A stretch of 64,000 nt of DNA from Labedella phragmitis (GTDB lineage Bacteria > Actinomycetota > Actinomycetes > Actinomycetales > Microbacteriaceae), in assembly GCF_004078635.1 (NCBI RefSeq), contig NZ_RZNB01000001.1:868001-932000 (forward strand), in the 5' to 3' direction. The notes beneath the pieces are model-generated. The model did not search any database. It was not told the DNA's origin and was given only the letters and a program-made list of their open reading frames with translations. Below, in pieces: positions 1 to 64,000 of this stretch (positions are counted from its first letter, which is position 1; the number at the start of each line of letters is the position of its first letter). The position numbers and the translations under genes are program-made.

Positions 1-1194
1 CCCCATCGCGGGCAGCGCGAGGAGTGCGACGGCTCCGACCACGACGACGATGGTCACGATCGGCCAGCGGGTGGCGGCGCGCACCCAGCCGCGGAAGAAG
101 CGGTTGCCGGCGGCCGGATCGTCGGTCGTGGACGCGTGGGCGAGGTTGTCGTTCGTGATCGAGCGGTACTTCTTGGCGACGACGCGCTTGCCGGCGAAGC
201 CGAGCAGGGCCGGGATGAGGGTGAGGGAGATGATGACGCCGATCCCCACGCCGACGGCGGCGGCGACGCCCATCACCGTCAGGAACGGGATGTTGGCGAC
301 GGCGAGGCCCACGAGCGCGATGATGACCGTGAGGCCCGCGAAGATGACGGCGGAGCCCGCGGTCGCGACGGACTGGGCGGTGGACTCCTCGGGGTCCATC
401 CCCCGTTTCATCTGGTCCTGATGCCTCGAGATGATGAAGAGCGCGTAGTCGATGCCGACGGCGAGGCCGAGCATGAGCGCGAGCATCGGCGTCGTCGACG
501 AGATGTCGGCGAACGCGGTCGAGACGAGGATGAGGGAGATCGTGATCCCCACGCCGAGGATGGCCGTCAGCAGCGGCATGCCGGCGGCCAGGAAGGAGCC
601 GAACGTGACGATGAGCACGACGAGTGCGACGCCGACGCCCACGAGCTCCACGAGGCTGAGTGCGGGGATGGCGTTGCTGTAGAGCTCGCCGCCGAGAGCC
701 GCCTGCGATCCCTCCGGCAGGTCGTCGGAGAGCGTCGCGGCGGCGTCGGTGACGCCGTCGATCGTCGACTGTCCGATCTCCCCGCGCTGCCCGTCGAACT
801 GGATGCGGATGATCGCGGCCTGCTCGTCCTCGGAGATCGCCCCGTCGACGTTTTCGTCGAAGGGGGAGACGGCGGAGTCGACGTCCGGGAGGTCGTCGAT
901 CTCGGTCACGGCGTCCTCGATCGCGCCCGTCACCTCGTCGTCCTCGACCGTCTTGCCGTCGGGTGCGACGACGACGATCTGCGCCGTCGCGCCGCTCACC
1001 TGGGGGAAGGTCGCGCTGAGGCTGTCGAGCGCCTCCTGCGACTCCGTGCCCGGGATCGAGAAGCTCGTCTCCGTGCCCTGCTGGAAGAGGAGGGCGGATC
1101 CGCCCGCGAGCGCGAGGATGATGATCCAGATCGCGACGACGGTCTTGCGCATGCGGAACGCCCAGCGCCCGAGCGAGTACAACAGTGAGGACAC
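1..1194 (-). CDS. MMPL family (RND-type) exporter, 3' part cut off by window edge
   Basis: The first 398 codons are present; the reading frame runs off base 1. The protein begins with a short cytoplasmic stretch and one TM helix, then a periplasmic-type domain of about 170 residues, then a block of TM helices containing GLAVGIDYALFIISRHQDQM, the Gly/Asp-Tyr proton-relay motif of MMPL/RND pumps. MMPL proteins export lipids or hydrophobic drugs across the membrane using the proton gradient. The start is GTG at 1194 because AGGAG sits 6 nt upstream. It is divergent from the TetR gene at 1303, and three tandem repeats lie between them, so it is probably repressed by that TetR. Substrate unknown. 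Confidence 0.9.
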   Translation of the reverse strand, partial: MSSLLYSLGRWAFRMRKTVVAIWIIILALAGGSALLFQQGTETSFSIPGTESQEALDSLSATFPQVSGATAQIVVVAPDGKTVEDDEVTGAIEDAVTEIDDLPDVDSAVSPFDENVDGAISEDEQAAIIRIQFDGQRGEIGQSTIDGVTDAAATLSDDLPEGSQAALGGELYSNAIPALSLVELVGVGVALVVLIVTFGSFLAAGMPLLTAILGVGITISLILVSTAFADISSTTPMLALMLGLAVGIDYALFIISRHQDQMKRGMDPEESTAQSVATAGSAVIFAGLTVIIALVGLAVANIPFLTVMGVAAAVGVGIGVIISLTLIPALLGFAGKRVVAKKYRSITNDNLAHASTTDDPAAGNRFFRGWVRAATRWPIVTIVVVVGAVALLALPAMG

Positions 1195-1226
1195 GCGGTC
1201 TCCTGAAGAAGGGATGGATAGGATTT

Positions 1227-1277
1227 CGATACACCGGCGTATCCGATACACGAATGTATTCGATACACTGGTGTATC
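1227..1277. promoter_or_regulatory. Triple 17-bp tandem operator between MMPL exporter and tetR
   Basis: CGATACAC occurs at exactly 1227, 1244 and 1261, that is three tandem 17-bp units of the form CGATACAC-N4-GTATY or close to it. The third unit extends to a perfect inverted repeat, CGATACAC-TG-GTGTATCG (1261-1278); the first has one arm mismatch and the middle one is degenerate. Such palindromes are typical TetR dimer sites. The array covers the whole divergent promoter region, so a bound TetR would be expected to control both genes. Confidence 0.8.
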
Positions 1278-1302
1278 GCAATCCCGCACAGGAAAGGCTC
1301 AG

Positions 1303-1968
1303 ATGTCCACAGACGTCGATGTGTCGCCTCCGGCCGCCGACTCGGAGCGCCGTCGCCGCACGCGTGAACGCCTCATGGACGCGGCGTTCGAGGTCTTCGC
1401 CGAGGTCGGTGTGCACACCGCCTCCGTCGAGGCCATCTGCGAACGCGCCGGCTTCTCACGCGGGGCGTTCTACTCCAACTTCGAGTCGAAAGAGGAACTC
1501 TTCTTCGCGCTCTCCGATCGCGAGGTCGACAAGACGCTCGCGCGAGCGACCGACATCGCTCGGGAGGTCTTCCCCACGAGCGCTCCGAACGGCGAGGACG
1601 TCGCGGAGGTCGTGCGCACCATGATCCAGTTCGTCAGGGGGGAGGCGAACTGGCACCGCATCGTCGCCGAGTACCGCCTGCTCGCGATGCGCAACGGCGA
1701 CATCGCGACGCGCTACCTCGACTTCACGCGTCGCCTCAACGAGCGCGTCGGCGACATGCTCGAGACCATCACCCTCGGCGCGGGGCTGCGATTCGTCGGC
1801 GACATCCGTCTCATCTCGCGCACGCTCATCGCGCTCTCGAGCGCCATCACCGAGGAGCAGATGCTCGTCGGCGAGGGCGCCACCGGTGCGGAGAGCACGG
1901 GCGACTCCCTCGACTTCGATGCGATCGTCGCCTACGTACACCTTGTCACGGAGCCGGCCGAGGACTGA
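1303..1968 (+). CDS. TetR/AcrR family transcriptional regulator
   Basis: 221 aa. The N-terminal helix-turn-helix is clear: RERLMDAAFEVFAEVG then SVEAICERAGFSRGAFYSNF, the classic TetR recognition helix. The C-terminal ligand-binding half is unassignable. An AGGAAAGG ribosome site lies 5-8 nt before the ATG. It is transcribed away from the MMPL exporter gene and its promoter carries the three 17-bp repeats, so autoregulation and control of the exporter are the likely role. The inducer is unknown. Confidence 0.93.
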   Translation: MSTDVDVSPPAADSERRRRTRERLMDAAFEVFAEVGVHTASVEAICERAGFSRGAFYSNFESKEELFFALSDREVDKTLARATDIAREVFPTSAPNGEDVAEVVRTMIQFVRGEANWHRIVAEYRLLAMRNGDIATRYLDFTRRLNERVGDMLETITLGAGLRFVGDIRLISRTLIALSSAITEEQMLVGEGATGAESTGDSLDFDAIVAYVHLVTEPAED

Positions 1969-1980
1969 TCGCGGTGTGAG

Positions 1981-3321
1981 TCAGCGCGTGCCTGCGGCGT
2001 GCGCGTGGTCGCTCGGAACGGAGCCGGCGATCTCCTGCTCCCGGCGGATCGCGACGATCGTCACGTCGTCGGGGAGGTGCTGTCTGCGTGCTTCTCCCGC
2101 CACCCAGTCAACGAGAGCGTGCGGATGCGGCGCGTCAGCGGCGAGTGCGGCGATTGCTTCGATCGCCTCGAGCGCGTCGTCATAGAGGTCGAGGACGCCG
2201 TCGCTGAACACGACGACCATGTCGCCGGTCTGCAGCCTCACCTCGCGCGTCGACCAGCCCCCGTCGAGCGCTATGCCGACCGGGAGACCGTCCGACACGA
2301 GCCGCTCCCACGATCCGTCGGCCCTCACGATGATTCCGAGACCGTGCCCGCCGTCCGAGTAGGCGAGCACTGCGGCGTCGGTCCGGAGACGTGCATGGAA
2401 GAGGGTCGCGAACACGACGGCGTCGCCGAGTTCGGTCGCGAGCATGTTCGAGGCCCGTTCGAGTGCAACCGTCGGGTCGATCTCGGTGCGAGCGCTCCGT
2501 ACGACGGCGCGGACGGTGGCCGCGATGATCCCGGCGCCCGCCCCTTTCCCCATGACGTCGCCGATCGTGAACGCGAGCCCTTCATCGGTCCGATACCAGT
2601 CGAAGAAGTCGCCGCCGATCGCTCGCGACGGCACGCACGCGCCCGCGATGCTCCACCCGCTGAGGGCGTCGAGGGGCGGGGGGAGCAGCGACTGCTGCAC
2701 GTCGGCCGCTTTCGAGAGTTCGCTCGAGGCTTCCCGCTCACGCTCCCGCACGGTCTCGAGGCGAAGCCGGGCCTGTTTCGACACTTCGTTGATGATGGCG
2801 GCGGCAATGCCGAACGACACCGCGCTGAAGGCACTGCGGATGATCTCCCTCAGGAGGATCGCTTCGTCACCGCCCAGGACGAAGGGGAGGAGGAGCACGA
2901 CGCAGACGCCGAGGAACGCATAGACGACGTAGCGTCTGCCCGCCTCCACGGCGAACCACACGACCGGGAGCACGACGAGGGACACGAAGATCGACCGGCT
3001 CTCGCCGGTGGCGAACCGCAGGACGCCGATCGCGATGAAATCCAGGGCCGGGATGATACTCAGATAGCGCGAGAGTTGAGGTCGCCTGGAGACGAGAGCG
3101 GCGAGCGCTGTCGCGACCCCGATGACGAGGAGACCGGACACGAGCCCCGGGACGCTCGTGACGACGAGGGTCGGCATGCCGATGCTCGCGATCGTCGCGA
3201 CGACGAAGATGACGGTGATGGGCGTCTGCCGCAGGAGTGCGGACGGCGAGGCGAACCACCGGTCGAGGGACCCTGTCAGTGGCGAACGGCTCACACGGGG
3301 AGAGTCAATCGTGCGTGTCAC
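1981..3321 (-). CDS. Membrane-anchored PP2C-type (SpoIIE/RsbU-like) serine phosphatase
   Basis: 446 aa. Residues about 28-200 hold roughly five to six hydrophobic helices, followed by a charged probable coiled-coil linker containing VQQSLLPPP. The rest is a PP2C/SpoIIE domain with the metal-binding motifs AIGGDFFDWY, FTIGDVMGKGAGAG and VVVFSDGVLDL. RsbU-like enzymes dephosphorylate STAS anti-sigma-factor antagonists. The start overlaps the 3' end of the upstream kinase-like gene by 17 nt, so the two are translationally coupled. The membrane half may sense a signal, but no known sensor family is recognised. Stress or envelope signalling is inferred. Confidence 0.9.
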   Translation of the reverse strand: MTRTIDSPRVSRSPLTGSLDRWFASPSALLRQTPITVIFVVATIASIGMPTLVVTSVPGLVSGLLVIGVATALAALVSRRPQLSRYLSIIPALDFIAIGVLRFATGESRSIFVSLVVLPVVWFAVEAGRRYVVYAFLGVCVVLLLPFVLGGDEAILLREIIRSAFSAVSFGIAAAIINEVSKQARLRLETVREREREASSELSKAADVQQSLLPPPLDALSGWSIAGACVPSRAIGGDFFDWYRTDEGLAFTIGDVMGKGAGAGIIAATVRAVVRSARTEIDPTVALERASNMLATELGDAVVFATLFHARLRTDAAVLAYSDGGHGLGIIVRADGSWERLVSDGLPVGIALDGGWSTREVRLQTGDMVVVFSDGVLDLYDDALEAIEAIAALAADAPHPHALVDWVAGEARRQHLPDDVTIVAIRREQEIAGSVPSDHAHAAGTR

Positions 3322-3718
3322 TGCGCCTCTTCGAGATGCTCCACTCGTTGCCGCGCTCCGAGTTGCGATAGTCGAGGGTGTCGACGAGCATCTGCACGAA
3401 CGCCAGTCCGCGCCCGCTCTCCGACAGGGGGTCAGGAAGAGAGCGGTCGTGGAGGGAGAGGTCGGCGCTGACCCCGCCGTCGTACAGGGTGGCCGTGAGG
3501 GACTCGGGAGAACAGGTCACCGTGAGATGCCATGTCACGCCACCACCGTCGTCGGCATGCTGGATGACGTTCGAGGCGAGTTCGATGACGGCCGTCTCGA
3601 ACGCCATGCGATCGGTGGGCACCACTCCGGGGTTCGACGACCAGACGCCTTCGAGGAAGCCGTGCACGTCGTCGACGTCGCCGGGAGGAGAGCTCAGCAG
3701 GAGCGAGTGCTCGGTCAT
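3305..3718 (-). CDS. RsbW-like anti-sigma factor (HATPase_c_2 serine kinase)
   Basis: 137 aa, the usual size for a stand-alone RsbW/SpoIIAB-type GHKL ATPase. Visible motifs are the N-box (ELASNVIQHADDGGG), a DGG version of the G1 box (ATLYDGGVSADL) and the G2 box (ESGRGLAFVQML). Proteins of this type bind a sigma factor or phosphorylate a STAS partner. It is first in a two-gene operon with the PP2C phosphatase that would reverse the phosphorylation. A TAGGGT -10 candidate lies about 40 nt upstream of the ATG. No STAS or sigma-factor gene is nearby, so its targets must be elsewhere. Confidence 0.88.
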   Translation of the reverse strand: MTEHSLLLSSPPGDVDDVHGFLEGVWSSNPGVVPTDRMAFETAVIELASNVIQHADDGGGVTWHLTVTCSPESLTATLYDGGVSADLSLHDRSLPDPLSESGRGLAFVQMLVDTLDYRNSERGNEWSISKRRSDTHD

Positions 3719-3850
3719 GCTTCCTCCGCCCTCGGTGAACCTGACACTCACCCTAGCCGTGAAGCCCGATGCTGTCCGCCCCCTCACGAACCCCCGTCCG
3801 GGGCGCTCTCGGGGTTCCGCAACGGGTTCCGGAGCGCCCGGCCGCCGCCG

Positions 3851-3862
3851 TACCGTTGCCGC
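3851..3862 (+). promoter_or_regulatory. Leaderless-type -10 box of the DUF2945 gene
   Basis: TACCGT (3851-3856) is followed by 6 nt and then the ATG at 3863, placing the transcription start at or within a base of the start codon. No Shine-Dalgarno sequence is present. Confidence 0.55.
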
Positions 3863-4066
3863 ATGGCACTCTCCGAAGGCGACAGGATCTCGTGGAACAC
3901 CTCGCAAGGCACGACGTACGGCACGACAGTGCGCAAGCGCGTGAGCGAGTTCGAATTCGACGGGCAGACGTTCAAGCCCACGAAGGACGACCCGTACTGG
4001 ATCGTCGAGTCGGAGAAGTCCGGCAAGCAGGCCGCTCACAAGGAGTCGTCGCTCACGAAGGAGTGA
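3863..4066 (+). CDS. DUF2945 / hypervirulence-associated (HVA1, TUDOR-like) small protein
   Basis: 67 aa, cytoplasmic, very charged. The sequence MALSEGDRISWNTSQGTTYG, followed by a conserved YWIVESEKSGKQAAHKESSLTKE tail, matches the DUF2945 family, a small SH3/TUDOR-like fold of unknown role common in actinobacteria. It appears to be translated from a leaderless mRNA. It converges on the Dps gene with a strong hairpin between them. No function can be given. Confidence 0.85.
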   Translation: MALSEGDRISWNTSQGTTYGTTVRKRVSEFEFDGQTFKPTKDDPYWIVESEKSGKQAAHKESSLTKE

Positions 4067-4080
4067 CGACACACAGATGT

Positions 4081-4125
4081 GCGGGTTCCGTCCTCCACCC
4101 CTGAGAGGCGGAGGACGGAGCCCGC
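4081..4125. terminator. Bidirectional hairpin terminator between DUF2945 and dps
   Basis: Arms of 16 bp (4081-4096 and 4110-4125) pair with a single G-T wobble around a 13-nt loop. The hairpin lies between two convergent genes. There is no T-tract, as is common in high-GC actinobacteria. Confidence 0.75.
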
Positions 4126-4142
4126 ACGCGGGTCGGCAGCCG

Positions 4143-4688
4143 CTAGCTGACGCGCGTGGCGACGCGGTTCTCCGCGCCCACCATCCACGCGTACTGCTCG
4201 AGCTTCTCGATGATGCCGTGCAGGATGTCGGCGCTCGTCGGGTCGTTCTCGTCGACGGTGTCGTGCACCTCGCGCATCGTGCCGACGACGGCCTCGAGGC
4301 GCTGGACGACGAGGTCGACGGTCTCGGCCGTGTCGATCTCGCCGTGCGGGAACTCGGGAAGCGTCGTCGTCGCCGAGACGGTGTCGCTGCGGCCGTCCGG
4401 GACGGCATGCAGCGCGCGCAGCCGCTCGGCCACCTCGTCGCTGAACTCGCGCGCCGCGTCGATGATCTCATCGAGCTGCAGGTGCAGGTCGCGGAAGTTC
4501 TTGCCGACGACGTTCCAGTGGGCCTGCTTGCCCTGGAGGTGCAGTTCGATGAGGTCGACGAGCACGGCCTGCATGCAGTCCGTGAGTTCCTTCGAGGCGA
4601 CGAAGCCCTTCTCGGCGTTCTGGCGGCGTGTCTTCTTGCCGCCGGCGTCGGCGGGAGCGGTGGTCGTGCGTTCGAGAGTGTCGGTCAT
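4143..4688 (-). CDS. dps: Dps family DNA-binding ferritin-like protein
   Basis: 181 aa. After a lysine/arginine-containing N-terminal tail (KKTRRQNAEKG), which in this family can bind DNA, comes the ferritin-like four-helix domain. The intersubunit ferroxidase signature is visible as QAHWNVVGKNFRDLHLQLDE, with His, Asp and Glu at the expected spacing. Dps dodecamers oxidise and store iron using hydrogen peroxide and protect DNA in starvation. GGAGAAGAAGG precedes the ATG. It is monocistronic, with an SDR gene 68 nt upstream on the same strand and the hairpin at 4081-4125 downstream. Confidence 0.93.
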   Translation of the reverse strand: MTDTLERTTTAPADAGGKKTRRQNAEKGFVASKELTDCMQAVLVDLIELHLQGKQAHWNVVGKNFRDLHLQLDEIIDAAREFSDEVAERLRALHAVPDGRSDTVSATTTLPEFPHGEIDTAETVDLVVQRLEAVVGTMREVHDTVDENDPTSADILHGIIEKLEQYAWMVGAENRVATRVS

Positions 4689-4756
4689 TCCTTCTTCTCC
4701 TTCGTGCCGCGACGTTCGCGGCGTCTTTCGGTGGTGGTGGTCGGTGGGACGGTGGG

Positions 4757-5557
4757 TCAGATGGTGGCGACGGATCCGGCGTCGACGCGGTAGTTCGATC
4801 CGTTCACGAACGAGGCGAGATCCGAGCAGAGGAAGGCGATGACGCTCGCGACCTCCTCCGGGCGGCCCCGACGGCCGAGCTCCAGGTACGGACGCTCCTC
4901 CTCGAGGAACGACGCGATCGCCTCGTCCACGTCGGTGCCGCGCTGCTCCGCGCGCTTCTCCATCATCGCGTCGGTCATGGGCGTGTGGATGAACGCGGGC
5001 GAGACCGCGTTGACGAGCAGTCCCTCCGACGCGTAGCTGCGGGAGAGGCCCTTAGACAGGGCGAGGATCCCGGCCTTCGCCGAGCAGTAGGGCAGCTCGT
5101 CGTCGTACGGCTGCACGGCGTCCTCGCTCGCGATGAGGACGAGTCGCCCCCACCCTCCCGAGCGGAGATCCGGAAGGAACTCGCGCACCAGCCGCACCGG
5201 TCCGAACAGGTCGGTCTCGATCGTGTCGACCCAGCCGGCGTCGTCGATCTCGTGGAAGAGGCCCTGGGCCCCGGTGACGCCGGAGGACTGGACGAGGATG
5301 TCGATCTCGCCGACGACTTTGCGGGTCTTCGTGTGCAGCGCGGCGAGCTCGTCGACGCTCGTGACGTCGGCGGCGAACGCGAAGAGTCGCCCCTCGGCTG
5401 CGTCGAGGGCCGCCGCGGCTTCGTCGAGACGTCCCTGCTCCCGGTCGGAGATCACGACGATGGCGCCCTCGGCGAGCAGGGTCTGGGCCGTGTGCCAACC
5501 GATCCCCGAGTCGCCGCCCGTCACGAGGGCGACGCGTCCGGTGATTCCGAGGTCCAT
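4757..5557 (-). CDS. Short-chain dehydrogenase/reductase (SDR)
   Basis: 266 aa. The Rossmann dinucleotide motif TGGDSGIG is near the N-terminus, and the catalytic Ser and Tyr-x3-Lys (IASED, YCSAK) are intact. An ASP at residues 36-37 after the second strand (VISDRE) suggests NAD(H) preference. The usual NNAG motif reads QSSGV, which is a deviation. The start at 5557 is chosen over an upstream in-frame ATG because AGGAG lies 5 nt before it. Substrate is not predictable. The gene lies between dps and the SMP-30/GH15 pair but has its own ribosome site and shows no overlap. Confidence 0.88.
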   Translation of the reverse strand: MDLGITGRVALVTGGDSGIGWHTAQTLLAEGAIVVISDREQGRLDEAAAALDAAEGRLFAFAADVTSVDELAALHTKTRKVVGEIDILVQSSGVTGAQGLFHEIDDAGWVDTIETDLFGPVRLVREFLPDLRSGGWGRLVLIASEDAVQPYDDELPYCSAKAGILALSKGLSRSYASEGLLVNAVSPAFIHTPMTDAMMEKRAEQRGTDVDEAIASFLEEERPYLELGRRGRPEEVASVIAFLCSDLASFVNGSNYRVDAGSVATI

Positions 5558-5682
5558 TCGACTCCTGTCCGCGGACGCCCGATGCGCCCGGATCAACCCT
5601 CCTCCGGTCGCGCCGGGATCGCAGGGGGTTGCACATCCAGGATCGACGCGTCAACCTGACGGCTCTCCTGCGCGTCTTCTTC

Positions 5683-6552
5683 TCAGCCCGCGAACGCGAA
5701 GACCGGGCGACCCGGGACGTCGACCTGCAGCGTGAAGATCCCGCCGCTGTCCGGGCTCCTCTCGAGGTCCTCCGGCGACACGTTCTCCCGGGCCGTGCCG
5801 ACGACGAGGGTGCGGAGGTCGTCGCCACCGAGCGTCACGCTCGTGACGTTGGGTGCCGGCACCTCGACGGTCCGATCGATCGAGCCGTCTGGCGCCCAGC
5901 GTACGACGACGCCCTCGCCGTAGAGGCCGTTCCAGAGGTAGCCGTCCACGTCGCGGACGATGCCGTCGGACGGGCGGCCCTCGAGGTACGGCGCGCGCTC
6001 GCCGAGAGGACCGGTGCGGGGGTACGGCGCTCGGAAGACCGTCGAGAGGTCGCTGTCCGTGAGGATCATCTCGGTGCCGTCGTCGTTCCACTCGAAGCCG
6101 TTCGTGGTGCCGAAACCGCTCGCGAGCAGCGACACCGTGCCGTCGGGGGACACGCGGTGGATCTCCGCGATCGGGCCGTCGCCGCCCTCGTTCACCCCGC
6201 CGACGATGAAGTCGCCGAACGGGTCCACCTTGCTCTCGTTCACGCGGACCGACCCGGAGGTGAGGGGCAGCACGGCGAGCTCGCGTTCGATCGCGCCCCG
6301 CTCCTCGAGGAGGAGGACGCGATTGCGGTCGCCCGCGACCACGAACCCACCCCCACGCCGCGGCTGCACGGCGGACACCGGGGGCGGGAGGTCGACGACG
6401 GTGTCAGCGGAGCCGTCGGTCGGCCCATCGATCGGGCTCACGTGGAGCCTGCCGGCAGGGATGTCCACCCAGCAGATCGCCCGCCGACCGGCGTCCCAGT
6501 AGAGGCTCTCGACGAGCTCGGCCCCGGTGGAGCGGAAGGTGCGCATGGTCAT
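5683..6552 (-). CDS. SMP-30/gluconolactonase/LRE family protein
   Basis: 289 aa six-bladed propeller of the SMP-30/gluconolactonase family. Typical elements are ESLYWDAGRRAICWVDIPAG at the start, GGFVVAGD, NESKVDPFGDFIVGG, TNGFEWNDDGTEMILTDS and the metal-site region DGYLWNGLYGEGVVVR. Members hydrolyse sugar lactones with a divalent metal. The ATG overlaps the GH15 stop as ATGA, so the two genes are co-translated. A second ATG lies two codons downstream. The pairing with a GH15 enzyme suggests a role in glucose or oligosaccharide oxidation, which is inference. Confidence 0.88.
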   Translation of the reverse strand: MTMRTFRSTGAELVESLYWDAGRRAICWVDIPAGRLHVSPIDGPTDGSADTVVDLPPPVSAVQPRRGGGFVVAGDRNRVLLLEERGAIERELAVLPLTSGSVRVNESKVDPFGDFIVGGVNEGGDGPIAEIHRVSPDGTVSLLASGFGTTNGFEWNDDGTEMILTDSDLSTVFRAPYPRTGPLGERAPYLEGRPSDGIVRDVDGYLWNGLYGEGVVVRWAPDGSIDRTVEVPAPNVTSVTLGGDDLRTLVVGTARENVSPEDLERSPDSGGIFTLQVDVPGRPVFAFAG

Positions 6553-8417
6553 CTCGTGGTCTCCTCGATCGTGATGGCGGCGTTGATGAGCGCGAGGTGG
6601 CTGAGCCCTTGCGGCAGGTTGCCCCAGAACTCGCCCGTATCCGGGTCGATCATCTCGGAGTAGAGGCCGACGTCGTTCGCGAGGGCGATCATCCGCTCCA
6701 TGAAGGCGTGCGCCTCGTCGCCGCGACCGACGCACGCGAGGGCGGAGGCGACCCAGAAGCCGCACGCCACGAAGGGGAACTCCTCGGATTCGATGCCCGT
6801 ATAGCGGTACGGCGGACCGTCCGTCCCGAGCTCCGCGAGGATCGCGTCGATGGTCGACGACATGCGCTCACCGCGGTCGAAGCCGCTCGGCGCGTGCAGG
6901 AGCACGGAGGTGTCGAGCTCGTCGCCACCCGGGTGCATCGTCCACGCCTGCCTCTCCTCGGACCAGCAGTTCTCCCACACCCACGCGTGGATGCGATCGC
7001 GCTCCGTCCGCCACCGCTCGACGCTTCCCGTGAGGCCACCCGCGTCCGCGAGGTGGACGGCGCCGTCGAGCGCTTGCCAGCAACCCATCATCGACGACGT
7101 GTGGCGGCGGAGGTCCGGGAGCTCCCACATCCCCGAGTCCGGGTGCCGCCACAGGTCGCACGTGACGTCGGCGACCTGCGCGAGGAGCCGACGGGTGGGG
7201 ACGTCGAGCACATTCCCGCCCGCGACGTGCTGGCGCGCGATGTCGATGAGGTCGCCGTACACGCCGAGCTGCAGTTGCGATCCCGCGGGGTTGCCCGACA
7301 CGACGGGTCCCATACCGCGCCACCCGGGGGCGTTGTGCTCGACGGGTGCCTCAGGGTCCTCGCCGCGGAGGTCGAAGAAGACGCGGAGGCGGGCGCCGTC
7401 GGACTTCACGGCTCGCAGGATCCAGGACAGCGCGGAATGCGTCTCCTCGCGGAGCCCGAAACGCACGAGCGCTCGCGTCGTGTACGCGAGGTCGCGCACC
7501 CACGCGAACCGGTAGTCCCAGTTCTTGCCGCCGCCGCGGCTCTCCGGGAGCGACGTCGTCACCGCCGCGGCGATCGCGCCCGTCTGGCTGTGGATGAGGA
7601 GCTTGAGCGCGAGGGCGCTGCGGTGGACGGAGTCGGCCCATGGCCCGTCGTACGCGAACGTGCGCGACCACTGCCGCCACTCCTCGATCGTGCGGTCGAC
7701 GCGGCGGACGGCCGCCCCGGGCTCCGCCACGTGGAGCGGTTCGTCGAGCGTGCCCGTGATGATCAGTGCGTGCGTCGACCCGTCCGAGGTCGTGAAGGAC
7801 CCCGTCGGCATGCCGTCACCATCCGCGCCGGCCTGCCGCCCGGGTTCCGGTCCCGTCCGGTCGTGCGGGCCATGCCCCTCACCGGAGACGGCGAGGGACG
7901 CGCCGTCGACGTGGAGCACCGTGCACGCCGCACCACCGACGTTCCCCTCCTCCGCCTCGGGGTCACGAGCTCTCGACGGGAGATCCTCGACCCATGGGGA
8001 CGCCGTCCCCAGGGCGGTCCCCGGGCGCACCGCCCATCGCATGTCGACGGTGCCCGACAACCCCTCGATCCGGCGGGAGAGTTCGGTCCACGGCAGCGGC
8101 CCCGCGATCCCGGTGACCAGGGCGTCGGTGACACGCACGGTCCCCGTGTCGGTCGTGAAGGTCGTCTCGAGCACGTTCGTCCCCCGCACGTAGCGACGGG
8201 ACGAGCGGAAGTCGCCGACCGGTCGCAACTCGACGCGGCCGCCGCCGGTCTCGTCGAGCAGCGACGCGAACACGGGAACGCCGTCGAGAGCGGGCACGCC
8301 CATCCAGTCGATCCGACCATCGGAGCGGATGAGGGCGGCCGTCCGGCCGTCGCCGATCACGGCGTAATCGCGCAGGGGGGCGTAGTCGTCCGGGTCCGGC
8401 GGCGTGCGAGGCTGCAT
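6549..8417 (-). CDS. GH15 family glycoside hydrolase (glucoamylase/trehalase-like)
   Basis: 622 aa, full length for the bacterial cytoplasmic GH15 type. The N-terminal beta-domain begins with DYAVIGDGRTAALIRSDGRI, the usual opening of this subfamily. The (alpha/alpha)6 barrel includes SRGGGKNWDYRFAWVRDLAYT, with the conserved NWDYR-W-RD signature, and a second acidic motif near IESEEFPFVACGFWVASAL. Members hydrolyse alpha-glucosidic bonds of oligosaccharides or trehalose. There is no signal peptide. A TAGGGT box ending 6 nt upstream of the ATG implies a leaderless mRNA. It is the first gene of a two-gene operon with the SMP-30 gene. Confidence 0.92.
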   Translation of the reverse strand: MQPRTPPDPDDYAPLRDYAVIGDGRTAALIRSDGRIDWMGVPALDGVPVFASLLDETGGGRVELRPVGDFRSSRRYVRGTNVLETTFTTDTGTVRVTDALVTGIAGPLPWTELSRRIEGLSGTVDMRWAVRPGTALGTASPWVEDLPSRARDPEAEEGNVGGAACTVLHVDGASLAVSGEGHGPHDRTGPEPGRQAGADGDGMPTGSFTTSDGSTHALIITGTLDEPLHVAEPGAAVRRVDRTIEEWRQWSRTFAYDGPWADSVHRSALALKLLIHSQTGAIAAAVTTSLPESRGGGKNWDYRFAWVRDLAYTTRALVRFGLREETHSALSWILRAVKSDGARLRVFFDLRGEDPEAPVEHNAPGWRGMGPVVSGNPAGSQLQLGVYGDLIDIARQHVAGGNVLDVPTRRLLAQVADVTCDLWRHPDSGMWELPDLRRHTSSMMGCWQALDGAVHLADAGGLTGSVERWRTERDRIHAWVWENCWSEERQAWTMHPGGDELDTSVLLHAPSGFDRGERMSSTIDAILAELGTDGPPYRYTGIESEEFPFVACGFWVASALACVGRGDEAHAFMERMIALANDVGLYSEMIDPDTGEFWGNLPQGLSHLALINAAITIEETTR

Positions 8418-8429
8418 CCCTTCACCCTA
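8418..8429 (-). promoter_or_regulatory. Leaderless-type -10 box of the GH15 gene
   Basis: On the minus strand TAGGGT (8429-8424) is followed by 6 nt and the ATG at 8417. The transcript is expected to begin at or next to the start codon. Confidence 0.55.
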
Positions 8430-8497
8430 GGCATGCCCCGCCGTCGCGCGCGGGGACTTGCGCCGGTCGCGGGGGAGCGGCAGTCCCGTCGACCGGC

Positions 8498-9982
8498 TCA
8501 GGAACGCGACTTGTCGGCCTTGGCCTTCGCCCTCGCCTTGTCGGAGTCGGCGAAGAGCGTCTCGGCGTGCTCGAGCTCCATGCCGTTCGTCTCGGGGATC
8601 TTCCGCCACACGTAGAGGCCGGAGAGCAACGCGAGCGCCGCGTACATGCCGTACGTGAACGGCAGGGAGAAGTCGGACAGCGGCGGGAACGAGACCGTCA
8701 CGAGGAAGTTAGCGATCCACTGGGCTGCGGCGGCGACACCGAGGGCCTTCGCGCGGATCCGGGTCGGGAAGATCTCCCCGAGCAGCACCCAGACGAGCGG
8801 ACCCCACGACGCGCCGAATCCGACGACGAAGAGGTTCGCGGCGACGAGCGCGACAGGACCCCACGCCCCGGGGAGCGACACGTCGTCGCCCGAGCCCTCC
8901 GAGAACGAGAACGCGAGGGCCATCGCCGCGAGCGAGAGCGTCATGAGGGCTGAGCCGCTCAGGAGGATGGGCTTCCGCCCGATGCGGTCGACGAGCACGA
9001 TCGCCACGATCGTCACGAGCACGTTCGTCACGGACGTGATGACGCTCACGAGCAGCGAGTCGGACTCGCTGAAGCCGACGGCCTTCCAGAGGCTCGTCGA
9101 GTAGTAGAAGATCACGTTGATGCCCACGAACTGCTGGAACACCGACAGGGTGATGCCCACCCACACGATGGGCTGCAGACCGAATGCCTTACCGCGGAGC
9201 GACGCGTTCGCGTGCTTCTTGTCCTCGTCGATCGCGGTCTGGATGTCGCGCACCGCACGATCGAGATCGTCCTCCGGCACGAGGCGCGCGAAGATCGCCC
9301 GTGCCTCGTCCGTGCGCCCCTTCGCCAGCAGGTAACGCGGCGACTCCGGCATCGTGAAGGCGAGGACCCCGTACACGATGGAGGGGACGACGCCGACGAG
9401 GAACATCCAGCGCCAGGCCTCGAGACCCCACCAGAGCTGCTCAGACGCGCCGCCCGCCGTGTTGGCGAGGACCGCGTCGCTCAGGAGCGCCGCGAAGATG
9501 CCGAGCGTGATGGCGAGCTGCTGGAGCGAGCCGAGGCTCCCGCGGATCTGACGCGGCGCGATCTCGGCGATGTACGCGGGAGCGACGACGGAGGCGATAC
9601 CGATGCCGATACCGCCGACGATGCGCCAGACGACGAGATCCCACGGGCTGAAGGTGAGCGCCGAGCCGATGGAGCTCGCGAAGAACATGATCGCGCCGAT
9701 GAACATGACGCGCAGGCGGCCGTAACGGTCGGAGAGCCCGCCGGCGACGATCGCGCCGAGTGCACAGCCGAGGAGGGCGACGGCCACGATGAAACCGGTG
9801 AGCGCGCTGCCGAGCTCGAAGTTCCCGTCGATGGAGTCGACCGCGCCGTTGATGACGGAGCTGTCGAAGCCGAAGAGGAAACCACCGACGGCGGCCGCGA
9901 CGGAGAGCACGACCGCTCGTCGGCCGTAGGGTGTTCTCACGGTGAAGCGGGTGTCGTCTGTGTTGTCCGTCTGTTCAGCCAC
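8498..9982 (-). CDS. Sugar porter family MFS transporter
   Basis: About 494 aa with twelve TM helices. Sugar-porter signatures are visible: GGLSDRYGRLRVMF after TM2, a second DRIGRK motif in the other half, PESPRYLLAKGR at the central loop, and PETNGMELE at the C-terminus. These proteins are proton or facilitated importers of hexoses, pentoses or polyols. The start is taken as GTG at 9982 because TAGCGT (9994-9989) lies 6 nt upstream; an in-frame GTG at 9988 is the alternative. The gene lies upstream of the GH15/SMP-30 pair, which would fit sugar uptake. Confidence 0.92.
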   Translation of the reverse strand: MAEQTDNTDDTRFTVRTPYGRRAVVLSVAAAVGGFLFGFDSSVINGAVDSIDGNFELGSALTGFIVAVALLGCALGAIVAGGLSDRYGRLRVMFIGAIMFFASSIGSALTFSPWDLVVWRIVGGIGIGIASVVAPAYIAEIAPRQIRGSLGSLQQLAITLGIFAALLSDAVLANTAGGASEQLWWGLEAWRWMFLVGVVPSIVYGVLAFTMPESPRYLLAKGRTDEARAIFARLVPEDDLDRAVRDIQTAIDEDKKHANASLRGKAFGLQPIVWVGITLSVFQQFVGINVIFYYSTSLWKAVGFSESDSLLVSVITSVTNVLVTIVAIVLVDRIGRKPILLSGSALMTLSLAAMALAFSFSEGSGDDVSLPGAWGPVALVAANLFVVGFGASWGPLVWVLLGEIFPTRIRAKALGVAAAAQWIANFLVTVSFPPLSDFSLPFTYGMYAALALLSGLYVWRKIPETNGMELEHAETLFADSDKARAKAKADKSRS

Positions 9983-9994
9983 TCGCACACGCTA
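9983..9994 (-). promoter_or_regulatory. Leaderless-type -10 box of the MFS gene
   Basis: Minus-strand TAGCGT (9994-9989) plus 6 nt precedes GTG at 9982. No Shine-Dalgarno is visible for either candidate start. Confidence 0.5.
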
Positions 9995-10088
9995 GTCGCG
10001 TCGTCGGTCGTGGGGGCGAGGGTGGACAAGCGTGTCGCGGAACGATAGACCTCCGGTCGCGCACCGGCGATGCGCCGCGAGACGACGA

Positions 10089-10120
10089 ATCCCCGGTGGG
10101 AATCGCATTCCCCCGGGGAT
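10089..10120 (-). terminator. Hairpin downstream of purL
   Basis: Arms ATCCCCGG-T-GGGAAT and ATTCCC-CCGGGGAT form a 14-bp stem with one bulged base and a 3-nt loop, 18 nt after the purL stop codon. Confidence 0.65.
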
Positions 10121-10137
10121 CCGTGATGATCCGTCGA

Positions 10138-12444
10138 TCAGACGGTGGCGGAGCCGAAGTGCTCGGGCAGCGTCGCGGCTGACCGCGTGCGCAGGTCCTC
10201 GGCCTCGATCGTGAAGACGTCCTGGACCTCGAGCGCCGTGCCGTCCGTCACGCCGATGCGCAGCACGGGGTAGCCGCGCACGTCGCACAACGCCTGGAAG
10301 CGCACGTCGTCCTCGCGCGGGACGGACACGATGACGCGACCCGTCGACTCGGAGAAGAGGGCCGTCGTGAGGTCGATGCCGTCGCGCTGCATGACCTCGC
10401 CGAGCCAGACGCGTGCGCCGACGCCGAAACGCATGACGCTCTCGGCCACCGCCTGGGCGAGCCCGCCGTCCGAGAGGTCGTGCGCCGACGCGAGCAGCGA
10501 CTGCTGCGACGCGGCGTGGAGGAGACCGGCGAGGGCCTTCTCCGCGTCGAGGTCGACGGCCGGCGGACGGCCGCCGAGGTGGCCGTGAACGGTTGCTGCC
10601 CACGCCGAACCGTCGAACTCCTCCTGCGTCGTGCCGAGGAGGTAGATGTTGTGTCCCTCGTCCTGCCAGCCGGACGGAACGCGGCGCGCGACGTCGTCGA
10701 TCACGCCGAGGACGCCGACGACGGGCGTCGGGAAGATCGGGGTGTCGCCCGTCTGGTTGTAGAACGACACGTTGCCGCCCGTGACGGGGATGCCGAGTTC
10801 GAGGCACGCGTCGGAGAGGCCCTCGACGGCTTGCGAGAACTGCCACATGACCTCGGGGTTCTCGGGAGAGCCGAAGTTGAGGCAGTCGGTGACGGCCGCG
10901 GGGACGGCGCCGGACACGGCCACGTTGCGGTACGCCTCGGCGAGGGCGAGCTTCGCTCCCTGGCTGGGGTCGAGCTGGCAGTAGCGGCCGTTCGCGTCGG
11001 TCGCGATCGCGAATCCGAGCCCGGACTCCTCGTCGACGCGGATCATGCCGCCGTCGTCGGGGAAGCTGAGTGCCGTGTTGCCGAGCACGTAGTAGTCGTA
11101 CTGGTCGGTGATCCAGTTCTTCGACGCGAGATTGGGCGACGCGACGAGGGAGAGGAACTGCGCGAGCACGTCCTCGCTCGACTCGGGCCGGGGGAGGACG
11201 GCGGCCGTGTCGGCGTTGAGCGCGTCGATCCACGTCGGGTACGCGACGGGGCGCTCGTACACGGGGCCGTCGACGGCGACGGTGCGCGGGTCGACGTTGA
11301 CGATCTCCTCGCCGTGCCAGTCGATCACGAGACGGCCCGTCTCGGTGACCTCGCCGAGCACGCTCGTCTCGACGTCCCACTTCGCCGTGACGGCGAGGAA
11401 CTCGTCGAGCTTCTCGGGCTCGACGACCGCCATCATGCGCTCCTGCGACTCCGACATGAGGATCTCCTCGGGAGTGAGCGAGGGGTCGCGCAGCAGGACG
11501 TGGGAGAGCTCGACGTGCATGCCGCCGTCGCCGTTCGAGGCGAGCTCGCTCGTGGCGCACGAGATGCCGGCGGCGCCGAGATCCTGGATGCCCTGGACGA
11601 GGCCGTCGCGGTAGAGCTCGAGACAGCACTCGATGAGGACCTTCTCGGCGAAGGGGTCCCCGACCTGGACGGCGGGGCGCTTCGTCGGTCCCGTGCTGTC
11701 GAACGAGTCCGACGCGAGGATGGAGGCCCCGCCGATGCCGTCGCCGCCCGTCCGGGCGCCGAAGAGCACGACCTTGTTGCCCGCGCCGGACGCGTTCGCG
11801 AGATGCAGGTCCTCGTGGCGGAGGACACCGACGGAAAGGGCGTTGACGAGCGGGTTGCCCTGGTACACCGGGTCGAAGTAGGTCTCGCCGCCGATGTTCG
11901 GGAGTCCGAGGCAGTTTCCGTAGAAGGAGATACCGGACACGACGCCGTGGACGACACGTGCCGTGTCGGGGTCGTCGATCTTGCCGAAGCGCAACTGGTC
12001 CATGACGGCGACCGGGCGCGCTCCCATCGAGATGATGTCGCGCACGATGCCGCCGACGCCGGTCGCGGCGCCCTGGAAGGGTTCGATGTAGGAGGGGTGG
12101 TTGTGGCTCTCCACCTTGAAGGTGACGGCCCAGCCTTCGCCGATGTCGACGACGCCGGCGTTCTCTCCCATGCCGACCATGAGGTTCTTCGTCATCTCGG
12201 GCGTGACCTTCTGGCCGAACTGCCGGAGGTAGATCTTGCTCGACTTGTAGGAGCAGTGTTCGCTCCACATCACCGAGTACATCGCGAGTTCGCCCGATGT
12301 GGGGCGGCGACCGAGGATCTCCTTGATGCGGTCGTACTCGTCGGGCTTCAGTCCGAGGGCGCCGTACGGCTGCTCCTTCTCGGGCGTGGCTTTCGCGTTC
12401 TCGACGGTGTCTGCGACGGCGGTGGGGGACGCGGGGGTGCTCAC
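10138..12444 (-). CDS. purL: Phosphoribosylformylglycinamidine synthase subunit PurL
   Basis: 768 aa, the small Gram-positive type of PurL that needs separate PurQ and PurS subunits. It converts FGAR, glutamine and ATP to FGAM in step four of purine synthesis. The active-site block [15 protein letters not shown], with the catalytic His, and the repeated PurM-like motifs [20 protein letters not shown] and GGDGIGGAS are present. GTG start at 12444 with GAGGAG 12 nt upstream. purS and purQ lie about 5 kb away on the same strand, separated by an ABC exporter, so this gene is a separate unit ending at its own hairpin. Confidence 0.97.
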
Positions 12445-12537
12445 GGCGCTTGGGGCTCCTCGGTACGGGCGGGCTTCGCGATGCGGAAGGGGGCTGGTGC
12501 GATGACGAGCTGTCCCGCCAATCCTACTGCCGCCGAC

Positions 12538-12586
12538 ACGGACGACGCCCCCGCTCCGGGATCACCGAGGCGAGGGCGTCGTCCGT
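12538..12586 (-). terminator. Hairpin downstream of the HesB-like gene
   Basis: A perfect 13-bp inverted repeat (12538-12550 with 12574-12586) encloses a 23-nt loop, 18 nt after the stop codon of the minus-strand gene. Confidence 0.55.
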
Positions 12587-12603
12587 CCGACTGAGGTGTG
12601 ACG

Positions 12604-12885
12604 TCAGGCCGGAAGTCCGAGGGAGAAGCGCACCGCGTTGTTCTCGTCGAGCTGGGCGTCGAGGATGCGGTCCGAGAGTGCGGTCGCCGCGTTCTCCTCG
12701 AGGAAGACCCTGGCGCCCTCGCGCTCGATGATCTGGTCGGCGGCCTCGGGGGCGGGAACGACGTCGACGGCGAAGTCCGTCGTGCTGTCGGCCTGGCTGA
12801 TGCGCAAGCCGCCCTCCGTCGTTCCGACGGACTGGTCGGTGATGGTCCGGACGAGCGTGCTGGCGGTTTCGGTCATGGTGAGCAA
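12604..12885 (-). CDS. HesB/IscA-like small protein lacking cysteines
   Basis: 93 aa. It resembles the actinobacterial HesB-like (A-type iron-sulfur carrier fold) proteins in its N-terminal MTETASTLVRTI, the GLRIS strand and the GARVFLEENAATALSDRILDA segment. True A-type carriers bind clusters with three cysteines; this protein contains no cysteine at all, so a cluster-transfer role is unlikely and the function is unknown. The start is a TTG at 12885 supported by AGGAGA 7 nt upstream; an ATG three codons in is the alternative. It is monocistronic. Confidence 0.75.
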   Translation of the reverse strand: MLTMTETASTLVRTITDQSVGTTEGGLRISQADSTTDFAVDVVPAPEAADQIIEREGARVFLEENAATALSDRILDAQLDENNAVRFSLGLPA

Positions 12886-13059
12886 GATTCGTCTCCTGAC
12901 GTTGGTCGTTCGTTCTCGTTCGTGCAGCTACGATTCCGCGGTCGGGCGGTGAGATCAACCGGATCGTCCCCTCTCTGCGGCAACTCCCACGGTCCGCACA
13001 CGGGGCACGGAGGAACAGGACCGAGCACGAGGCGAGCGGGACGGGGCGGGTGCGACGCG

Positions 13060-14838
13060 TCAGACGCGCGCGAGCAGGGCGGCGAACGGGCCGTCCGCCC
13101 CGGCGAGATCCGCCGGCGCCCCGTCTTCCACGACGGCGCCGCGGTCGAGGACGAGCACACGGTCGACGCCCATGACCTGGTCGACGCGGTGGGTGACCTC
13201 GACGATGGTCCGGCGCCCGCCCGCCCAGACGGCGAGTCGCTCGCGGACGGTGCGCTCCGTCGCCGGATCGAGCGCTCCGGTGGACTCGTCGAGCACGAGG
13301 ACCTCCGGATCCGTGATGACGGCGCGGGCGAGTGCGAGGCGCTGCAACTGTCCGCCGGACAAGCGGGCACCGCGCTCGCGGAGGGGCGTCTCGAGGCCCT
13401 GCGGCAGTGCGGCGACGACCTCGTCGAGGGCCGCGACGTGCAGCGCCGACGCGACGTCCTCGTCCGTCGCGTCCGGCGCGCCGAGCACGAGGTTCTCCCG
13501 CATGGATCGCCCGAAGACGAACGGTCGCTGATTCACGATCGCGACGCGGCTGCGTACGTCCTCGAGCGGGAGGTCGCGGAGGTCGACGCCGTCGAGATGG
13601 ACTGAACCGGACTGCGGGTCCCAGACCCGGGCGAGCAGCGAGGTGAGCGTGGACTTGCCGCTGCCGGAGACACCGACGATCGCGACGTGCGCACCGATCG
13701 GGACGCTCCACGTCACCCCCGTGACGGTGGGCTCGAGCGAGCCGGGGTAGGTGAACTCGACATCCGTGAAGCGGACGGCGGCTCCGTCGGGAGCGCCGCC
13801 GTCTCGCGAGGTCGCCGCAACGGCCGGTTCCGGGTCGGACACGACAGGGGAGCGCTCGAGCACCTCGAACAGCCGCGCGGCGCTCGCGAACGACGCGTCG
13901 AGGTCGGCGACGAAGCCGTCGACGGCTCGAGCCGGGCCGGCGATCCCGATCAGCACGGCGATCGCCGTCGCGACCTCCGGCCAGCCGACGGTGCCCTCGG
14001 CCCCACGCGCGGCGCCGACGAGCAGCAGCACGACGAGGCCGCCGAACTGCACGACCTGGACGAGGGCCGCCCGGACCCCGGCGACGGTGCCGACGCGCTC
14101 CGCGGACCGTGCCGCCTCCCGACCGAGTCGATCGAGCCCGGCGAGTCGTTCCGTCGTGTGATCGAACGCGACGATCTCGCGCACGCCGGCGACCGAATCG
14201 GAGACGTGCTGGGCGATCCGGCCGTTCGCACGGGCGCGTTCCTCGGTGGCCCGCCACGTGCGCCGGCCGGAGAGGAATGGGACGACGGCGACGACGAGGA
14301 CGAGGACCGGGAGCATCACCAGCGCGAGGACCGGGTCGACCACGACGGCCGTCCAGACGACGGCGACGAGGGGGACGACCACGGCGGAGGTGGCGGGAGG
14401 GAGGGTGTGGGCGAAGAACACCTCGACGCGGTCGATGTCGCGTGTGGCACGAGCGCTCAGGTCACCGCTCGCCGCCCCGTCGGTCGCGGCCGGTGACTGC
14501 GGGGCGAGACGGTCGAAGAACAGACGCCGCAGCGACGCGAGGGCGGAGAACGCGACGTAGTGCCCCGAGTACTGCTCGAGATAGCGCAGCACGGCCTTCA
14601 CGAGGGCGAGACCGACGAGGAGGCCGACCGTCGGCAGCACGATCGATCCGACGGCACCCGCGGTGTCCGCGGCGGTCGCCCGGATCACGCCGCTGACGGC
14701 CACGACGAGAAGGGCGATTCCGACGAGCTGCCCGACGATGCGCAGGACGATCGCGAGGAGGAGCGGCGCCAGGAGACCGCGGGTGTGACGGAGCAGCCAC
14801 GCGGCGAGATCGCGACGGCGGGGAGCGGCGGCGCTCAC
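13060..14838 (-). CDS. ABC exporter half-transporter, CydC-like (TMD-NBD)
   Basis: 592 aa. Six TM helices occupy about residues 20-320, followed by an ATPase domain with Walker A (GVSGSGKSTL), Q-loop (IVNQRPFVFG), signature ARLSGGQLQRLALARA and Walker B LVLDESTGALD. The residue after the Walker B Glu is Ser rather than the usual Pro. The start overlaps the partner gene as ATGA, so this is one half of a heterodimeric exporter. The CydCD-type topology points to thiol, haem or drug export, but there is no cydAB nearby, so the substrate is open. Confidence 0.87.
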   Translation of the reverse strand: MSAAAPRRRDLAAWLLRHTRGLLAPLLLAIVLRIVGQLVGIALLVVAVSGVIRATAADTAGAVGSIVLPTVGLLVGLALVKAVLRYLEQYSGHYVAFSALASLRRLFFDRLAPQSPAATDGAASGDLSARATRDIDRVEVFFAHTLPPATSAVVVPLVAVVWTAVVVDPVLALVMLPVLVLVVAVVPFLSGRRTWRATEERARANGRIAQHVSDSVAGVREIVAFDHTTERLAGLDRLGREAARSAERVGTVAGVRAALVQVVQFGGLVVLLLVGAARGAEGTVGWPEVATAIAVLIGIAGPARAVDGFVADLDASFASAARLFEVLERSPVVSDPEPAVAATSRDGGAPDGAAVRFTDVEFTYPGSLEPTVTGVTWSVPIGAHVAIVGVSGSGKSTLTSLLARVWDPQSGSVHLDGVDLRDLPLEDVRSRVAIVNQRPFVFGRSMRENLVLGAPDATDEDVASALHVAALDEVVAALPQGLETPLRERGARLSGGQLQRLALARAVITDPEVLVLDESTGALDPATERTVRERLAVWAGGRRTIVEVTHRVDQVMGVDRVLVLDRGAVVEDGAPADLAGADGPFAALLARV

Positions 14839-16661
14839 GAGGACGCCCCGAGCTCGATGACGCGGTCGACGTCGCGGATGGCGCTCGCGCGGTGCGCGAT
14901 GGTGATGACGGTGCGGTCCCGCGACAGGGTGCGGAGGGCCTCGATGATGGCGGCCTCGGAGGCGAGGTCGACCTGCGAAGTGGGTTCGTCGAGGATCACG
15001 ATGGGGGTGTCGCGCAGGAGCGCCCGCGCGATCGCGACGCGTTGAGCCTGACCCCCGGAGAGCGAGAGCCCGCGCTCGCCGACGGGCGTGTCGAGGCCGA
15101 GCGGCATCCGCGCGACGTCGGCACCGAGGCCGGCCGCGTCGACGGCTGCGACCAGTTCCGCATCGGTTGCGTCGCTCTTCGCGACGCGCAGATTGTCGGC
15201 GATGGAGCCGGTGAAGAGTGTCGTCTGCTGGTCGACGACGGCGATGAGGCTCCGCACGGATTCCCCCGACGCGTCACGGGTGTCGAGAGGACCGACCCGG
15301 ACCGCTCCGGACTCCGGCAGCAGGTGGCGGCTCAACAGCGCGGCGACCGTCGACTTGCCGACGCCGCTCGGTCCGACCAGGGCGACGTGCTCGCCGGCGG
15401 AGATCGACAGTGAGAGGTCGCGGAGCGCCGGAGCGCCGTCGCCATAACCGGCCGTGACACGGTCGAGCTCGATCGGCAGGCCGCCGACGGACGGGCGGTC
15501 GACGCGCACGGCGCTGCCGGCGGGGAGGGAGGGGCGTTCCGCGAGGACACCGGAGAGGCCGCGCTCGGCCGCGCGCCCCGTGGCGCCGATGTAGAAGAAC
15601 TGACCCACGATGTCCGCGGGTCCGGTGAGGAGCGTCGACAGGAGGACGAGGGCGACCGCCGTTCCGGGCGTGAGGGTCCCGTCGAGGAGCCGCACGACGG
15701 CGAGGGTCGCCGCGAGCGCGAGCGTCCCGAGCGAGAAGGCTGCGTCGACGACGAGGATGAGGAGCTGGTTCACGGCCAGCAGGCGCATGACCTGGCGTCG
15801 GTTGTCCTCGCCGCGAGCGGCGAGATCGCGGCCCGTGCGGCCCTCCGCACGGTGGAGCACGAGGGTCGACAGGCCCTGCACCGCCTCGAGGAACGCGCCG
15901 GAGAGCATCGCCGTGCTCCGGCGGTACGACCCGCTCACCGTCCGGAAGGCGCGTTGGAAGCCGCCCACCACGAGGGGGATGACGGGAATCGCGATCGCGA
16001 GCCAGAGCGCGGAGACGACGTCGACCGCGAGACCGATGACCACGATCACGAGGACGGGGCCCGCCATGGTTCCCGCGATCGGGCCCACGAAACCGGCGCG
16101 GTACGCCGAGGCCTTCTCCACGTCGGTCGTCGCCGCCGAGACCAGTCGTCCGGACGCGGCCGCCGGGCGCCGCATCACGCCGAGCCCGAAGACGTGGCCG
16201 AGGACGAGCCCCCGCAAGCGGCGTTCCGTCGCGCTCGTCGCTCGCGCCGAGAAGCGCGACGACAGGAGGGTGCAGGCGACCGCGACGAGGGGGAGGAGGA
16301 TCAGTCCGGTGACGACGGGTCCCGTCAGTGCGTCGCGGAAGACGATGGCGTCGAGCACGTGGCCGACGAGCACGAAGAAGACGGCGAGGGCCGCGGCCGA
16401 CACGAGCGCGAGGAGGATCGGCACAACGGCCGCCGAGCGCGCTGTCGCGGCGAGCACGCGAGGATCGACGGGTGTCGCATCCGCAGCACCAGGATGCCCC
16501 GGTCGTCCACCGGGGTGACCGCCCGGGAGGCCTCCCTGGCCCGGATGTCCGGGCCGCCCACCGGGGTGCCCGCCGCCCGCGGGTCGCGGCGCGGTCGCCG
16601 CAGTGCGGGCATCGCCGCTGGTCGCGGGATGCGCAGGGGATCCCGTCGACGCATGATTCAC
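14835..16661 (-). CDS. ABC exporter half-transporter, CydD-like, with His/Gly/Pro-rich N-terminus
   Basis: 608 aa. The first 65 residues are a low-complexity cytoplasmic tail rich in Gly, Pro and His, with two copies of GGHPGGRPGHPG (residues 30-41 and 47-58). Six TM helices and an ATPase domain follow: Walker A GPSGVGKSTV, signature LSLSGGQAQRVAIARA and Walker B IVILDEPTSQVDLA. The domain stops soon after the H-loop (TIAHRASAIRD), a rather short C-terminus. It is the first gene of a two-gene operon with the CydC-like half. Export of a small molecule is likely; the tail may bind a metal. Confidence 0.86.
   Translation of the reverse strand: MNHASTGSPAHPATSGDARTAATAPRPAGGGHPGGRPGHPGQGGLPGGHPGGRPGHPGAADATPVDPRVLAATARSAAVVPILLALVSAAALAVFFVLVGHVLDAIVFRDALTGPVVTGLILLPLVAVACTLLSSRFSARATSATERRLRGLVLGHVFGLGVMRRPAAASGRLVSAATTDVEKASAYRAGFVGPIAGTMAGPVLVIVVIGLAVDVVSALWLAIAIPVIPLVVGGFQRAFRTVSGSYRRSTAMLSGAFLEAVQGLSTLVLHRAEGRTGRDLAARGEDNRRQVMRLLAVNQLLILVVDAAFSLGTLALAATLAVVRLLDGTLTPGTAVALVLLSTLLTGPADIVGQFFYIGATGRAAERGLSGVLAERPSLPAGSAVRVDRPSVGGLPIELDRVTAGYGDGAPALRDLSLSISAGEHVALVGPSGVGKSTVAALLSRHLLPESGAVRVGPLDTRDASGESVRSLIAVVDQQTTLFTGSIADNLRVAKSDATDAELVAAVDAAGLGADVARMPLGLDTPVGERGLSLSGGQAQRVAIARALLRDTPIVILDEPTSQVDLASEAAIIEALRTLSRDRTVITIAHRASAIRDVDRVIELGASS
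16488..16574 (-). repeat. Tandem-like 36-bp coding repeat (GGHPGGRPGHPG x2)
   Basis: Two near-identical 12-residue units separated by five residues lie in the N-terminal tail of the CydD-like exporter. Confidence 0.8.
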
Positions 16662-16764
16662 GACCTCATCATCTCCCGGAATCCGGATGCTCGGAGTGGG
16701 TTGCGGAGCAGGTGCGCGCCCGACGGTTTCGACGTGGAGCGAGTTCGACGGAACCGTCGAACGG

Positions 16765-17307
16765 TCAGGAGAGCGGCTCGAGCACGCTCGCCGATCGGCC
16801 GTCGAACGTCACCGTGTACGTCGTCGATGGATCGAGACCCTCCGGGTCGTCGATCTCGAAGGTCGTCGGCCCGAGGTCCGCCGTGCACGCGTCGCCGCCG
16901 GTGCGCTTCAGTGCGATGTCGAGTGCGTCCGGGCCGATCAGATCGAGCGCCGCCGGTGCGGCCGGGCACGAGGAGCTGCCGAACGTCACGATCGCGAGGG
17001 TCTCGTCGGAGAGCCAGGCGACGCGCGGCGAGAAGTCCGTATCGGGAATCGCCGTCGGATCGAGGTCCTCGGGCGAGACGGTCTCGGGCGCGGGATCGAG
17101 GTCGGTGGGTTCGACGGACACGAGGGGAGGGTCCATCGTGGGAGCCACGGTCACGTCCGTGAACGGATCCATGCCGTCGGGAAGTCCGCTGTAGCTTCGC
17201 GAGGCGATCCCGATGTCGCGGACACCGGGCACACCGGCACAGCCCGACAGAGCGACCAGGGCGACGGCGGCGACGGTGACCGGGGGGAGAACTCGTCGCA
17301 TCCGCAC
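16765..17307 (-). CDS. Secreted lipoprotein, unknown function
   Basis: 180 aa. Residues 1-22 are a type II signal peptide with lipobox VALSGC. The mature part begins with a linker rich in Asp, Pro and Thr and then has two cysteine pairs' worth of Cys (SSSCPAAPA and GDACTAD) that could form a disulfide. No domain is recognised. Start is GTG at 17307 or ATG at 17301; neither has a clear ribosome site. It follows purQ by 12 nt on the same strand and is therefore probably the last gene of a purS-purQ-lipoprotein operon, although no purine-related function is implied. Confidence 0.7.
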   Translation of the reverse strand: MRMRRVLPPVTVAAVALVALSGCAGVPGVRDIGIASRSYSGLPDGMDPFTDVTVAPTMDPPLVSVEPTDLDPAPETVSPEDLDPTAIPDTDFSPRVAWLSDETLAIVTFGSSSCPAAPAALDLIGPDALDIALKRTGGDACTADLGPTTFEIDDPEGLDPSTTYTVTFDGRSASVLEPLS

Positions 17308-17319
17308 GTCCCGAACGAC

Positions 17320-18015
17320 TCAGACGGCCTGCAGTGCCTGGATAGCCGATGTGAAGAAGGTGAGCCCGTCGGTACCCGACCGCATCGCGTCGCGCGTGTC
17401 GGGACCGAAGCCCAGCTCCGTCGCGTGCTCGGGGTGCGGCATGAGCCCGACGACGTTGCCGCGCTCGTTCGAGACGCCCGCGATATCGCGGAGCGAGCCG
17501 TTGGGGTTGACACCGAGGTAACGGAAGACCACTCGGCCCTCGCCCTCGATGCGGTCCAATTCGTCGTCCGACGCGATGAAGCCGCCCTCGCCGTTCTTCA
17601 GCGGGATGACGATCTCCTGGCCCGCGGTGAAGCCGTTCGTCCACGCGGTGTTCGTCTGCTCGACGTGCAGCGCCTGATCGCGGCGCACGAAGGTGCCGAC
17701 GTCGTTACGGATGAGTCCACCCGGGAGGAGGTGGGCTTCGGTGAGCATCTGGAAGCCGTTGCAGATACCGAGCACGGGCATGCCCTTGGCCGCAGCGTCG
17801 ATGACCTCGGACATGATCGGTGCGTGCGCCGCGATCGCTCCAGCACGCAGGTAGTCGCCGTAGCTGAAACCGCCGGGCAGGACGAGCGCGTCGACGCCCT
17901 CGAGATCGTGCGAACCGTGCCAGAGGGCGACGGGCTCGGCGTCCGCGAGGCGGACGGCGCGCAACGCGTCGCGGTCGTCGAGCGACCCCGGGAAGGTGAT
18001 GACGCCGATCCTCAC
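17320..18015 (-). CDS. purQ: Phosphoribosylformylglycinamidine synthase glutaminase subunit PurQ
   Basis: 231 aa class I glutamine amidotransferase. The nucleophile is Cys85 in GICNGFQ, and the His/Glu of the triad lie in [10 protein letters not shown] (residues 191-200). It supplies ammonia to PurL in the PurLQS complex. The start overlaps purS as ATGA, so the two subunits are translationally coupled. Confidence 0.97.
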
Positions 18016-18308
18016 GGCGCGACCGTCTCGGTCGGCGCCGACTCGGTGGAGACGGTGGGACCGTCGACGACGCTCACGCCCACGACGTCTTCGATGACCG
18101 AGTTCGAGAGGAGGTCGACGGCGACGCCGCGCACCTGCTCGAGCGTCGCGTCGTCGACGGGGCCTGCGGTCGTGAGTTCGAAGCGCTTGCCGACTCGCAC
18201 CCCCGTGATGTCGGTGTTACCGAGGCGGGTGAGTGCTCCCGCGACGGCCTTGCCTTGTGGGTCGAGCAACTCGGCCTTCGGCATGACCTCGACGACGATC
18301 GTGGGCAC
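18012..18308 (-). CDS. purS: Phosphoribosylformylglycinamidine synthase subunit PurS
   Basis: 98 aa, slightly longer than the usual 80-85 because of an acidic Ser/Thr/Glu-rich C-terminal tail. The core ([20 protein letters not shown] and [17 protein letters not shown]) is the PurS fold that bridges PurL and PurQ and allows ammonia transfer. GTG start with AGGGAG 8 nt upstream. First gene of the purS-purQ operon; a TAGGAT -10 candidate lies on the minus strand about 45 nt upstream. Confidence 0.95.
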
Positions 18309-18502
18309 CGGTGAACTCCCTGGAGTGTGGGGGACGGGAACTCCCTCATCCTATCGGGTGCCTCCGACGCTCGGGCCGCGACGGCTTCCGCACGTTCACC
18401 CGCCGTCCACCGGCGGTCCACCACCCGTTGGGGCCCGCTGGCTAGCGTGAGCGGCGTCTGCTGGAGCACCGCCGCTCGCCGACGAGGGAGATGGGGGGAA
18501 CG

Positions 18503-19606
18503 ATGCGTGCGACACGACGTCCGGCTGCCCCCGTCATGCCTCCGGACGATGCCGGCCCGAAGCGCCGCGACGTCATCGTGCGCCCCGTCCCCCTCGCGAT
18601 GGTCTGGCAGGGTCCCGGTTCGCCGCACGCCGCGATCGCGGTTCCGGGAGTGTCCCTCGGCTCGGGCGATGTCCTCGTCGCGGTCGAGTTCGCCACCGTC
18701 TGCCCCGTCGATGCCGCGACCGTCCGCGGTGACGGGACGGCGAACGTTCCTCTCGTCCTCGGTCACGAGCAGGTAGGGCGTGTCGCCGCGATCGGCGACG
18801 GTGCGGAGACGGCGGACGGAGCCCGACTCATCGTGGGGATGCGTGTCGTCTGGTCGCGCCGTATCGGCTGCGGGGAGTGCGACGCCTGCCGGGCGGGGTC
18901 GCCGAGCGGTTGCGCGACCGCGCGGGAGTACGGCTCCGACCGGTTGCGGCGGGGGTGGGAACTGAGCGGGGGATTCGCGACGCACGTCCTCGTCCGCGCC
19001 GGGACGGCGATCATCACGGTGCCTGAGATCGTGCCGGCGGCCGTCCTCGCTCCCGTGCCGTGCGCCACGGCACTCGCCGCTGCCGCTCTCGAGATCGTCG
19101 CGGAGGCGACGGAGGTGGACGGCGAGAGCGTCGTCGTGGTCGGAGCGGGACTCGTCGGGCTGACGATCGCCGCGATGCTCGCCGACGAGGGCGCCCGGGT
19201 GGTGATGGTCGAGGCCGATGCCGTGCGGCGATCGCGTGCCGTGAAGTTCGGTGCCGTCTCGGCGGTGTGCGATCTGACGGCCGCCGCGGCGGACGGGCGC
19301 GTCATCGCGGCGGTCGTCGACACCGATGGCGGCCAGGAGGCCGCTCGACCGCACGCCGCCGTGCGTTCCCACGACGCCGTCGTGATCTCGACCGGAGCCG
19401 CCACCGGTGGCGCGATCACGATCGTCGACCGCCCGGACCCTCGTCATCTCGCCGCGGCCGTCGGCTTCATCTCCAACGCCTGGTACCGATTCCCGTTCGA
19501 GCGGCTCGTCGCCGAGAGGTACCCCCTCGAACGACTCGATGTGGCGCTCCGGGCCGCGTCGGACACGCCCGCCGTGCGCGTCGGGATCGAGACGGCGTCG
19601 CGCTGA
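18503..19606 (+). CDS. Zinc-binding alcohol dehydrogenase, HpnZ-like MDR family
   Basis: 367 aa medium-chain dehydrogenase. The N-terminal catalytic domain has ATVCPVDAATVRGD, GHEQVG and a structural zinc site with four cysteines (GCGECDACRAGSPSGC); the Rossmann motif is VVGAGLVGLTIAAML. The later APVPCATALAAAAL segment resembles the TIGR03366 (HpnZ) group named after phosphonate catabolism clusters. No phosphonate genes are present here, so the substrate is unknown. ATG at 18503 is preferred over 18491 because GGGGGG lies just upstream. A TAGCGT -10 candidate is at 18443-18448. The gene is divergent from purS. Confidence 0.8.
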   Translation: MRATRRPAAPVMPPDDAGPKRRDVIVRPVPLAMVWQGPGSPHAAIAVPGVSLGSGDVLVAVEFATVCPVDAATVRGDGTANVPLVLGHEQVGRVAAIGDGAETADGARLIVGMRVVWSRRIGCGECDACRAGSPSGCATAREYGSDRLRRGWELSGGFATHVLVRAGTAIITVPEIVPAAVLAPVPCATALAAAALEIVAEATEVDGESVVVVGAGLVGLTIAAMLADEGARVVMVEADAVRRSRAVKFGAVSAVCDLTAAAADGRVIAAVVDTDGGQEAARPHAAVRSHDAVVISTGAATGGAITIVDRPDPRHLAAAVGFISNAWYRFPFERLVAERYPLERLDVALRAASDTPAVRVGIETASR

Positions 19607-19765
19607 CTCCCGGCCGGTCCTTCCGAGGTGCGGGACGGGATCCGGGCGACGGCGTGTCACGCGGATGGGGGACAGGGAGAAAAAAGTGCCTTCGTCCGGG
19701 CCTAATAGACTGGGTTGTCAGTCGGGGGCGACGTCATTCAGGGGGCGAAAGGAGACCGGTTCCAC

Positions 19766-20398
19766 GTGCCCAAGAGGCGGGACGCAGTTCAGAACCACGA
19801 GAAGCTGCTGGTTGCGGCCCGAGCGGTGATCGCGGAGCGGGGCATCGATGCTCCCCTCGAGGAGATCGCTCGCCGGGCCGACGTCGGCATCGCGACGTTG
19901 TACCGCAACTTCGCGAGCCGCGACGAGCTCGTCCAGGCGCTCTTCGAGCGGTCCATGGACGAGGTCGACATGCTGCTCGCGGAGATCGGCGGCGAGGACA
20001 CGGCGTGGGAGTCGCTCGTCAACTTCATGGACCGACTCGGCCTCTGGCTGCTCGCGGACCCCGCGATGCCGACGATCGTGACGCGCATCGGCATCATCGA
20101 CCCGGATCGCCGCCCGGCGATGCGATTCACGGGCGCGACGACAGCGCTCGTCGCGCAGGCCCAGGCCGACGGCGACCTGCGGAAGGACGTCACGGCGATC
20201 GACATCGTCCTGCTCGCGACGATGCTCGGGTCCATCGGTCGTTACGGTGACGAATACATCACCCAGTGGCGGCGCCAGCTCGACATCGTGCTCGACGGCC
20301 TCCGCCCGGCGGGCTCTCCCCGCGGATCCCTCGCGGCCGGACCGGTCGACCTCGACAGCTACCACCGCATGCTGCGCCGGAGTCCCGCGGACGCCTGA
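19766..20398 (+). CDS. TetR family transcriptional regulator
   Basis: 210 aa. The HTH is clear (KLLVAARAVIAERGI, then LEEIARRADVGIATLYRNFA). The C-terminal half resembles the SbtR-like ligand domain (LVNFMDRLGLWLLADPAMP). The start is the GTG at 19766 preceded by AGGAGA; the longer upstream reading frame has no ribosome site. A promoter candidate TAATAGACT follows an A-rich run at 19680-19712. It lies 160 nt downstream of the dehydrogenase on the same strand but has its own promoter signal. Target unknown. Confidence 0.88.
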   Translation: MPKRRDAVQNHEKLLVAARAVIAERGIDAPLEEIARRADVGIATLYRNFASRDELVQALFERSMDEVDMLLAEIGGEDTAWESLVNFMDRLGLWLLADPAMPTIVTRIGIIDPDRRPAMRFTGATTALVAQAQADGDLRKDVTAIDIVLLATMLGSIGRYGDEYITQWRRQLDIVLDGLRPAGSPRGSLAAGPVDLDSYHRMLRRSPADA

Positions 20399-20441
20399 CC
20401 CACCGGACACCGGTTCCGCCCCTGCGCGGACTCGCGGATAC

Positions 20442-20981
20442 TCAGGCGCGGGCGACGCTGATTCGGTTCGCCCACGGGTCGTCGAACGACACCGAAGCGC
20501 CGTCGTCGCGAGTGGCCACGCCGTAATGCGCGAGGCGCTCGCCGAGCTCGCCGATGCCGTCGGTGCTCGGGAGGACGATGTCGACGCGACCGAGTCCGAG
20601 CGCGGGCGTCCGCGGACCGGCGCCTCGGGAGTTCCAGACGTTCATCGCCATGTGGTGGTGGTAGCCGCCCGCCGACACGAACACGGCTGAGCCGCCGAAG
20701 GCCGCCGTCTCGTCGAAGCCGAGCGTCGACACGTAGAAGTCGCGCGCGGTGTCGACGTCACCGACGGAAAGGTGGACGTGACCGACCTGGGCGCCGCCGG
20801 GTGGCTCTGCTGCATCCTCCTCCGTGAGGTGCTCCCGCAGATAGGCGTTGGGGTCGAGGTAGAGGGTGTCCATCTCGACGCGGCCGTGGACCCAGCTCCA
20901 CGACGTTCGCGCGCGATCCCAGTAGAGCTCGACGCCGTTGCCCTCGGGGTCCGTGAAGTAGAAGGCCCCGGGAGTGACCAT
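20442..20981 (-). pseudogene. 5'-truncated VOC/extradiol dioxygenase-like gene
   Basis: The surviving protein starts in the middle of the first VOC module (PGAFYFTDPEGNGVELYWDR is the end of module one) and then has a complete second module (QVGHVHLSVGDVDTARDFYV to SFDDPWANRISVAR). Family members (CatE-like two-module proteins of about 280 aa) need an N-terminal module of roughly 100 residues that is absent; the upstream minus-strand sequence shows no coding match, and a plus-strand gene begins at 21141. An ATG at 20981 and a GTG at 21020 are possible starts. I read it as a broken remnant, although a half-length functional protein is not excluded. Confidence 0.7.
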
Positions 20982-21140
20982 GCTCCCGACAACCGCCACC
21001 CCGCCCGCGACATTCCTCACCGTCGGTCCGTGGGTGCGCTGATCCCGGTGACTCGGACATCCGCGGACCGCACGCTTGTGGACGGGCTCGACGCGGGAAC
21101 TTCCCGCTCCCGTAGGGTGTCCGCGATGGGGGGACATCAC

Positions 21141-21680
21141 ATGGAACGACGGAAGCGGCTGCGCGCTCTCAGCGTCTGCCTCGCTCTCGCCGCGACCACC
21201 GTCGGTTGCTCGACGCCGCATCCCACAGCATCGTCACCCGTCCCTTCCCCGGTGGCCACCGAGCCGGACGATGCGATTCTTGCGAAAGCCGTCGACGCCT
21301 ACACCCGCTACAGCGCGGCGCTCGATCTCGCGCTGGCCAACGGCGACGGAGAATTCGAGGAACTAAAAGGCCTAGCCACTCCCTCTTTCCTGCGGGGCCT
21401 TGCGGCCGATGACGTGTTCGCGGTGAATTCCTGGAGGTCCAGGGGGTCGACGTCATTCGATTCCCAACAGCTCGTCAACGAGTCCGAAAACCAGGTCGTC
21501 CTGCAGGTCTGCCGTGACGTCTCCCGCGTCCGCGTGCTCGACGCCCAGGGAACCGACGTGACGCCGAAGGAGCGTGATGATCGCTTCGCCGTGATGGTCA
21601 CGCTTCAACGTGTCGACCCTTCTGCTCCACTCCTCGTTGCCGGCTCGGAACCATCGGTGGACGCCTCGTGCGAGCTCTGA
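21141..21680 (+). CDS. Secreted lipoprotein, unknown function
   Basis: 179 aa. Signal peptide with lipobox ATTVGC at about residues 19-24, then a Ser/Pro/Thr linker. The mature domain has two cysteines (VCRDV and DASCEL) and an NTF2-like feel (ILAKAVDAYTRYSAALDLAL) without a firm match. ATG at 21141 is preferred over 21126 because the GGGGGGA run is well placed. The stretch 21355-21440 is noticeably less G/C-rich than the surroundings. The 3' end overlaps the next gene by 13 nt, so the two are co-translated. Confidence 0.72.
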   Translation: MERRKRLRALSVCLALAATTVGCSTPHPTASSPVPSPVATEPDDAILAKAVDAYTRYSAALDLALANGDGEFEELKGLATPSFLRGLAADDVFAVNSWRSRGSTSFDSQQLVNESENQVVLQVCRDVSRVRVLDAQGTDVTPKERDDRFAVMVTLQRVDPSAPLLVAGSEPSVDASCEL

Positions 21681-22516
21681 CAGCAATCGGTCTGACACTA
21701 CTTCTGGCGGTCGGGACGTCCGCAGCATTGCCGGCTCATGCCGCGTCCTCCTGTGTTGATACCGGTTTCGAAATGGGTCTCTGTTCGAACACGGATGGTT
21801 CTTCGGTCGATCTGACGGGCGAGGGCGGTGGCGCGGGGCGGTCGCAACCGGACCGCTCGAGCCCGACGGCCCCCTCCGACGGAACCGCCGGCGTCGCACC
21901 GGGAGCGAGCGAACCGAGCATCGGAGGAGATGGTCTCGGGGGCAACCCGCGCCAGATCGTAGACGTGCTCGACGGCTGTCCCGTAGCGGCGGAGTGCACC
22001 GAGGAAGAGGCGCCCGACCATCCAGTCACCCTGGCCGATCTCGCGAGTTTCTCGCCGAGCGCCGCCGTCATCCGGATGGAGCCGTCCGGCTGGATGCTCA
22101 CGGGGCTTCCCGCCAACTTCATCGCCGACACGGCGGCGGGCCGCGCCGCTTCCGAGGAGACCGAGGGAAGGCTGCTCGAGCGACCGATCTCCGTGCGCTT
22201 CACGCCGACCTCGTACACGTGGTCGTGGGGCGATGGCTCCTCGGACACCGTCGCGACGGCCGGGCGGACGTGGGACGAGCTCGGCGTCCCGCGATTCACC
22301 GAGACCGCCACCTCCCACGTCTACGACGAGCGAGGAACGGTCACGGTATCCCTCGAGATCTCCTACCGAGTCGAGTACTCCCTCGGCGGCGCGCCCTGGA
22401 CGACGGTCGCCGGTACCGTCGCGACGGGCGCGACCATCGGCGCCTACGTCGGGACGGCGAGGACCGTCCTCGTCGACGGCGACTGCATCGAGAACCCGGA
22501 CGATCCCGGCTGCTGA
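21668..22516 (+). CDS. Secreted PKD-like domain protein
   Basis: 282 aa. Signal peptide at residues 1-26 (cleavage near AHAAS). A Ser/Pro/Gly-rich linker leads to a C-terminal PKD-like beta-sandwich: SVRFTPTSYTWSWGDGSSDT and TATSHVYDERGTVTVSLEISY carry the WxWGDG and HxY-x-G-T-V-T-V signatures. The start GTG overlaps the upstream lipoprotein gene. This lipoprotein/PKD pairing is common in Microbacteriaceae; its role is unknown. It converges on purC with only 4 nt between the stops. Confidence 0.78.
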   Translation: MRALTAIGLTLLLAVGTSAALPAHAASSCVDTGFEMGLCSNTDGSSVDLTGEGGGAGRSQPDRSSPTAPSDGTAGVAPGASEPSIGGDGLGGNPRQIVDVLDGCPVAAECTEEEAPDHPVTLADLASFSPSAAVIRMEPSGWMLTGLPANFIADTAAGRAASEETEGRLLERPISVRFTPTSYTWSWGDGSSDTVATAGRTWDELGVPRFTETATSHVYDERGTVTVSLEISYRVEYSLGGAPWTTVAGTVATGATIGAYVGTARTVLVDGDCIENPDDPGC

Positions 22517-22520
22517 GGGG

Positions 22521-23450
22521 TCAGGCTGCGGTGACCCGCTCGAGCAACTCGCGGTAGCGCGCCGCGGTCCGCTCGGCGATCTCCTCTGGGAGCTCGGGAG
22601 GAGTGCCGGTCTTGTCCCAGTTGGCGGCGAGCCAGTCGCGCACGATCTGCTTGTCGAAGCTCGCCATCCGCTCGGACGGCGTCGTGCCGGAGTTCCAGGC
22701 AGCGGCGTCCCAGTAGCGGGACGAGTCCGACGTGAGGACCTCGTCGGCGAGGGCGATGACGCCGGACGCGGCGTCCCGTCCGAACTCGAACTTCGTGTCC
22801 GCGAGGATCAGGTCGCGCGATTCCGCGATCGCCGCCGCCCGCCCGTACACGGAGAGCGACAGTGCCCTGAGCGCCTCGGCGTCCTCCCGGCCCACGAGTT
22901 CGACGACGCGTTCGAAGGTGATGTTCTCGTCGTGCTCGCCGAGCTCGGCCTTGAAGGCCGGCGTGAACAACGGCTCGGGGAGTCGATCGCCGTTGGAAAG
23001 GCCCGACGGGAGGGCAATGCCGCAGACAGTGCCGCTCTCCTGGTACTCGAGCCACCCCGTGCCCGTGATGTAGCCGCGGACGACGCACTCGATCGGGAAC
23101 ATGTCGAGGGCGCGGACGAGCATCGACCGGCCGGCGACCTCCGACGGGATCAGACTCCGAGCACCCGATTCCGCCGCGTCGTCGATGGCGTGATCCGCGT
23201 GCAGGTGGTTCGGCACGTCCGACAGCGCGTCGAACCACCACAGGCTGAGCGTCGTGAGCAGTTCGCCCTTCCCGGGGATGCCGGGCGAGAGGACGTGGTC
23301 GAAGGCGCTCACGCGATCGCTCGCGACGACGAGCATCGTTCCCTCGGGAGCGGTCGGGATTCCCGACGCGGGGTCTGGGCGGTAGAGATCGCGGACCTTC
23401 CCCGAATACACGTGCGTCCAACCGGGGAGTTCGTGGGGAGTCGAGGTCAC
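22521..23450 (-). CDS. purC: Phosphoribosylaminoimidazole-succinocarboxamide synthase
   Basis: 309 aa, the normal length for the long bacterial SAICAR synthase. It joins aspartate to CAIR using ATP. Motifs include YSGKVRDLY near the start, VVASDRVSAFDHVLSPGIPGKG, and DTKFEFGRD. GTG at 23450 is chosen because the protein should begin a few residues before HVYSGKVRDLY, and a GATAAT box lies 6 nt upstream with no Shine-Dalgarno, which indicates a leaderless mRNA. Monocistronic. Confidence 0.96.
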   Translation of the reverse strand: MTSTPHELPGWTHVYSGKVRDLYRPDPASGIPTAPEGTMLVVASDRVSAFDHVLSPGIPGKGELLTTLSLWWFDALSDVPNHLHADHAIDDAAESGARSLIPSEVAGRSMLVRALDMFPIECVVRGYITGTGWLEYQESGTVCGIALPSGLSNGDRLPEPLFTPAFKAELGEHDENITFERVVELVGREDAEALRALSLSVYGRAAAIAESRDLILADTKFEFGRDAASGVIALADEVLTSDSSRYWDAAAWNSGTTPSERMASFDKQIVRDWLAANWDKTGTPPELPEEIAERTAARYRELLERVTAA

Positions 23451-23462
23451 CCGACCATTATC
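23451..23462 (-). promoter_or_regulatory. Leaderless-type -10 box of purC
   Basis: Minus-strand GATAAT (23462-23457) plus 6 nt leads directly to GTG at 23450. Confidence 0.6.
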
Positions 23463-23716
23463 GCGGAGATGCCTCTGCCGCCGTGTCCCGGTCAGAGCGG
23501 TGGTCGAGGGCTCGCTCATCGCGTCGATGAGCGCTCGTCCTCCCGCATCCATCCCCTCGTGACCCCCCTATTGGGGGTACGCACGAGTTGGTGCGAACGC
23601 CGGGTGACTGGCAGCCTCGATGTGAGGATCAGTCATCTTCGGGTCCACGCCCCTCGGTTCGATCGCCACGTCGATCGCCGGGCGCGCGTGGCCACGGTCG
23701 AAACGAGTGGAGTACA

Positions 23717-26700
23717 GTGCGCACCCGAGCAGGACAACCCGAACCGTTCCCGACCCGGCGGTCCCCCCGACTCACGCGCACGGTCGCGCTTCTCTCCGGA
23801 CTCGCCGTCACGGCAGCCGCTCTACTGCCGACGGGCGCGGCCTTCGCCGACTCCGCTCCAGTCGACCCGGCGTCGCCGCGGACTCCGGAGACCGTCACGG
23901 CCGACGTCTTGCCGACGCCGCAGATCAACGGCGTCGTCTGGGACCAGCTCGTCGTCGGAGACACGGTCTACGTCGCGGGCGAATTCTCGAGCGCCCGACC
24001 CTTCGGCGCTCCGGCGGGAACCGGTGAAGTGCCGCGGTCGAACTTCCTCGCGTACGACCTCGATACGGGAGCGCTCCTCACCGACATCGCACCGTCGTTC
24101 AACGCCCAGGTCCGCTCGCTCGCCGCCTCGCCCGACGGCAAGCGCCTCTACGTGGCCGGCTCGTTCACGAGCGTGAGCGGCCAGACCCGGTACCGCCTCG
24201 CCGCATTCGACCTGCCGTCGATGACGCTCGTCTCCTCGTTCCGCCCGACCATCAGTGCGACCGTCGAGGCCGTCGCGGTCACGGCGGACTCCGTCTACAT
24301 CACGGGCGTCTTCGGCACGGTCCAGAAGGAGACGAGGGCCCGCGCGGCGGCGCTCGCGCCCTCCAACGCCGCCCTCCTTCCGTGGGCTCCCGCCGTCGTC
24401 GGCGGCACCTCGAAGGCCATCGCGATCTCGCCCGACGGATCGAAGCTCGTCCTCGCCGGGAGTTTCACGACCCTCAACGGCTCGAACAACCCCGGACTGG
24501 GGATCGGTGCGGTGACCGCCGACACCGGGGCGTCGCTGCCCTGGAAGATGAACTCGATCCTCCGCAACGGCGGCACCAAGTCATCGTTCATGGACCTGTC
24601 CTCCGACGGCGACAGCGTGTACGGCGTCGGCTACCAGCACAGCCAGGGCGGTCAGGCGACCGAGGGCACCTTCCGCGCGTCGTGGAGCGACGGTTCCCTC
24701 GTGTGGCTCGCCGACTGCCACGGCGACACCTATTCCGTCGAGGCGGTCGGTGATGTCGTCTACACGGCCGGCCACAATCACGCGTGCGACAACACGGGCG
24801 GATTCCCGAACGACCCGAACGCGTACCACCGCGCCGTCGCCTACTCGAAGTCGAGCTACGGAACGACGATCCACAATCAGCCGCCCGCGGGCTGGACCTA
24901 CGGGAACTTCGCCGGCAACCCGGCCACCAATGTGCTGCACTGGTACCCGGACTTCGACGCCGGAACGTACACGGGGCTCACGCAGGGGCCGTGGGACGTC
25001 ACGGCCGGAGGCGGCTTCGTGCTCTACGGCGGCGAGTTCACCTCGATCGACGGCACGAAGCAGCAGGGTCTCGCCCGGTTCGCCACCTCCGACGTCGCAC
25101 CGAACGCCAAGGGCCCCCAGCTTTCCGGATCGACCATGACCCCGACGGTGTCGGTGGTCGGTGACGGCACGGCACGCGTCTCCTGGCCCGCGAACACCGA
25201 CGTCGACAACGCGTCCCTCACATACGAGCTCATTCGCGACGGTCGCTCCGAACCCCGCTATACCGTCACGGCCGAGTCGTCGTTCTACGATCGACCGACC
25301 CTCTCGTTCCTCGACGAGGGGATCGAGCCCGGCTCGACGCACACGTACCGCGTGCGCACGATCGACCCCTTCGGCAACGCGACCTCGAGCGGCACGGTGT
25401 CGTTCACGATGGCCGACGCGGATGAGACGGACTCCGTGCCCGCGACGTCGTACGACGCCGCGATCCTCGCGGACGTCCCGAGCCACTACTGGCCCCTCAA
25501 CGAACCGGCCGGCCTCACGGCCGCGGACTGGGCAGGAGCGTCCACGCAGACGATCCAGGGTTCGCCCGTCGAGCGCGCTGTCGCGGGTGCCGAGACCGAC
25601 GGCTCCGGAGCCGCGACGCGATTCGGCGGCACGGCCCGGACCACGTCCGGACCCGTCGAGCCGCTCTCGAACACAGTCAGTCTCGAGGCCTGGATCAAGA
25701 CGACCACGACGACGGGCGGGCTGATCATCGGAGCGTCGAACGCCAACGGCGGCAACCGCGATCGGCTGCTCTACATGGGCAACGACGGCCGACTGCACTT
25801 CGGTGTGTACCCCGGTTCCGTGCGCATGGTCGACTCCGACGAGCGGTACAACGACGGAGCGTGGCATCACGTCGTCGCCACCCTGGGGCAGGGTGGACAG
25901 CAGCTCTTCGTCGACGGCGACCTCGTCGATTCCCGCACGGACACGTACAGCGCGCAGTCGTACTCCGGCTTCTGGGCCATCGGTGGCTACTCGCTCTCCG
26001 GCTGGCCCGACCGCCCGACGAGCGACTCCTTCACCGGGTCCATCGACAACGTCGCCGTCTACCGCACGCAGTTGACGGCGCCAGAGGTGGCCGCCCATAC
26101 CGCCGCGATCGCCGGCGACGTGGCGGTCGACCCGGAGCCCGAGCCCGTCAACGTCCCGCCGACCGCATCGTTCACGGCGAGCGCGACCGGCCTCACGGTC
26201 GCGTTCGACGCAGCCGCGTCGACGGACCCCGACGGCTCGACGCTCCAGTACGCGTGGGAGTTCGGCGATGCCGAGACGGAGAGCAACACGGCCTCCGGCG
26301 TCACGGCGACGCACACCTTCTCGGCGGCCGGCACGTACGACGTCGTCCTCACCGTCACCGACGCCGACGGCGCCTCGGCGACCGCCCAGGAGACCGTCAC
26401 CGTCGTGGCACCGGAGCCGGAGGAACCCGAGGAGCCCGCTGGTCCGACGCCGGTCGCGGCCGACGACTTCGCACGGTCGCAGACCGGCGGATGGGGTGCG
26501 GCCTCCACCGGAGGGTCGTGGACCGTGGCAGGCGGGGCTTCGGGCTTCTCGGTCGCGAACGGCTCCGGGCGGATGGCCAACACACCCGGGCAGACGCGCA
26601 CGGCGATGCTCAACGGGGTGGCGGTCGGCGCGTCCGAGTCCCGCGTCTCGTTCGCGCTCGACCAACTCCCGGTCGGCGGCGGTCAGTACGTGCAGCTCAA

Positions 26701-27073
26701 CGCCCGCCAGGTGGGGAGCGACAAATACACCGCGCGCGTCCGCGTCCAGGCCGATGGCGTCCTGCAGCTGCAGGTGCAGCGATCCGGGACGACCCTCAGA
26801 GCCGTCAACCTGTCGCAGGTGGCGTACGAGCGCGGCGACGTCGTGACGCTCGCGGTCGAGCTTGCTCCGAGCGGTTCGGCGACCGCCGTGTCGGCGAAGG
26901 CCTGGGTCGCGTCCGAGACCGCGGAACCGGCTGAGTGGCAGGTGACGGCGTCCGATGCGACTCCGGCGCTGCAACAGCCCGGCGCCGTGGGCCTCACGTT
27001 CTACCTCTCCGCCTCTGCGACGACGGCGACGACCGTCGCGTTCTCCGAGTACTCGGTGACGCCCGCCGAGTGA
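23717..27073 (+). CDS. Giant secreted DUF5122-propeller / FN3-like / LamG / PKD protein (copy 1)
   Basis: 1118 aa. Signal peptide to about residue 44 (AAFA-DS). Residues about 60-360 contain delta-60/DUF5122-type propeller repeats (VYVAGEFSSARP, LYVAGSFTSVSG, LVLAGSFTTLNG, VLYGGEFTSIDG). Then an FN3-like module (about 375-470), a LamG jelly roll (about 500-690: VSLEAWIKT, WHHVVATLGQGGQQLFVDG), a PKD domain (about 705-795) and a C-terminal beta-rich domain of about 300 residues with no recognised name. No LPXTG, so it is released or held non-covalently. Copy 2 is at 43205. Probably an adhesin or polysaccharide-associated matrix protein. The GTG start has a close GGAG. Confidence 0.85.
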   Translation: MRTRAGQPEPFPTRRSPRLTRTVALLSGLAVTAAALLPTGAAFADSAPVDPASPRTPETVTADVLPTPQINGVVWDQLVVGDTVYVAGEFSSARPFGAPAGTGEVPRSNFLAYDLDTGALLTDIAPSFNAQVRSLAASPDGKRLYVAGSFTSVSGQTRYRLAAFDLPSMTLVSSFRPTISATVEAVAVTADSVYITGVFGTVQKETRARAAALAPSNAALLPWAPAVVGGTSKAIAISPDGSKLVLAGSFTTLNGSNNPGLGIGAVTADTGASLPWKMNSILRNGGTKSSFMDLSSDGDSVYGVGYQHSQGGQATEGTFRASWSDGSLVWLADCHGDTYSVEAVGDVVYTAGHNHACDNTGGFPNDPNAYHRAVAYSKSSYGTTIHNQPPAGWTYGNFAGNPATNVLHWYPDFDAGTYTGLTQGPWDVTAGGGFVLYGGEFTSIDGTKQQGLARFATSDVAPNAKGPQLSGSTMTPTVSVVGDGTARVSWPANTDVDNASLTYELIRDGRSEPRYTVTAESSFYDRPTLSFLDEGIEPGSTHTYRVRTIDPFGNATSSGTVSFTMADADETDSVPATSYDAAILADVPSHYWPLNEPAGLTAADWAGASTQTIQGSPVERAVAGAETDGSGAATRFGGTARTTSGPVEPLSNTVSLEAWIKTTTTTGGLIIGASNANGGNRDRLLYMGNDGRLHFGVYPGSVRMVDSDERYNDGAWHHVVATLGQGGQQLFVDGDLVDSRTDTYSAQSYSGFWAIGGYSLSGWPDRPTSDSFTGSIDNVAVYRTQLTAPEVAAHTAAIAGDVAVDPEPEPVNVPPTASFTASATGLTVAFDAAASTDPDGSTLQYAWEFGDAETESNTASGVTATHTFSAAGTYDVVLTVTDADGASATAQETVTVVAPEPEEPEEPAGPTPVAADDFARSQTGGWGAASTGGSWTVAGGASGFSVANGSGRMANTPGQTRTAMLNGVAVGASESRVSFALDQLPVGGGQYVQLNARQVGSDKYTARVRVQADGVLQLQVQRSGTTLRAVNLSQVAYERGDVVTLAVELAPSGSATAVSAKAWVASETAEPAEWQVTASDATPALQQPGAVGLTFYLSASATTATTVAFSEYSVTPAE

Positions 27074-27099
27074 CGACGGCGTCTTCCGACGCGACCTCC

Positions 27100-27135
27100 G
27101 ATGACGGTCCCGCCTCTCGAGGCGGGACCGTCATC
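27100..27135 (+). terminator. Strong hairpin terminator after propeller gene copy 1
   Basis: A perfect 16-bp stem (27100-27115 with 27120-27135) with a CTCG tetraloop, 27 nt after the stop codon. There is no T-tract. Confidence 0.8.
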
Positions 27136-27241
27136 ATGTCGACGGGAGGCTCGTGCACACGAGGTTGGGAGTTCCGTGTGAAGGCCGCGTTCTCGGGTTC
27201 CGGACTCCGTCCGGATTCTGTCATGCTGGTGCGAACGAAGA

Positions 27242-27255
27242 TGTATGCGCATACA
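27242..27255. promoter_or_regulatory. Perfect 14-bp palindrome upstream of the first GH144-like gene
   Basis: TGTATGCGCATACA is a perfect palindrome 40 nt before the ATG at 27295 and in the only intergenic space available for a promoter. A repressor or activator dimer site is likely; the regulator is not identified. Confidence 0.5.
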
Positions 27256-27294
27256 GCTAATTGGCGTGCGCCGGGTCCGAACAAGGGAGTTCCG

Positions 27295-28986
27295 ATGGCT
27301 CGATGGAGTGGAAGTGGCGCTACCGCAGCGCCGACGGAGTCGGCGAACGCGAAACGGGCGAGGGGACTCCGGCCATCGCCGACGGTGAGTGGACTCCTCG
27401 CAGTCGGGCTCGCGGCGTTGCTCGTCGTTCCGGCGGGCACGGCCGCGTGGGCGGGCGGCGGCCAGGGCCACGGTGGTGGGAACGGCCACGGCGGCGGCCA
27501 CGGGCACGGGCACGGCGGGGGATCCGGCCTCTCCGGAGCCCAGGAAGAAACGCTCCTCCGCTACGCCGAGGACACCTGGGCATCGATGGCGGCCATGGCC
27601 GATGACGAGACGGGTCTCGTCGCCGACCAGATCGACGGAGAGCTCGGGACGGCGAGCGAGTACACGTCGCCCACGAACATCGGCGGTTACCTCTGGTCCA
27701 CAGTCGTCGCCCGCGACCTCGGCGTCGTCTCGAAGAAGGAGGCGCGAGAGCGCATCCGGACGACTCTGGGCACGCTCTCGGAGATCGAGCGGCACGAGCC
27801 GAGCGGCATGTTCTACAACTGGTACTCGCCCGGGACGGGGGAGAAGCTCACGACATGGCCGGACAGCGGCGACGTCGTCCACCCGTTCCTCTCCACCGTG
27901 GACAACGGCTGGCTCGCCGCCTCCTTGCGCGTCGTCTCGGAAGCCGAGCCGTCGCTGCGGAAGCAAGCAGATGCGCTCTACGACTCCATGGACTTCGGAT
28001 GGTTCCACGACACCGAGGCCGCCGACGGTGCCGGTCTCAATCGCGGCGGCTTCTGGGTCGACCGGCCCGGGGACACGTGCACCGTCTCCGGCAACTACGG
28101 CGACGCATCGGCGGATGCGGCGGATGTCCTCTACACGTGCCACTGGTACGACACCACTGTGAGCGAGGCGCGTATCGCGACGTACCTCGGGATCGCCAAC
28201 GGTCAGATCCCTCCGGAGGCCTACTACGGCACGCTCCGCACCATGCCAGCCGAGGGCTGCGCGTTCGCGTGGCAGGAGCAGAAGCCCGAGGGCGTCACAC
28301 GGGAGTACGACGGCGTGAGCGTCTTCGAGGGGACGTACGAGTACGGCGGCCAGCGCCTCGTTCCCGCGTGGGGCGGCAGCATGTTCGAGGCGCTCATGCC
28401 CGATCTCTTCGTGCCGGAGGCGCAGTGGGGACCGCGCTCGTGGGGCCTCAACCACCCCGCGACGGTCGCTGCGCAGGAGTACCACGGTCTCGAGGAGGCC
28501 GACTACGGATACTGGGGCTTCAGCCCCGCGAGCGATCCCTTCGGCGGCTATCGCGAGTACGGCGTCGAGGGACTCGGCATCAGCTCCGACGGCTATGCGA
28601 GCGACGAACCCGCGACGAACGTCGATCGCGGCTACGAGGGCTGCCGTGAGGCGACCGACCCCGAGCCGACCTTCGGCGAGGGTGTCGTGACGCCGCACGC
28701 GTCGTTCCTCGCCCTCCCGTACGATTCCGACGGAGTCCTCGAGAATCTCGACGGCATCGAGAACGACCTCGACGCCTACGGTCCCGGTGGGTTCTTCGAT
28801 GCGGTCTCGACCGACTCGGCGACGGCCGCCGAGCGGTACCTGAGTCTCGACCAGTCGATGATCATGGCGGCGATCGGCAACGCGCTCGATGGCGATTCGA
28901 TCAAGGACTACTTCGTGGACCGGTCGTTCGAGAGGATCGTGAAGCCACTCGTGGCGCAACAGGTGTTCGGAACGACGGAACCCTGA
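27295..28986 (+). CDS. Secreted glucoamylase-family (PF10091/GH144-like) glycan hydrolase 1
   Basis: 563 aa. An Arg-rich n-region and hydrophobic core form a signal peptide ending near residue 62 (AAWAG), followed by a 30-residue Gly/His linker. The catalytic (alpha/alpha)6 barrel has the family landmarks GMFYNWYSPGTGEKL, STVDNGWLAASLRVV, LVPAWGGSMFEALMPDLFV, YGYWGFSPASDPFGGYREYG, VVTPHASFLALPYD and YLSLDQSMIMAAIGNAL. The family includes endo-beta-1,2-glucanases; the exact substrate here is not known. GGGAG precedes the ATG. A closely related gene follows in tandem. Confidence 0.82.
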   Translation: MARWSGSGATAAPTESANAKRARGLRPSPTVSGLLAVGLAALLVVPAGTAAWAGGGQGHGGGNGHGGGHGHGHGGGSGLSGAQEETLLRYAEDTWASMAAMADDETGLVADQIDGELGTASEYTSPTNIGGYLWSTVVARDLGVVSKKEARERIRTTLGTLSEIERHEPSGMFYNWYSPGTGEKLTTWPDSGDVVHPFLSTVDNGWLAASLRVVSEAEPSLRKQADALYDSMDFGWFHDTEAADGAGLNRGGFWVDRPGDTCTVSGNYGDASADAADVLYTCHWYDTTVSEARIATYLGIANGQIPPEAYYGTLRTMPAEGCAFAWQEQKPEGVTREYDGVSVFEGTYEYGGQRLVPAWGGSMFEALMPDLFVPEAQWGPRSWGLNHPATVAAQEYHGLEEADYGYWGFSPASDPFGGYREYGVEGLGISSDGYASDEPATNVDRGYEGCREATDPEPTFGEGVVTPHASFLALPYDSDGVLENLDGIENDLDAYGPGGFFDAVSTDSATAAERYLSLDQSMIMAAIGNALDGDSIKDYFVDRSFERIVKPLVAQQVFGTTEP

Positions 28987-29117
28987 CGCCGGCCGGTGAC
29001 GGTGCCGGAATCCCCGATGACTTATCCCCAGACGGGGTCGCCGGGGGTTCCGGGACTAACGAATGTGATCGACTCGTCCTGCGCGGTTCCATGCCCGCGC
29101 AGGGGGAGCCGTTCTCG

Positions 29118-30989
29118 ATGATTCGTCGCGCCATCGCACACCAGTCCGTCGATCGGCGGTGGCGCATCCCCGTGATCGCGTCGGCCGCAGTGGTCTCCGT
29201 CCTGCTCTCCGCGTGCGGGACCACCGTGGGGCCGCACCGAGACGAACCGGTGCCGTCATCGGGAGGCGATGCGCTCGCGGACCCGTCGGAATCAGCGGGA
29301 CCGTCCGCTTCGAGCGATGATCTGTCCGAACTCGAGCCGTCACGATCCGAGCGCACCACGACCCCGCTTCCTTCCCCGACGGAGTCGACTCGCCCAGAGG
29401 TGACGCCTCCGCCCGTGCGGTCTCCCGAGGAGCCTCAGCCGAGCGACGACGACGGTGCGCCCCCAGCGGCCGACGGGCCGGAGGCCGGCGCCGACGGTGC
29501 CGGCGCCGGTGTCGGCGGCTCGGTCCTCAGTGCCGAGGACCAGGCGACGCTCCGGCGTTACGCGAACGACACGTGGACCTCGATGAGCGCGATGGTCGAC
29601 GAGGGAACGGGGCTCGTCGCGGACCACATCGGGCCGGATCTGAATGATCCGAGCACCTACACCTCGCCCACGAACCTCGCCGGGTACCTCTGGTCGACCG
29701 TCGTCGTCCGCGACCTCGGCGTCATCCCGGCCGACGAGGCCCGTTCCCGGATCGACGCCGCACTCTCCGGGATCTCAAGCCTCGAGCGGCACGACGCGAG
29801 CGGCATGTTCTACAACTGGTACTCGCCCCGGTCGGGCGAGAAACTCACGTCCTGGCCGGGAGGTGACGAGCCGATCGAGCCGTTCGTCTCGAGTGTCGAC
29901 AACGGCTGGCTCGCGGCGGCCCTGCGCATCGTCGCTGTGGCCGAACCGGCCCTCGGCGCCAAGGCCGAGCGCTTGTCGGATTCCATGGACTTCGGCTGGT
30001 TCCTCGATTCCTCCGCGATGGGCGGAGCAGGACTCAATCGCGTCGGATTCTGGCCGGATCGGCCGTCTCACGAGTGCTCCGAGCGGGCCGACGGGACGGA
30101 CCGGGCCACCGGTGTGTTCGTGACGTGCTCCACGTACGGAACCGCAGTGAGCGAGGCGCGCATCGCCACGTACATGGGCATCGCGAACGGTCAGCTGCCG
30201 ACGAGTTCCTACTTCGCGCCCTCGCGCACCGGGGCGGCCAACGGATCCGGCACCGGATGGATGCGAGCGCCGTCCGGCGACAGGAGGCAGTACGAGGGGG
30301 TCTCGGTGGTCGAGAGCACCTACGACTACAGCGGGATGCGGATCGTCCCGAGTTGGGGCGGCAGCATGTTCGAAGCCCTCATGCCCGATCTCCTCGTCCC
30401 CGAGGCCGAGTGGGGTCCCGATTCGTGGGGCGTCAACCATCCGGCCACCGTCGCGGCGCAGAAGCATCACGGTCTGCACGAGACGACCACAGGCTATTGG
30501 GGGTTCAGTCCGTCGGCTGACCCGGAGGGCGGGTACGGCCAGTACGGCATCAGCGCCCTCAGCATCGAGTCGACGGCGGTGTCGTCCGACGACCGCAACC
30601 GCGAGGGAGTCACGAACGCCGTCGACCTCCCGGCCTCGTCCCACTCCCGGCCGCACACCGACGAGCTCGACGGCCCGTCGGACTCCGTCGTCACTCCGCA
30701 CGCGTCGTTCCTGGCCTTGCCGTATGACGCGAGAGGCGCACTCGACAACCTCGGACGACTCGACGCGGACCTCGGCATGTACGGTGCCGGAGGCTTCTAC
30801 GACGCGGTGGAGGTCGAGAGCCGACGTGTCGCGCCCACCTACTTGAGTCTCGACCAGTCGATGGTCCTCGCCGCCGTGGGCAACGCCCTCACCGGCGACG
30901 CTCTGAAGACCTATCTCACGGAGGGGAGCTTCGAGGAGCGCATCCGGCCGCTCGTGGCGCAGCCGGTCTTCGGTTCGACGGTCGGCTGA
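29118..30989 (+). CDS. Lipoprotein glucoamylase-family (PF10091/GH144-like) glycan hydrolase 2
   Basis: 623 aa. Here the signal peptide is type II (lipobox SVLLSACGTT) and a Ser/Pro/Glu-rich linker of about 110 residues spaces the catalytic barrel from the membrane. The barrel aligns throughout with the upstream gene (GMFYNWYSPRSGEKL, SSVDNGWLAAALRIV, IVPSWGGSMFEALMPDLLV, GYWGFSPSADPEGGYGQYG, TYLSLDQSMVLAAVGNAL), so the pair is a tandem duplication that diverged in anchoring. GGGGGAG lies before the ATG. Together they could act on the same glucan at the cell surface and outside the cell. Confidence 0.82.
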   Translation: MIRRAIAHQSVDRRWRIPVIASAAVVSVLLSACGTTVGPHRDEPVPSSGGDALADPSESAGPSASSDDLSELEPSRSERTTTPLPSPTESTRPEVTPPPVRSPEEPQPSDDDGAPPAADGPEAGADGAGAGVGGSVLSAEDQATLRRYANDTWTSMSAMVDEGTGLVADHIGPDLNDPSTYTSPTNLAGYLWSTVVVRDLGVIPADEARSRIDAALSGISSLERHDASGMFYNWYSPRSGEKLTSWPGGDEPIEPFVSSVDNGWLAAALRIVAVAEPALGAKAERLSDSMDFGWFLDSSAMGGAGLNRVGFWPDRPSHECSERADGTDRATGVFVTCSTYGTAVSEARIATYMGIANGQLPTSSYFAPSRTGAANGSGTGWMRAPSGDRRQYEGVSVVESTYDYSGMRIVPSWGGSMFEALMPDLLVPEAEWGPDSWGVNHPATVAAQKHHGLHETTTGYWGFSPSADPEGGYGQYGISALSIESTAVSSDDRNREGVTNAVDLPASSHSRPHTDELDGPSDSVVTPHASFLALPYDARGALDNLGRLDADLGMYGAGGFYDAVEVESRRVAPTYLSLDQSMVLAAVGNALTGDALKTYLTEGSFEERIRPLVAQPVFGSTVG

Positions 30990-31000
30990 CGGTCGAACCG
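30971..31000. terminator. Bidirectional hairpin between hydrolase 2 and purD
   Basis: CGGTTCGAC (30971-30979) and GTCGAACCG (30992-31000) form a perfect 9-bp stem. The stop codon of the plus-strand gene lies in the loop and the purD stop is 5 nt beyond. Confidence 0.55.
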
Positions 31001-31004
31001 GCGC

Positions 31005-32294
31005 TCAATCGGCGACACGCGCCGCGATGTCCGTGCGGTGCTGGGAGCCCTCGAGTCCGATGAGGTCGACGGCTTCGTACGCCCGCGAGCGGGCAGTGGC
31101 GAAGTCGTCTCCCACCGCGACGACACTGAGGACGCGACCGCCCGTCGCGATCAGGCCGCCGTCCCCGTCGGCGGTCGCGGCGTGTGCGATGTGCACGCCT
31201 TCTACGGCGGAGGCCGCGTCGAGACCCGTGATCGGGCGACCCGTCACCGGCGTGCCCGGGTAGTTCTCGCTCGCCACGACGACCGTCACGGCCGCCGAGG
31301 GTGAGAACGCGGGCGGCTCGATCGATCCGAGAGTGCCCGTGGCTGCGGCGTAGAGCAGTTGAGAGAGCGGAGAGATGAGACGCGGCAGGACGACCTGCGT
31401 CTCGGGGTCCCCGAAGCGCGCGTTGAACTCGATCACACGGATGCCGCGATCACCCTCGCGGTCCCGCTTGCTCGTGAGGATGAGCCCCGCGTACAGCAGA
31501 CCGATGAAGGGCGTCTGCTCATCGGCGAGTTGCCGGACGACCGGTCGCGCGATGGTGTCGGTGACCTCGCGGACGAAATCGTCCTCCGATCCGAAGTCCT
31601 CGTCGAGCCAGGGAAGCGGCGAGTACGCACCCATCCCGCCCGTGTTGGGGCCGGTGTCGCCGTCACCCGCCCGCTTGAAGTCCTGCGCGGGGGAGAGGGG
31701 GACGACCGTGTGGCCGTCGCTCACGAAGAAGAGGGACACCTCCTGGCCGTCGAGGAACTCCTCGACGAGGACGCTCCCGGCTCCGAGGAACGACTGAGCG
31801 TGGTCGACGGCCGCCGCGCGGTCGTCGGTGACGATGACGCCCTTGCCCGCTGCGAGTCCGTCGGCCTTCACCACGTATGGCGGTCCGAAGTAGTCGAGGG
31901 CCGATTCGACCTCGGCGGACGTACCGGCACGCACCGCCCGGCCCGTCGGCACCCCCGCCTCCTCCATGATGTGCTTCGCGAACGACTTCGATCCCTCGAG
32001 TTCCGCGGCCTCGCGACCGGGCCCGAAGACGGCGATGCCCTGTTCGCGCAACTCGTCGGCCACGCCGGCCACGAGGGGGGCCTCCGGTCCGATCACCACG
32101 AGCTCGACGCCTTCGGCGATCGCGTGGTTTGCCACGGCGACGGGGTCGTTCGCATCGAGGGCGACCACCGGGACGGACGCTGCGATGCCCGCGTTCCCGG
32201 GGGCGACGACGATGTCGTGGTCGGTCGTCTCCGCGAGGAGCGAGAGGACGATGGCGTGCTCGCGCGCGCCGGAGCCGAGGACGAGGATCTTCAC
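31005..32294 (-). CDS. purD: Phosphoribosylamine-glycine ligase
   Basis: 429 aa ATP-grasp enzyme making GAR, step two of purine synthesis. Landmarks: [13 protein letters not shown] at the N-terminus, the ATP-grasp region [28 protein letters not shown] and [13 protein letters not shown]. The start is placed at GTG 32294, since TAGGCT lies 7 nt upstream and no ribosome site is seen; an in-frame ATG at 32315 would overlap the divergent gene's start. Only 19 bp separate it from the sterol-carrier gene. Confidence 0.96.
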
Positions 32295-32313
32295 GGCCAC
32301 TAGCCTATTGGTC
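32295..32313. promoter_or_regulatory. 19-bp bidirectional leaderless promoter, purD / sterol-carrier gene
   Basis: The whole intergenic space is 19 bp. On the plus strand TAGCCT (32301-32306) is 7 nt from ATG 32314; on the minus strand TAGGCT (32307-32302) is 7 nt from GTG 32294. The overlapping -10 boxes are almost mirror images, with equal spacing to both starts. Confidence 0.65.
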
Positions 32314-32676
32314 ATGGCTCGAGCACGGATCGCTGACGGTGATGGCCTCGCGGCGATCGCGAAGGCCGAAGCGGGGGACGCCGATCGGGCGGTCCTGGCG
32401 ACGGCCGTCCGCTACACGCTTCAGCACCTCGCGGACATCGCCCCCGGCCACACCGTCGAGGTGAGGGTTCCCCCGTTCGCGGCTGTCCAGTGCGTGGAGG
32501 GCCCGCGGCATACGCGCGGCACGCCGCCCAATGTCGTCGAGATGGATGCCGTGACGTGGCTCGCCCTCGCTCGTGGGACACTCGGCTGGTCAGAAGCCCG
32601 TGCCGCCGGCTCCGTTCACGCCTCCGGTTCGCGCGCCGACCTCAGCATGCTGCTTCCGCTCCGTCTCCCACTCTGA
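32314..32676 (+). CDS. Sterol carrier family protein (actinobacterial SCP2-like)
   Basis: 120 aa. The pattern [48 protein letters not shown] with a later [11 protein letters not shown] segment is the small actinobacterial sterol-carrier-like (SCP2 fold) family that is widely found beside purD/purM. Function is unknown; a lipid-binding or MSMEG-type maturation role is only a family guess. Leaderless start at ATG 32314 sharing a promoter with purD. Confidence 0.82.
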
Positions 32677-32744
32677 ACGGCGATCCCGCGCGGACGCGGA
32701 AGCCCGGGGTCACCACAGCGTGAGTGCCGGCGTCCGACGTGAGG

Positions 32745-32756
32745 GACAATGGACTC
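32745..32756 (+). promoter_or_regulatory. Leaderless-type -10 box of the small membrane protein-purM unit
   Basis: GACAAT (32745-32750) plus 6 nt leads to GTG at 32757. The arrangement and even the following GG match the purC start region. Confidence 0.5.
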
Positions 32757-33185
32757 GTGAGTCTCGAACAGCCCTCCCCGGTCGATCCGCAGGACGCGGA
32801 CCCGATCCGCGAGCGCGTCACGGTCCGGCGGGCGCCGAAGGTGTGGGGCTTCCTCGCCCTCGGAGCGATCATCGGTGTGGTCGCAGCGCTCGTGCTCACC
32901 TTCGCCTTCCGCCCGGCCGACGGCGGTCCGACCGTCACGGAGGACGGGACGGCCTTCGGTCTCACCCAGGTCTTCGGCTTCCTGCTCGTGTGCCTCGTCC
33001 CGATCGGCGCCGCGCTCGGAGCGCTCGCCGCGATCGTCCTCGACAGGGTGCTGTCCCGCCGGGCCGTCGAGGTCGACGTCGATAGGATCGACGTGGCCGC
33101 GGCTCCCGACCTCCCCGGTGATCGCGACACGACCGACGACCTCCCATCCGACGCCACGCCGAACGAGGACTCTCCACGATCATGA
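32757..33185 (+). CDS. Small two-TM membrane protein upstream of purM
   Basis: 142 aa. Two TM helices (WGFLALGAIIGVVAALVLTF and FGFLLVCLVPIGAALGALAA) flank a short Asp/Gly-rich extracytoplasmic loop; both ends are charged and acidic at the C-terminus. Similar proteins are found next to purM in Microbacteriaceae and are sometimes labelled Trk-related, without evidence that I can see. The stop overlaps the purM ATG (ATGA), so expression is coupled to purine synthesis. Function unknown. Confidence 0.75.
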   Translation: MSLEQPSPVDPQDADPIRERVTVRRAPKVWGFLALGAIIGVVAALVLTFAFRPADGGPTVTEDGTAFGLTQVFGFLLVCLVPIGAALGALAAIVLDRVLSRRAVEVDVDRIDVAAAPDLPGDRDTTDDLPSDATPNEDSPRS

Positions 33186-34288
33186 GCTCAGCAGACACGT
33201 ATCGCGACGCCGGCGTCGACACCGCGGCGGGTGACCGCGCGGTCGAACTCATGAAGTCGGCGGTCTCCGCGACGCACGGTCCCGAGGTGCTCGGCGGCGT
33301 CGGCGGCTTCGCCGGTCTCTTCGACGCCTCGGCGATCACGCGCTACCGTTCGCCGCTGCTCGCCACCTCGACCGACGGCGTCGGCACGAAGATCGCGCTC
33401 GCGCAGGCGATCGACCGCCACGACACGATCGGCCAGGACCTCGTCGGCATGGTCGTCGACGACATCGTCGTGGTGGGGGCGAAGCCACTCTTCATGACCG
33501 ACTACATCGCGTGCGGTCGGGTGGTGCCGGAGCGCGTCGCGTCGATCGTCACCGGGATCGCGACGGCTTGCGCCGAGACGGGCACGGCCCTCGTCGGTGG
33601 CGAGACGGCCGAGCATCCGGGACTCATGGCGCCGGACGACTACGACGTCGCGGGAGCCGCGACCGGCGTCGTCGAGGCCGACGCGGTGCTCGGAGCCGAG
33701 CGGGTCCAGGACGGCGACGTGGTCTTGGGGCTCGAGTCGTCGGGCCTCCACTCCAACGGATTCTCGCTCGTCCGCCACATCCTCTCGTCGGCCGGCATCG
33801 CGCTCACCGACCACTCCGACGACCTCGGCGGCATCGTCGCCGACGTCCTCCTCGAGCCCACTCGCCTCTACACGACTCCGTTGCTGACGGTTCTCGAGGG
33901 GCCATCCACCGCCGGCGCCGTGCACTCCCTCTCCCACGTGACGGGGGGCGGCATCGCCGCCAACCTCGCGCGAGTGCTTCCGCGCGGCTCGTGGGTCGAG
34001 GTCGAGCGCTCGACATGGTCGCCGCCGCCGGTGTTCCGTGCTCTCAGCGGCATCGCGGGCTCGACTCTCGAGAGCTCCGAGGGGACCTGGAACCTCGGCG
34101 TGGGTTTCTTCGCCGTGGTCGATGCGGCGCGAGCAGGTCTCGTCGCGGAGCGGCTCACCGCTCTCGGGATCCGCACGTGGCCGGTCGGGACGGTCTCGAT
34201 GTCGAGGCGCGACCTCGGCGGATTCGAGCAGGGTGCCAAGGGCGTCGACGGTGGCGCCGTGCGTCTCGTCGGGAGCTACGCGGGCTGA
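33182..34288 (+). CDS. purM: Phosphoribosylformylglycinamidine cyclo-ligase (AIR synthetase)
   Basis: 368 aa. It closes FGAM to AIR with ATP. Landmarks: YRDAGVDTAAGD at the start, ATSTDGVGTKIALAQ, the GMVVDDIVVVGAKPLFMTDY block, LVGGETAEHPG and a C-terminal half with GGGIAANLARVLP. It is translationally coupled to the small membrane protein upstream (ATGA) and followed 98 nt later by purF, where a small hairpin (GTCTCG-TGTG-CGAGAC, 34319-34334) lies in the gap. Confidence 0.96.
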   Translation: MSSADTYRDAGVDTAAGDRAVELMKSAVSATHGPEVLGGVGGFAGLFDASAITRYRSPLLATSTDGVGTKIALAQAIDRHDTIGQDLVGMVVDDIVVVGAKPLFMTDYIACGRVVPERVASIVTGIATACAETGTALVGGETAEHPGLMAPDDYDVAGAATGVVEADAVLGAERVQDGDVVLGLESSGLHSNGFSLVRHILSSAGIALTDHSDDLGGIVADVLLEPTRLYTTPLLTVLEGPSTAGAVHSLSHVTGGGIAANLARVLPRGSWVEVERSTWSPPPVFRALSGIAGSTLESSEGTWNLGVGFFAVVDAARAGLVAERLTALGIRTWPVGTVSMSRRDLGGFEQGAKGVDGGAVRLVGSYAG

Positions 34289-34386
34289 TCGGCGACGCTC
34301 GGCCGGGACGCCCTCATCGTCTCGTGTGCGAGACTAGGAACGTCCACTCGGACACTTCACAGAACCCCCAGGAGCCAGCGCCCAGC

Positions 34387-35844
34387 ATGTGCGGCATCGT
34401 CGGTATCGTCTCGCCTGAGCCGGTCAATCAGCAGGTCTATGACAGCCTCCTCCTCCTCCAGCACCGCGGCCAGGACTCCACCGGCATCGCGACGGCCGAC
34501 GGGTCGACCTTCCACATCAAGAAGGCGAAAGGGCAGGTGCGGGAGGCGTTCCGCACGCGTGACATGCGCTCGCTGCTCGGGAACGTCGGACTCGGCCACG
34601 TCCGCTACGCGACGAAGGGCGACGCCGCCAACGAGAGCGAGGCGCAGCCGTTCTACGTGAACGCGCCCTACGGCATCGTGCTCGTGCACAACGGCAACCT
34701 CACGAACACGCGCGAGCTCGCGAACGACCTCTTCCACGTCGACCGACGGCACGTGAACTCGACGAGCGACACCGAAATGCTCCTCAACGTCCTCGCGACG
34801 GAGCTGCAGGGCCAGATCTCCGGGCTCGACCTCGATCCCGACCAGGTGTTCGCCGCCGTGTCGCAGGTGCACGAGCGCGTCGAGGGCTCCTACGCCGCGA
34901 TCGCGATGATCGCCGGTCACGGACTGCTCGCCTTCCGTGACCCCTTCGGTATCCGTCCGCTCGTCCTCGGTCGGCGGGCCGCCGGCCTCGTCGGCGACGA
35001 GTGGATCGTCGCTTCCGAGTCGCTCGTGCTCGAGGCGAGCGGCTACGAGGTCGTCCGCGAGGTGGCGCCCGGCGAGGCCGTCTTCGTCACGACGAGCGGC
35101 GAGTTCTACTCGCGTCAGTGCGCCAAGGAGCCGCGGCTCATCCCGTGCTCCTTCGAGTATGTCTACCTCGCCCGTCCCGACTCCGTCATGAACGGCATCT
35201 CCGTCTACGAGGCGCGACTGCGGCTCGGCAACCGTCTCGCCGACACGATCGCGCGCTACGCGCCGGCCGGGGACATCGACGTCGTCATGCCCATCCCGGA
35301 CTCGTCGCGTCCCGCCGCGATGCAGGTCGCGCAGAAGCTCGGCGTCGAGTACCGCGAGGGCTTCTACAAGAACCGATACGTCGGTCGCACCTTCATCATG
35401 CCGGGGCAGTCGGAGCGCAAGAAGAGCGTCCGTCAGAAGCTCAACGCGATGTCGAGCGAATTCAAGGGGAAGAACATCCTCATCGTCGACGACTCGATCG
35501 TGCGCGGCACGACCTCGAAGGAGATCGTCGACATGGCGCGCGCCGCCGGTGCCAACAAGGTGACCTTCACCTCCGCCGCGCCGCCTGTGCGCTACCCCCA
35601 CGTGTACGGCATCAACATGCCGACGAGGCGTGAGCTCGTCGCGGCCGGCCGCAAGATCCCGGACATCGCTCGCGAGCTCGGCGCCGACCACCTCATCTAC
35701 CAGGAGGTCGACGACATGCAGTCGGCGATCCTCGAGGGGTCGTCGATCACGGAGCTCGAGATGAGCTGCTTCACCGGCGAGTACGTCACGGGAACGGTCA
35801 CGCAGGAGTACCTGGACTGGGTCGAGCGCACCCAGCTCTCCTGA
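34387..35844 (+). CDS. purF: Amidophosphoribosyltransferase
   Basis: 485 aa, first enzyme of purine synthesis. The protein begins MCGIVGIV, so the catalytic Cys becomes the N-terminal residue after Met removal and there is no propeptide. The glutaminase domain (LLLLQHRGQDSTGIA, LGHVRYATKG) is followed by the phosphoribosyltransferase domain with PRPP loop ILIVDDSIVRGTTSK. Cysteines in LIPCSFEYVYLARPD and SCFTGEY lie where Bacillus-type enzymes hold an iron-sulfur cluster, but I cannot confirm the full set. Probably co-transcribed with purM. Confidence 0.97.
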   Translation: MCGIVGIVSPEPVNQQVYDSLLLLQHRGQDSTGIATADGSTFHIKKAKGQVREAFRTRDMRSLLGNVGLGHVRYATKGDAANESEAQPFYVNAPYGIVLVHNGNLTNTRELANDLFHVDRRHVNSTSDTEMLLNVLATELQGQISGLDLDPDQVFAAVSQVHERVEGSYAAIAMIAGHGLLAFRDPFGIRPLVLGRRAAGLVGDEWIVASESLVLEASGYEVVREVAPGEAVFVTTSGEFYSRQCAKEPRLIPCSFEYVYLARPDSVMNGISVYEARLRLGNRLADTIARYAPAGDIDVVMPIPDSSRPAAMQVAQKLGVEYREGFYKNRYVGRTFIMPGQSERKKSVRQKLNAMSSEFKGKNILIVDDSIVRGTTSKEIVDMARAAGANKVTFTSAAPPVRYPHVYGINMPTRRELVAAGRKIPDIARELGADHLIYQEVDDMQSAILEGSSITELEMSCFTGEYVTGTVTQEYLDWVERTQLS

Positions 35845-35855
35845 CCCCCCCTCTC

Positions 35856-35917
35856 ACCCCCCTGAAAATCCCTTCTGTGCACGAAATCTCGTGCACAGAA
35901 GGGATTTTCAGGGGGGT
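35856..35917. terminator. 29-bp perfect inverted repeat between purF and nudK-like gene
   Basis: Arms 35856-35884 and 35889-35917 are perfect complements over 29 bp around an AATC loop. It lies 12 nt after the purF stop and 11 nt before the stop of the convergent gene. The arms contain A/T-rich stretches (CTGAAAATCC) on both sides, so each RNA would end in a very stable hairpin followed by few U residues. A bidirectional terminator is the simplest reading. Confidence 0.75.
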
Positions 35918-35927
35918 CAGGGGAAGA

Positions 35928-36578
35928 TCAGGGGGCGAAGGGCCCCGTCAGCACGGCCCACTGCAGGAGCATGATCGTCTTCGCGTCGATGATCGTGCGG
36001 CCGATCTCCGAGACGGCCTCGTCGATGTCGAACTCGACCACCTCGATGTCCTCGCCCTCGGCCACGAGACCGGCACGGGTGCCTCCGCGTCCGGGGTCCG
36101 TGTAGGGCGCGGCGTAGAAGTGCAGGCGCTCGGTGACCGATCCGGGACTCATGTACGCGTCGAAGACGTGCTCGACCTCGCCGAGGACGAGCCCGGTCTC
36201 CTCCTCCGCCTCCCGCCGGATGGCGACCTCCGGCGCGTCCTCATCGAGGAGCCCTGCGACGGCCTCGACGAGCATGCCATCCGGGTGCGCGTTGACATAG
36301 GCGGGGAAGCGGAATTGTCGCGTGAGGAGGACCGTCCGGCGTTCCCGGTCGTACAGGAGGACGGTTGCCCCGTTGCCCCGGTCGTAGGTCTCCCGGCGCT
36401 GCGTGCTCCAGGTTCCGTCGTCGTTCCGGACCTCGAGCGTCGTAGCCCGCGTCACGTGCCAATCGCTCGACAGGACCTCGACGTCGACGACCCGGACGCT
36501 CGGATTTCCCGTCAGGTCGCGTCCGACCCGATCGAGGCCGGTCCTTCCGCGCCGATCCGGCTCGTCGACTCCTCGCAT
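35928..36578 (-). CDS. Nudix hydrolase, NudK (GDP-mannose pyrophosphatase)-like
   Basis: 216 aa. The Nudix core AGLLDEDAPEVAIRREAEEETGL aligns best with the NudK version of the box (GLLD-D-PEV-IR-EA-EETG); the REAEEETG metal site is intact, while the residue equal to the first NudK Glu is Ala. NudK enzymes cleave GDP-mannose or ADP-ribose-type sugar nucleotides. ATG 36578 is preferred over 36590 because GGAG lies 6 nt upstream. It converges on purF. Confidence 0.82.
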   Translation of the reverse strand: MRGVDEPDRRGRTGLDRVGRDLTGNPSVRVVDVEVLSSDWHVTRATTLEVRNDDGTWSTQRRETYDRGNGATVLLYDRERRTVLLTRQFRFPAYVNAHPDGMLVEAVAGLLDEDAPEVAIRREAEEETGLVLGEVEHVFDAYMSPGSVTERLHFYAAPYTDPGRGGTRAGLVAEGEDIEVVEFDIDEAVSEIGRTIIDAKTIMLLQWAVLTGPFAP

Positions 36579-36647
36579 GTTCGTCTCCATCCTGAGTTCA
36601 TCTGCAGGCCCGAGCATCGCTCGCACCCGTCGCCCAGCTATGGACCC

Positions 36648-36659
36648 TATCGTGAGCGC
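36648..36659 (+). promoter_or_regulatory. Leaderless-type -10 box of the PGPGW gene
   Basis: TATCGT (36648-36653) plus 6 nt leads to ATG at 36660. Confidence 0.5.
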
Positions 36660-37067
36660 ATGGCGAGCAGGACGAATCCCCCTGATCGGACGGCAGCCCC
36701 CGACAGTCGCGACTCGAGCGACGGAACGGCCGCGGAGGTCGCCGTCGGCATCGCCGCAGGGGAAGATCCGCGCCACCCGGTGCGGAGGGTGCTCGGCCGA
36801 CTGCGATCGTGGATCCACGGACGCCCACGGCTCCGCGTCCTCTATCGCTCCATCGTCGCGCTTCTCGGCGCCGCGCTCACCCTCGTCGGGCTCGCCCTGG
36901 TCCCGCTTCCCGGACCGGGGTGGCTCGTGGTCTTCCTCGGGCTCGCCGTGCTCGGAACGGAATTCGCCTGGGCACGACGGCTCGCTGCAGTCATCAAGCG
37001 GATGCTCGCCCGCTTCTGGACATGGTGGCGGAATCGCCGACGGTCCGGAGCGACGACGGTGCGCTGA
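36660..37067 (+). CDS. TIGR02611 / PGPGW-motif membrane protein
   Basis: 135 aa. A charged 50-residue N-terminus precedes two TM helices separated by the family hallmark LPGPGW (LVPLPGPGWLVVFLGLAVLG), and a basic Trp/Arg-rich C-terminus. This is the actinobacterial TIGR02611 family of small inner-membrane proteins with no established role. It is divergent from the Nudix gene by about 80 nt and seems to be leaderless. Confidence 0.85.
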   Translation: MASRTNPPDRTAAPDSRDSSDGTAAEVAVGIAAGEDPRHPVRRVLGRLRSWIHGRPRLRVLYRSIVALLGAALTLVGLALVPLPGPGWLVVFLGLAVLGTEFAWARRLAAVIKRMLARFWTWWRNRRRSGATTVR

Positions 37068-37230
37068 CCAGCGGCTTCCGATCGGCACCGCGAACGCCGC
37101 GTGCCGACGATCCCGGCCATGTCCCGACGCTGCTCCGAAGTCGGCGCGAACAAGCCGCTCACGCCGTCGGTGCTCGAGAAGCGACCTCCGCGCGACGCCG
37201 TGCGGCTTCCCCGAGCTCGTGCCCGGGGAG

Positions 37231-37425
37231 TTAGGCGCGCTTCGACTCGTCGGTGAAACCGTCCGAGGCGTACTCGGACCATTTGGACATCTCGTCCTCG
37301 ACGTGCGGGTCGTGCGCATGACCCGTGAGTTCGCGTTCGAGCGCGTCGTAGTTCACGTCGGGGCTGTAGGACTTCAGCTCCCGCGCGATCTTCGTGTGCT
37401 TTGCCTTCTGACGGCCACGCCCCAT
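37231..37425 (-). CDS. DUF3073 family protein
   Basis: 64 aa. It begins MGRGRQKAKHTKIARELKSY, the invariant start of DUF3073, a small basic-then-acidic protein conserved in actinobacteria and usually found near purF/purM as here. AAGGGGG lies 7 nt before the ATG. Function unknown. Confidence 0.92.
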   Translation of the reverse strand: MGRGRQKAKHTKIARELKSYSPDVNYDALERELTGHAHDPHVEDEMSKWSEYASDGFTDESKRA

Positions 37426-37733
37426 GCGAGACCCCCTTACGATTCGGTGACCGGCTCCCGAGGCGGGAATCGACTGAGCTCCGGGGAGATGATTCGACCG
37501 GACGGACGTGCCGTACGGAGCATGCTCTGCGGGTCAGGGATTCTCGATGCGGTGAACCGGAGGTTTCATCAACCAGAGAACGACTAAGACTGCCTCGAAG
37601 CTTACCACGGCGGCCCTGGAGTCGTGGCCGTGCGCACGGCATCGGCGCTCTCGGTGAGCGCCCGGCGTATGCGTACAATGAGGGCGACCGCCGTCGTGTG
37701 AACGTACACATCGACCCTGATTCTTGGAGCGCA
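37426..37733. other. Intergenic region between DUF3073 and lacI (308 bp)
   Basis: This divergent spacer holds the 5' region of the DUF3073 gene on the left and the lacI promoter and operator (37674-37710) on the right. No RNA gene or convincing small ORF is seen in the remaining 250 bp; short peptides in the minus strand lack ribosome sites. Confidence 0.6.
37674..37710 (+). promoter_or_regulatory. lacI promoter and autoregulatory operator
   Basis: TACAAT (37674-37679) is a good -10 box. About 18 nt downstream, TGTGAACGTACACA (37697-37710) is a near-palindrome and shares TGTGAACG..CACAT with the operator at 38871 in front of the transporter operon. The site is just past the expected transcription start, so bound repressor would block elongation. 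The -35 region is weak. Confidence 0.72.
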
Positions 37734-38774
37734 ATGCCGCCGGAAGCTGGAAAGGGGCGCGCTCCGAACATCCGGGACGTCGCTGCACTCGCGGGAGTCT
37801 CGTACCAGACGGTGTCCCGGGTGCTCAATGACAGCGAGCGGATCAGGCCGGAGACCAAGCAGCGCGTCCTCGAGGCGATCGAGGAGAGCGGCTTCCGGCC
37901 GAACCAGGCGGCTCGTGCGCTCGTCACGAGCCGTTCGCGAACGATCGGCGTCCTCTCCACGCATCAGCACGCGCATTTCGGGCCGCAGACGATGGTGCAC
38001 GCGATGGAGGTCGCGGCGGCCGCCGCGGGGTACAGTCTGGCCGTCGTCACCACGGGGACGACGCCCGCGTCGATCGTGGAAGCACTCGAGCGGCTGCAGA
38101 GCCAGGCGGTCGAGGCCGTCATCGTCGTGGCACCCAAGGTGAGCGTCTTCGAGGCCATCGAGGACAGCTCCCTCGATCTCCCGCTCGTGACGCTCGACTC
38201 GTCGATCCACAACAAGCGCCCCGGGCGGACGCACAGCTTCGCCGTCGACCAGTACGAAGGCGCCCGGATGGCGACGCGGCATCTGATCGAACTCGGCCAC
38301 CGATCGATCATCCACGTCGCCGGCCCGCAGGACTGGATCGAGGCCGACGAGCGCATGCAGGGCTTCCTGTTCGAGCTCGGCGAGCACGACCTGTCCGTGC
38401 GGGCGCCCATCCTCGGCGAACTCTCGGCGGAATTCGGGTATCGAGCGGGCCTCGAACTCGTGCGTAGACGGGACTTCTCCGCGGTGTTCGCCGCGAACGA
38501 CCACATGGCCCTCGGCCTCCTCCACGCCTTCCGCGACGAGGGTCTCTCCGTGCCGCACGACGTGAGCGTCATCGGGTTCGACGACGTCCCCGATGCCGCG
38601 CACTACCTGCCGCCGCTCACGACGGTCCGTCAGGACTTCGCCGCCGTCGGTCGGCGGTCGGTCGAGATCGTCATCGGCGCGATCGATTCGGGCACGCTCG
38701 GTGAACTCGAGCTCATCCGACCAACGCTCATGGTGCGTGAGTCGACGGCGCCGCCGCCATCGGCATGGCGCTGA
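37734..38774 (+). CDS. LacI family repressor of the monosaccharide ABC operon
   Basis: 346 aa. The LacI headpiece is at about residues 11-58 (NIRDVAALAGVSYQTVSRVLN, then the hinge RPNQAARALVTSRSRTIGV). The sugar-binding periplasmic-like core ends with VSVIGFDDVPDAAHYLPPLTTV. The ATG has GGAG 4 nt upstream. The next genes on the same strand encode a ChvE/GguAB-type transporter. Matching operators occur in its own promoter and in the transporter promoter, so it is very likely a local repressor released by the imported sugar. Confidence 0.93.
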   Translation: MPPEAGKGRAPNIRDVAALAGVSYQTVSRVLNDSERIRPETKQRVLEAIEESGFRPNQAARALVTSRSRTIGVLSTHQHAHFGPQTMVHAMEVAAAAAGYSLAVVTTGTTPASIVEALERLQSQAVEAVIVVAPKVSVFEAIEDSSLDLPLVTLDSSIHNKRPGRTHSFAVDQYEGARMATRHLIELGHRSIIHVAGPQDWIEADERMQGFLFELGEHDLSVRAPILGELSAEFGYRAGLELVRRRDFSAVFAANDHMALGLLHAFRDEGLSVPHDVSVIGFDDVPDAAHYLPPLTTVRQDFAAVGRRSVEIVIGAIDSGTLGELELIRPTLMVRESTAPPPSAWR

Positions 38775-38831
38775 GGATCGGCCGTCGGATCACGACCCGG
38801 TCGCGGTCGCGAGCAGCACGTGCGATGCCAG

Positions 38832-38886
38832 TTGACACCGGCTCGACTCGGGCCTATCGTGATCGCGGGCATGTGAACGGTCACAT
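38832..38886 (+). promoter_or_regulatory. Promoter and LacI operator of the monosaccharide ABC operon
   Basis: TTGACA (38832-38837), a 17-bp spacer and TATCGT (38855-38860) form a textbook promoter. ATGTGAACGGTCACAT (38871-38886) follows at about +5 to +20: perfect 6-bp arms ATGTGA/TCACAT around 4 bp. It matches the lacI-promoter site at 37697 in 13 of 15 positions. Confidence 0.85.
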
Positions 38887-39012
38887 AGAGATCGGTCCTC
38901 GCCCGAGTTTCTGACGGACCGACCGGCCCGCCACGACAACGACGTCCTAAGTGGAGGCAGTGAATGCGAACCCGTCGCGCCGAAACCCGATTCGTTCGGG
39001 AGGTGCAGTCGC

Positions 39013-40563
39013 ATGGTTGATCGACCCGTCATCCTCGAGATGCGATCCATCACGAAGGAGTTCCCCGGCGTCAAAGCGCTCTCGGACGTCTCGATCGCGG
39101 TGCGCGCCGGAGAAGTGCACGCGATCTGCGGCGAGAACGGCGCCGGCAAGTCGACGCTCATGAAGGTGCTGTCGGGCGTCTACCCGTTCGGCACCTACGA
39201 GGGCCAGATCGTCTACCAGGCCGAAGAAGTCCGATTCCGCGACATCCGCTCGAGCGAGGCCGCGGGCATCGTCATCATCCACCAAGAACTCGCGCTCATC
39301 CCCGAGCTCTCGATCACCGAGAACATCTTCCTCGGCAACGAGCCGGGCCGCGGGGGAGTGATCAACTGGAAGGAAGCGAAGAAGCGCGCCGTCCAGCTGC
39401 TCGCCCGCGTCGGTCTGCGCGACGACCCCGACACGCTCATCAAGGACATCGGCGTCGGCAAGCAACAGCTCGTGGAGATCGCGAAGGCCCTGAACAAGGA
39501 CGTCAAGCTCCTCATCCTCGACGAGCCGACGGCCGCCCTCAACGAGAACGACTCGCAGCACCTGCTCGACCTCATCGTTGGTCTCAAGGGCAAGGGCATC
39601 GCGTCGATCATGATCTCCCACAAGCTCAACGAGATCGAGCAGATCGCGGACTCGATCACGATCATCCGCGACGGCAAGACCATCGAGACGCTCGACGTCC
39701 GTGGCGGCGACGTCAACGAGGACCGCATCATCCGCGGCATGGTCGGACGGAGCCTGCAGTCGCGCTTCCCCGACCGCACCCCGCACATCGGCGAGGTCTT
39801 CTTCGAGGTCCGCAACTGGACGGTGCAGCACCCGCTCGTCACCGAGCGCCTGGTCTGCAAGAACGAGAGCTTCACCGTGCGGAAGGGCGAGATCGTCGGC
39901 TTCGCCGGACTGATGGGCGCCGGTCGCACGGAGCTCGCGATGAGCATCTTCGGCCGCTCCTACGGCAACTTCGTCGACGGCCAGGTCTTCAAGGACGGCA
40001 AGGAGATTCAGCTCCGCAACGTGAGCGAGGCGATCGATCACGGCCTCGCCTACGTGAGCGAGGACCGCAAGTCGCTCGGTCTCAACCTGCTCGACGACAT
40101 CAAGCGTTCCGTCGTGTCGGCGAAGCTCGGCAAGATCTCACGCGGTCAGGTCGTCGACGACTTCAAGGAGCACTCGATCGCGGACGAGTACCGCAAGAGC
40201 CTCCGCATCAAGACCCCGACGGTAGACGAGGGCGTCTCGAAGCTCTCCGGCGGGAACCAGCAGAAGGTCGTCCTCGCGAAGTGGATGTTCACGGACCCCG
40301 ATCTGCTCATCCTCGACGAGCCGACCCGCGGGATCGACGTCGGAGCCAAGTTCGAGATCTACGGCATCATCCAGCAGCTCGCCGCTCAGGGGAAGGGCGT
40401 CATCGTCATCTCCTCCGAGCTTCCCGAGCTCATCGGGCTCTCCGACCGGATCTACACGATCTTCGAGGGCCAGATCACCAACGAGTTCACGTCGGCGGAA
40501 GCCGAGCCGGAGATGCTCATGAAGAGCATGACCTCCACGAGCAAGAAAGCTGAAGCAGCATGA
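39013..40563 (+). CDS. Monosaccharide ABC transporter ATP-binding protein (GguA/MmsA type)
   Basis: 516 aa with two fused ATPase domains, as usual for sugar importers of the CUT2 family. The first has Walker [17 protein letters not shown] and [14 protein letters not shown]; the second keeps the signature [15 protein letters not shown] and [13 protein letters not shown]. The second Walker A is degenerate ([11 protein letters not shown]), which is normal in this family. GGGAGG precedes the ATG. First gene of a three-gene operon; the stop overlaps the permease start. Confidence 0.95.
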
Positions 40564-41867
40564 GCGGATTCTCCGACGTCAAGAAGATCTTCGGGGGCGG
40601 CACGACGTCGACCGCCCGTCAGGCCGGCATCCTCCTGAGTCTCGTCGCCATCGTCCTGGTGTTCCAGTTCTGGACCAACGGCCTCACCCTGACGCCCGGC
40701 AACCTCATCGCGGTCGTCAACCAGTACTCCTACATCCTGATCCTCGCGATCGGCATGGTCATGGTGATCATCGCCGGCCACATCGACCTCTCGGTCGGTT
40801 CGGTCGCGGCGTTCACGGGCATCATCGTCGCCAAGGCGATGGCGGACTTCAACCTTCCCTGGCCGCTCGCGATCGTCCTCGGCCTCGTCGTCGGTGCCCT
40901 CATCGGCGCCTGGCAGGGGTTCTGGGTCGCCTATGTGGGTGTGCCTGCGTTCATCGTGACGCTCGCGGGCATGCTCATCTTCCGTGGCGGTAACCAGTAC
41001 ATCGGCGCGGCGACCGCTGTCCCCGTTCCCGAGGGCTTCACAGCCATCGGTGCCGGCTACCTCCCCGAGATCGGCCCGGACACCGGTTACAACAACCTGA
41101 CGCTCGTCCTCGGCTTCCTGGCCGTCGTCGCCCTCGCCTGGCGCGAGTGGCGCGCTCGTCGCACGCAGGCGGAGATGGGCTCGGAGACGGCCCCCGTGTG
41201 GGTGTCGATCGCCCGAGTCGTCATCATCGGTGCCGTCGTCCTGTACGCCGCATTCCTCTTCGCCGGCGGCCGCGTCGGCACGAGCTTCCCCGTGTCCGGC
41301 CTCATCCTGGTCGCGCTCGTCATCGCGTACTCGTTCCTCACCCGGAACACCATCATCGGTCGTCACATCTACGCCGTCGGCGGGAACTCGCACGCGGCGG
41401 AGCTGTCGGGCGTCAAGTCCAAGCGCGTCAACTTCTTCGTCATGATGAACATGTCGATCCTCGCGGGTCTCGCCGGCATGATCTTCATCGCTCGCGCCGG
41501 TGCGTCCGGCGGTCAGGACGGTAACGGCTGGGAGCTCGACGCCATCGCTGCCGCCTTCATCGGCGGCACCGCGGTCGCCGGCGGTGTCGGAACCGTGATC
41601 GGCGCCATCATCGGTGGTCTCGTCATGGCGTTCCTCAATAACGGCCTCCAGCTCGTGGGTGCCGGCGCCGACCTCGTGCAGATCGTCAAGGGCCTCGTGC
41701 TCCTCCTCGCCGTGGCGATCGACGTCTACAACCGCTCGCAGGGCCGTTTCTCGATCATCGGGATCTTCCGCCCGAAGCGTCGCAGCGGACCCTCGGATCA
41801 GACCCCGACGCCGACGACGGGAACGCCCGACACGGCGAAGCCCGGCGCCGTCACCGTCAACAACTAG
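40560..41867 (+). CDS. Monosaccharide ABC transporter permease (GguB/MmsB type)
   Basis: 435 aa, about ten to twelve TM helices, longer than typical RbsC-like permeases and in the range of GguB/XylH. Typical elements are [20 protein letters not shown] near the N-terminus, [15 protein letters not shown] and [19 protein letters not shown]. The ATG overlaps the ATPase stop (ATGA), so translation is coupled. It forms the transmembrane channel of the importer. Confidence 0.95.
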
Positions 41868-41902
41868 ACCTGTCCAATCCCCACCCTGAATCCCAAGAGA
41901 AA

Positions 41903-43015
41903 GTGAAAACAATGCGCAGAACAGCACTCGCAACCGTGGCCCTGGCCTCGGCTGCTGCGCTCGTCCTCGCCGGCTGCTCCAGCCGGACCGCTGACGAGAC
42001 GGCTGGTGGAAGCGGCGAAGAAGCCGGCTTCGCAGCGGACTCCCTCGTCGGTGTCGCCCTCCCGGCGAAGACCTCCGAGAACTGGGTCCTCGCGGGCGAC
42101 CTCTTCACCGAGGGCCTCGCGGACGCGGGCTTCGAGTCCGACGTCCAGTACGCGGCAGCGAGCGGCACGGTCGCCGACCAGCAGTCGCAGATCCAGTCGA
42201 TGGTGACGAAGGGCGCGAAGGTCATCATCATCGGTGCGGCCGACGGCTCGCAGCTCGGCACGCAGGTCGCCGCGGCGAAGGAAGCCGGCGCCACCGTCAT
42301 CGCGTACGACCGCCTCATCCTCAACACCGAGGACCTCGACTACTACGTCGCGTACGACAACGCCGAGGTCGGTCGTCTCCAGGGCCAGGCCCTGCTCGAC
42401 GGCATGGCCGCGAAGGGTGATGGTCCGTACACGATCGAGCTCTTCTCCGGATCGCCGGACGATGCCAACTCGGCGGTCTTCTTCGACGGCGCCATGGAGG
42501 TCCTCCAGCCCGCGATCGACAGCGGCGACGTCGTCGTCGGTTCCGGTCAGACGGACATCCAGCAGACCGCCACGCAGGGCTGGGAGGCCGAGAACGCGCA
42601 GAGCCGTATGGACTCGCTCCTCACGAGCACCTACACGGGCGACACGCAGCTCGACGGCGTCCTCTCCCCGAACGACAACCTCGCGCGGGCCATCATCACG
42701 TCGGTCAAGGGAGCCGGTAAGGACATCCCGGTCGTGACCGGTCAGGACTCCGAGGTCGAGTCGGTGAAGTCGATCATGGCGGGCGAGCAGTACTCGACCA
42801 TCAACAAGGACACCCGCGCCCTCGTCGCGAAGGCGATCGAGATGGCTCAGCAGCTCCAGAAGGGCGAGGATGTCGACGTCAACGACGAGGAGTCCTACGA
42901 CAACGGCTCGAAGGTCGTTCCGTCCTTCCTGCTTCCCCCGGTCATCGTGACGAAGGAGAACGCCGCCGAGGCCTACGCCAACGACCCGACCCTCGGGCCG
43001 ATCGCCGAAGGCTGA
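41903..43015 (+). CDS. Multiple-monosaccharide ABC transporter substrate-binding lipoprotein (ChvE type)
   Basis: 370 aa. Lipoprotein signal with lipobox LVLAGC. The periplasmic-binding fold includes VGVALPAKTSENWVLAGD, IIIGAADGSQLGTQV, IAYDRLI and DYYVAYDN, all close to ChvE, the glucose/galactose/xylose/arabinose receptor of the Gram-negative GguAB system. The exact sugar cannot be told. GTG at 41903 or ATG at 41912 may be the start; ribosome signals are weak. Last gene of the operon, closed by the hairpin at 43053-43086. Confidence 0.93.
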   Translation: MKTMRRTALATVALASAAALVLAGCSSRTADETAGGSGEEAGFAADSLVGVALPAKTSENWVLAGDLFTEGLADAGFESDVQYAAASGTVADQQSQIQSMVTKGAKVIIIGAADGSQLGTQVAAAKEAGATVIAYDRLILNTEDLDYYVAYDNAEVGRLQGQALLDGMAAKGDGPYTIELFSGSPDDANSAVFFDGAMEVLQPAIDSGDVVVGSGQTDIQQTATQGWEAENAQSRMDSLLTSTYTGDTQLDGVLSPNDNLARAIITSVKGAGKDIPVVTGQDSEVESVKSIMAGEQYSTINKDTRALVAKAIEMAQQLQKGEDVDVNDEESYDNGSKVVPSFLLPPVIVTKENAAEAYANDPTLGPIAEG

Positions 43016-43052
43016 TCTGCGTCTCCTGCACCACAGCAGCACCTAGCACCGC

Positions 43053-43086
43053 GAACGGGCGGGCCGGATCTCCGGCCCGCCCGTTC
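43053..43086 (+). terminator. Terminator of the monosaccharide ABC operon
   Basis: A perfect 16-bp inverted repeat (43053-43068 with 43071-43086) followed by CGTTTCT, 37 nt after the stop codon. Confidence 0.8.
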
Positions 43087-43204
43087 CGTTTCTCCACAGG
43101 ATCGGACGCCCTCGGACCCGTCTTCTTCCACAGGCCCCCAGAATGGGTGAGATATGTGAGTCACTCTCATGAGTCCGCATCATGATTCCGGGGGGAACAG
43201 CTCG

Positions 43205-46200
43205 ATGGCGACATCTCGCACGCGCACACTCTTGGCCGACGAATCGGCAACGGACGGTGAGGTCGGGGGGCGTGCGCGGCGATATCGGTCCCGCGCTCGC
43301 GCTGCGTTGGCCCTCCTCGGTCCTACGATCGCCGCGACTGCTCTCGTTGCGGCGACGCTCGCGCCGGCGGGGGCGGCCAACGCGGAAGCCCGACCGGTCG
43401 ACCCCACCGATCCCACCACTCCCGCCACGGTGACGGCGGACGTCCTCCCGACGCCGCAGATCGGCGACGGAACCACCGCGGCCAAGGGTGATGTGACGAA
43501 CGGTGGCGTGGTCTGGGATCAGCTCGTCGTCGGCAACACCGTGTACGTCGCCGGGGCGTTCTCGAAGGCGCGACCCGCGGGTTCGGGAGTCGGCCAGAAT
43601 ATCGTCACCCGGAACCACATGCTGGCGTACGACGTGACGACCGGGAAGCTCCTGCCGTTCGCGCCCGTCTTCAACGCCCCCGTCCGCTCGCTGGCGATCT
43701 CGCCGGACGGCAAGACCCTCTACGCCGGCGGCGACTTCACGAGAGTCAACGGCGCGGCGCGGACGTATGCGGCAGCCTTCGAGGTGGCATCGAGTTCGCT
43801 CGTGCCCTCGTTCGCTCCCGTCCTCAACAGGGGTGTGAACGCCGTGGCGGCCTCGGCCTCCGCGGTATATCTCGGCGGCACGTTCACGGCGGCGCAGAAG
43901 ACGGTGCGCTACAAGGCCGCAGCCGTTGCCCCCGGCACCGGGGCACTGCTCCCATGGGACCCGAAGCTCACGGGTGGAGAGGTCAAGGCCATCGTCATAG
44001 CGGGCGGAGGAACGCGCGTCGTCCTCGGTGGGCGCTTCCTCACCTCTGCGGGGAAGGACGCCCTGGGGCTCGCCTCGGTCGCTCCCGACACGGCGGCGCT
44101 GCAGCCGTGGGCCGTCGGCGGCGTCATCCGCAACGGTGAGGACATCACAGACCCGGCGACGGGCAAGACCGGATCCTCCGGCATCTACAGCCTCGCGACC
44201 GCCGGCGACTCCGTGTACGGCACCGGGTGGGCCTACGGCACGGGCAACTTCGAGGGGACGTTCAAGGCGCGAGCTGCGGACGGAGCCATCCAGTGGCTCG
44301 AGGACTGCCGCGGGGACAACTACTCCGTGCAGCCGCTCGGCGACGTCGTCTACACCGCGAGCCACCACCACGACTGCAGCAATGTCAGCGGATTCGGCGA
44401 CTACGTCGAGCCGGAGGGCCAGTACCGCGGCCTCGCGTTCTCGAACGCCGCGACGGGGAAGGTGCTCGCGAAGAACACCACCTTTTGGAGCCATGCCGGT
44501 CAGCCGGCACCCTCCCTGCTCCACTGGTTCCCCGCCTTCGACACCGGACTGTTCACAGGGTCGAACCAGGGTCCGTGGGACGTCACGACGGGTGGCGGCT
44601 ATGTCCTCTACGGCGGGGAGTTCCGTTCGGTCAACGGCGTCAAGCAGACCGGACTCGCACGCTTCGCGGCGCCGCCGGCGGCTCCGCAGAAGAACCCTCC
44701 GCGCCTGAGTGGCACCAAATTCACGCCGACCCTCGAGGGCTTCCAGGGCACGGGGGTGAAGCTCAGTTGGCCGGCGAACGACGATCGCGACAGCTCTCGT
44801 CTCCGGTACGAGATCATTCGCGATGGGAACACCGCGAAGCCGGTCTTCTCGACGTCCTGGATCGGCTCGACCTTCTGGCAGAAGCCCACCGTGCGGGGAG
44901 CCGACGCCGGCCTCGTTCCCGGAACGACGTATACGTACCAGGTGCGATCGATCGATCCCGACGGCAACGCCACGATGAGCGCGCCTGTCACCTACACGGC
45001 GACAACAGGCGTCGCCGGTCCGCTCACCGACTACGACCGTGCCGTCCTCGGCGATCAGCCCGCTTCGTACTATCCCTTCAACGAGTCGTCCGGGGCGGCG
45101 GGCCGTGACTGGGCCGGCACGAACGACGTGTCGAGCGTGGCTGCACGAATCGACGGGATCGAGTCCATGACCACGGGCAGAGCCGCCGATTTCGACGGCG
45201 CAAGCCAGTTCGTGTCGCAGGAGAAGAGCATCGCGGCTCCGACCACGTACACGGCGGAGGCGTGGGTCTCCACGACGAGTACGCGGGGCGGCCAGATCCT
45301 CGGGTTCGGGCACACGCGAGCGGCGACGAACAACGCGCACGACCGCCACGTCTACATGACGGACGCGGGCAAGATCATCTTCGGCGTCTGGACGGACAGC
45401 GCCCAGACCGTCGCGTCATCCGCGTCCTACAACGACGGGCGGTGGCATCACGTCGTGACGACGCTCGGGCCGAAGGGCCTCCAGCTCTTCGTCGACGGGG
45501 TCCTCGTGGGCTCGCGCACCGAGGACACGCTCGCCGGCGTCTTCGACGGGTACTGGAACGTCGGCGGCAACTCGCTCGGCGGATGGACGTCGGCACCCAC
45601 GAGCGACTTCCTCGACGGCGCGATCGACAACGTCGCCCTGTACCCGACGGTGCTCACCCCGCAATCCGTCGCAGCGCACTTCGCCGCTGCTCCGCAGTCC
45701 ACTCCGACGAACGCGGCGCCAACCGCCTCGTTCACCGCGAGCGGCTCCGGTCTGCAGCTCACGGTCGACGGGTCTGCTTCGAGCGATCCCGATGGCACCG
45801 TCGCGTCCTATGCGTGGACCTTCGGTGACGGGGCGACCGGAACGGGGCGCACGGCGCCCCATGCCTACTCAGCGGCCGGGACCTATACGGTGACGCTCCG
45901 GGTCGTCGACAACGACGGCGCCAGTTCGGCCATCGCGTCGAAGTCGGTCACGGTGACCGAGGCGACGACTCCCGTTCCCACGGTCATCGCACGGGATGAT
46001 TTCGAGCGCTCGGTCACCACCGGTTGGGGCAGCGCTTCCGTCGGTGGGGCGTGGTCCTCCGCCGACTCGAGGTCGAGTGTCGCGTCGGGAACCGGTCGTC
46101 TCGCGTTGAGCCCGACGGAGTCGCGCACGCAGACCCTGTCGGGTGTGAAGGCGACCGACACGGACACCGTCATGTCGTTCAGTCTCGATCAGCCTGCCGG

Positions 46201-46579
46201 CACGTCGGCCCACTACGTCAGTGCGATCGGCAGATCCGTCGGCTCCGAGCGCTACACCGCCCGCGTCGTGATCGATCCGACGACCGCCCGACTCGACCTT
46301 CAGGTCACGGGCGTCACGATCGCCTCGGTCGCTCTGCCGAGTCTCGCCTTCGCCGCTGGCAAGGTCGTCACGGTGAGGCTGCAGGTCACCGGGACAGGCA
46401 CGACGACTCTCCGAGCGAAGGCCTGGACGGGCTCGGCGGAGCCGACCTCATGGCAGGTCACGAAGACGGACACGAAGGCGGCTCTGCAGGCGCCCGGAAC
46501 GATCGGCGTCTACTTCTACTCCGGCCGACCCAACCCGACCACGTTGTCGCTCCTCGACTTCGTCACCACGAAGCCGTAG
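43205..46579 (+). CDS. Giant secreted DUF5122-propeller / FN3-like / LamG / PKD protein (copy 2)
   Basis: 1124 aa. It follows the same architecture as the protein at 23717: signal peptide, then a conserved ATVTADVLPTPQI linker, propeller repeats (VYVAGAFSKARP, LYAGGDFTRVNG, VVLGGRFLTSAG, VLYGGEFRSVNG), FN3-like module, LamG (YTAEAWVST, WHHVVTTLGPKGLQLFVDG), PKD (APTASFTASGSGLQLTVDGS, FGDGATG) and the unnamed C-terminal beta domain (ARDDFERSVTTGWGSASVGG). Identity is clear along the whole length. GGGGGGAA lies 8 nt before the ATG. It lies directly after the sugar ABC operon but behind that operon's terminator, so it is a separate unit. Confidence 0.85.
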   Translation: MATSRTRTLLADESATDGEVGGRARRYRSRARAALALLGPTIAATALVAATLAPAGAANAEARPVDPTDPTTPATVTADVLPTPQIGDGTTAAKGDVTNGGVVWDQLVVGNTVYVAGAFSKARPAGSGVGQNIVTRNHMLAYDVTTGKLLPFAPVFNAPVRSLAISPDGKTLYAGGDFTRVNGAARTYAAAFEVASSSLVPSFAPVLNRGVNAVAASASAVYLGGTFTAAQKTVRYKAAAVAPGTGALLPWDPKLTGGEVKAIVIAGGGTRVVLGGRFLTSAGKDALGLASVAPDTAALQPWAVGGVIRNGEDITDPATGKTGSSGIYSLATAGDSVYGTGWAYGTGNFEGTFKARAADGAIQWLEDCRGDNYSVQPLGDVVYTASHHHDCSNVSGFGDYVEPEGQYRGLAFSNAATGKVLAKNTTFWSHAGQPAPSLLHWFPAFDTGLFTGSNQGPWDVTTGGGYVLYGGEFRSVNGVKQTGLARFAAPPAAPQKNPPRLSGTKFTPTLEGFQGTGVKLSWPANDDRDSSRLRYEIIRDGNTAKPVFSTSWIGSTFWQKPTVRGADAGLVPGTTYTYQVRSIDPDGNATMSAPVTYTATTGVAGPLTDYDRAVLGDQPASYYPFNESSGAAGRDWAGTNDVSSVAARIDGIESMTTGRAADFDGASQFVSQEKSIAAPTTYTAEAWVSTTSTRGGQILGFGHTRAATNNAHDRHVYMTDAGKIIFGVWTDSAQTVASSASYNDGRWHHVVTTLGPKGLQLFVDGVLVGSRTEDTLAGVFDGYWNVGGNSLGGWTSAPTSDFLDGAIDNVALYPTVLTPQSVAAHFAAAPQSTPTNAAPTASFTASGSGLQLTVDGSASSDPDGTVASYAWTFGDGATGTGRTAPHAYSAAGTYTVTLRVVDNDGASSAIASKSVTVTEATTPVPTVIARDDFERSVTTGWGSASVGGAWSSADSRSSVASGTGRLALSPTESRTQTLSGVKATDTDTVMSFSLDQPAGTSAHYVSAIGRSVGSERYTARVVIDPTTARLDLQVTGVTIASVALPSLAFAAGKVVTVRLQVTGTGTTTLRAKAWTGSAEPTSWQVTKTDTKAALQAPGTIGVYFYSGRPNPTTLSLLDFVTTKP

Positions 46580-46601
46580 CGCGGATCGGCCCGCCGAAGC
46601 G

Positions 46602-46643
46602 TCGGCTCCACCGCCGTGCCGCGGACGGCGGTCGTGGAGCCGA
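46602..46643. terminator. Hairpin between propeller copy 2 and the debranching-type gene
   Basis: TCGGCTCCAC (46602-46611) pairs with GTGGAGCCGA (46634-46643), continued by an inner GC stem with a small bulge. It lies between convergent genes and probably serves both. Confidence 0.6.
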
Positions 46644-46687
46644 TCATGTCACCCTGATCGCACTGCCGGGAGTCAAACCGCCCTGCG

Positions 46688-48745
46688 TCAGGCGTCGTCA
46701 CCCGCGGTCAGCGCTGAGAGCACGGGGAACACCGCGGCGGCCGACCAGGCCTGCGGGCGACACGCGGCGGGATACGGCGTGGGTGCGGAGAATTCGGCGC
46801 GTGCGTCGCCCGAGTGCAGTTCGGGCATGCGGAAGGAGAAGCGCTCGGCCGCGGCGAGCAGCCCCTCGGACAGGATCCGGGCCTCGTCGAGGTGACCGGA
46901 GCGGACGAGACCGGCGATCGCGATGGCGGTGTCGTGCGTCCACACACTGCCGCCGTGATAGCTGAGGGGCCAGTACCCGGCCGCTTCCGTCGAGAGGGTC
47001 CGGAGACCGTATCCGGAGGCCATCGACGGCGCGACGAGCAGCGAGACGACTGCGTCCTCCTCATCGGGATCCAGGATCCCCGTGCCGAGGAGATGGCCGA
47101 TGTTGCTCGTGAGGGAGTCGACCGGCCGTTTCTCGGCGTCGAGGGCGACGGCGGGATAACGGCCCTCCGTGGTCTCGACCCAGTAGGCCTCGCGGAAGCG
47201 GTTCTTGAGGTCGGCGGCCCACACACGGAGAGCGTCGGTGTCGTCTCGGCCGTCGCCCAGTTCGTCGAGGAGGCGAGCACCGGCCACGACGGCCTCGTAC
47301 GCGTAGGCCTGCACCTCGCACAGGGCGATCGGCCCCGCCGCGAGGGTCCCATCGCGCCACTGGATCGAGTCGCCCGAGTCCTTCCAGCCCTGATTGGCGA
47401 GGCCGTGACCCGTGAGGTCGACGTAGTCGAGGAAACCGTCGCCATCGCTGTCGCCCCACCGGACGATCCAGTCGAGGCATCCCCTGAGTGCCGGAAGCAA
47501 CTCGGTCACGGCCGACTCCGACATCCCCGCGGCGTGAGCGTCGGCGAGGAGGGCGACCCAGAGCGCCGTCGCGTCGACCGTGCCGTAGTACACCGGCGGC
47601 AGCGTGACTTGTTCTCCGGGAATCGAGAGCGGCGCCGAGCGGAGTTCGTGCATGATCTTGCCGGGCTGCTCCGCGGACTCCGGATCGTGCGCGACTCCCT
47701 GCAGCCGCGCGAGCACGCGCAGCGTTGAGGCCGCGACGTCCGTCGTCACGGGGAGGAGGAAGCGCGCGGCCCAGATCGAATCGCGACCGAACAGGGTGAA
47801 GAACCACGGAGCCCCCGCCGCGAGGAATTCGTCGTCGGGGTGATCGGGAAGCGCGAGCCGCAACGCGTCGAGGTCGGTGAGCGCCGCATCGATCCAGCGC
47901 TCGAGTCGGCTGTCCGGCACGACGCCGAGAGGGGAACGCCAGGCGACCTCTCGACGCGGTGCCGCGACGACGAGCGAGGTGTCCTCGACGGCGACCTCGA
48001 GGGCCCGTGACTCCGTCGCGTGCGGTGCGAGGGTGACCGACCAGGCCACGGTGACGCCGTCGCCCGTCGACGTGGCGACAGCGCCGGGAGCGCTCAGTCT
48101 GATGGTCGTCGGCCCGCTCGAGATCGTCACGCCATCCGGCTCCTCACGGATGTCCCACGCGGAGTTCGCTGACGTGCCCGCCTTGACCTGCTGCATCGCG
48201 GCGAAATCCGGGGTGATCTCGAGGGTGATGCTCGTCTCGATCTTGTGGTCGACCCGGGAGACGAGCGCGACGCGCTCGGAGAGCGAGCCGGCCGACACAT
48301 CGCGGTGACGCTCGAGCCGGACGCGGGGATCGGCCCCGCGGTCGTCGATCCTCCGAGTGAGAGCGACGAAAGTCGCGCCGGTCGCTCCGCGCTGGGCGAC
48401 GCTGATCGCCTCCGGCGCGCTCTCGCCGACGCGCAGCCGGAGGCCGCGGATCACGCGCGTGTCGCCGTGGTAGAGGCCGTGGATGGCCGACGCGCCCATG
48501 TCGCCGTCGGCTGCCGACCATGACTGCGTCGGTGCCCGCAGTACCACCACGGAGTCGTGCAGGAGTGGTTGCATCGGACGGTCGCGCGGGGAGCCGCCGC
48601 GGTGCACAGTGCTTCCCGCTGCGTCCCCCGTGCTCACCGGGCTTCCCGCGCTCGCGATGCTCGTCGTGGGCACCGTGCTCGCCGCGTCGTCCACGGCGCT
48701 CGCCGCGTCGGGCGTACGGTCGTTCGCCTGCTGCTCTGCTGTCAT
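46688..48745 (-). CDS. Amylo-alpha-1,6-glucosidase / MGH1-like glycogen-debranching family protein
   Basis: 685 aa, cytoplasmic. An N-terminal beta domain of GDE_N_bis type (SVVVLRAPTQSWSAADGD and YHGDTRVIRGLRL) precedes an (alpha/alpha)6 barrel with AGAPWFFTLFGRDSIWAARFLLP, GWKDSGDSIQWRDG, and YWPLSYHGGSVWTHDTAIAIAGL, the hallmarks of this family. Members act on oligosaccharides; the bond specificity varies. The ATG overlaps the stop of the permease gene (ATGA), making it the last gene of the importer operon, so it probably degrades the imported sugar. Confidence 0.88.
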   Translation of the reverse strand: MTAEQQANDRTPDAASAVDDAASTVPTTSIASAGSPVSTGDAAGSTVHRGGSPRDRPMQPLLHDSVVVLRAPTQSWSAADGDMGASAIHGLYHGDTRVIRGLRLRVGESAPEAISVAQRGATGATFVALTRRIDDRGADPRVRLERHRDVSAGSLSERVALVSRVDHKIETSITLEITPDFAAMQQVKAGTSANSAWDIREEPDGVTISSGPTTIRLSAPGAVATSTGDGVTVAWSVTLAPHATESRALEVAVEDTSLVVAAPRREVAWRSPLGVVPDSRLERWIDAALTDLDALRLALPDHPDDEFLAAGAPWFFTLFGRDSIWAARFLLPVTTDVAASTLRVLARLQGVAHDPESAEQPGKIMHELRSAPLSIPGEQVTLPPVYYGTVDATALWVALLADAHAAGMSESAVTELLPALRGCLDWIVRWGDSDGDGFLDYVDLTGHGLANQGWKDSGDSIQWRDGTLAAGPIALCEVQAYAYEAVVAGARLLDELGDGRDDTDALRVWAADLKNRFREAYWVETTEGRYPAVALDAEKRPVDSLTSNIGHLLGTGILDPDEEDAVVSLLVAPSMASGYGLRTLSTEAAGYWPLSYHGGSVWTHDTAIAIAGLVRSGHLDEARILSEGLLAAAERFSFRMPELHSGDARAEFSAPTPYPAACRPQAWSAAAVFPVLSALTAGDDA

Positions 48746-49647
48746 TCCTTCACGGCCCCTTCGCTGGCGTTCATGATGCGTCGTTGGAAGATGAAGAACA
48801 TCACGGCCACAGGGATCGTCATGATCGCCGCGGCCGCGAGTTTCAACGGATACTGCGTGCCCTGGCTCAATTGTCCCGACGCGAGCGACGCGACACCCTT
48901 CGTGAGGGTCGTGAGCTCGGGCGATTGCGTCGCGACGATGAAGTGCGACAGCTCGTTCCAGGAGCCCTGGAACGACAGGATGATGATCGTGATGAGGGCC
49001 GGGCGCGCCATCGGGAGCACCACGGACCAGAACACCCGGAAGGTCCCGGCGCCGTCGATGCGCGCTTGCTCCTCGACGCTCGTCGGGATCGACTCGAAGA
49101 AGTTCTTCATGATGAACACCCCGGCGGCGTCCACGAGCAGGGGCAGGATCATGCCCGCGTAGGAGTCGTACATGCCGAGCTGGTTGATCACGAGGAACTT
49201 GGGGATGAGGAGCACGACGAGAGGCACCGACATCACGGCCACGAGCGCCGCGAACACAACGTTGCGGCCACGGAACTGGAGCCGGGCGAGCGCGTAGCCG
49301 GCGAGCGAGTCGAAGAACACCCGCCCGAGGGTGACGAACACGGTCACGAGCGCCGAGTTCGCGAACCAGACCGGGAAGTCCGAGCCGGCGAACAAGCGCT
49401 CGTAGGCTGCGGCGGACCACGTGCCCGGGATGAGCGAGACGGGATTCGCGGCGGCGTCGGCGTCGGTCTTGAACGACGTCGCCACCTGGACGAGGAAGGG
49501 GAAGATGTACACGACCGCGAGGACCACGAGGATCGCGTAGAGGACAGATTGCGCCGCGATCGTGCCCGTTGGCCGCCGTCGACGGGTCGGACGGGACCCG
49601 CCGTCCGTGCCCCCGATCGTGCGATCGGCGAGGGTCGAGGTCGTCAT
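48742..49647 (-). CDS. Carbohydrate ABC transporter permease (MalG type)
   Basis: 301 aa, six TM helices. The EAA loop, EEQARIDGAGTFRVFWSVVLP, which contacts the shared ATPase, is intact, and the GSWNELSHFIVAT segment is typical of MalG-type subunits. Coupled by ATGA overlaps to the upstream permease and downstream glycosidase. No dedicated ATPase is in the operon, so a common MsiK-like ATPase elsewhere is probably used. Confidence 0.93.
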   Translation of the reverse strand: MTTSTLADRTIGGTDGGSRPTRRRRPTGTIAAQSVLYAILVVLAVVYIFPFLVQVATSFKTDADAAANPVSLIPGTWSAAAYERLFAGSDFPVWFANSALVTVFVTLGRVFFDSLAGYALARLQFRGRNVVFAALVAVMSVPLVVLLIPKFLVINQLGMYDSYAGMILPLLVDAAGVFIMKNFFESIPTSVEEQARIDGAGTFRVFWSVVLPMARPALITIIILSFQGSWNELSHFIVATQSPELTTLTKGVASLASGQLSQGTQYPLKLAAAAIMTIPVAVMFFIFQRRIMNASEGAVKE

Positions 49648-50780
49648 CGTGTCATCCCGTCGGTCGTCTTGGTCGCTTTCGGGAGGTAGGCGGCGGCCCG
49701 CCGCTTCGAGACCGGTCGGTCGCGCAGGATCCACCGCTGGATGAGCGTGAACGCGACGATGATGAGGAACAGGATGAACGCGATCGCGGCACCCTGACCC
49801 CAGTCCTGCGAATTGAACGCCGCCGTGTAGGAGAGATAGGCCGGTGTGAGCGTCGTCTTGCTCGGACCGCCCTGCGTCCCGGTGTAGATCTGGTCGAACA
49901 CCTGCCAGCAGCCGATGAGGCCGAGCGTCAGCACGGTGAAGAGCGTCGGCTTGAGCCGGGGGAGCGTGACACGCCAGAACCGCTGCCAGCCGTTCGCGCC
50001 GTCCATCATGGCGGCCTCGGTGACGTCTCCACCGAGGTTCTGGAGCGCGGCGAGGAACAGGAGCATGAACGTGCCGCTCGTCGTGAACACCGCCATGAGG
50101 ACGAAGGCGCTCATCGCGACGGACGGACCGGCGAGCCAGTCCCACAACGAGACGCCCAGGAGATCGGCGTCCGTGAGGGCCGTCGGTCCCGAGGTGATGC
50201 CGATGACCCCGAGGAGGTTGTGGACGACACCCGTCGGGTCGTTGAACCAGTTGGGTCCGGCGATCCCGACGGCGGCGAGCACTTTGTTGACGACGCCCGT
50301 CGCGGAGAACAGGAAGAGCCACAGCACCGTGATGGCGACGGAGCTCGTGACGGACGGGAAGTAGAAGGCCGTGCGGAAGAAGCCACGTCCGCGCAAGATC
50401 GCCCGGTTGACGAGGACGGCGAGGAACAGGGACAACGCCGTCTGGAGGGGGACGACGAGCAGGACGTACCAGGCGTTGTTGCGCAGTGCGATGCCGAAGT
50501 CCCGCTCCGCGAGGCCGCCCCCGGCGAGGATCGCCGTGTAGTTGTCGAAGCCGACGAAGTCGACGTCGCCCGAGAAGGGGCTGCCGCGGCCGCCCCAGTC
50601 GGAGAAGCTGACCCACAGCGCCATGAGGACGGGGACCGCGAGGAAGACGCCGAGGATGACGATCACGGGGGCCGTGAACAGCCAGCCGGCGGCGGCGTCG
50701 CCGCGGCGGAGCCCGGTGGCCCGGGTCCGTTCGCGGCGAACCCGGGCACCTGTGCCGGGTGCGGGTGTCGAGGAGGTCAT
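49644..50780 (-). CDS. Carbohydrate ABC transporter permease (MalF type)
   Basis: 378 aa with an Arg-rich N-terminus and six or more TM helices. The segment GWLFTAPVIVILGVFLAVPVL marks TM1 and MMDGANGWQRFWRVTLPRLKPT is a complete EAA loop. One nucleotide separates it from the binding-protein gene; its stop overlaps the MalG-type gene. The protein is longer than usual because of an extended periplasmic loop between TM segments. Confidence 0.93.
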   Translation of the reverse strand: MTSSTPAPGTGARVRRERTRATGLRRGDAAAGWLFTAPVIVILGVFLAVPVLMALWVSFSDWGGRGSPFSGDVDFVGFDNYTAILAGGGLAERDFGIALRNNAWYVLLVVPLQTALSLFLAVLVNRAILRGRGFFRTAFYFPSVTSSVAITVLWLFLFSATGVVNKVLAAVGIAGPNWFNDPTGVVHNLLGVIGITSGPTALTDADLLGVSLWDWLAGPSVAMSAFVLMAVFTTSGTFMLLFLAALQNLGGDVTEAAMMDGANGWQRFWRVTLPRLKPTLFTVLTLGLIGCWQVFDQIYTGTQGGPSKTTLTPAYLSYTAAFNSQDWGQGAAIAFILFLIIVAFTLIQRWILRDRPVSKRRAAAYLPKATKTTDGMTR

Positions 50781-50781
50781 G

Positions 50782-52041
50782 TCAGCCGACGACGGCCTCG
50801 AGATTCGACTGCACCGATTCGAGGAGCGCCTCGATGTCGGCGTCGCCGAGGGTCTCGAGTTGCGCGTTGAAGTCGGTGATCACGTCGATGCTGCCGTCCG
50901 CGGTCGGCATGCCCTGCGCGTAGTCGGCGCCCGCGAGGAACGGGGCGAGCTCGGGGTTCGCTTCGGTCCAGTCTGCAGCGGCGGACTCGGTCGACGGCAT
51001 CGGACCGAACGCCTCGGAGAAGGCGAGCTGCGACGCGGTACTCGTCAGGTATTCGATGAGATCGAGGGCGCCCTCCTGGTTGGGGCTGTCGGCGGCGATC
51101 CCCCAGCAGTTGGTGAACTGGAGCGTTCCCTGACCGGCGGGGCCGGCGGGAAGCTCCGCGACCGTGTACTCGGTGTCGGGATAGTCGGCCGAGAGACCTC
51201 CCGTGATCCAGTTGCCCTCGATCGTCATGGCCGCGAGCTCCTTGCCGAAGGCCTCGCCGCCCCATCCGGCGCCGAGCGCGGGAGCGAACGCGAGCGAGCC
51301 GTCGGTGATGAGCTGCTGGACGTACTCGAGAGCCTCGAGGTTCTCGGGGCTCGAGGCGATGGCCTCCGTACCGTCCTCGTTCACGAGTCCGCCGCCGGCC
51401 TGGGCCAGGAAGACGCCGACCCGCTGGTATTCGGCTCCGATGCCGAGACCGACGCGACCGTCGGTCGAGAGGCGGCCGGCCACGTCGGCGAGCTCGTCCC
51501 ACGTGGCGGGGACGTCGGCGTCCGTGAGGCCCGCTTCCTCCCACAGTCGCGTGTTGATGATGAGGGAGAGCGTCGAGAAGTCCTTCGGTGCGCAGTAGAA
51601 GTCGTCCTCGTAGGTGAAGTTCTGAACGAGCGACGGGTAGAAGTCGTCGGCGTTCGAGAGCTCGTCGCCGTAGGCGAGGAGCGAGCCGTTGCCCGCGTAC
51701 CCCGCCAGGTAGTCCGTCGACAGGTAGAAGACGTCCGCGGGCTCGCCCGCTGCGAACCCCTGCGAGAGCTGCTGGGGGAGATCGTTGGCGACCGACACCT
51801 CGGCGTCGATTCCGGAATCCTCCGACCACGCCGCGACGGCGTCCTCGACGGCCGTGGTCTCGGCGTCGCCGCTCGAGCCGATGAGGATGGAGAGCGAGTC
51901 GTCGGACGAGGTGAGCCCGCCGCTCCCGCCCTCGTCGGACGATCCACCGCTGAAGCCCGTGCCGCAACCGGCGAGGGTGAGTGCTCCCACGGCGGCGAGG
52001 GCCCCGGCCGCCCAGGTCCGGCGGTGCTGTCGTGACTGCAT
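50782..52041 (-). CDS. ABC transporter sugar-binding lipoprotein
   Basis: 419 aa. Signal peptide with lipobox LTLAGCGTG and a Gly/Ser/Glu linker, then a family 1 solute-binding fold (DPAEVVIG-type elements such as YLSTDYLAGYAGNG, PATWDELADVAGRLSTDG and GIAADSPNQEGALDLIEYLTS). It is the first gene of the operon and binds an oligosaccharide or glycerol-phosphodiester-like substrate; only the carbohydrate class can be stated. The pairing with a debranching-type enzyme suggests an alpha-glucan-derived sugar. Confidence 0.92.
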   Translation of the reverse strand: MQSRQHRRTWAAGALAAVGALTLAGCGTGFSGGSSDEGGSGGLTSSDDSLSILIGSSGDAETTAVEDAVAAWSEDSGIDAEVSVANDLPQQLSQGFAAGEPADVFYLSTDYLAGYAGNGSLLAYGDELSNADDFYPSLVQNFTYEDDFYCAPKDFSTLSLIINTRLWEEAGLTDADVPATWDELADVAGRLSTDGRVGLGIGAEYQRVGVFLAQAGGGLVNEDGTEAIASSPENLEALEYVQQLITDGSLAFAPALGAGWGGEAFGKELAAMTIEGNWITGGLSADYPDTEYTVAELPAGPAGQGTLQFTNCWGIAADSPNQEGALDLIEYLTSTASQLAFSEAFGPMPSTESAAADWTEANPELAPFLAGADYAQGMPTADGSIDVITDFNAQLETLGDADIEALLESVQSNLEAVVG

Positions 52042-52128
52042 GTCCTATCTCCTTCGATAGTGCCCCGCGGAGGCGAGGGTGTTCGGTGCGCGTGACCAGC
52101 GCGTGCTGTGAGGTGCTGAGAGTCGCCT

Positions 52129-52188
52129 ATTTGATCGATCAAATCAAGGCGTCGCTTCACCGTAGATCGCGCTGGTCTGACATGTCAA
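52129..52188 (-). promoter_or_regulatory. Promoter and LacI operator of the oligosaccharide ABC operon
   Basis: On the minus strand TTGACA (52188-52183), an 18-bp spacer and TACGGT (52164-52159) form a promoter. Just downstream of the expected start, ATTTGATCGATCAAAT (52129-52144) is a perfect 16-bp palindrome, the typical LacI-family operator form. The -35 hexamer is also part of a TGACATGTCA palindrome (52178-52187). Confidence 0.8.
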
Positions 52189-52306
52189 GATCGACTGCAG
52201 GAGTACGCTCGGACGGTTGATCGGGACATGGCCGATGACGCGACCAGGAGCTCAACCCGCACCGATCGAGGATGCCGGACGAGGCGGAACGACGGGGAGG
52301 AACGGG

Positions 52307-53335
52307 ATGGCGAGACAACCGACCGTCAGCGACGTCGCGCTCGCCGCCGGCGTGTCCCGTCAGACGGTGTCGAATGTCCTCAACGCGCCGGACATCGTCC
52401 GCACGGCGACGCGGGAGCGCGTCGAACGCGCGATCTCGGATCTCGGTTACCGCCCGCATGCCTCGGCACGTCGCCTGCGCACGCGCCGTAGCTCGACGAT
52501 CGGCATCCGCCTCTACCCGTTCGCCGGCGGTATCTCGGGAGCAGTGCTCGACCGGTACGTGCATGCCCTCACCGAGAACGCGGCCGAACGCGGGATGCGC
52601 ATCCTCCTCTACACCGCGCGCACTCCCGACGAGGAGATCGAGCAGTTCCGGCGCCTCACCGACGGTGCGGACGTCGATGCCTTCGTTCTCACATCCACCT
52701 TCCACGGCGACGCCCGGACCGGGTGGCTCCTCGAGCACGACGTGCCGTTCGCGACCTTCGGCCGACCGTGGGGCGACGACGATCTGGGAGACCCGCAGCA
52801 CTTGTGGGTCGACGTCGACGGGGCGGCCGGCACCGCCGCCGCCACTAAGCACGCGATCGCCGCCGGTCGCCGCGCGATCGGCTTCCTGGGGTGGCCGAGC
52901 CCCTCTGGAACCGGCGACGATCGCGCCCGCGGATGGGCTCGGGCCCTCCGCTCGCACGGCCGCTCGCCCGACGGGCTGCGCTGGGCCGTCGAGGACGATC
53001 TGACGGCTGCCCGGGCCGCAATGGCGGGCGTCCTGACCGGCGGGGGGCCTGGCCCCGTGCCCGACGCAGTCGTATGCGCGAGCGATTCGCTCGCCGTGGG
53101 GGCGCACCTCGCGGCGATGGACGCCGGTGTGCACGACCTGCTCGTGATCGGTTTCGACAACACCCCGGTGTCGGAGGCGCTCGGGCTGTCGAGCGTCGAG
53201 CAGCGCCCGGAGGACGTGGCGGTCGGGACGCTCGACCTCCTCATGGGGGCTCACGGCACGGCCGTCGACCCCTCCGTTCCGCGCACGGGAACCGGTCACG
53301 TCCTCGTCGAGCCGCGGCTCATCGTCCGCGAGTGA
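52307..53335 (+). CDS. LacI family repressor of the oligosaccharide ABC operon
   Basis: 342 aa. Headpiece at residues 4-58 (TVSDVALAAGVSRQTVSNVLN, YRPHASARRLRTRRSSTIGI) and a C-terminal sugar-binding core (LLVIGFDNTPVSEALGLSSVEQ). GGGGAGG lies 6 nt before the ATG. It is divergent from the ABC/glycosidase operon, and a perfect palindrome lies in that operon's promoter, so it most likely represses it. The ligand would be the sugar taken up by the operon. Confidence 0.93.
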   Translation: MARQPTVSDVALAAGVSRQTVSNVLNAPDIVRTATRERVERAISDLGYRPHASARRLRTRRSSTIGIRLYPFAGGISGAVLDRYVHALTENAAERGMRILLYTARTPDEEIEQFRRLTDGADVDAFVLTSTFHGDARTGWLLEHDVPFATFGRPWGDDDLGDPQHLWVDVDGAAGTAAATKHAIAAGRRAIGFLGWPSPSGTGDDRARGWARALRSHGRSPDGLRWAVEDDLTAARAAMAGVLTGGGPGPVPDAVVCASDSLAVGAHLAAMDAGVHDLLVIGFDNTPVSEALGLSSVEQRPEDVAVGTLDLLMGAHGTAVDPSVPRTGTGHVLVEPRLIVRE

Positions 53336-53424
53336 CGACGGGGATATGCTGAGCGTGCACCGCACGGGTCCGCTCCGGCGGAGGTGTGCGGGACGCGATT
53401 TCCACGCATGAGGAGGCTGAGGCC

Positions 53425-53928
53425 ATGACTGTTCGACCCTCGTCCCGACCCGTCCTCGTCGGCATCGTCCCGGGGCAACCGGATGCCGTGCTCCGCACGG
53501 CCGCCGAGTATGCTGCGGCCTTCGGCGCGGAGCTCATCGTCGCGTGGGTGGATGCGACGCGCTACACCGCCGGCCTGTGGGCAGACGGATCCGTGGCCTT
53601 CGTGCCCTACGACGCCAACGGCGACAGTGAGATCGATTCCGAGTGGATCGACGCGCAAGTGCGACCCGTGCTCGCGACCTCGGGGGTGCCGTGGCGTGTC
53701 GTGACGGGCGAGGGAGAGCCCTCGGCGGGACTGTGTTCGATCGCCGACCGTGAGCAGGTCGGATCGATCGTCGTCGGCACGCGCGAGCCGGGCTTCCGAG
53801 CCGGGCTGCAGGAGTTCTTCACGGGATCCATTGCGGCGCATCTCGCCCACCGACAGCGACAGCCCGTCATCGTCGTCCCCCTCTCGCCGGTCCGAGCGGG
53901 GGACGACCTGCCGTGGGCGGAGGGGTGA
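53425..53928 (+). CDS. Universal stress protein (UspA family)
   Basis: 167 aa, a single Usp domain. The ATP-binding motif is complete (VGSIVVGTREPGFRAGLQEF then FTGSIAAHLAH), so it is of the nucleotide-binding kind. AGGAGG lies 8 nt before the ATG. Its stop overlaps the GTG start of the first fluoride-channel gene, so it heads a three-gene operon with the two crcB genes. A role in fluoride or general stress is inferred from context only. Confidence 0.9.
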   Translation: MTVRPSSRPVLVGIVPGQPDAVLRTAAEYAAAFGAELIVAWVDATRYTAGLWADGSVAFVPYDANGDSEIDSEWIDAQVRPVLATSGVPWRVVTGEGEPSAGLCSIADREQVGSIVVGTREPGFRAGLQEFFTGSIAAHLAHRQRQPVIVVPLSPVRAGDDLPWAEG

Positions 53929-54380
53929 CGGAGCCTTCCGGCGATCACTCTCCTCCGGCGCCGACGCGCGGCATCACCTGGCCGCATCGGCGCTCCGCCG
54001 GCGTCGTGTTCGTCGGCGGCACGCTCGGCACGGCGGCGAGGGCCGCGTTGCTCGCGGCAGTACCGTACGACGCGACCTGGCCGCTCGGCGTCTTCGTCGC
54101 CAACGCCCTCGGCTCCTTCCTCCTGGGCCTTCTCGTGATGGTCGTGGCGCGGTCGACTCGTTCGCGTCGTATCGAGAATCTCCGATTGCTCCTCGGTACG
54201 GGAGTGCTCGGCGGCTTCACCACCTACAGCGCCCTCGCCGCCGACACCGTCGCTCTCGCGAGTGAGGGCTCCCTGATCGAGGCCGTCGTCTATCCGTTGG
54301 CCTCGGTGATCATCGGTGCCGCCGCAGCCGTGCTCGGCATGGTCATGGGAAACACGGTCGCGAGCGGAGGGCGTCGATGA
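53925..54380 (+). CDS. crcB: Fluoride channel subunit CrcB/FluC 1
   Basis: 151 aa with four TM helices after a 28-residue polar N-terminus. Family motifs are GGTLGTAARAAL, PLGVFVANALGSFLLGLL (the conserved Asn) and GTGVLGGFTTYSALAAD (the TM3 break and Phe). Fluc proteins are dual-topology or paired fluoride exporters; the adjacent second gene indicates a heterodimer. GTG start overlaps the usp stop; stop overlaps the second crcB (ATGA). Confidence 0.93.
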   Translation: MTEPSGDHSPPAPTRGITWPHRRSAGVVFVGGTLGTAARAALLAAVPYDATWPLGVFVANALGSFLLGLLVMVVARSTRSRRIENLRLLLGTGVLGGFTTYSALAADTVALASEGSLIEAVVYPLASVIIGAAAAVLGMVMGNTVASGGRR

Positions 54381-54766
54381 CCGCGGTGACGTTCGTACTC
54401 GTGGCACTCGCCGGCGGGGCCGGTTCCGCGGTCCGACTCGCGGTCGACACGGCGGTCGCCGCACGGTGGTCGCGCGGGATCCCGCTCGGCACCGTCGTCG
54501 TCAACGTCTCGGGATCCTTCCTGATCGGCCTCGTCGCCGGGCTCGCGGCGGCATCCCTGGTGTCCGGTGAGCTCGTGGCGGTACTCGCCACGGGTCTTCT
54601 CGGCGGCTACACGACCTTCTCGGCCGCGAGTGTGGAGATCGCTCGGCTCGTGCTGGCGGGCCGGGGGTGGAGCGCCGCGGCATACGGCGTCGGGCTGCTC
54701 GCCTCGGCCGCTCTCGCCGCGTCACTCGGGCTCGGTCTGGTGGCCCTCGTCGTGGGGGTCCGGTAG
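54377..54766 (+). CDS. crcB: Fluoride channel subunit CrcB/FluC 2
   Basis: 129 aa, four TM helices. Motifs GGAGSAVRLAVDT, PLGTVVVNVSGSFLIGLV and TGLLGGYTTFSAASVE are intact. It starts with an ATGA overlap with the other subunit. As in other Gram-positive fluC pairs the two subunits probably insert in opposite orientation and assemble as a dimer. No fluoride riboswitch could be recognised before the operon. Confidence 0.93.
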   Translation: MTAVTFVLVALAGGAGSAVRLAVDTAVAARWSRGIPLGTVVVNVSGSFLIGLVAGLAAASLVSGELVAVLATGLLGGYTTFSAASVEIARLVLAGRGWSAAAYGVGLLASAALAASLGLGLVALVVGVR

Positions 54767-54831
54767 CGCCTCCGTCCCGCTCGACGCCCGCCGACCGGCA
54801 TGGTGGTGGGTCGTCACCGGGGTGTCCGCGC

Positions 54832-54859
54832 GGACCATCTGATGGACCATTTATGGTCC
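54832..54859. promoter_or_regulatory. Repeated GGACCAT element upstream of the LuxR gene
   Basis: GGACCAT occurs at 54832 and 54844 and is followed by the inverted copy ATGGTCC at 54853, making the perfect palindrome GGACCAT-TT-ATGGTCC (54844-54859). TATGGT (54852-54857) could be the -10 of the LuxR gene. A dimeric regulator site, possibly autoregulation. Confidence 0.55.
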
Positions 54860-54940
54860 GAACCGCTGGTCAGGGGCACCGGCTTCGTCAGGGTGTTCCT
54901 GTCCGGGCGTCGCTCGCTCGGCCGGAAGACGGGGGCGGAC

Positions 54941-57580
54941 GTGGCGGAATCACAGGAGACCGTGTCATTCGAAGACTCATCGGGGGATGGGCGAGGTTCT
55001 GACAGCTCGGTGTACGGTGCGCCGATCGAGCCGTCGTGGACGATCCGGCGGCCCGATCTCGTCGCGGATCTCGACGCGGGTCACGCCGTCACGATCGTGC
55101 GCGGGGGTTCCGGGTTCGGCAAGACGATGCTCGTCGCGCAGTGGGCGGCTCGCGCCGGGAGCACCGGTGTGTGGATCGACGTCGACGGCGATGCCGCCGA
55201 CCGGGTGTCCTTCTGGGCACGGCTGTTCGCGATGGTGGAGGACGCCGGCGACGCCCCGCTCGCGGGGCGCTGGATCCCGACTCCCGAGCAGCTGACGACT
55301 CGAGGCGACCTCCGTCGACTCCTCGTCCGCTTCGCGTCGCACCTCGAAGGCCCCTTCGCGATCGTGGTGGACAACGCTCACGACCTCGGCGACACGGCGG
55401 TCGAGGACGATTTCCGGGCCATGCTCCGGGTCACCGACCGATTGCGCGTCGTGATCGTGACGAGGGGCACCAGTTCCTTCGAGAGGCGCGAGCAGGGCGG
55501 CGAGCTCGACATCGCCGAGATCGAGCCGCGCCGCCTCCTCTTCACAGCCCGCGAATGCGCCCTCGTGATCGTGCGATCGGTTCTGACGGTCGACGCGCAA
55601 CTGGCCCAGGAGGTGCACGCCATCGCGGGTGGGATGCCGCTCGCCACGCGACTCGTCGCCGAACTGCTCGACGGCACGAACCGGTTGAGCACCTCGCGGG
55701 AGACGGATCTCGTCATCAGCCGGGTGGCGGAAGCGCTCGTGACGTCGGCCGGAGTGCCGGGCAGCCCGGACGAGGCGGACTTCTGGTCCTTCCTGCAGCG
55801 CGCGTCGCTCCTCGACGGAGTCACGACCGTCGAAGCCGCGCGACTCGGCGGCGTCGCACCCGAGGCGGCTCGCGACTGGCTCGACCGGGCCCGCTCGCTC
55901 GGCTTCGGGTTCTGGGAGTCGGACGGCGCCGAGCCGCGATTCCACTTCGTGCCCATCACCGCTCGTGTGCTGGAGCGCAGCGCCATCCCGTCGGGACGCG
56001 CCCGCACGGCGAATGCGGAAGCGGCCGCTGCGGAGGTCCTCTGGAGCAGGGGTGACGCGCGCGCCGCCTGGGCCCGTGCCATCCGGACGGAGCAATTGCC
56101 CCTCGCGGAGCGGATCCTGCGCGAGTCCTTCTCGGTCGTCGCCGACGACATGCCGGCGGCGTTCGAGCCGCTCCTCGCCGTTGCGACGTCGAAGCTCCGC
56201 CGGTTCCCCTTCCTCACGACGCTCCTCGGGATCGCCCACGCGCGAGTCGGGAACGGTCGCGCCGTCGGTTCCGCCTACCTGTCGAGCGCCGAGCAGTTCG
56301 CCCGCTCGAGGATGACCGAGGTCTCGGGGGACGAGCGGCTCGCGATGCTCGCGGTCCGGCTCATCGCCTTGCGATACGACGGGCGCTGGGCTCCGGCCCT
56401 CTCGGTGGCGACGGACGTGAGCGCGGCGGCGGAGCGGGTCGACGTCGACCGCCGCAGCCACACGCCCGACGTGCTCGCGTCGACCCTTCTGCAGGCGGCC
56501 TTGACGTTCCTCGACGCCGGGCAGCACGGCTCCGCGCTCCGAACGGCGGATCGGGCGCTCGCCGTGCCCGGCATCCGGCCCGAGTCGGTGTCGGCGATCC
56601 ACGGCGTCCTCGCGGCGACCCACGCCGCCGCTGGAGCTCTCCCCCTCGCGGAGGGGCACCTCGAGGCGCGGCGGCGGACCGGAGTCGTCACGCGATCGTC
56701 CTGGGCCGAGCTCGCTGGGGTCGTCATCCTACTGGAGTCGCCCGATCTCGAGGCGACCGTGCGAGCGGCCGACGCTCTCGTCGCGTCGTCCGGCCCGGAG
56801 ATGCGACTGCACTCCATCCCGCTGCGGGCGCTTGTCGACGCCGCGATGGGGCGGTCGCTCACGAGCATCGCGACGGTGGCCGACACGATCCTCGATCGCG
56901 ATCGGATCGCGGTCCCGCCGGCGGTCCGGTCCTCCCTCAACCGATCGATCGTCGTGCTCTATCTCGCCGTCGGCGCTCTCGCGCACGCGAAGTCAGCGAT
57001 CCGGTCGTTCGAGAAGTCGGATCCCGCTTCGGCCATCGCCCGCTCCCAGATCGCCCTCATCGAGGACAAGGCCCTCGAGGCGGTCGCCGCGGCGAGCGAC
57101 GCGCTCTCCTCTCCCTCGTTGCGACCGCGCGATCGCGCGGAGCTGCTGCTCGCCCGCGCCGCGGCGTCCCTGCGGCTCGGGGGCGAACGTGCGGCGATCC
57201 ACGACCTCTCCGAGGCGCTCAGGATCCTCGACGGGAACCGCTTGCGCACTCCGTGGTTGTTCCTCGTCGCTCCTGATCGAACAGCGCTCTCGGTACTCGC
57301 CGCGGATGCGGAGCTCGCGCCGCGGGTTCTTCTCGAGGAACTCGACGCTGTCCCGGCCCTGTTCACTCGGCTCGAGTCCATCGTGGAGCTAACCGCTCGG
57401 GAGCGTGAGGTGCTCACGCTGCTCGTGTCGGGACTCAGCGTGTCGGCGATCGCGCGCCAGCTCGTCGTGTCGCCGAACACGGTGAAGAAGCAGCGCGCGA
57501 GCATCTACCGCAAGCTCGGCGCGACGACGCGTGAGGAAGCGGCGATCGCGGCGATCGCTCGGGGACTCCTCGACCGGTGA
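54941..57580 (+). CDS. MalT-like (STAND) LuxR family transcriptional regulator
   Basis: 879 aa. Walker A is GGSGFGKT (about residues 55-62) and Walker B is AIVVDNAHDL, giving a MalT-type ATPase/sensor N-terminal half; the middle consists of helical repeats. The C-terminus is a LuxR HTH (LTAREREVLTLLVSGLSVSAIARQLVVSPNTVKKQRASIYRKLG). Such STAND regulators bind a ligand, oligomerise with ATP and activate transcription. GTG 54941 is chosen as the start (GGGGGCG upstream); a longer ATG start at 54842 lies inside the palindrome. Targets are unknown; the downstream sugar-acid cassette is a possibility. Confidence 0.85.
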   Translation: MAESQETVSFEDSSGDGRGSDSSVYGAPIEPSWTIRRPDLVADLDAGHAVTIVRGGSGFGKTMLVAQWAARAGSTGVWIDVDGDAADRVSFWARLFAMVEDAGDAPLAGRWIPTPEQLTTRGDLRRLLVRFASHLEGPFAIVVDNAHDLGDTAVEDDFRAMLRVTDRLRVVIVTRGTSSFERREQGGELDIAEIEPRRLLFTARECALVIVRSVLTVDAQLAQEVHAIAGGMPLATRLVAELLDGTNRLSTSRETDLVISRVAEALVTSAGVPGSPDEADFWSFLQRASLLDGVTTVEAARLGGVAPEAARDWLDRARSLGFGFWESDGAEPRFHFVPITARVLERSAIPSGRARTANAEAAAAEVLWSRGDARAAWARAIRTEQLPLAERILRESFSVVADDMPAAFEPLLAVATSKLRRFPFLTTLLGIAHARVGNGRAVGSAYLSSAEQFARSRMTEVSGDERLAMLAVRLIALRYDGRWAPALSVATDVSAAAERVDVDRRSHTPDVLASTLLQAALTFLDAGQHGSALRTADRALAVPGIRPESVSAIHGVLAATHAAAGALPLAEGHLEARRRTGVVTRSSWAELAGVVILLESPDLEATVRAADALVASSGPEMRLHSIPLRALVDAAMGRSLTSIATVADTILDRDRIAVPPAVRSSLNRSIVVLYLAVGALAHAKSAIRSFEKSDPASAIARSQIALIEDKALEAVAAASDALSSPSLRPRDRAELLLARAAASLRLGGERAAIHDLSEALRILDGNRLRTPWLFLVAPDRTALSVLAADAELAPRVLLEELDAVPALFTRLESIVELTAREREVLTLLVSGLSVSAIARQLVVSPNTVKKQRASIYRKLGATTREEAAIAAIARGLLDR

Positions 57581-57790
57581 GACGACCCGACGAATGTCCT
57601 CGGTGAGGACCACAGAGGGGACCAATTCAAGCCCGTCGACCGTGGCTCCGGCCGGAATCGGGGCATCGTGGATCGACTCGCCGACGTCGCATCGAGACGC
57701 CGTGCGAGGCCAGATGTCCGAGGCGTGGTGGACGGACCGGGGGGTTGCGTCCACCGCCGTCTCGGATCCGAGGAGCAACTCCTCGTAAGC
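57578..57790 (-). pseudogene. Coding-like remnant of an unknown protein
   Basis: On the minus strand, one frame gives about 70 residues with protein-like composition and a coding G/C third-position bias (for example SVHHASDIWPRTASRCDVGE and GLELVPSVVLTEDIRRVVS), unlike the Arg-rich shadows nearby. It starts inside a hairpin and is cut off at the 3' end of the LuxR gene, so neither end is intact. I do not recognise the family. Confidence 0.4.
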
Positions 57791-57792
57791 GA

Positions 57793-57829
57793 CTTCTCCG
57801 GTTGCCGATCGGGTCGGCAACCGGAGAAG
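57793..57829. terminator. Hairpin between the LuxR gene and the nonulosonate cassette
   Basis: A perfect 16-bp inverted repeat (57793-57808 with 57814-57829) with a TCGGG loop. Together with the coding-like remnant (57578-57790) and the -10 box at 57926 this accounts for most of the 357-bp gap after the LuxR gene. Confidence 0.6.
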
Positions 57830-57925
57830 CTCGCGCCGTCACCGGGCCGAGAGGTGACGCTCAATCGTCGCCCGCGGGGAGGGGCGCGTTCACCGAGCGG
57901 CCATCTCACGTCTACCCGACGCGCT

Positions 57926-57937
57926 TAGCGTCGGCCC
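57926..57937 (+). promoter_or_regulatory. Leaderless-type -10 box of the nonulosonate cassette
   Basis: TAGCGT (57926-57931) plus 6 nt leads to ATG at 57938. Confidence 0.55.
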
Positions 57938-59239
57938 ATGGACACTGGGCGACCGACGCGATCCGCGGATGATCCGCGCGCGATGTCGCGCCGGAACGTC
58001 GTCGCCGTCATCCCCGCCCGTGGCGGATCGAAGGGCATCCCGCGCAAGAACCTGCGCGCCGTCGGAGGCGTCCCCCTCGTCGCACGAGCGGTCGCGGCCG
58101 CTCGCGGAGCCCGGAGCATCGACACGGTCGTCGTCTCCACCGACGACCCCGCTATCGCGGCAGCAGCAGCGGCGGCCGGTGCGGTGATCGTCGACCGCCC
58201 CATCGGTCTGGCCGGAGACGACGCGTCGTCCGAGTCCGCACTGCTCCACGCGCTCGACGTGCTCGCCGAGGACGGCGACGAACCGGTGGTCCTCGTCTTC
58301 ATCCAGGCCACCTCCCCGCTCATCGACCCTCTCGACCTCGACGAAGCGGTCGAGCGCGTCGTCGGACGGCAAGCGGACGTCGTCTTCTCCGCGATCGCCA
58401 CGCACGCGTTCCTCTGGCGAGACGGGGATGCGTCCGTCGGCGTCGTCGGCGTGAACCACGACCGCTCGTCGCGCCCTCGTCGTCAGGACCGCGCTCCCGA
58501 ATACCGGGAGACCGGAGCCTTCTACGTCATGGACGCCGCAGGGTTCCGATCGGCCGGTCACCGGTTCTTCGGTCGCGTCGGCGTGCACCTCGTTCCGGAG
58601 CGCCACGGACTCGACATCGACACCCCCGCCGACCTGGAACTCGCTCGCGCTATTGCGGCCATCGACGAGGAGACGTCAGGGCGACGGACAGCGGAGCCCA
58701 TCCCGGTCGACGCCGTCGTGACCGACTTCGACGGGGTGCACACCGACGACTCGGCCTTCGTGGACGGCGACGGACGTGAGATCGTGCGCGTGAACCGGGC
58801 GGACGGCCACGGCGTGCGTCTGCTGCGCGATGCCGGGATCCCCGTCCTCATCCTCTCCGCCGAGCGCAACGCTGTCGTGGTGGCCAGGGGGGCCAAGCTC
58901 GGCGTCGAGGTGATCCACGGTGTCGACGGAGACGACGCCCGCGGTGACAAGGGCGACGTGCTCGGCGCCTGGGCGGACGGGCTCGGCATCGCCCTCGACC
59001 ACGTCGCCTACGTCGGCAACGACCTCGGGGACCTCCCCGCCCTCCGCCTCGTCGGTTGGCCGATCGCGGTCGCCGACGCGCACCCCGCCGTGCTCGCCGT
59101 TGCTCGCGTCGTCCTCGCCTCACGCGGCGGCGACGGCGCCGTGCGCGAGCTCGCCGATCGTGTCATCGCCGCCCCTCGGCGGCCCGCGAACCGCCCGCGA
59201 CCCGCGGGACATCCCACAGAAGAACGGAGATCATCGTGA
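57938..59239 (+). CDS. CMP-nonulosonate cytidylyltransferase fused to KdsC-like HAD phosphatase
   Basis: 433 aa. Residues about 20-245 are a NeuA-type CMP-sugar-acid synthetase (VIPARGGSKGIPRKNLR, VVSTDDPAIA, QATSPLIDP, RPRRQDRAPEYRETGAFYV). Residues about 255-420 are a cap-less HAD phosphatase of KdsC type (VVTDFDGVHTDD, RADGHGVRLLRDAGI, ARGDKGDVL, VGNDLGDLPAL, VADAHPAVLAVA). The same fusion order occurs in animal CMAS, whose C-terminal domain is KdsC-like. The enzyme could dephosphorylate the 9-phosphate and activate the sugar acid. The stop overlaps the next start (GTGA). An internal ATG at 57983 is an alternative start. Confidence 0.85.
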   Translation: MDTGRPTRSADDPRAMSRRNVVAVIPARGGSKGIPRKNLRAVGGVPLVARAVAAARGARSIDTVVVSTDDPAIAAAAAAAGAVIVDRPIGLAGDDASSESALLHALDVLAEDGDEPVVLVFIQATSPLIDPLDLDEAVERVVGRQADVVFSAIATHAFLWRDGDASVGVVGVNHDRSSRPRRQDRAPEYRETGAFYVMDAAGFRSAGHRFFGRVGVHLVPERHGLDIDTPADLELARAIAAIDEETSGRRTAEPIPVDAVVTDFDGVHTDDSAFVDGDGREIVRVNRADGHGVRLLRDAGIPVLILSAERNAVVVARGAKLGVEVIHGVDGDDARGDKGDVLGAWADGLGIALDHVAYVGNDLGDLPALRLVGWPIAVADAHPAVLAVARVVLASRGGDGAVRELADRVIAAPRRPANRPRPAGHPTEERRSS

Positions 59240-60108
59240 CGATCACCATCGGACGCTCGGAGATCGGCGACGGCCACCCCGTCTACGTGATCGGCGAGAT
59301 CGGTCTCAACCACAACGGCTCGGTCGAGCTCGCGAAGAACCTCATCGAGGTCGCTGCCGAGGCCGGCGCCCAAGCCGTCAAGTTCCAGAAGCGCACGCCG
59401 GACATCTCGACGCCGGAGCACATGAAGAGCACCCCGCGCGACACGCCATGGGGCACGATGACGTACCTCGACTACCGGCGGCGGGTCGAGTTCGACCGTG
59501 ACCAGTACATCGAGATCGGCGACTACGCGACCCTGTGCGGCCTCGACTGGTTCGCGTCGCCGTGGGACGAGCCCGCCGTCGCGTTCCTCGAGGACCTCGC
59601 CGTGCCGGCGCACAAGGTCGCGTCGGCGTCCGTGACGGACCTGGGGATGCTGCGCGCGCTCGCCGCGACGGGCAAGCCCGTGATCCTCTCGACCGGCATG
59701 TCGACGATGGAGCAGATCGACGCTGCCGTCGCCGTATTCGACCCGGAGAACCTCGTCCTCCTGCACGCGACCTCGACCTACCCGCTGCCCGCCGGGGAGG
59801 CGAACCTTCGGACCATCCGGACGCTCGGCCACCGCTACCCGACGCTGCCGATCGGCTACTCGGGGCACGAGCCGGGACTCGAGATCTCCTTCGCCGCCGT
59901 CGCGCTCGGCGCCTGCGTCGTGGAGCGCCACATCACGCTCGACCGTGCGATGTGGGGGTCGGACCACTCCGCCTCACTCGAGCCCGGCGACTTCGCCCAG
60001 CTCGTCGAGGGTATCCGCACCGTCGAGGAGGCTCTCGGCGACGGCGTCAAGCGCGTCTTCCCGGGCGAGCAGGCACCCATGGCGAAGCTCCGTCGAGTCC
60101 TCGTGTGA
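59236..60108 (+). CDS. NeuB-type nonulosonate (sialic acid/Kdn-like) synthase without SAF domain
   Basis: 290 aa TIM barrel. NeuB motifs: IGEIGLNHNGSVELAKNLIE, AVKFQKRTP, WFASPWDEPAVAFLE, STGMSTMEQIDAAV, HATSTYPLP and YSGHEPGLEIS, CVVERHITLD. The protein ends just after the barrel; the C-terminal SAF (antifreeze-like) lid of about 60 residues found in ordinary NeuB is missing. It condenses PEP with a hexose, N-acetylmannosamine or their 6-phosphates. GTG start overlapping the previous stop; CGGAG 7 nt upstream. Followed by another GTGA overlap. Confidence 0.87.
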   Translation: MTITIGRSEIGDGHPVYVIGEIGLNHNGSVELAKNLIEVAAEAGAQAVKFQKRTPDISTPEHMKSTPRDTPWGTMTYLDYRRRVEFDRDQYIEIGDYATLCGLDWFASPWDEPAVAFLEDLAVPAHKVASASVTDLGMLRALAATGKPVILSTGMSTMEQIDAAVAVFDPENLVLLHATSTYPLPAGEANLRTIRTLGHRYPTLPIGYSGHEPGLEISFAAVALGACVVERHITLDRAMWGSDHSASLEPGDFAQLVEGIRTVEEALGDGVKRVFPGEQAPMAKLRRVLV

Positions 60109-61436
60109 GGAGCGCCGACCACCCCGGGCCGACGAGCGCGGGAGGTGCATCGGCGCGCCGACGCACCCTGCTCGTGATCGGCGACACGGATTCGTACGTG
60201 AAGTGGGGAGCGGCGCTCGCGTCGAGGCTCCCGGTGGAATGGGACGCCGAGCTCGTCGTCGTCCGCAACCCGATGCGACCGAGCGATCGGCAGCTCGCGT
60301 CGGCCCTCGCGGGAAGCCGGTTCGAGCCGGACGATGCGCGGGACGTAACTCTCGACGAGATCGGCCCGCTCGTCCGGTCGACCAGACCGGACGCCGTCCT
60401 GCTCTCGGTGCGCGGGCCGATGGTCAGGGTGATCGTTCGCCGCGTCGTCTCGCGCGCATGGCGCCCGGTCGTCGTTTCGGGTCTCCCGGGCATCACGATC
60501 CCCGCCGCGATCAAGGCCGTCGTCTACCGGGAGCAGGCCGACCTCGTCGTCCTGCACAGTCGGCGTGAGGTCCGCGAATTCGAGACGAACGCGCGATCGC
60601 TCGGGGTGCGCACGCGCTTCGGGCTCGCGACGTTCCCGTTCATCCCCGACGCGGTTCCCCGGGGAGAGGAGGACGGTGTCCGCCGCGATGCCATCGTGTT
60701 CGCGACGCAGGCCAAGGTGCCGTCGTCACGTGCGAACCGGCTGCTCCTCCTGTCGTGGCTCGTGAGACTCGCTCGGTCCCGACCGGACTCCCGTGTCGTG
60801 ATCAAGGTGCGGGCGCGCGCGGGCGAAGCTCAGACTCACCCGGAGCAGTGGGACTACGCCTCGCTGCTCGAGGCGCCGGAGCTCCGGGAGCTCGCCGATG
60901 GTCCCGTTCCTGCGAACGTCGTGGTCGCCGACGGGGCGATGTCGGAGCACCTCGAGAGAGCCGAGGCCTTCGTGACGGTCAGCTCGACGGCGGCGCTCGA
61001 GGCCGTCGCCGCGGAGGTGCCCGTCCTGCTGCCGTCCGACTTCGGTGTGAACGCCCGTCTCATCAACCTCGTCTTCGAGGACAGCGGCCTCCTCGCCGAT
61101 TCCGACGCTCTCGTCGCTGGTCGGTTCGCCGGCCCGGACCCCGCGTGGCGGGCCGACAACTACCTGCACGGTCGCTCGCACGACGACTGGATCGACGTGC
61201 TCGAGTCCCTCGTCCGGCGGGAGGACCTCGCGCGGACAGACATCCTCCCACAGCGCTTCAACCGGATCGGGTGGGGCCTGCGGCGGGCGTGGGAGCGGAA
61301 GCGGATGCTCGGTGACGACGACCACACGATCTCCGGAACCGTCGCGGCAGCCATCGCTATCCCCGCACGCCGGGTGGTCCGGCGGATGAGGCGCGTCGTC
61401 CGGCGCATACGCCGGGCCCGCGTCGCACGCGCCTGA
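60105..61436 (+). CDS. DUF6716-type putative glycosyltransferase
   Basis: 443 aa, cytoplasmic with a basic amphipathic C-terminus (RRVVRRMRRVVRRIRRARVARA-like) that could sit on the membrane. The two-lobed outline (TLLVIGDTDSYVKWGAALAS, later AEAFVTVSSTAALEAVAAEVPVLLPSDFG) resembles GT-B enzymes such as polysialyl or CDP-glycerol transferases and fits DUF6716. It starts with a GTG that overlaps the NeuB stop, so the three proteins are made together. It is the likely transferase of the CMP-activated sugar acid, by inference. Confidence 0.72.
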   Translation: MRSADHPGPTSAGGASARRRTLLVIGDTDSYVKWGAALASRLPVEWDAELVVVRNPMRPSDRQLASALAGSRFEPDDARDVTLDEIGPLVRSTRPDAVLLSVRGPMVRVIVRRVVSRAWRPVVVSGLPGITIPAAIKAVVYREQADLVVLHSRREVREFETNARSLGVRTRFGLATFPFIPDAVPRGEEDGVRRDAIVFATQAKVPSSRANRLLLLSWLVRLARSRPDSRVVIKVRARAGEAQTHPEQWDYASLLEAPELRELADGPVPANVVVADGAMSEHLERAEAFVTVSSTAALEAVAAEVPVLLPSDFGVNARLINLVFEDSGLLADSDALVAGRFAGPDPAWRADNYLHGRSHDDWIDVLESLVRREDLARTDILPQRFNRIGWGLRRAWERKRMLGDDDHTISGTVAAAIAIPARRVVRRMRRVVRRIRRARVARA

Positions 61437-61481
61437 ACGGGATCGTCCGTCCGGACATGCGGGGGAGAGGTACCGTGCGGC

Positions 61482-62438
61482 TCAGCTGTCGGCGAGCTTG
61501 AGGACGAGCTTCCCGCGCGTGTGACCGTCCTCGAGGACGGTATGCGCCTCCGCAGCCTTGTCGAGGTCGAAGACGCCATCGACGAACACCTTCACATCAC
61601 CGGATTCGAGCAGCCGCGTGATCGTCGAGAGGGTGTCGCCGTCGGGTGCGACCTTGTAGGTCGTCGCCCGCACGCCGGCCGCCTCCGCCTCCGCCGACAT
61701 GGTGGGCCAGCTGCCCGTTGGGGCGTTGACGATGAGCCCGCCGCGGCGCAGAACGCGGAGCGACCGGGAGCCCGTGTCGTCGTGGACGTTGCCCACGAGA
61801 TCGATCACCACGTCCACTTCGCCGACGACCTCGTCGAAGCGCGTCGTGGTGTAGTCGATCGCGACGGACGCGCCGAGTTCACGCAACCACTCCAGGTTGC
61901 GGGTCGACCCCGTGGCGGTGACGTGGGCACCGAAGTACCTGGCGAACTGGACGGCGAAATGGCCGACCCCTCCGCTCCCCGCGTGGATGAGGACGCGCTG
62001 ACCGTCGTGCGCTTTCGCGAGTTCGACGACCATCCCCCACGCCATGAGGGCGGCGACCGGGACGGCGGCGGCCTCGACGTGCGAGAGCGTCGGCGGCTTC
62101 CGGGCGATGCTGAGGCTCGGGACGGCGATGTACTGCCCGTACGACCCGGAGTAGCGCGGCACGGGGACCATCCCGTAGACCTCGGTCCCCGGCTGGAGCG
62201 GATGCGCTTCGTACGGCGATCGCACGACGACACCGCTGAAGTCGTTGCCGAGCACGGCGGGGTAGCCGGGCAGCTCGGCGGCGACGCCACCGCCGGCTCG
62301 CGTCTTGGCGTCGATCGGATTCACCCCGGCGGCGACGACCCGGACGATGAACTCCGAACCACTGCGGTGGGGGACCGGTACGGTCGCGGTCCGGAGAACT
62401 GCGGGCGAGCCCGTCGCATCGATCACGGCCGCGGTCAT
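61482..62438 (-). CDS. Zinc-independent NADPH:quinone oxidoreductase (zeta-crystallin-like MDR)
   Basis: 318 aa. N-terminal GroES-like half includes AAGVNPIDAKTR and LGNDFSGVVV; the Rossmann part has LIHAGSGGVGHFAVQFARYFGAHV, the AxxGxxG-type motif, and there are no zinc-ligand cysteines. Members reduce quinones or enones with NADPH. ATG 62438 is preferred; in-frame ATGs at 62510 and 62543 would add a non-family N-terminus. It converges with the sugar-acid cassette, with no clear terminator in the 45 bp between. Confidence 0.87.
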   Translation of the reverse strand: MTAAVIDATGSPAVLRTATVPVPHRSGSEFIVRVVAAGVNPIDAKTRAGGGVAAELPGYPAVLGNDFSGVVVRSPYEAHPLQPGTEVYGMVPVPRYSGSYGQYIAVPSLSIARKPPTLSHVEAAAVPVAALMAWGMVVELAKAHDGQRVLIHAGSGGVGHFAVQFARYFGAHVTATGSTRNLEWLRELGASVAIDYTTTRFDEVVGEVDVVIDLVGNVHDDTGSRSLRVLRRGGLIVNAPTGSWPTMSAEAEAAGVRATTYKVAPDGDTLSTITRLLESGDVKVFVDGVFDLDKAAEAHTVLEDGHTRGKLVLKLADS

Positions 62439-62617
62439 GGACTCGGGGATCTCATCGAGCGGCCCTCCCGTCGGTCTGGCCTGCCACGCATCCCTCACAC
62501 CAAGCCGCATCGCCTGCACTCTCCCCGAACTCCACCCGATCACGACGGCGATCGGCGACCTCCGACGAGGTCGACATCAGTCAACTCAGGCAATGATTCG
62601 GGGGTGTTACGGCGGCG

Positions 62618-64000
62618 TCAACTCGCGGAGAACTCTCGCATTTCGGGCGTGTTTCGCGGCCACCAGAAGGCGTCGCCCGTCAGGAAGACGAGGGCGGGGA
62701 CGAGCACCGTGCGCACCACGAGGGTGTCGAGGAGGACACCGATGCACACGATGACTCCCACTTGGGTGAGCGCCACGACGGGGAGGACGCCGAGCACGGC
62801 GAAGACCGCCGCGAGCAGGATGCCGGCACTCGTGATCACGCCTCCGGTCGACGCGAGGGCGCGCACCATGCCTTCGCGGGTTCCGAACCGCGCACGCTCC
62901 TCGCGAGCCCGCGTCGTGAGGAAGATGTTGTAGTCGACGCCCAGGGCGACGAGGAACAGGAACGCGTACAGGGTGACGTTGGCGTCGAACGCGGGGAAAC
63001 CGAGGACGTTGAGGAATATCCAGTTGCCCGCGCCGAGGCTCGCGAAGAACGTGGCGAGCACGCTCGCGATGAGGAGCACGGGAGCGACGACGGAGCGCAG
63101 CAGGAGCGCGAGGATCACGAAGACGATCGCGAGGATGATCGGGACGATGAGTGCGAGGTCCGCGGCCGCTGCGTCGTTCGTGTCGAGCGCGGTGGCGTCT
63201 GAACCGCCCACGAGCGCGTCAGCGGTGACGCCGTCGGCTGTGGAGAGGTCGGCCCGCAGGGCACGGATCGTCGCGAAGGCCGCTTCGCTCTCGGGCTCCG
63301 CATCGAGCGTCACCGAGATCGCCGTCCGTCCGTCGTGGCTCTCACCCGGACGGACCGATTCGACCCCGTCGACGTCCTCGACGGCGGTGACGGTGTCCTC
63401 GACGCTCTCGTCGTCCGTCAGCACGGTCGTCTCGCTCGTGAGTCCGGCCGAGAAGGACTCGTCGATGATCTCCTGGGCGACGACTGAATCGGGTTCACCG
63501 AGGAACTGGTCCGTCTGCGAGAGGCCGACCGTGTACCCGCGGAGTCCCAGGAGAAGCACGCCGATCGCGGCGACGGCCGTGATGGCGACGATCGCCGGGC
63601 GCTTCTGCACGCCGCGCCCGAGGTGCGTCCAGAAGCCGGGTGGAGCGCCGACGTGGTCGCCGTCTCGGATACGCGGAACGAACGGCCAGAAGAGTCCCCG
63701 GCCGCACACGACGAGGGCCGCCGGCAGGACGACGAGGGCGAAGGCGATGGCGATGACGACGCCGATGGCGCACGCGAAACCGAGCGCCCGGTTGCCCGCG
63801 AGGGAGGCGAGAAGCAGTGTCAGGAGGCTCAGTGCGACTGTGCCGCCGCTCGCCGCGATCGCCGGCCCCGCGCTGCGGACCGCCGTCGTCATGGCGCGGT
63901 GGCGATCCTCCTCGACGAGGAGCTCTTCGCGGTAGCGGGCGACGAGGAGGAGCGCGTAGTTCGTCCCGGCCCCGAAGACGAGGACCGAGAGGATCCCGCC
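62618..64000 (-). CDS. MMPL family (RND-type) transporter, 5' part cut off by window edge
   Basis: The frame is open from the right window edge to the stop at 62618, about 460 codons. It includes FGAGTNYALLLVARYREEL (first TM4-type motif, with Asn in place of the usual Asp), a periplasmic domain, and LVALGVDYNIFLTTRAREE (second motif with Asp) and ends soon after the last TM helix. It is a different MMPL protein from the one at 1-1194. These export lipids or drugs with proton antiport. The substrate is unknown. Confidence 0.9.
   Translation of the reverse strand, partial: GGILSVLVFGAGTNYALLLVARYREELLVEEDRHRAMTTAVRSAGPAIAASGGTVALSLLTLLLASLAGNRALGFACAIGVVIAIAFALVVLPAALVVCGRGLFWPFVPRIRDGDHVGAPPGFWTHLGRGVQKRPAIVAITAVAAIGVLLLGLRGYTVGLSQTDQFLGEPDSVVAQEIIDESFSAGLTSETTVLTDDESVEDTVTAVEDVDGVESVRPGESHDGRTAISVTLDAEPESEAAFATIRALRADLSTADGVTADALVGGSDATALDTNDAAAADLALIVPIILAIVFVILALLLRSVVAPVLLIASVLATFFASLGAGNWIFLNVLGFPAFDANVTLYAFLFLVALGVDYNIFLTTRAREERARFGTREGMVRALASTGGVITSAGILLAAVFAVLGVLPVVALTQVGVIVCIGVLLDTLVVRTVLVPALVFLTGDAFWWPRNTPEMREFSAS

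Follow-up and report, generated by a model that had tools for sequence, protein, structure and literature searches.

Bidirectional promoters form a class of bacterial promoters in which divergent transcription starts lie 7-25 bp apart on opposite strands. Work by Warman et al. from 2021 reportedly concerns bacterial promoters of this class with a shared -10.

The geometry of such promoters is described in two later papers. Among divergent start distances, 18 bp is given as the commonest, with 10 and 23 bp also common, and small shifts in distance are attributed to the spacing between the -10 and the start (Warman et al., 2026; PMC12825309). Reciprocal pairing of -11A and -7T is named as one of two reasons for the distance of 18 bp (Middlemiss et al., 2023; PMC10268837). 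As reported, opposing polymerases cannot simultaneously occupy a bidirectional promoter; all five tested E. coli bidirectional promoters had a basal activity too low for competition, and interference was seen in this species once one direction had been activated (PMC12825309). The word "leaderless" does not occur in the main texts of PMC10268837 and PMC12825309.

Actinobacterial leaderless genes, the second point of comparison, are described as having a TANNNT some 12 bp ahead of their start codons (PMC3160421; PMC3898074). In Mycobacterium tuberculosis, about a quarter of the genes with a primary start are reported to be leaderless, no conserved -35 is reported, and closely juxtaposed divergent promoters are called common in a legend (PMC3898074). 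The same source contains the divergent pair prpD/Rv1129c, both members of which are leaderless and which could possibly have a shared -10. Judged by titles and abstract openings, in a coverage that leaves out most subscription journals, no treatment of leaderless bidirectional promoters in bacteria was found.

The locus described here lies in a stretch of 64,000 nucleotides of Labedella phragmitis DNA (the window), which sits in a 3.52 Mb genome. A nearly palindromic promoter appears to fill the 19 bp between the start codons of purD and a gene of the SCP_3 family, and the features to which the text refers are the following.

31005 to 32294, minus strand: purD (phosphoribosylamine-glycine ligase), GTG start with first base 32294; predicted to be leaderless, with the RNA start at or next to 32294
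32295 to 32313, no strand: GGCCACTAGCCTATTGGTC, the entire spacer separating the start codons; 19/19 identical in three congeneric genomes
32301 to 32307, no strand: TAGCCTA, an odd palindrome (TANNNTA) that contains the two -10 hexamers with a 5-bp overlap
32301 to 32306, plus strand: SCP_3 -10 hexamer TAGCCT, ending 7 nt before the ATG
32302 to 32307, minus strand: purD -10 hexamer TAGGCT, ending 7 nt before the GTG
32313 to 32315, minus strand: in-frame upstream ATG, part of CATG, which would lengthen purD by 7 codons; judged unused
32314 to 32676, plus strand: SCP_3-family gene (120 aa), ATG with first base 32314; predicted to be leaderless, with the RNA start at or next to 32314

The spacer is flanked by TCAC on one side (the purD GTG, read on the minus strand) and by ATGGC, the SCP_3 start, on the other, and it contains CTAGCCTA at 32300-32307. 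The purD product has three Pfam GARS domains, and the product of the plus-strand gene matches SCP_3 (PF17844, E 7.9e-44). The coordinates agree with a sequence-only reading of the locus, in which purD and a sterol-carrier gene start 19 bp apart and a single block gives TAGCCT and TAGGCT, each 7 nt from its own start codon.

Like the published bidirectional promoters, as far as these are described in the sources cited, the purD/SCP_3 spacer has a near-symmetric -10 that can be read on both strands, with reciprocal pairing of -11A and -7T by the two overlapping hexamers: base pairs 32302 and 32306 are the A and the last T of the plus-strand hexamer, and the last T and the A of the minus-strand hexamer, respectively. 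Unlike the Salmonella and E. coli systems as described there, both RNAs are predicted to be leaderless, with start codons at the two transcription starts, and the promoter makes up the entire intergenic region and is conserved across genera for a single gene pair. With actinobacterial leaderless genes as reported, purD and SCP_3 share a TANNNT at 6-8 nt and, as in M. tuberculosis, the lack of a recognisable -35; they differ in being two genes at one -10.

With good confidence, we read the 19 bp as a conserved bidirectional promoter with one shared -10 that would drive two leaderless genes, probably through the housekeeping sigma factor. The -10 core ANNNT reads as ANNNT on the opposite strand too, and the purD -10, which on the plus strand is ANNNTA, needs just one T in front of it to yield TANNNTA and thus a complete -10 in either direction. 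In the proposed mechanism, polymerase would use this element both ways. RNA polymerase would bind in one of two orientations, opening the same few base pairs each time, and RNA would begin at, or directly beside, the first base of either the purD GTG or the SCP_3 ATG, thus giving two leaderless mRNAs. The sequences themselves show the geometry, its selective conservation and a leaderless-type purD -10 in all junctions sampled, while the transcription start points, the sigma factor and the alternating use by polymerase are inferred.

The comparison with relatives is based on SCP_3 loci from several sources: named genome contigs (the best 80 of 224), 299 genomes drawn from the family (matches in 291; 30 loci taken), and further loci from 60 junction regions retrieved by coordinates and from a genus search (4/4 genomes). 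SCP starts were placed by tblastn anchoring. The 175 loci yielded 138 with purD upstream and 120 distinct junctions, 37/175 having been dropped because no purD was found upstream in the available DNA. Rows were chosen by similarity to the window's SCP_3 protein and by genus, and are therefore non-random; one part of the junction sampling was aimed partly at genera already known to be compact. The junction of the Labedella populi record (L003) is identical to that of the congener G165 (L084).

A TANNNT stands 6-8 nt before purD in all 120 junctions, with a gap of 6 nt in 82 of them, 7 nt in 37 and 8 nt in one. Because the same motif occurs at 7/3000 background positions, taken 20-44 nt upstream of SCP starts, the leaderless-type purD -10 can be called a fixture of the sampled junctions. 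For SCP_3, an own TANNNT at a gap of 6-7 nt is found in 21/22 compact junctions, defined by an SCP start 17-19 bp from purD, and in 70/98 non-compact ones; in the other 28/98, no TANNNT stands 6-7 nt before the assigned SCP start. In several relatives, GAGG precedes the SCP ATG by one or two nt, a distance that seems too short for a Shine-Dalgarno sequence. As a separate observation, a leaderless-type TANNNT in 120/120 junctions is an unusual degree of constancy for a core biosynthetic gene.

The 22 compact junctions among the 120 belong to seven genus codes and have spacers of 17 bp (3), 18 bp (7) or 19 bp (12). TANNNTA is present in 21 of them, representing six genus codes, and in these 21 the spacer length follows from the two gaps, with 17 = 6+6, 18 = 7+6 and 19 = 7+7. 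If RNA starts at the start codons, the implied distances between divergent starts are 18 bp (3), 19 bp (7) and 20 bp (12 compact rows); the window, at 20 bp, is explained by its 7-nt gaps. In two further junctions, L007 (Leucobacter salsicius) and L184, the spacer is 22 bp long and the two -10s have only TA in common, implying 23 bp. The implied 18 bp of relatives with 17-bp spacers, the 19 and 20 bp of the other compact rows and the 23 bp of the two junctions with 22-bp spacers would lie close to the published classes of 18 and 23 bp, given small shifts, and would agree with the reciprocal -7T/-11A pairing.

The seventh genus code is that of L138, which has an 18-bp spacer with CACAATA and lacks the T of the plus-strand hexamer; L138 indicates that compactness does not strictly require TANNNTA. 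Its purD retains TATTGT, and its plus-strand hexamer is CACAAT, so that this junction offers a test case for the need for T at the first position. L148, in turn, retains CTAGCCTATTGG upstream of purD though its assigned SCP start is 86 bp distant, and this sequence may be left over from an earlier compact arrangement.

On a purD tree of 119 rows (L095 left out), 17 compact rows from four genus codes form one clade (support 98/89), three compact rows from one genus plus a single row from a second sit in an adjacent clade (96/88) together with longer-spaced rows, and L138 stands apart from the other compact rows. The compact state needs four changes on this tree. Since the longer-spaced relatives mostly have a separate SCP_3 -10, the sharing of the -10 appears to have been gained or lost along with spacer length.

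The base that distinguishes a two-way from a one-way -10 is T32301, which is needed by the plus-strand hexamer alone. It is present in 21/22 compact rows vs 6/97 others (Fisher p 5e-17, a value that lacks correction for kinship and is hence too optimistic). In three independent pairs on starred branches, T goes in the same direction in a mean of 1.8/3, which is not significant, the pairs being too few.

These counts bear on the possibility that purD alone uses the -10, SCP_3 being transcribed from a promoter inside purD or otherwise, and that the plus-strand TANNNT is a by-product of symmetry. ANNNT is indeed self-symmetric, the extra T occurs in those six non-compact rows with no SCP start nearby, and L138 is compact without it. 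We nevertheless regard this explanation as unlikely, given the excess of the T in compact rows and its invariance throughout the 17-row clade, as well as the position of the plus-strand TANNNT, which lies 6-7 nt before SCP_3 just as the gene's own -10 does in most non-compact junctions. Moreover, no Shine-Dalgarno sequence at the usual distance was seen in the 20 nt upstream of either start, by eye and in the window.

The shared promoter is further supported by rates of change, which are better evidence than the Fisher test and point to selective conservation of the heptamer. Across the 17 rows of the main clade, the heptamer's seven columns changed once in total, at an N position (TAGCCTA to TACCCTA in L176), which leaves both -10s intact, whereas 70 fourfold purD columns in the same clade have a mean of 5.1 changes, and 1/70 is unchanged; even the slower early codons of purD have a mean of 2.75. 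Other spacer columns varied, the second, for example, with seven changes. Among the three congeners, the fully identical spacer stands beside fourfold identities of 0.50-0.53 in purD and 0.40-0.55 in SCP_3. The sequence-only reading had offered conservation of the 19 bp in relatives as one test that could refute it; the heptamer rates, the congeners and the compact junctions all show the spacer to be conserved, and geometry and conservation together uphold a shared -10 from which, on either strand, the start codon lies as far as in leaderless genes.

Some invariant columns lie outside the heptamer, namely the two bases (AC) that precede it, the third base that follows it, and the last spacer column, unchanged in the 12 clade rows that have that column. 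These extra columns are not accounted for by two -10s alone, and our confidence in the shared promoter is slightly lowered because of them. They could fit a binding site for a purine regulator, acting instead of or besides a promoter, as could a palindromic block beside a purine gene; three of the extra columns stay constant through all 17 rows. We consider such a site very improbable, as L176 has changed an N position with both -10s kept, and elsewhere in the family purD uses a TANNNT that is not part of a palindrome, though a regulator that shared the -10 would be conceivable.

The purD start codon is GTG in 112/120 junctions and ATG in 8/120, and in the window the GTG at 32294 is preferred to the in-frame ATG that lies 21 nt further upstream, because the alignment with solved PurD chains begins at residue 2 of the protein as read from the GTG, stops lie upstream in relatives, and the ATG is out of frame at spacers of 17 or 18 bp. 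That purD is instead translated from the ATG at 32315, so that the genes overlap head to head and the 19 bp are partly coding, is hardly credible: an open frame from this ATG is present in the window and CATG yields an ATG on both strands, but an in-frame stop lies within four codons upstream of the purD start in 72/120 junctions, chain residue 2 of 2xcl, 2ip4 and 2yw2 is where the alignment begins, no TANNNT occurs on the ATG's strand within the next 60 nt upstream, and the conserved columns follow one another directly, not at codon intervals.

Downstream of SCP_3, the next gene (membrane-like by eye) has a possible GTG start at 32757 with GACAAT 6 nt upstream (32745-32759), a weaker leaderless-type signal. 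Because this gene may own such a signal, SCP_3 perhaps does not form one transcript with the downstream genes, which were read by eye as purM and purF.

It had further been proposed that each -35 lies inside the coding region of the other gene, and this part was not borne out. The best matches to TTGACA inside the neighbouring genes are 3/6 and 1/6, which is ordinary for the window, where most random places give 2-3. Pairwise fourfold identity is not raised in the first 11 codons of purD (0.454 vs 0.471 for the rest, 171 compact pairs) or at the start of the SCP_3 gene (0.355 vs 0.461, 231 compact pairs). Pointing the other way, 21/24 fourfold sites in the first 11 purD codons are identical within the genus. 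On the tree, early purD codons of the main compact clade do change more slowly than those elsewhere in the gene (2.75 vs 5.21 changes per site, p 0.0009), and this slowing was weighed as a trace of an SCP_3 -35. It was rejected as such, since similar slowing occurs in non-compact groups: 2.00 vs 5.14 in the group of Microbacterium and others and 1.78 vs 3.20 in a 12-row clade, with a weak effect (2.38 vs 3.39) and none (1.75 vs 1.74) in the other two. The slow early codons thus belong to the purD start generally. A conserved -35 inside the neighbouring genes was rejected likewise, there being no signal special to compact genomes.

A survey of divergent gene pairs covered 158 sampled pairs in 1.26 Mb from three genomes, called with a home-made gene caller that had been loosened after an earlier version missed the purD/SCP_3 locus. 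The samples from the window's own genome and from G108 contained purD/SCP_3 by design, and the regular sampling grid of G017 covered the locus by chance. The double -10 was found in 3/158 pairs, all of them purD/SCP_3, once per genome. The 143 control motifs gave a mean of 0.15, and two reached three matches; for CT...CT, all three are purD/SCP_3, and for AG...AT, two of three. No case of the 23-bp class occurred in the 158 pairs. A genome-wide class of double -10 promoters was therefore rejected, purD/SCP_3 alone having the arrangement in the sample; on these 1.26 Mb, the double -10 is a conserved trait peculiar to one gene pair and not a common plan. At 889 candidate starts of the genes in divergent pairs, TANNNT peaks at gaps of 6 nt (61) and 7 nt (23); a gap of 8 nt accounts for 10, and none of the remaining gaps between 2 and 24 nt for more than 6. 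Because of these peaks at 6 and 7, the survey supports the view that leaderless starts are common in this group.

For polymerase traffic, the sequence-only reading had gone as far as mutual exclusion of the two polymerases. Steric exclusion is indeed to be expected from what is reported for bidirectional promoters, and that part stands; strong competition is not implied, as basal firing in the E. coli cases was too low for it (PMC12825309).

Very likely, the purD/SCP_3 promoter is a clean example of a known two-way kind and not a new mechanism. Its twist would be that both RNAs are leaderless and that the promoter fills all of the intergenic space. It thereby offers a minimal, naturally conserved bidirectional promoter with apparently no untranslated regions and no recognisable -35s, leaving only the shared -10 between the genes, and the overlap of the hexamers in five of six bases permits a sharp test of bases that act in both directions and of polymerase competition. 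The gene pair also provides a comparative series across a bacterial family, from shared through TA-shared to separate -10s. Tentatively, and with more doubt than belief, start-codon spacing might reveal promoter geometry directly in the genome, and spacer length might evolve together with the sharing of the -10 as the fixed -10 of purD captures or releases its neighbour. The steps of capture and release would then be set by the geometry of the polymerase, with a shared -10 at 18-20 bp, a shared TA at 23 bp and separate elements at longer distances. If this is true, purD and SCP_3 would be an obligately coupled gene pair, in bacteria rich in leaderless genes, without any regulator.
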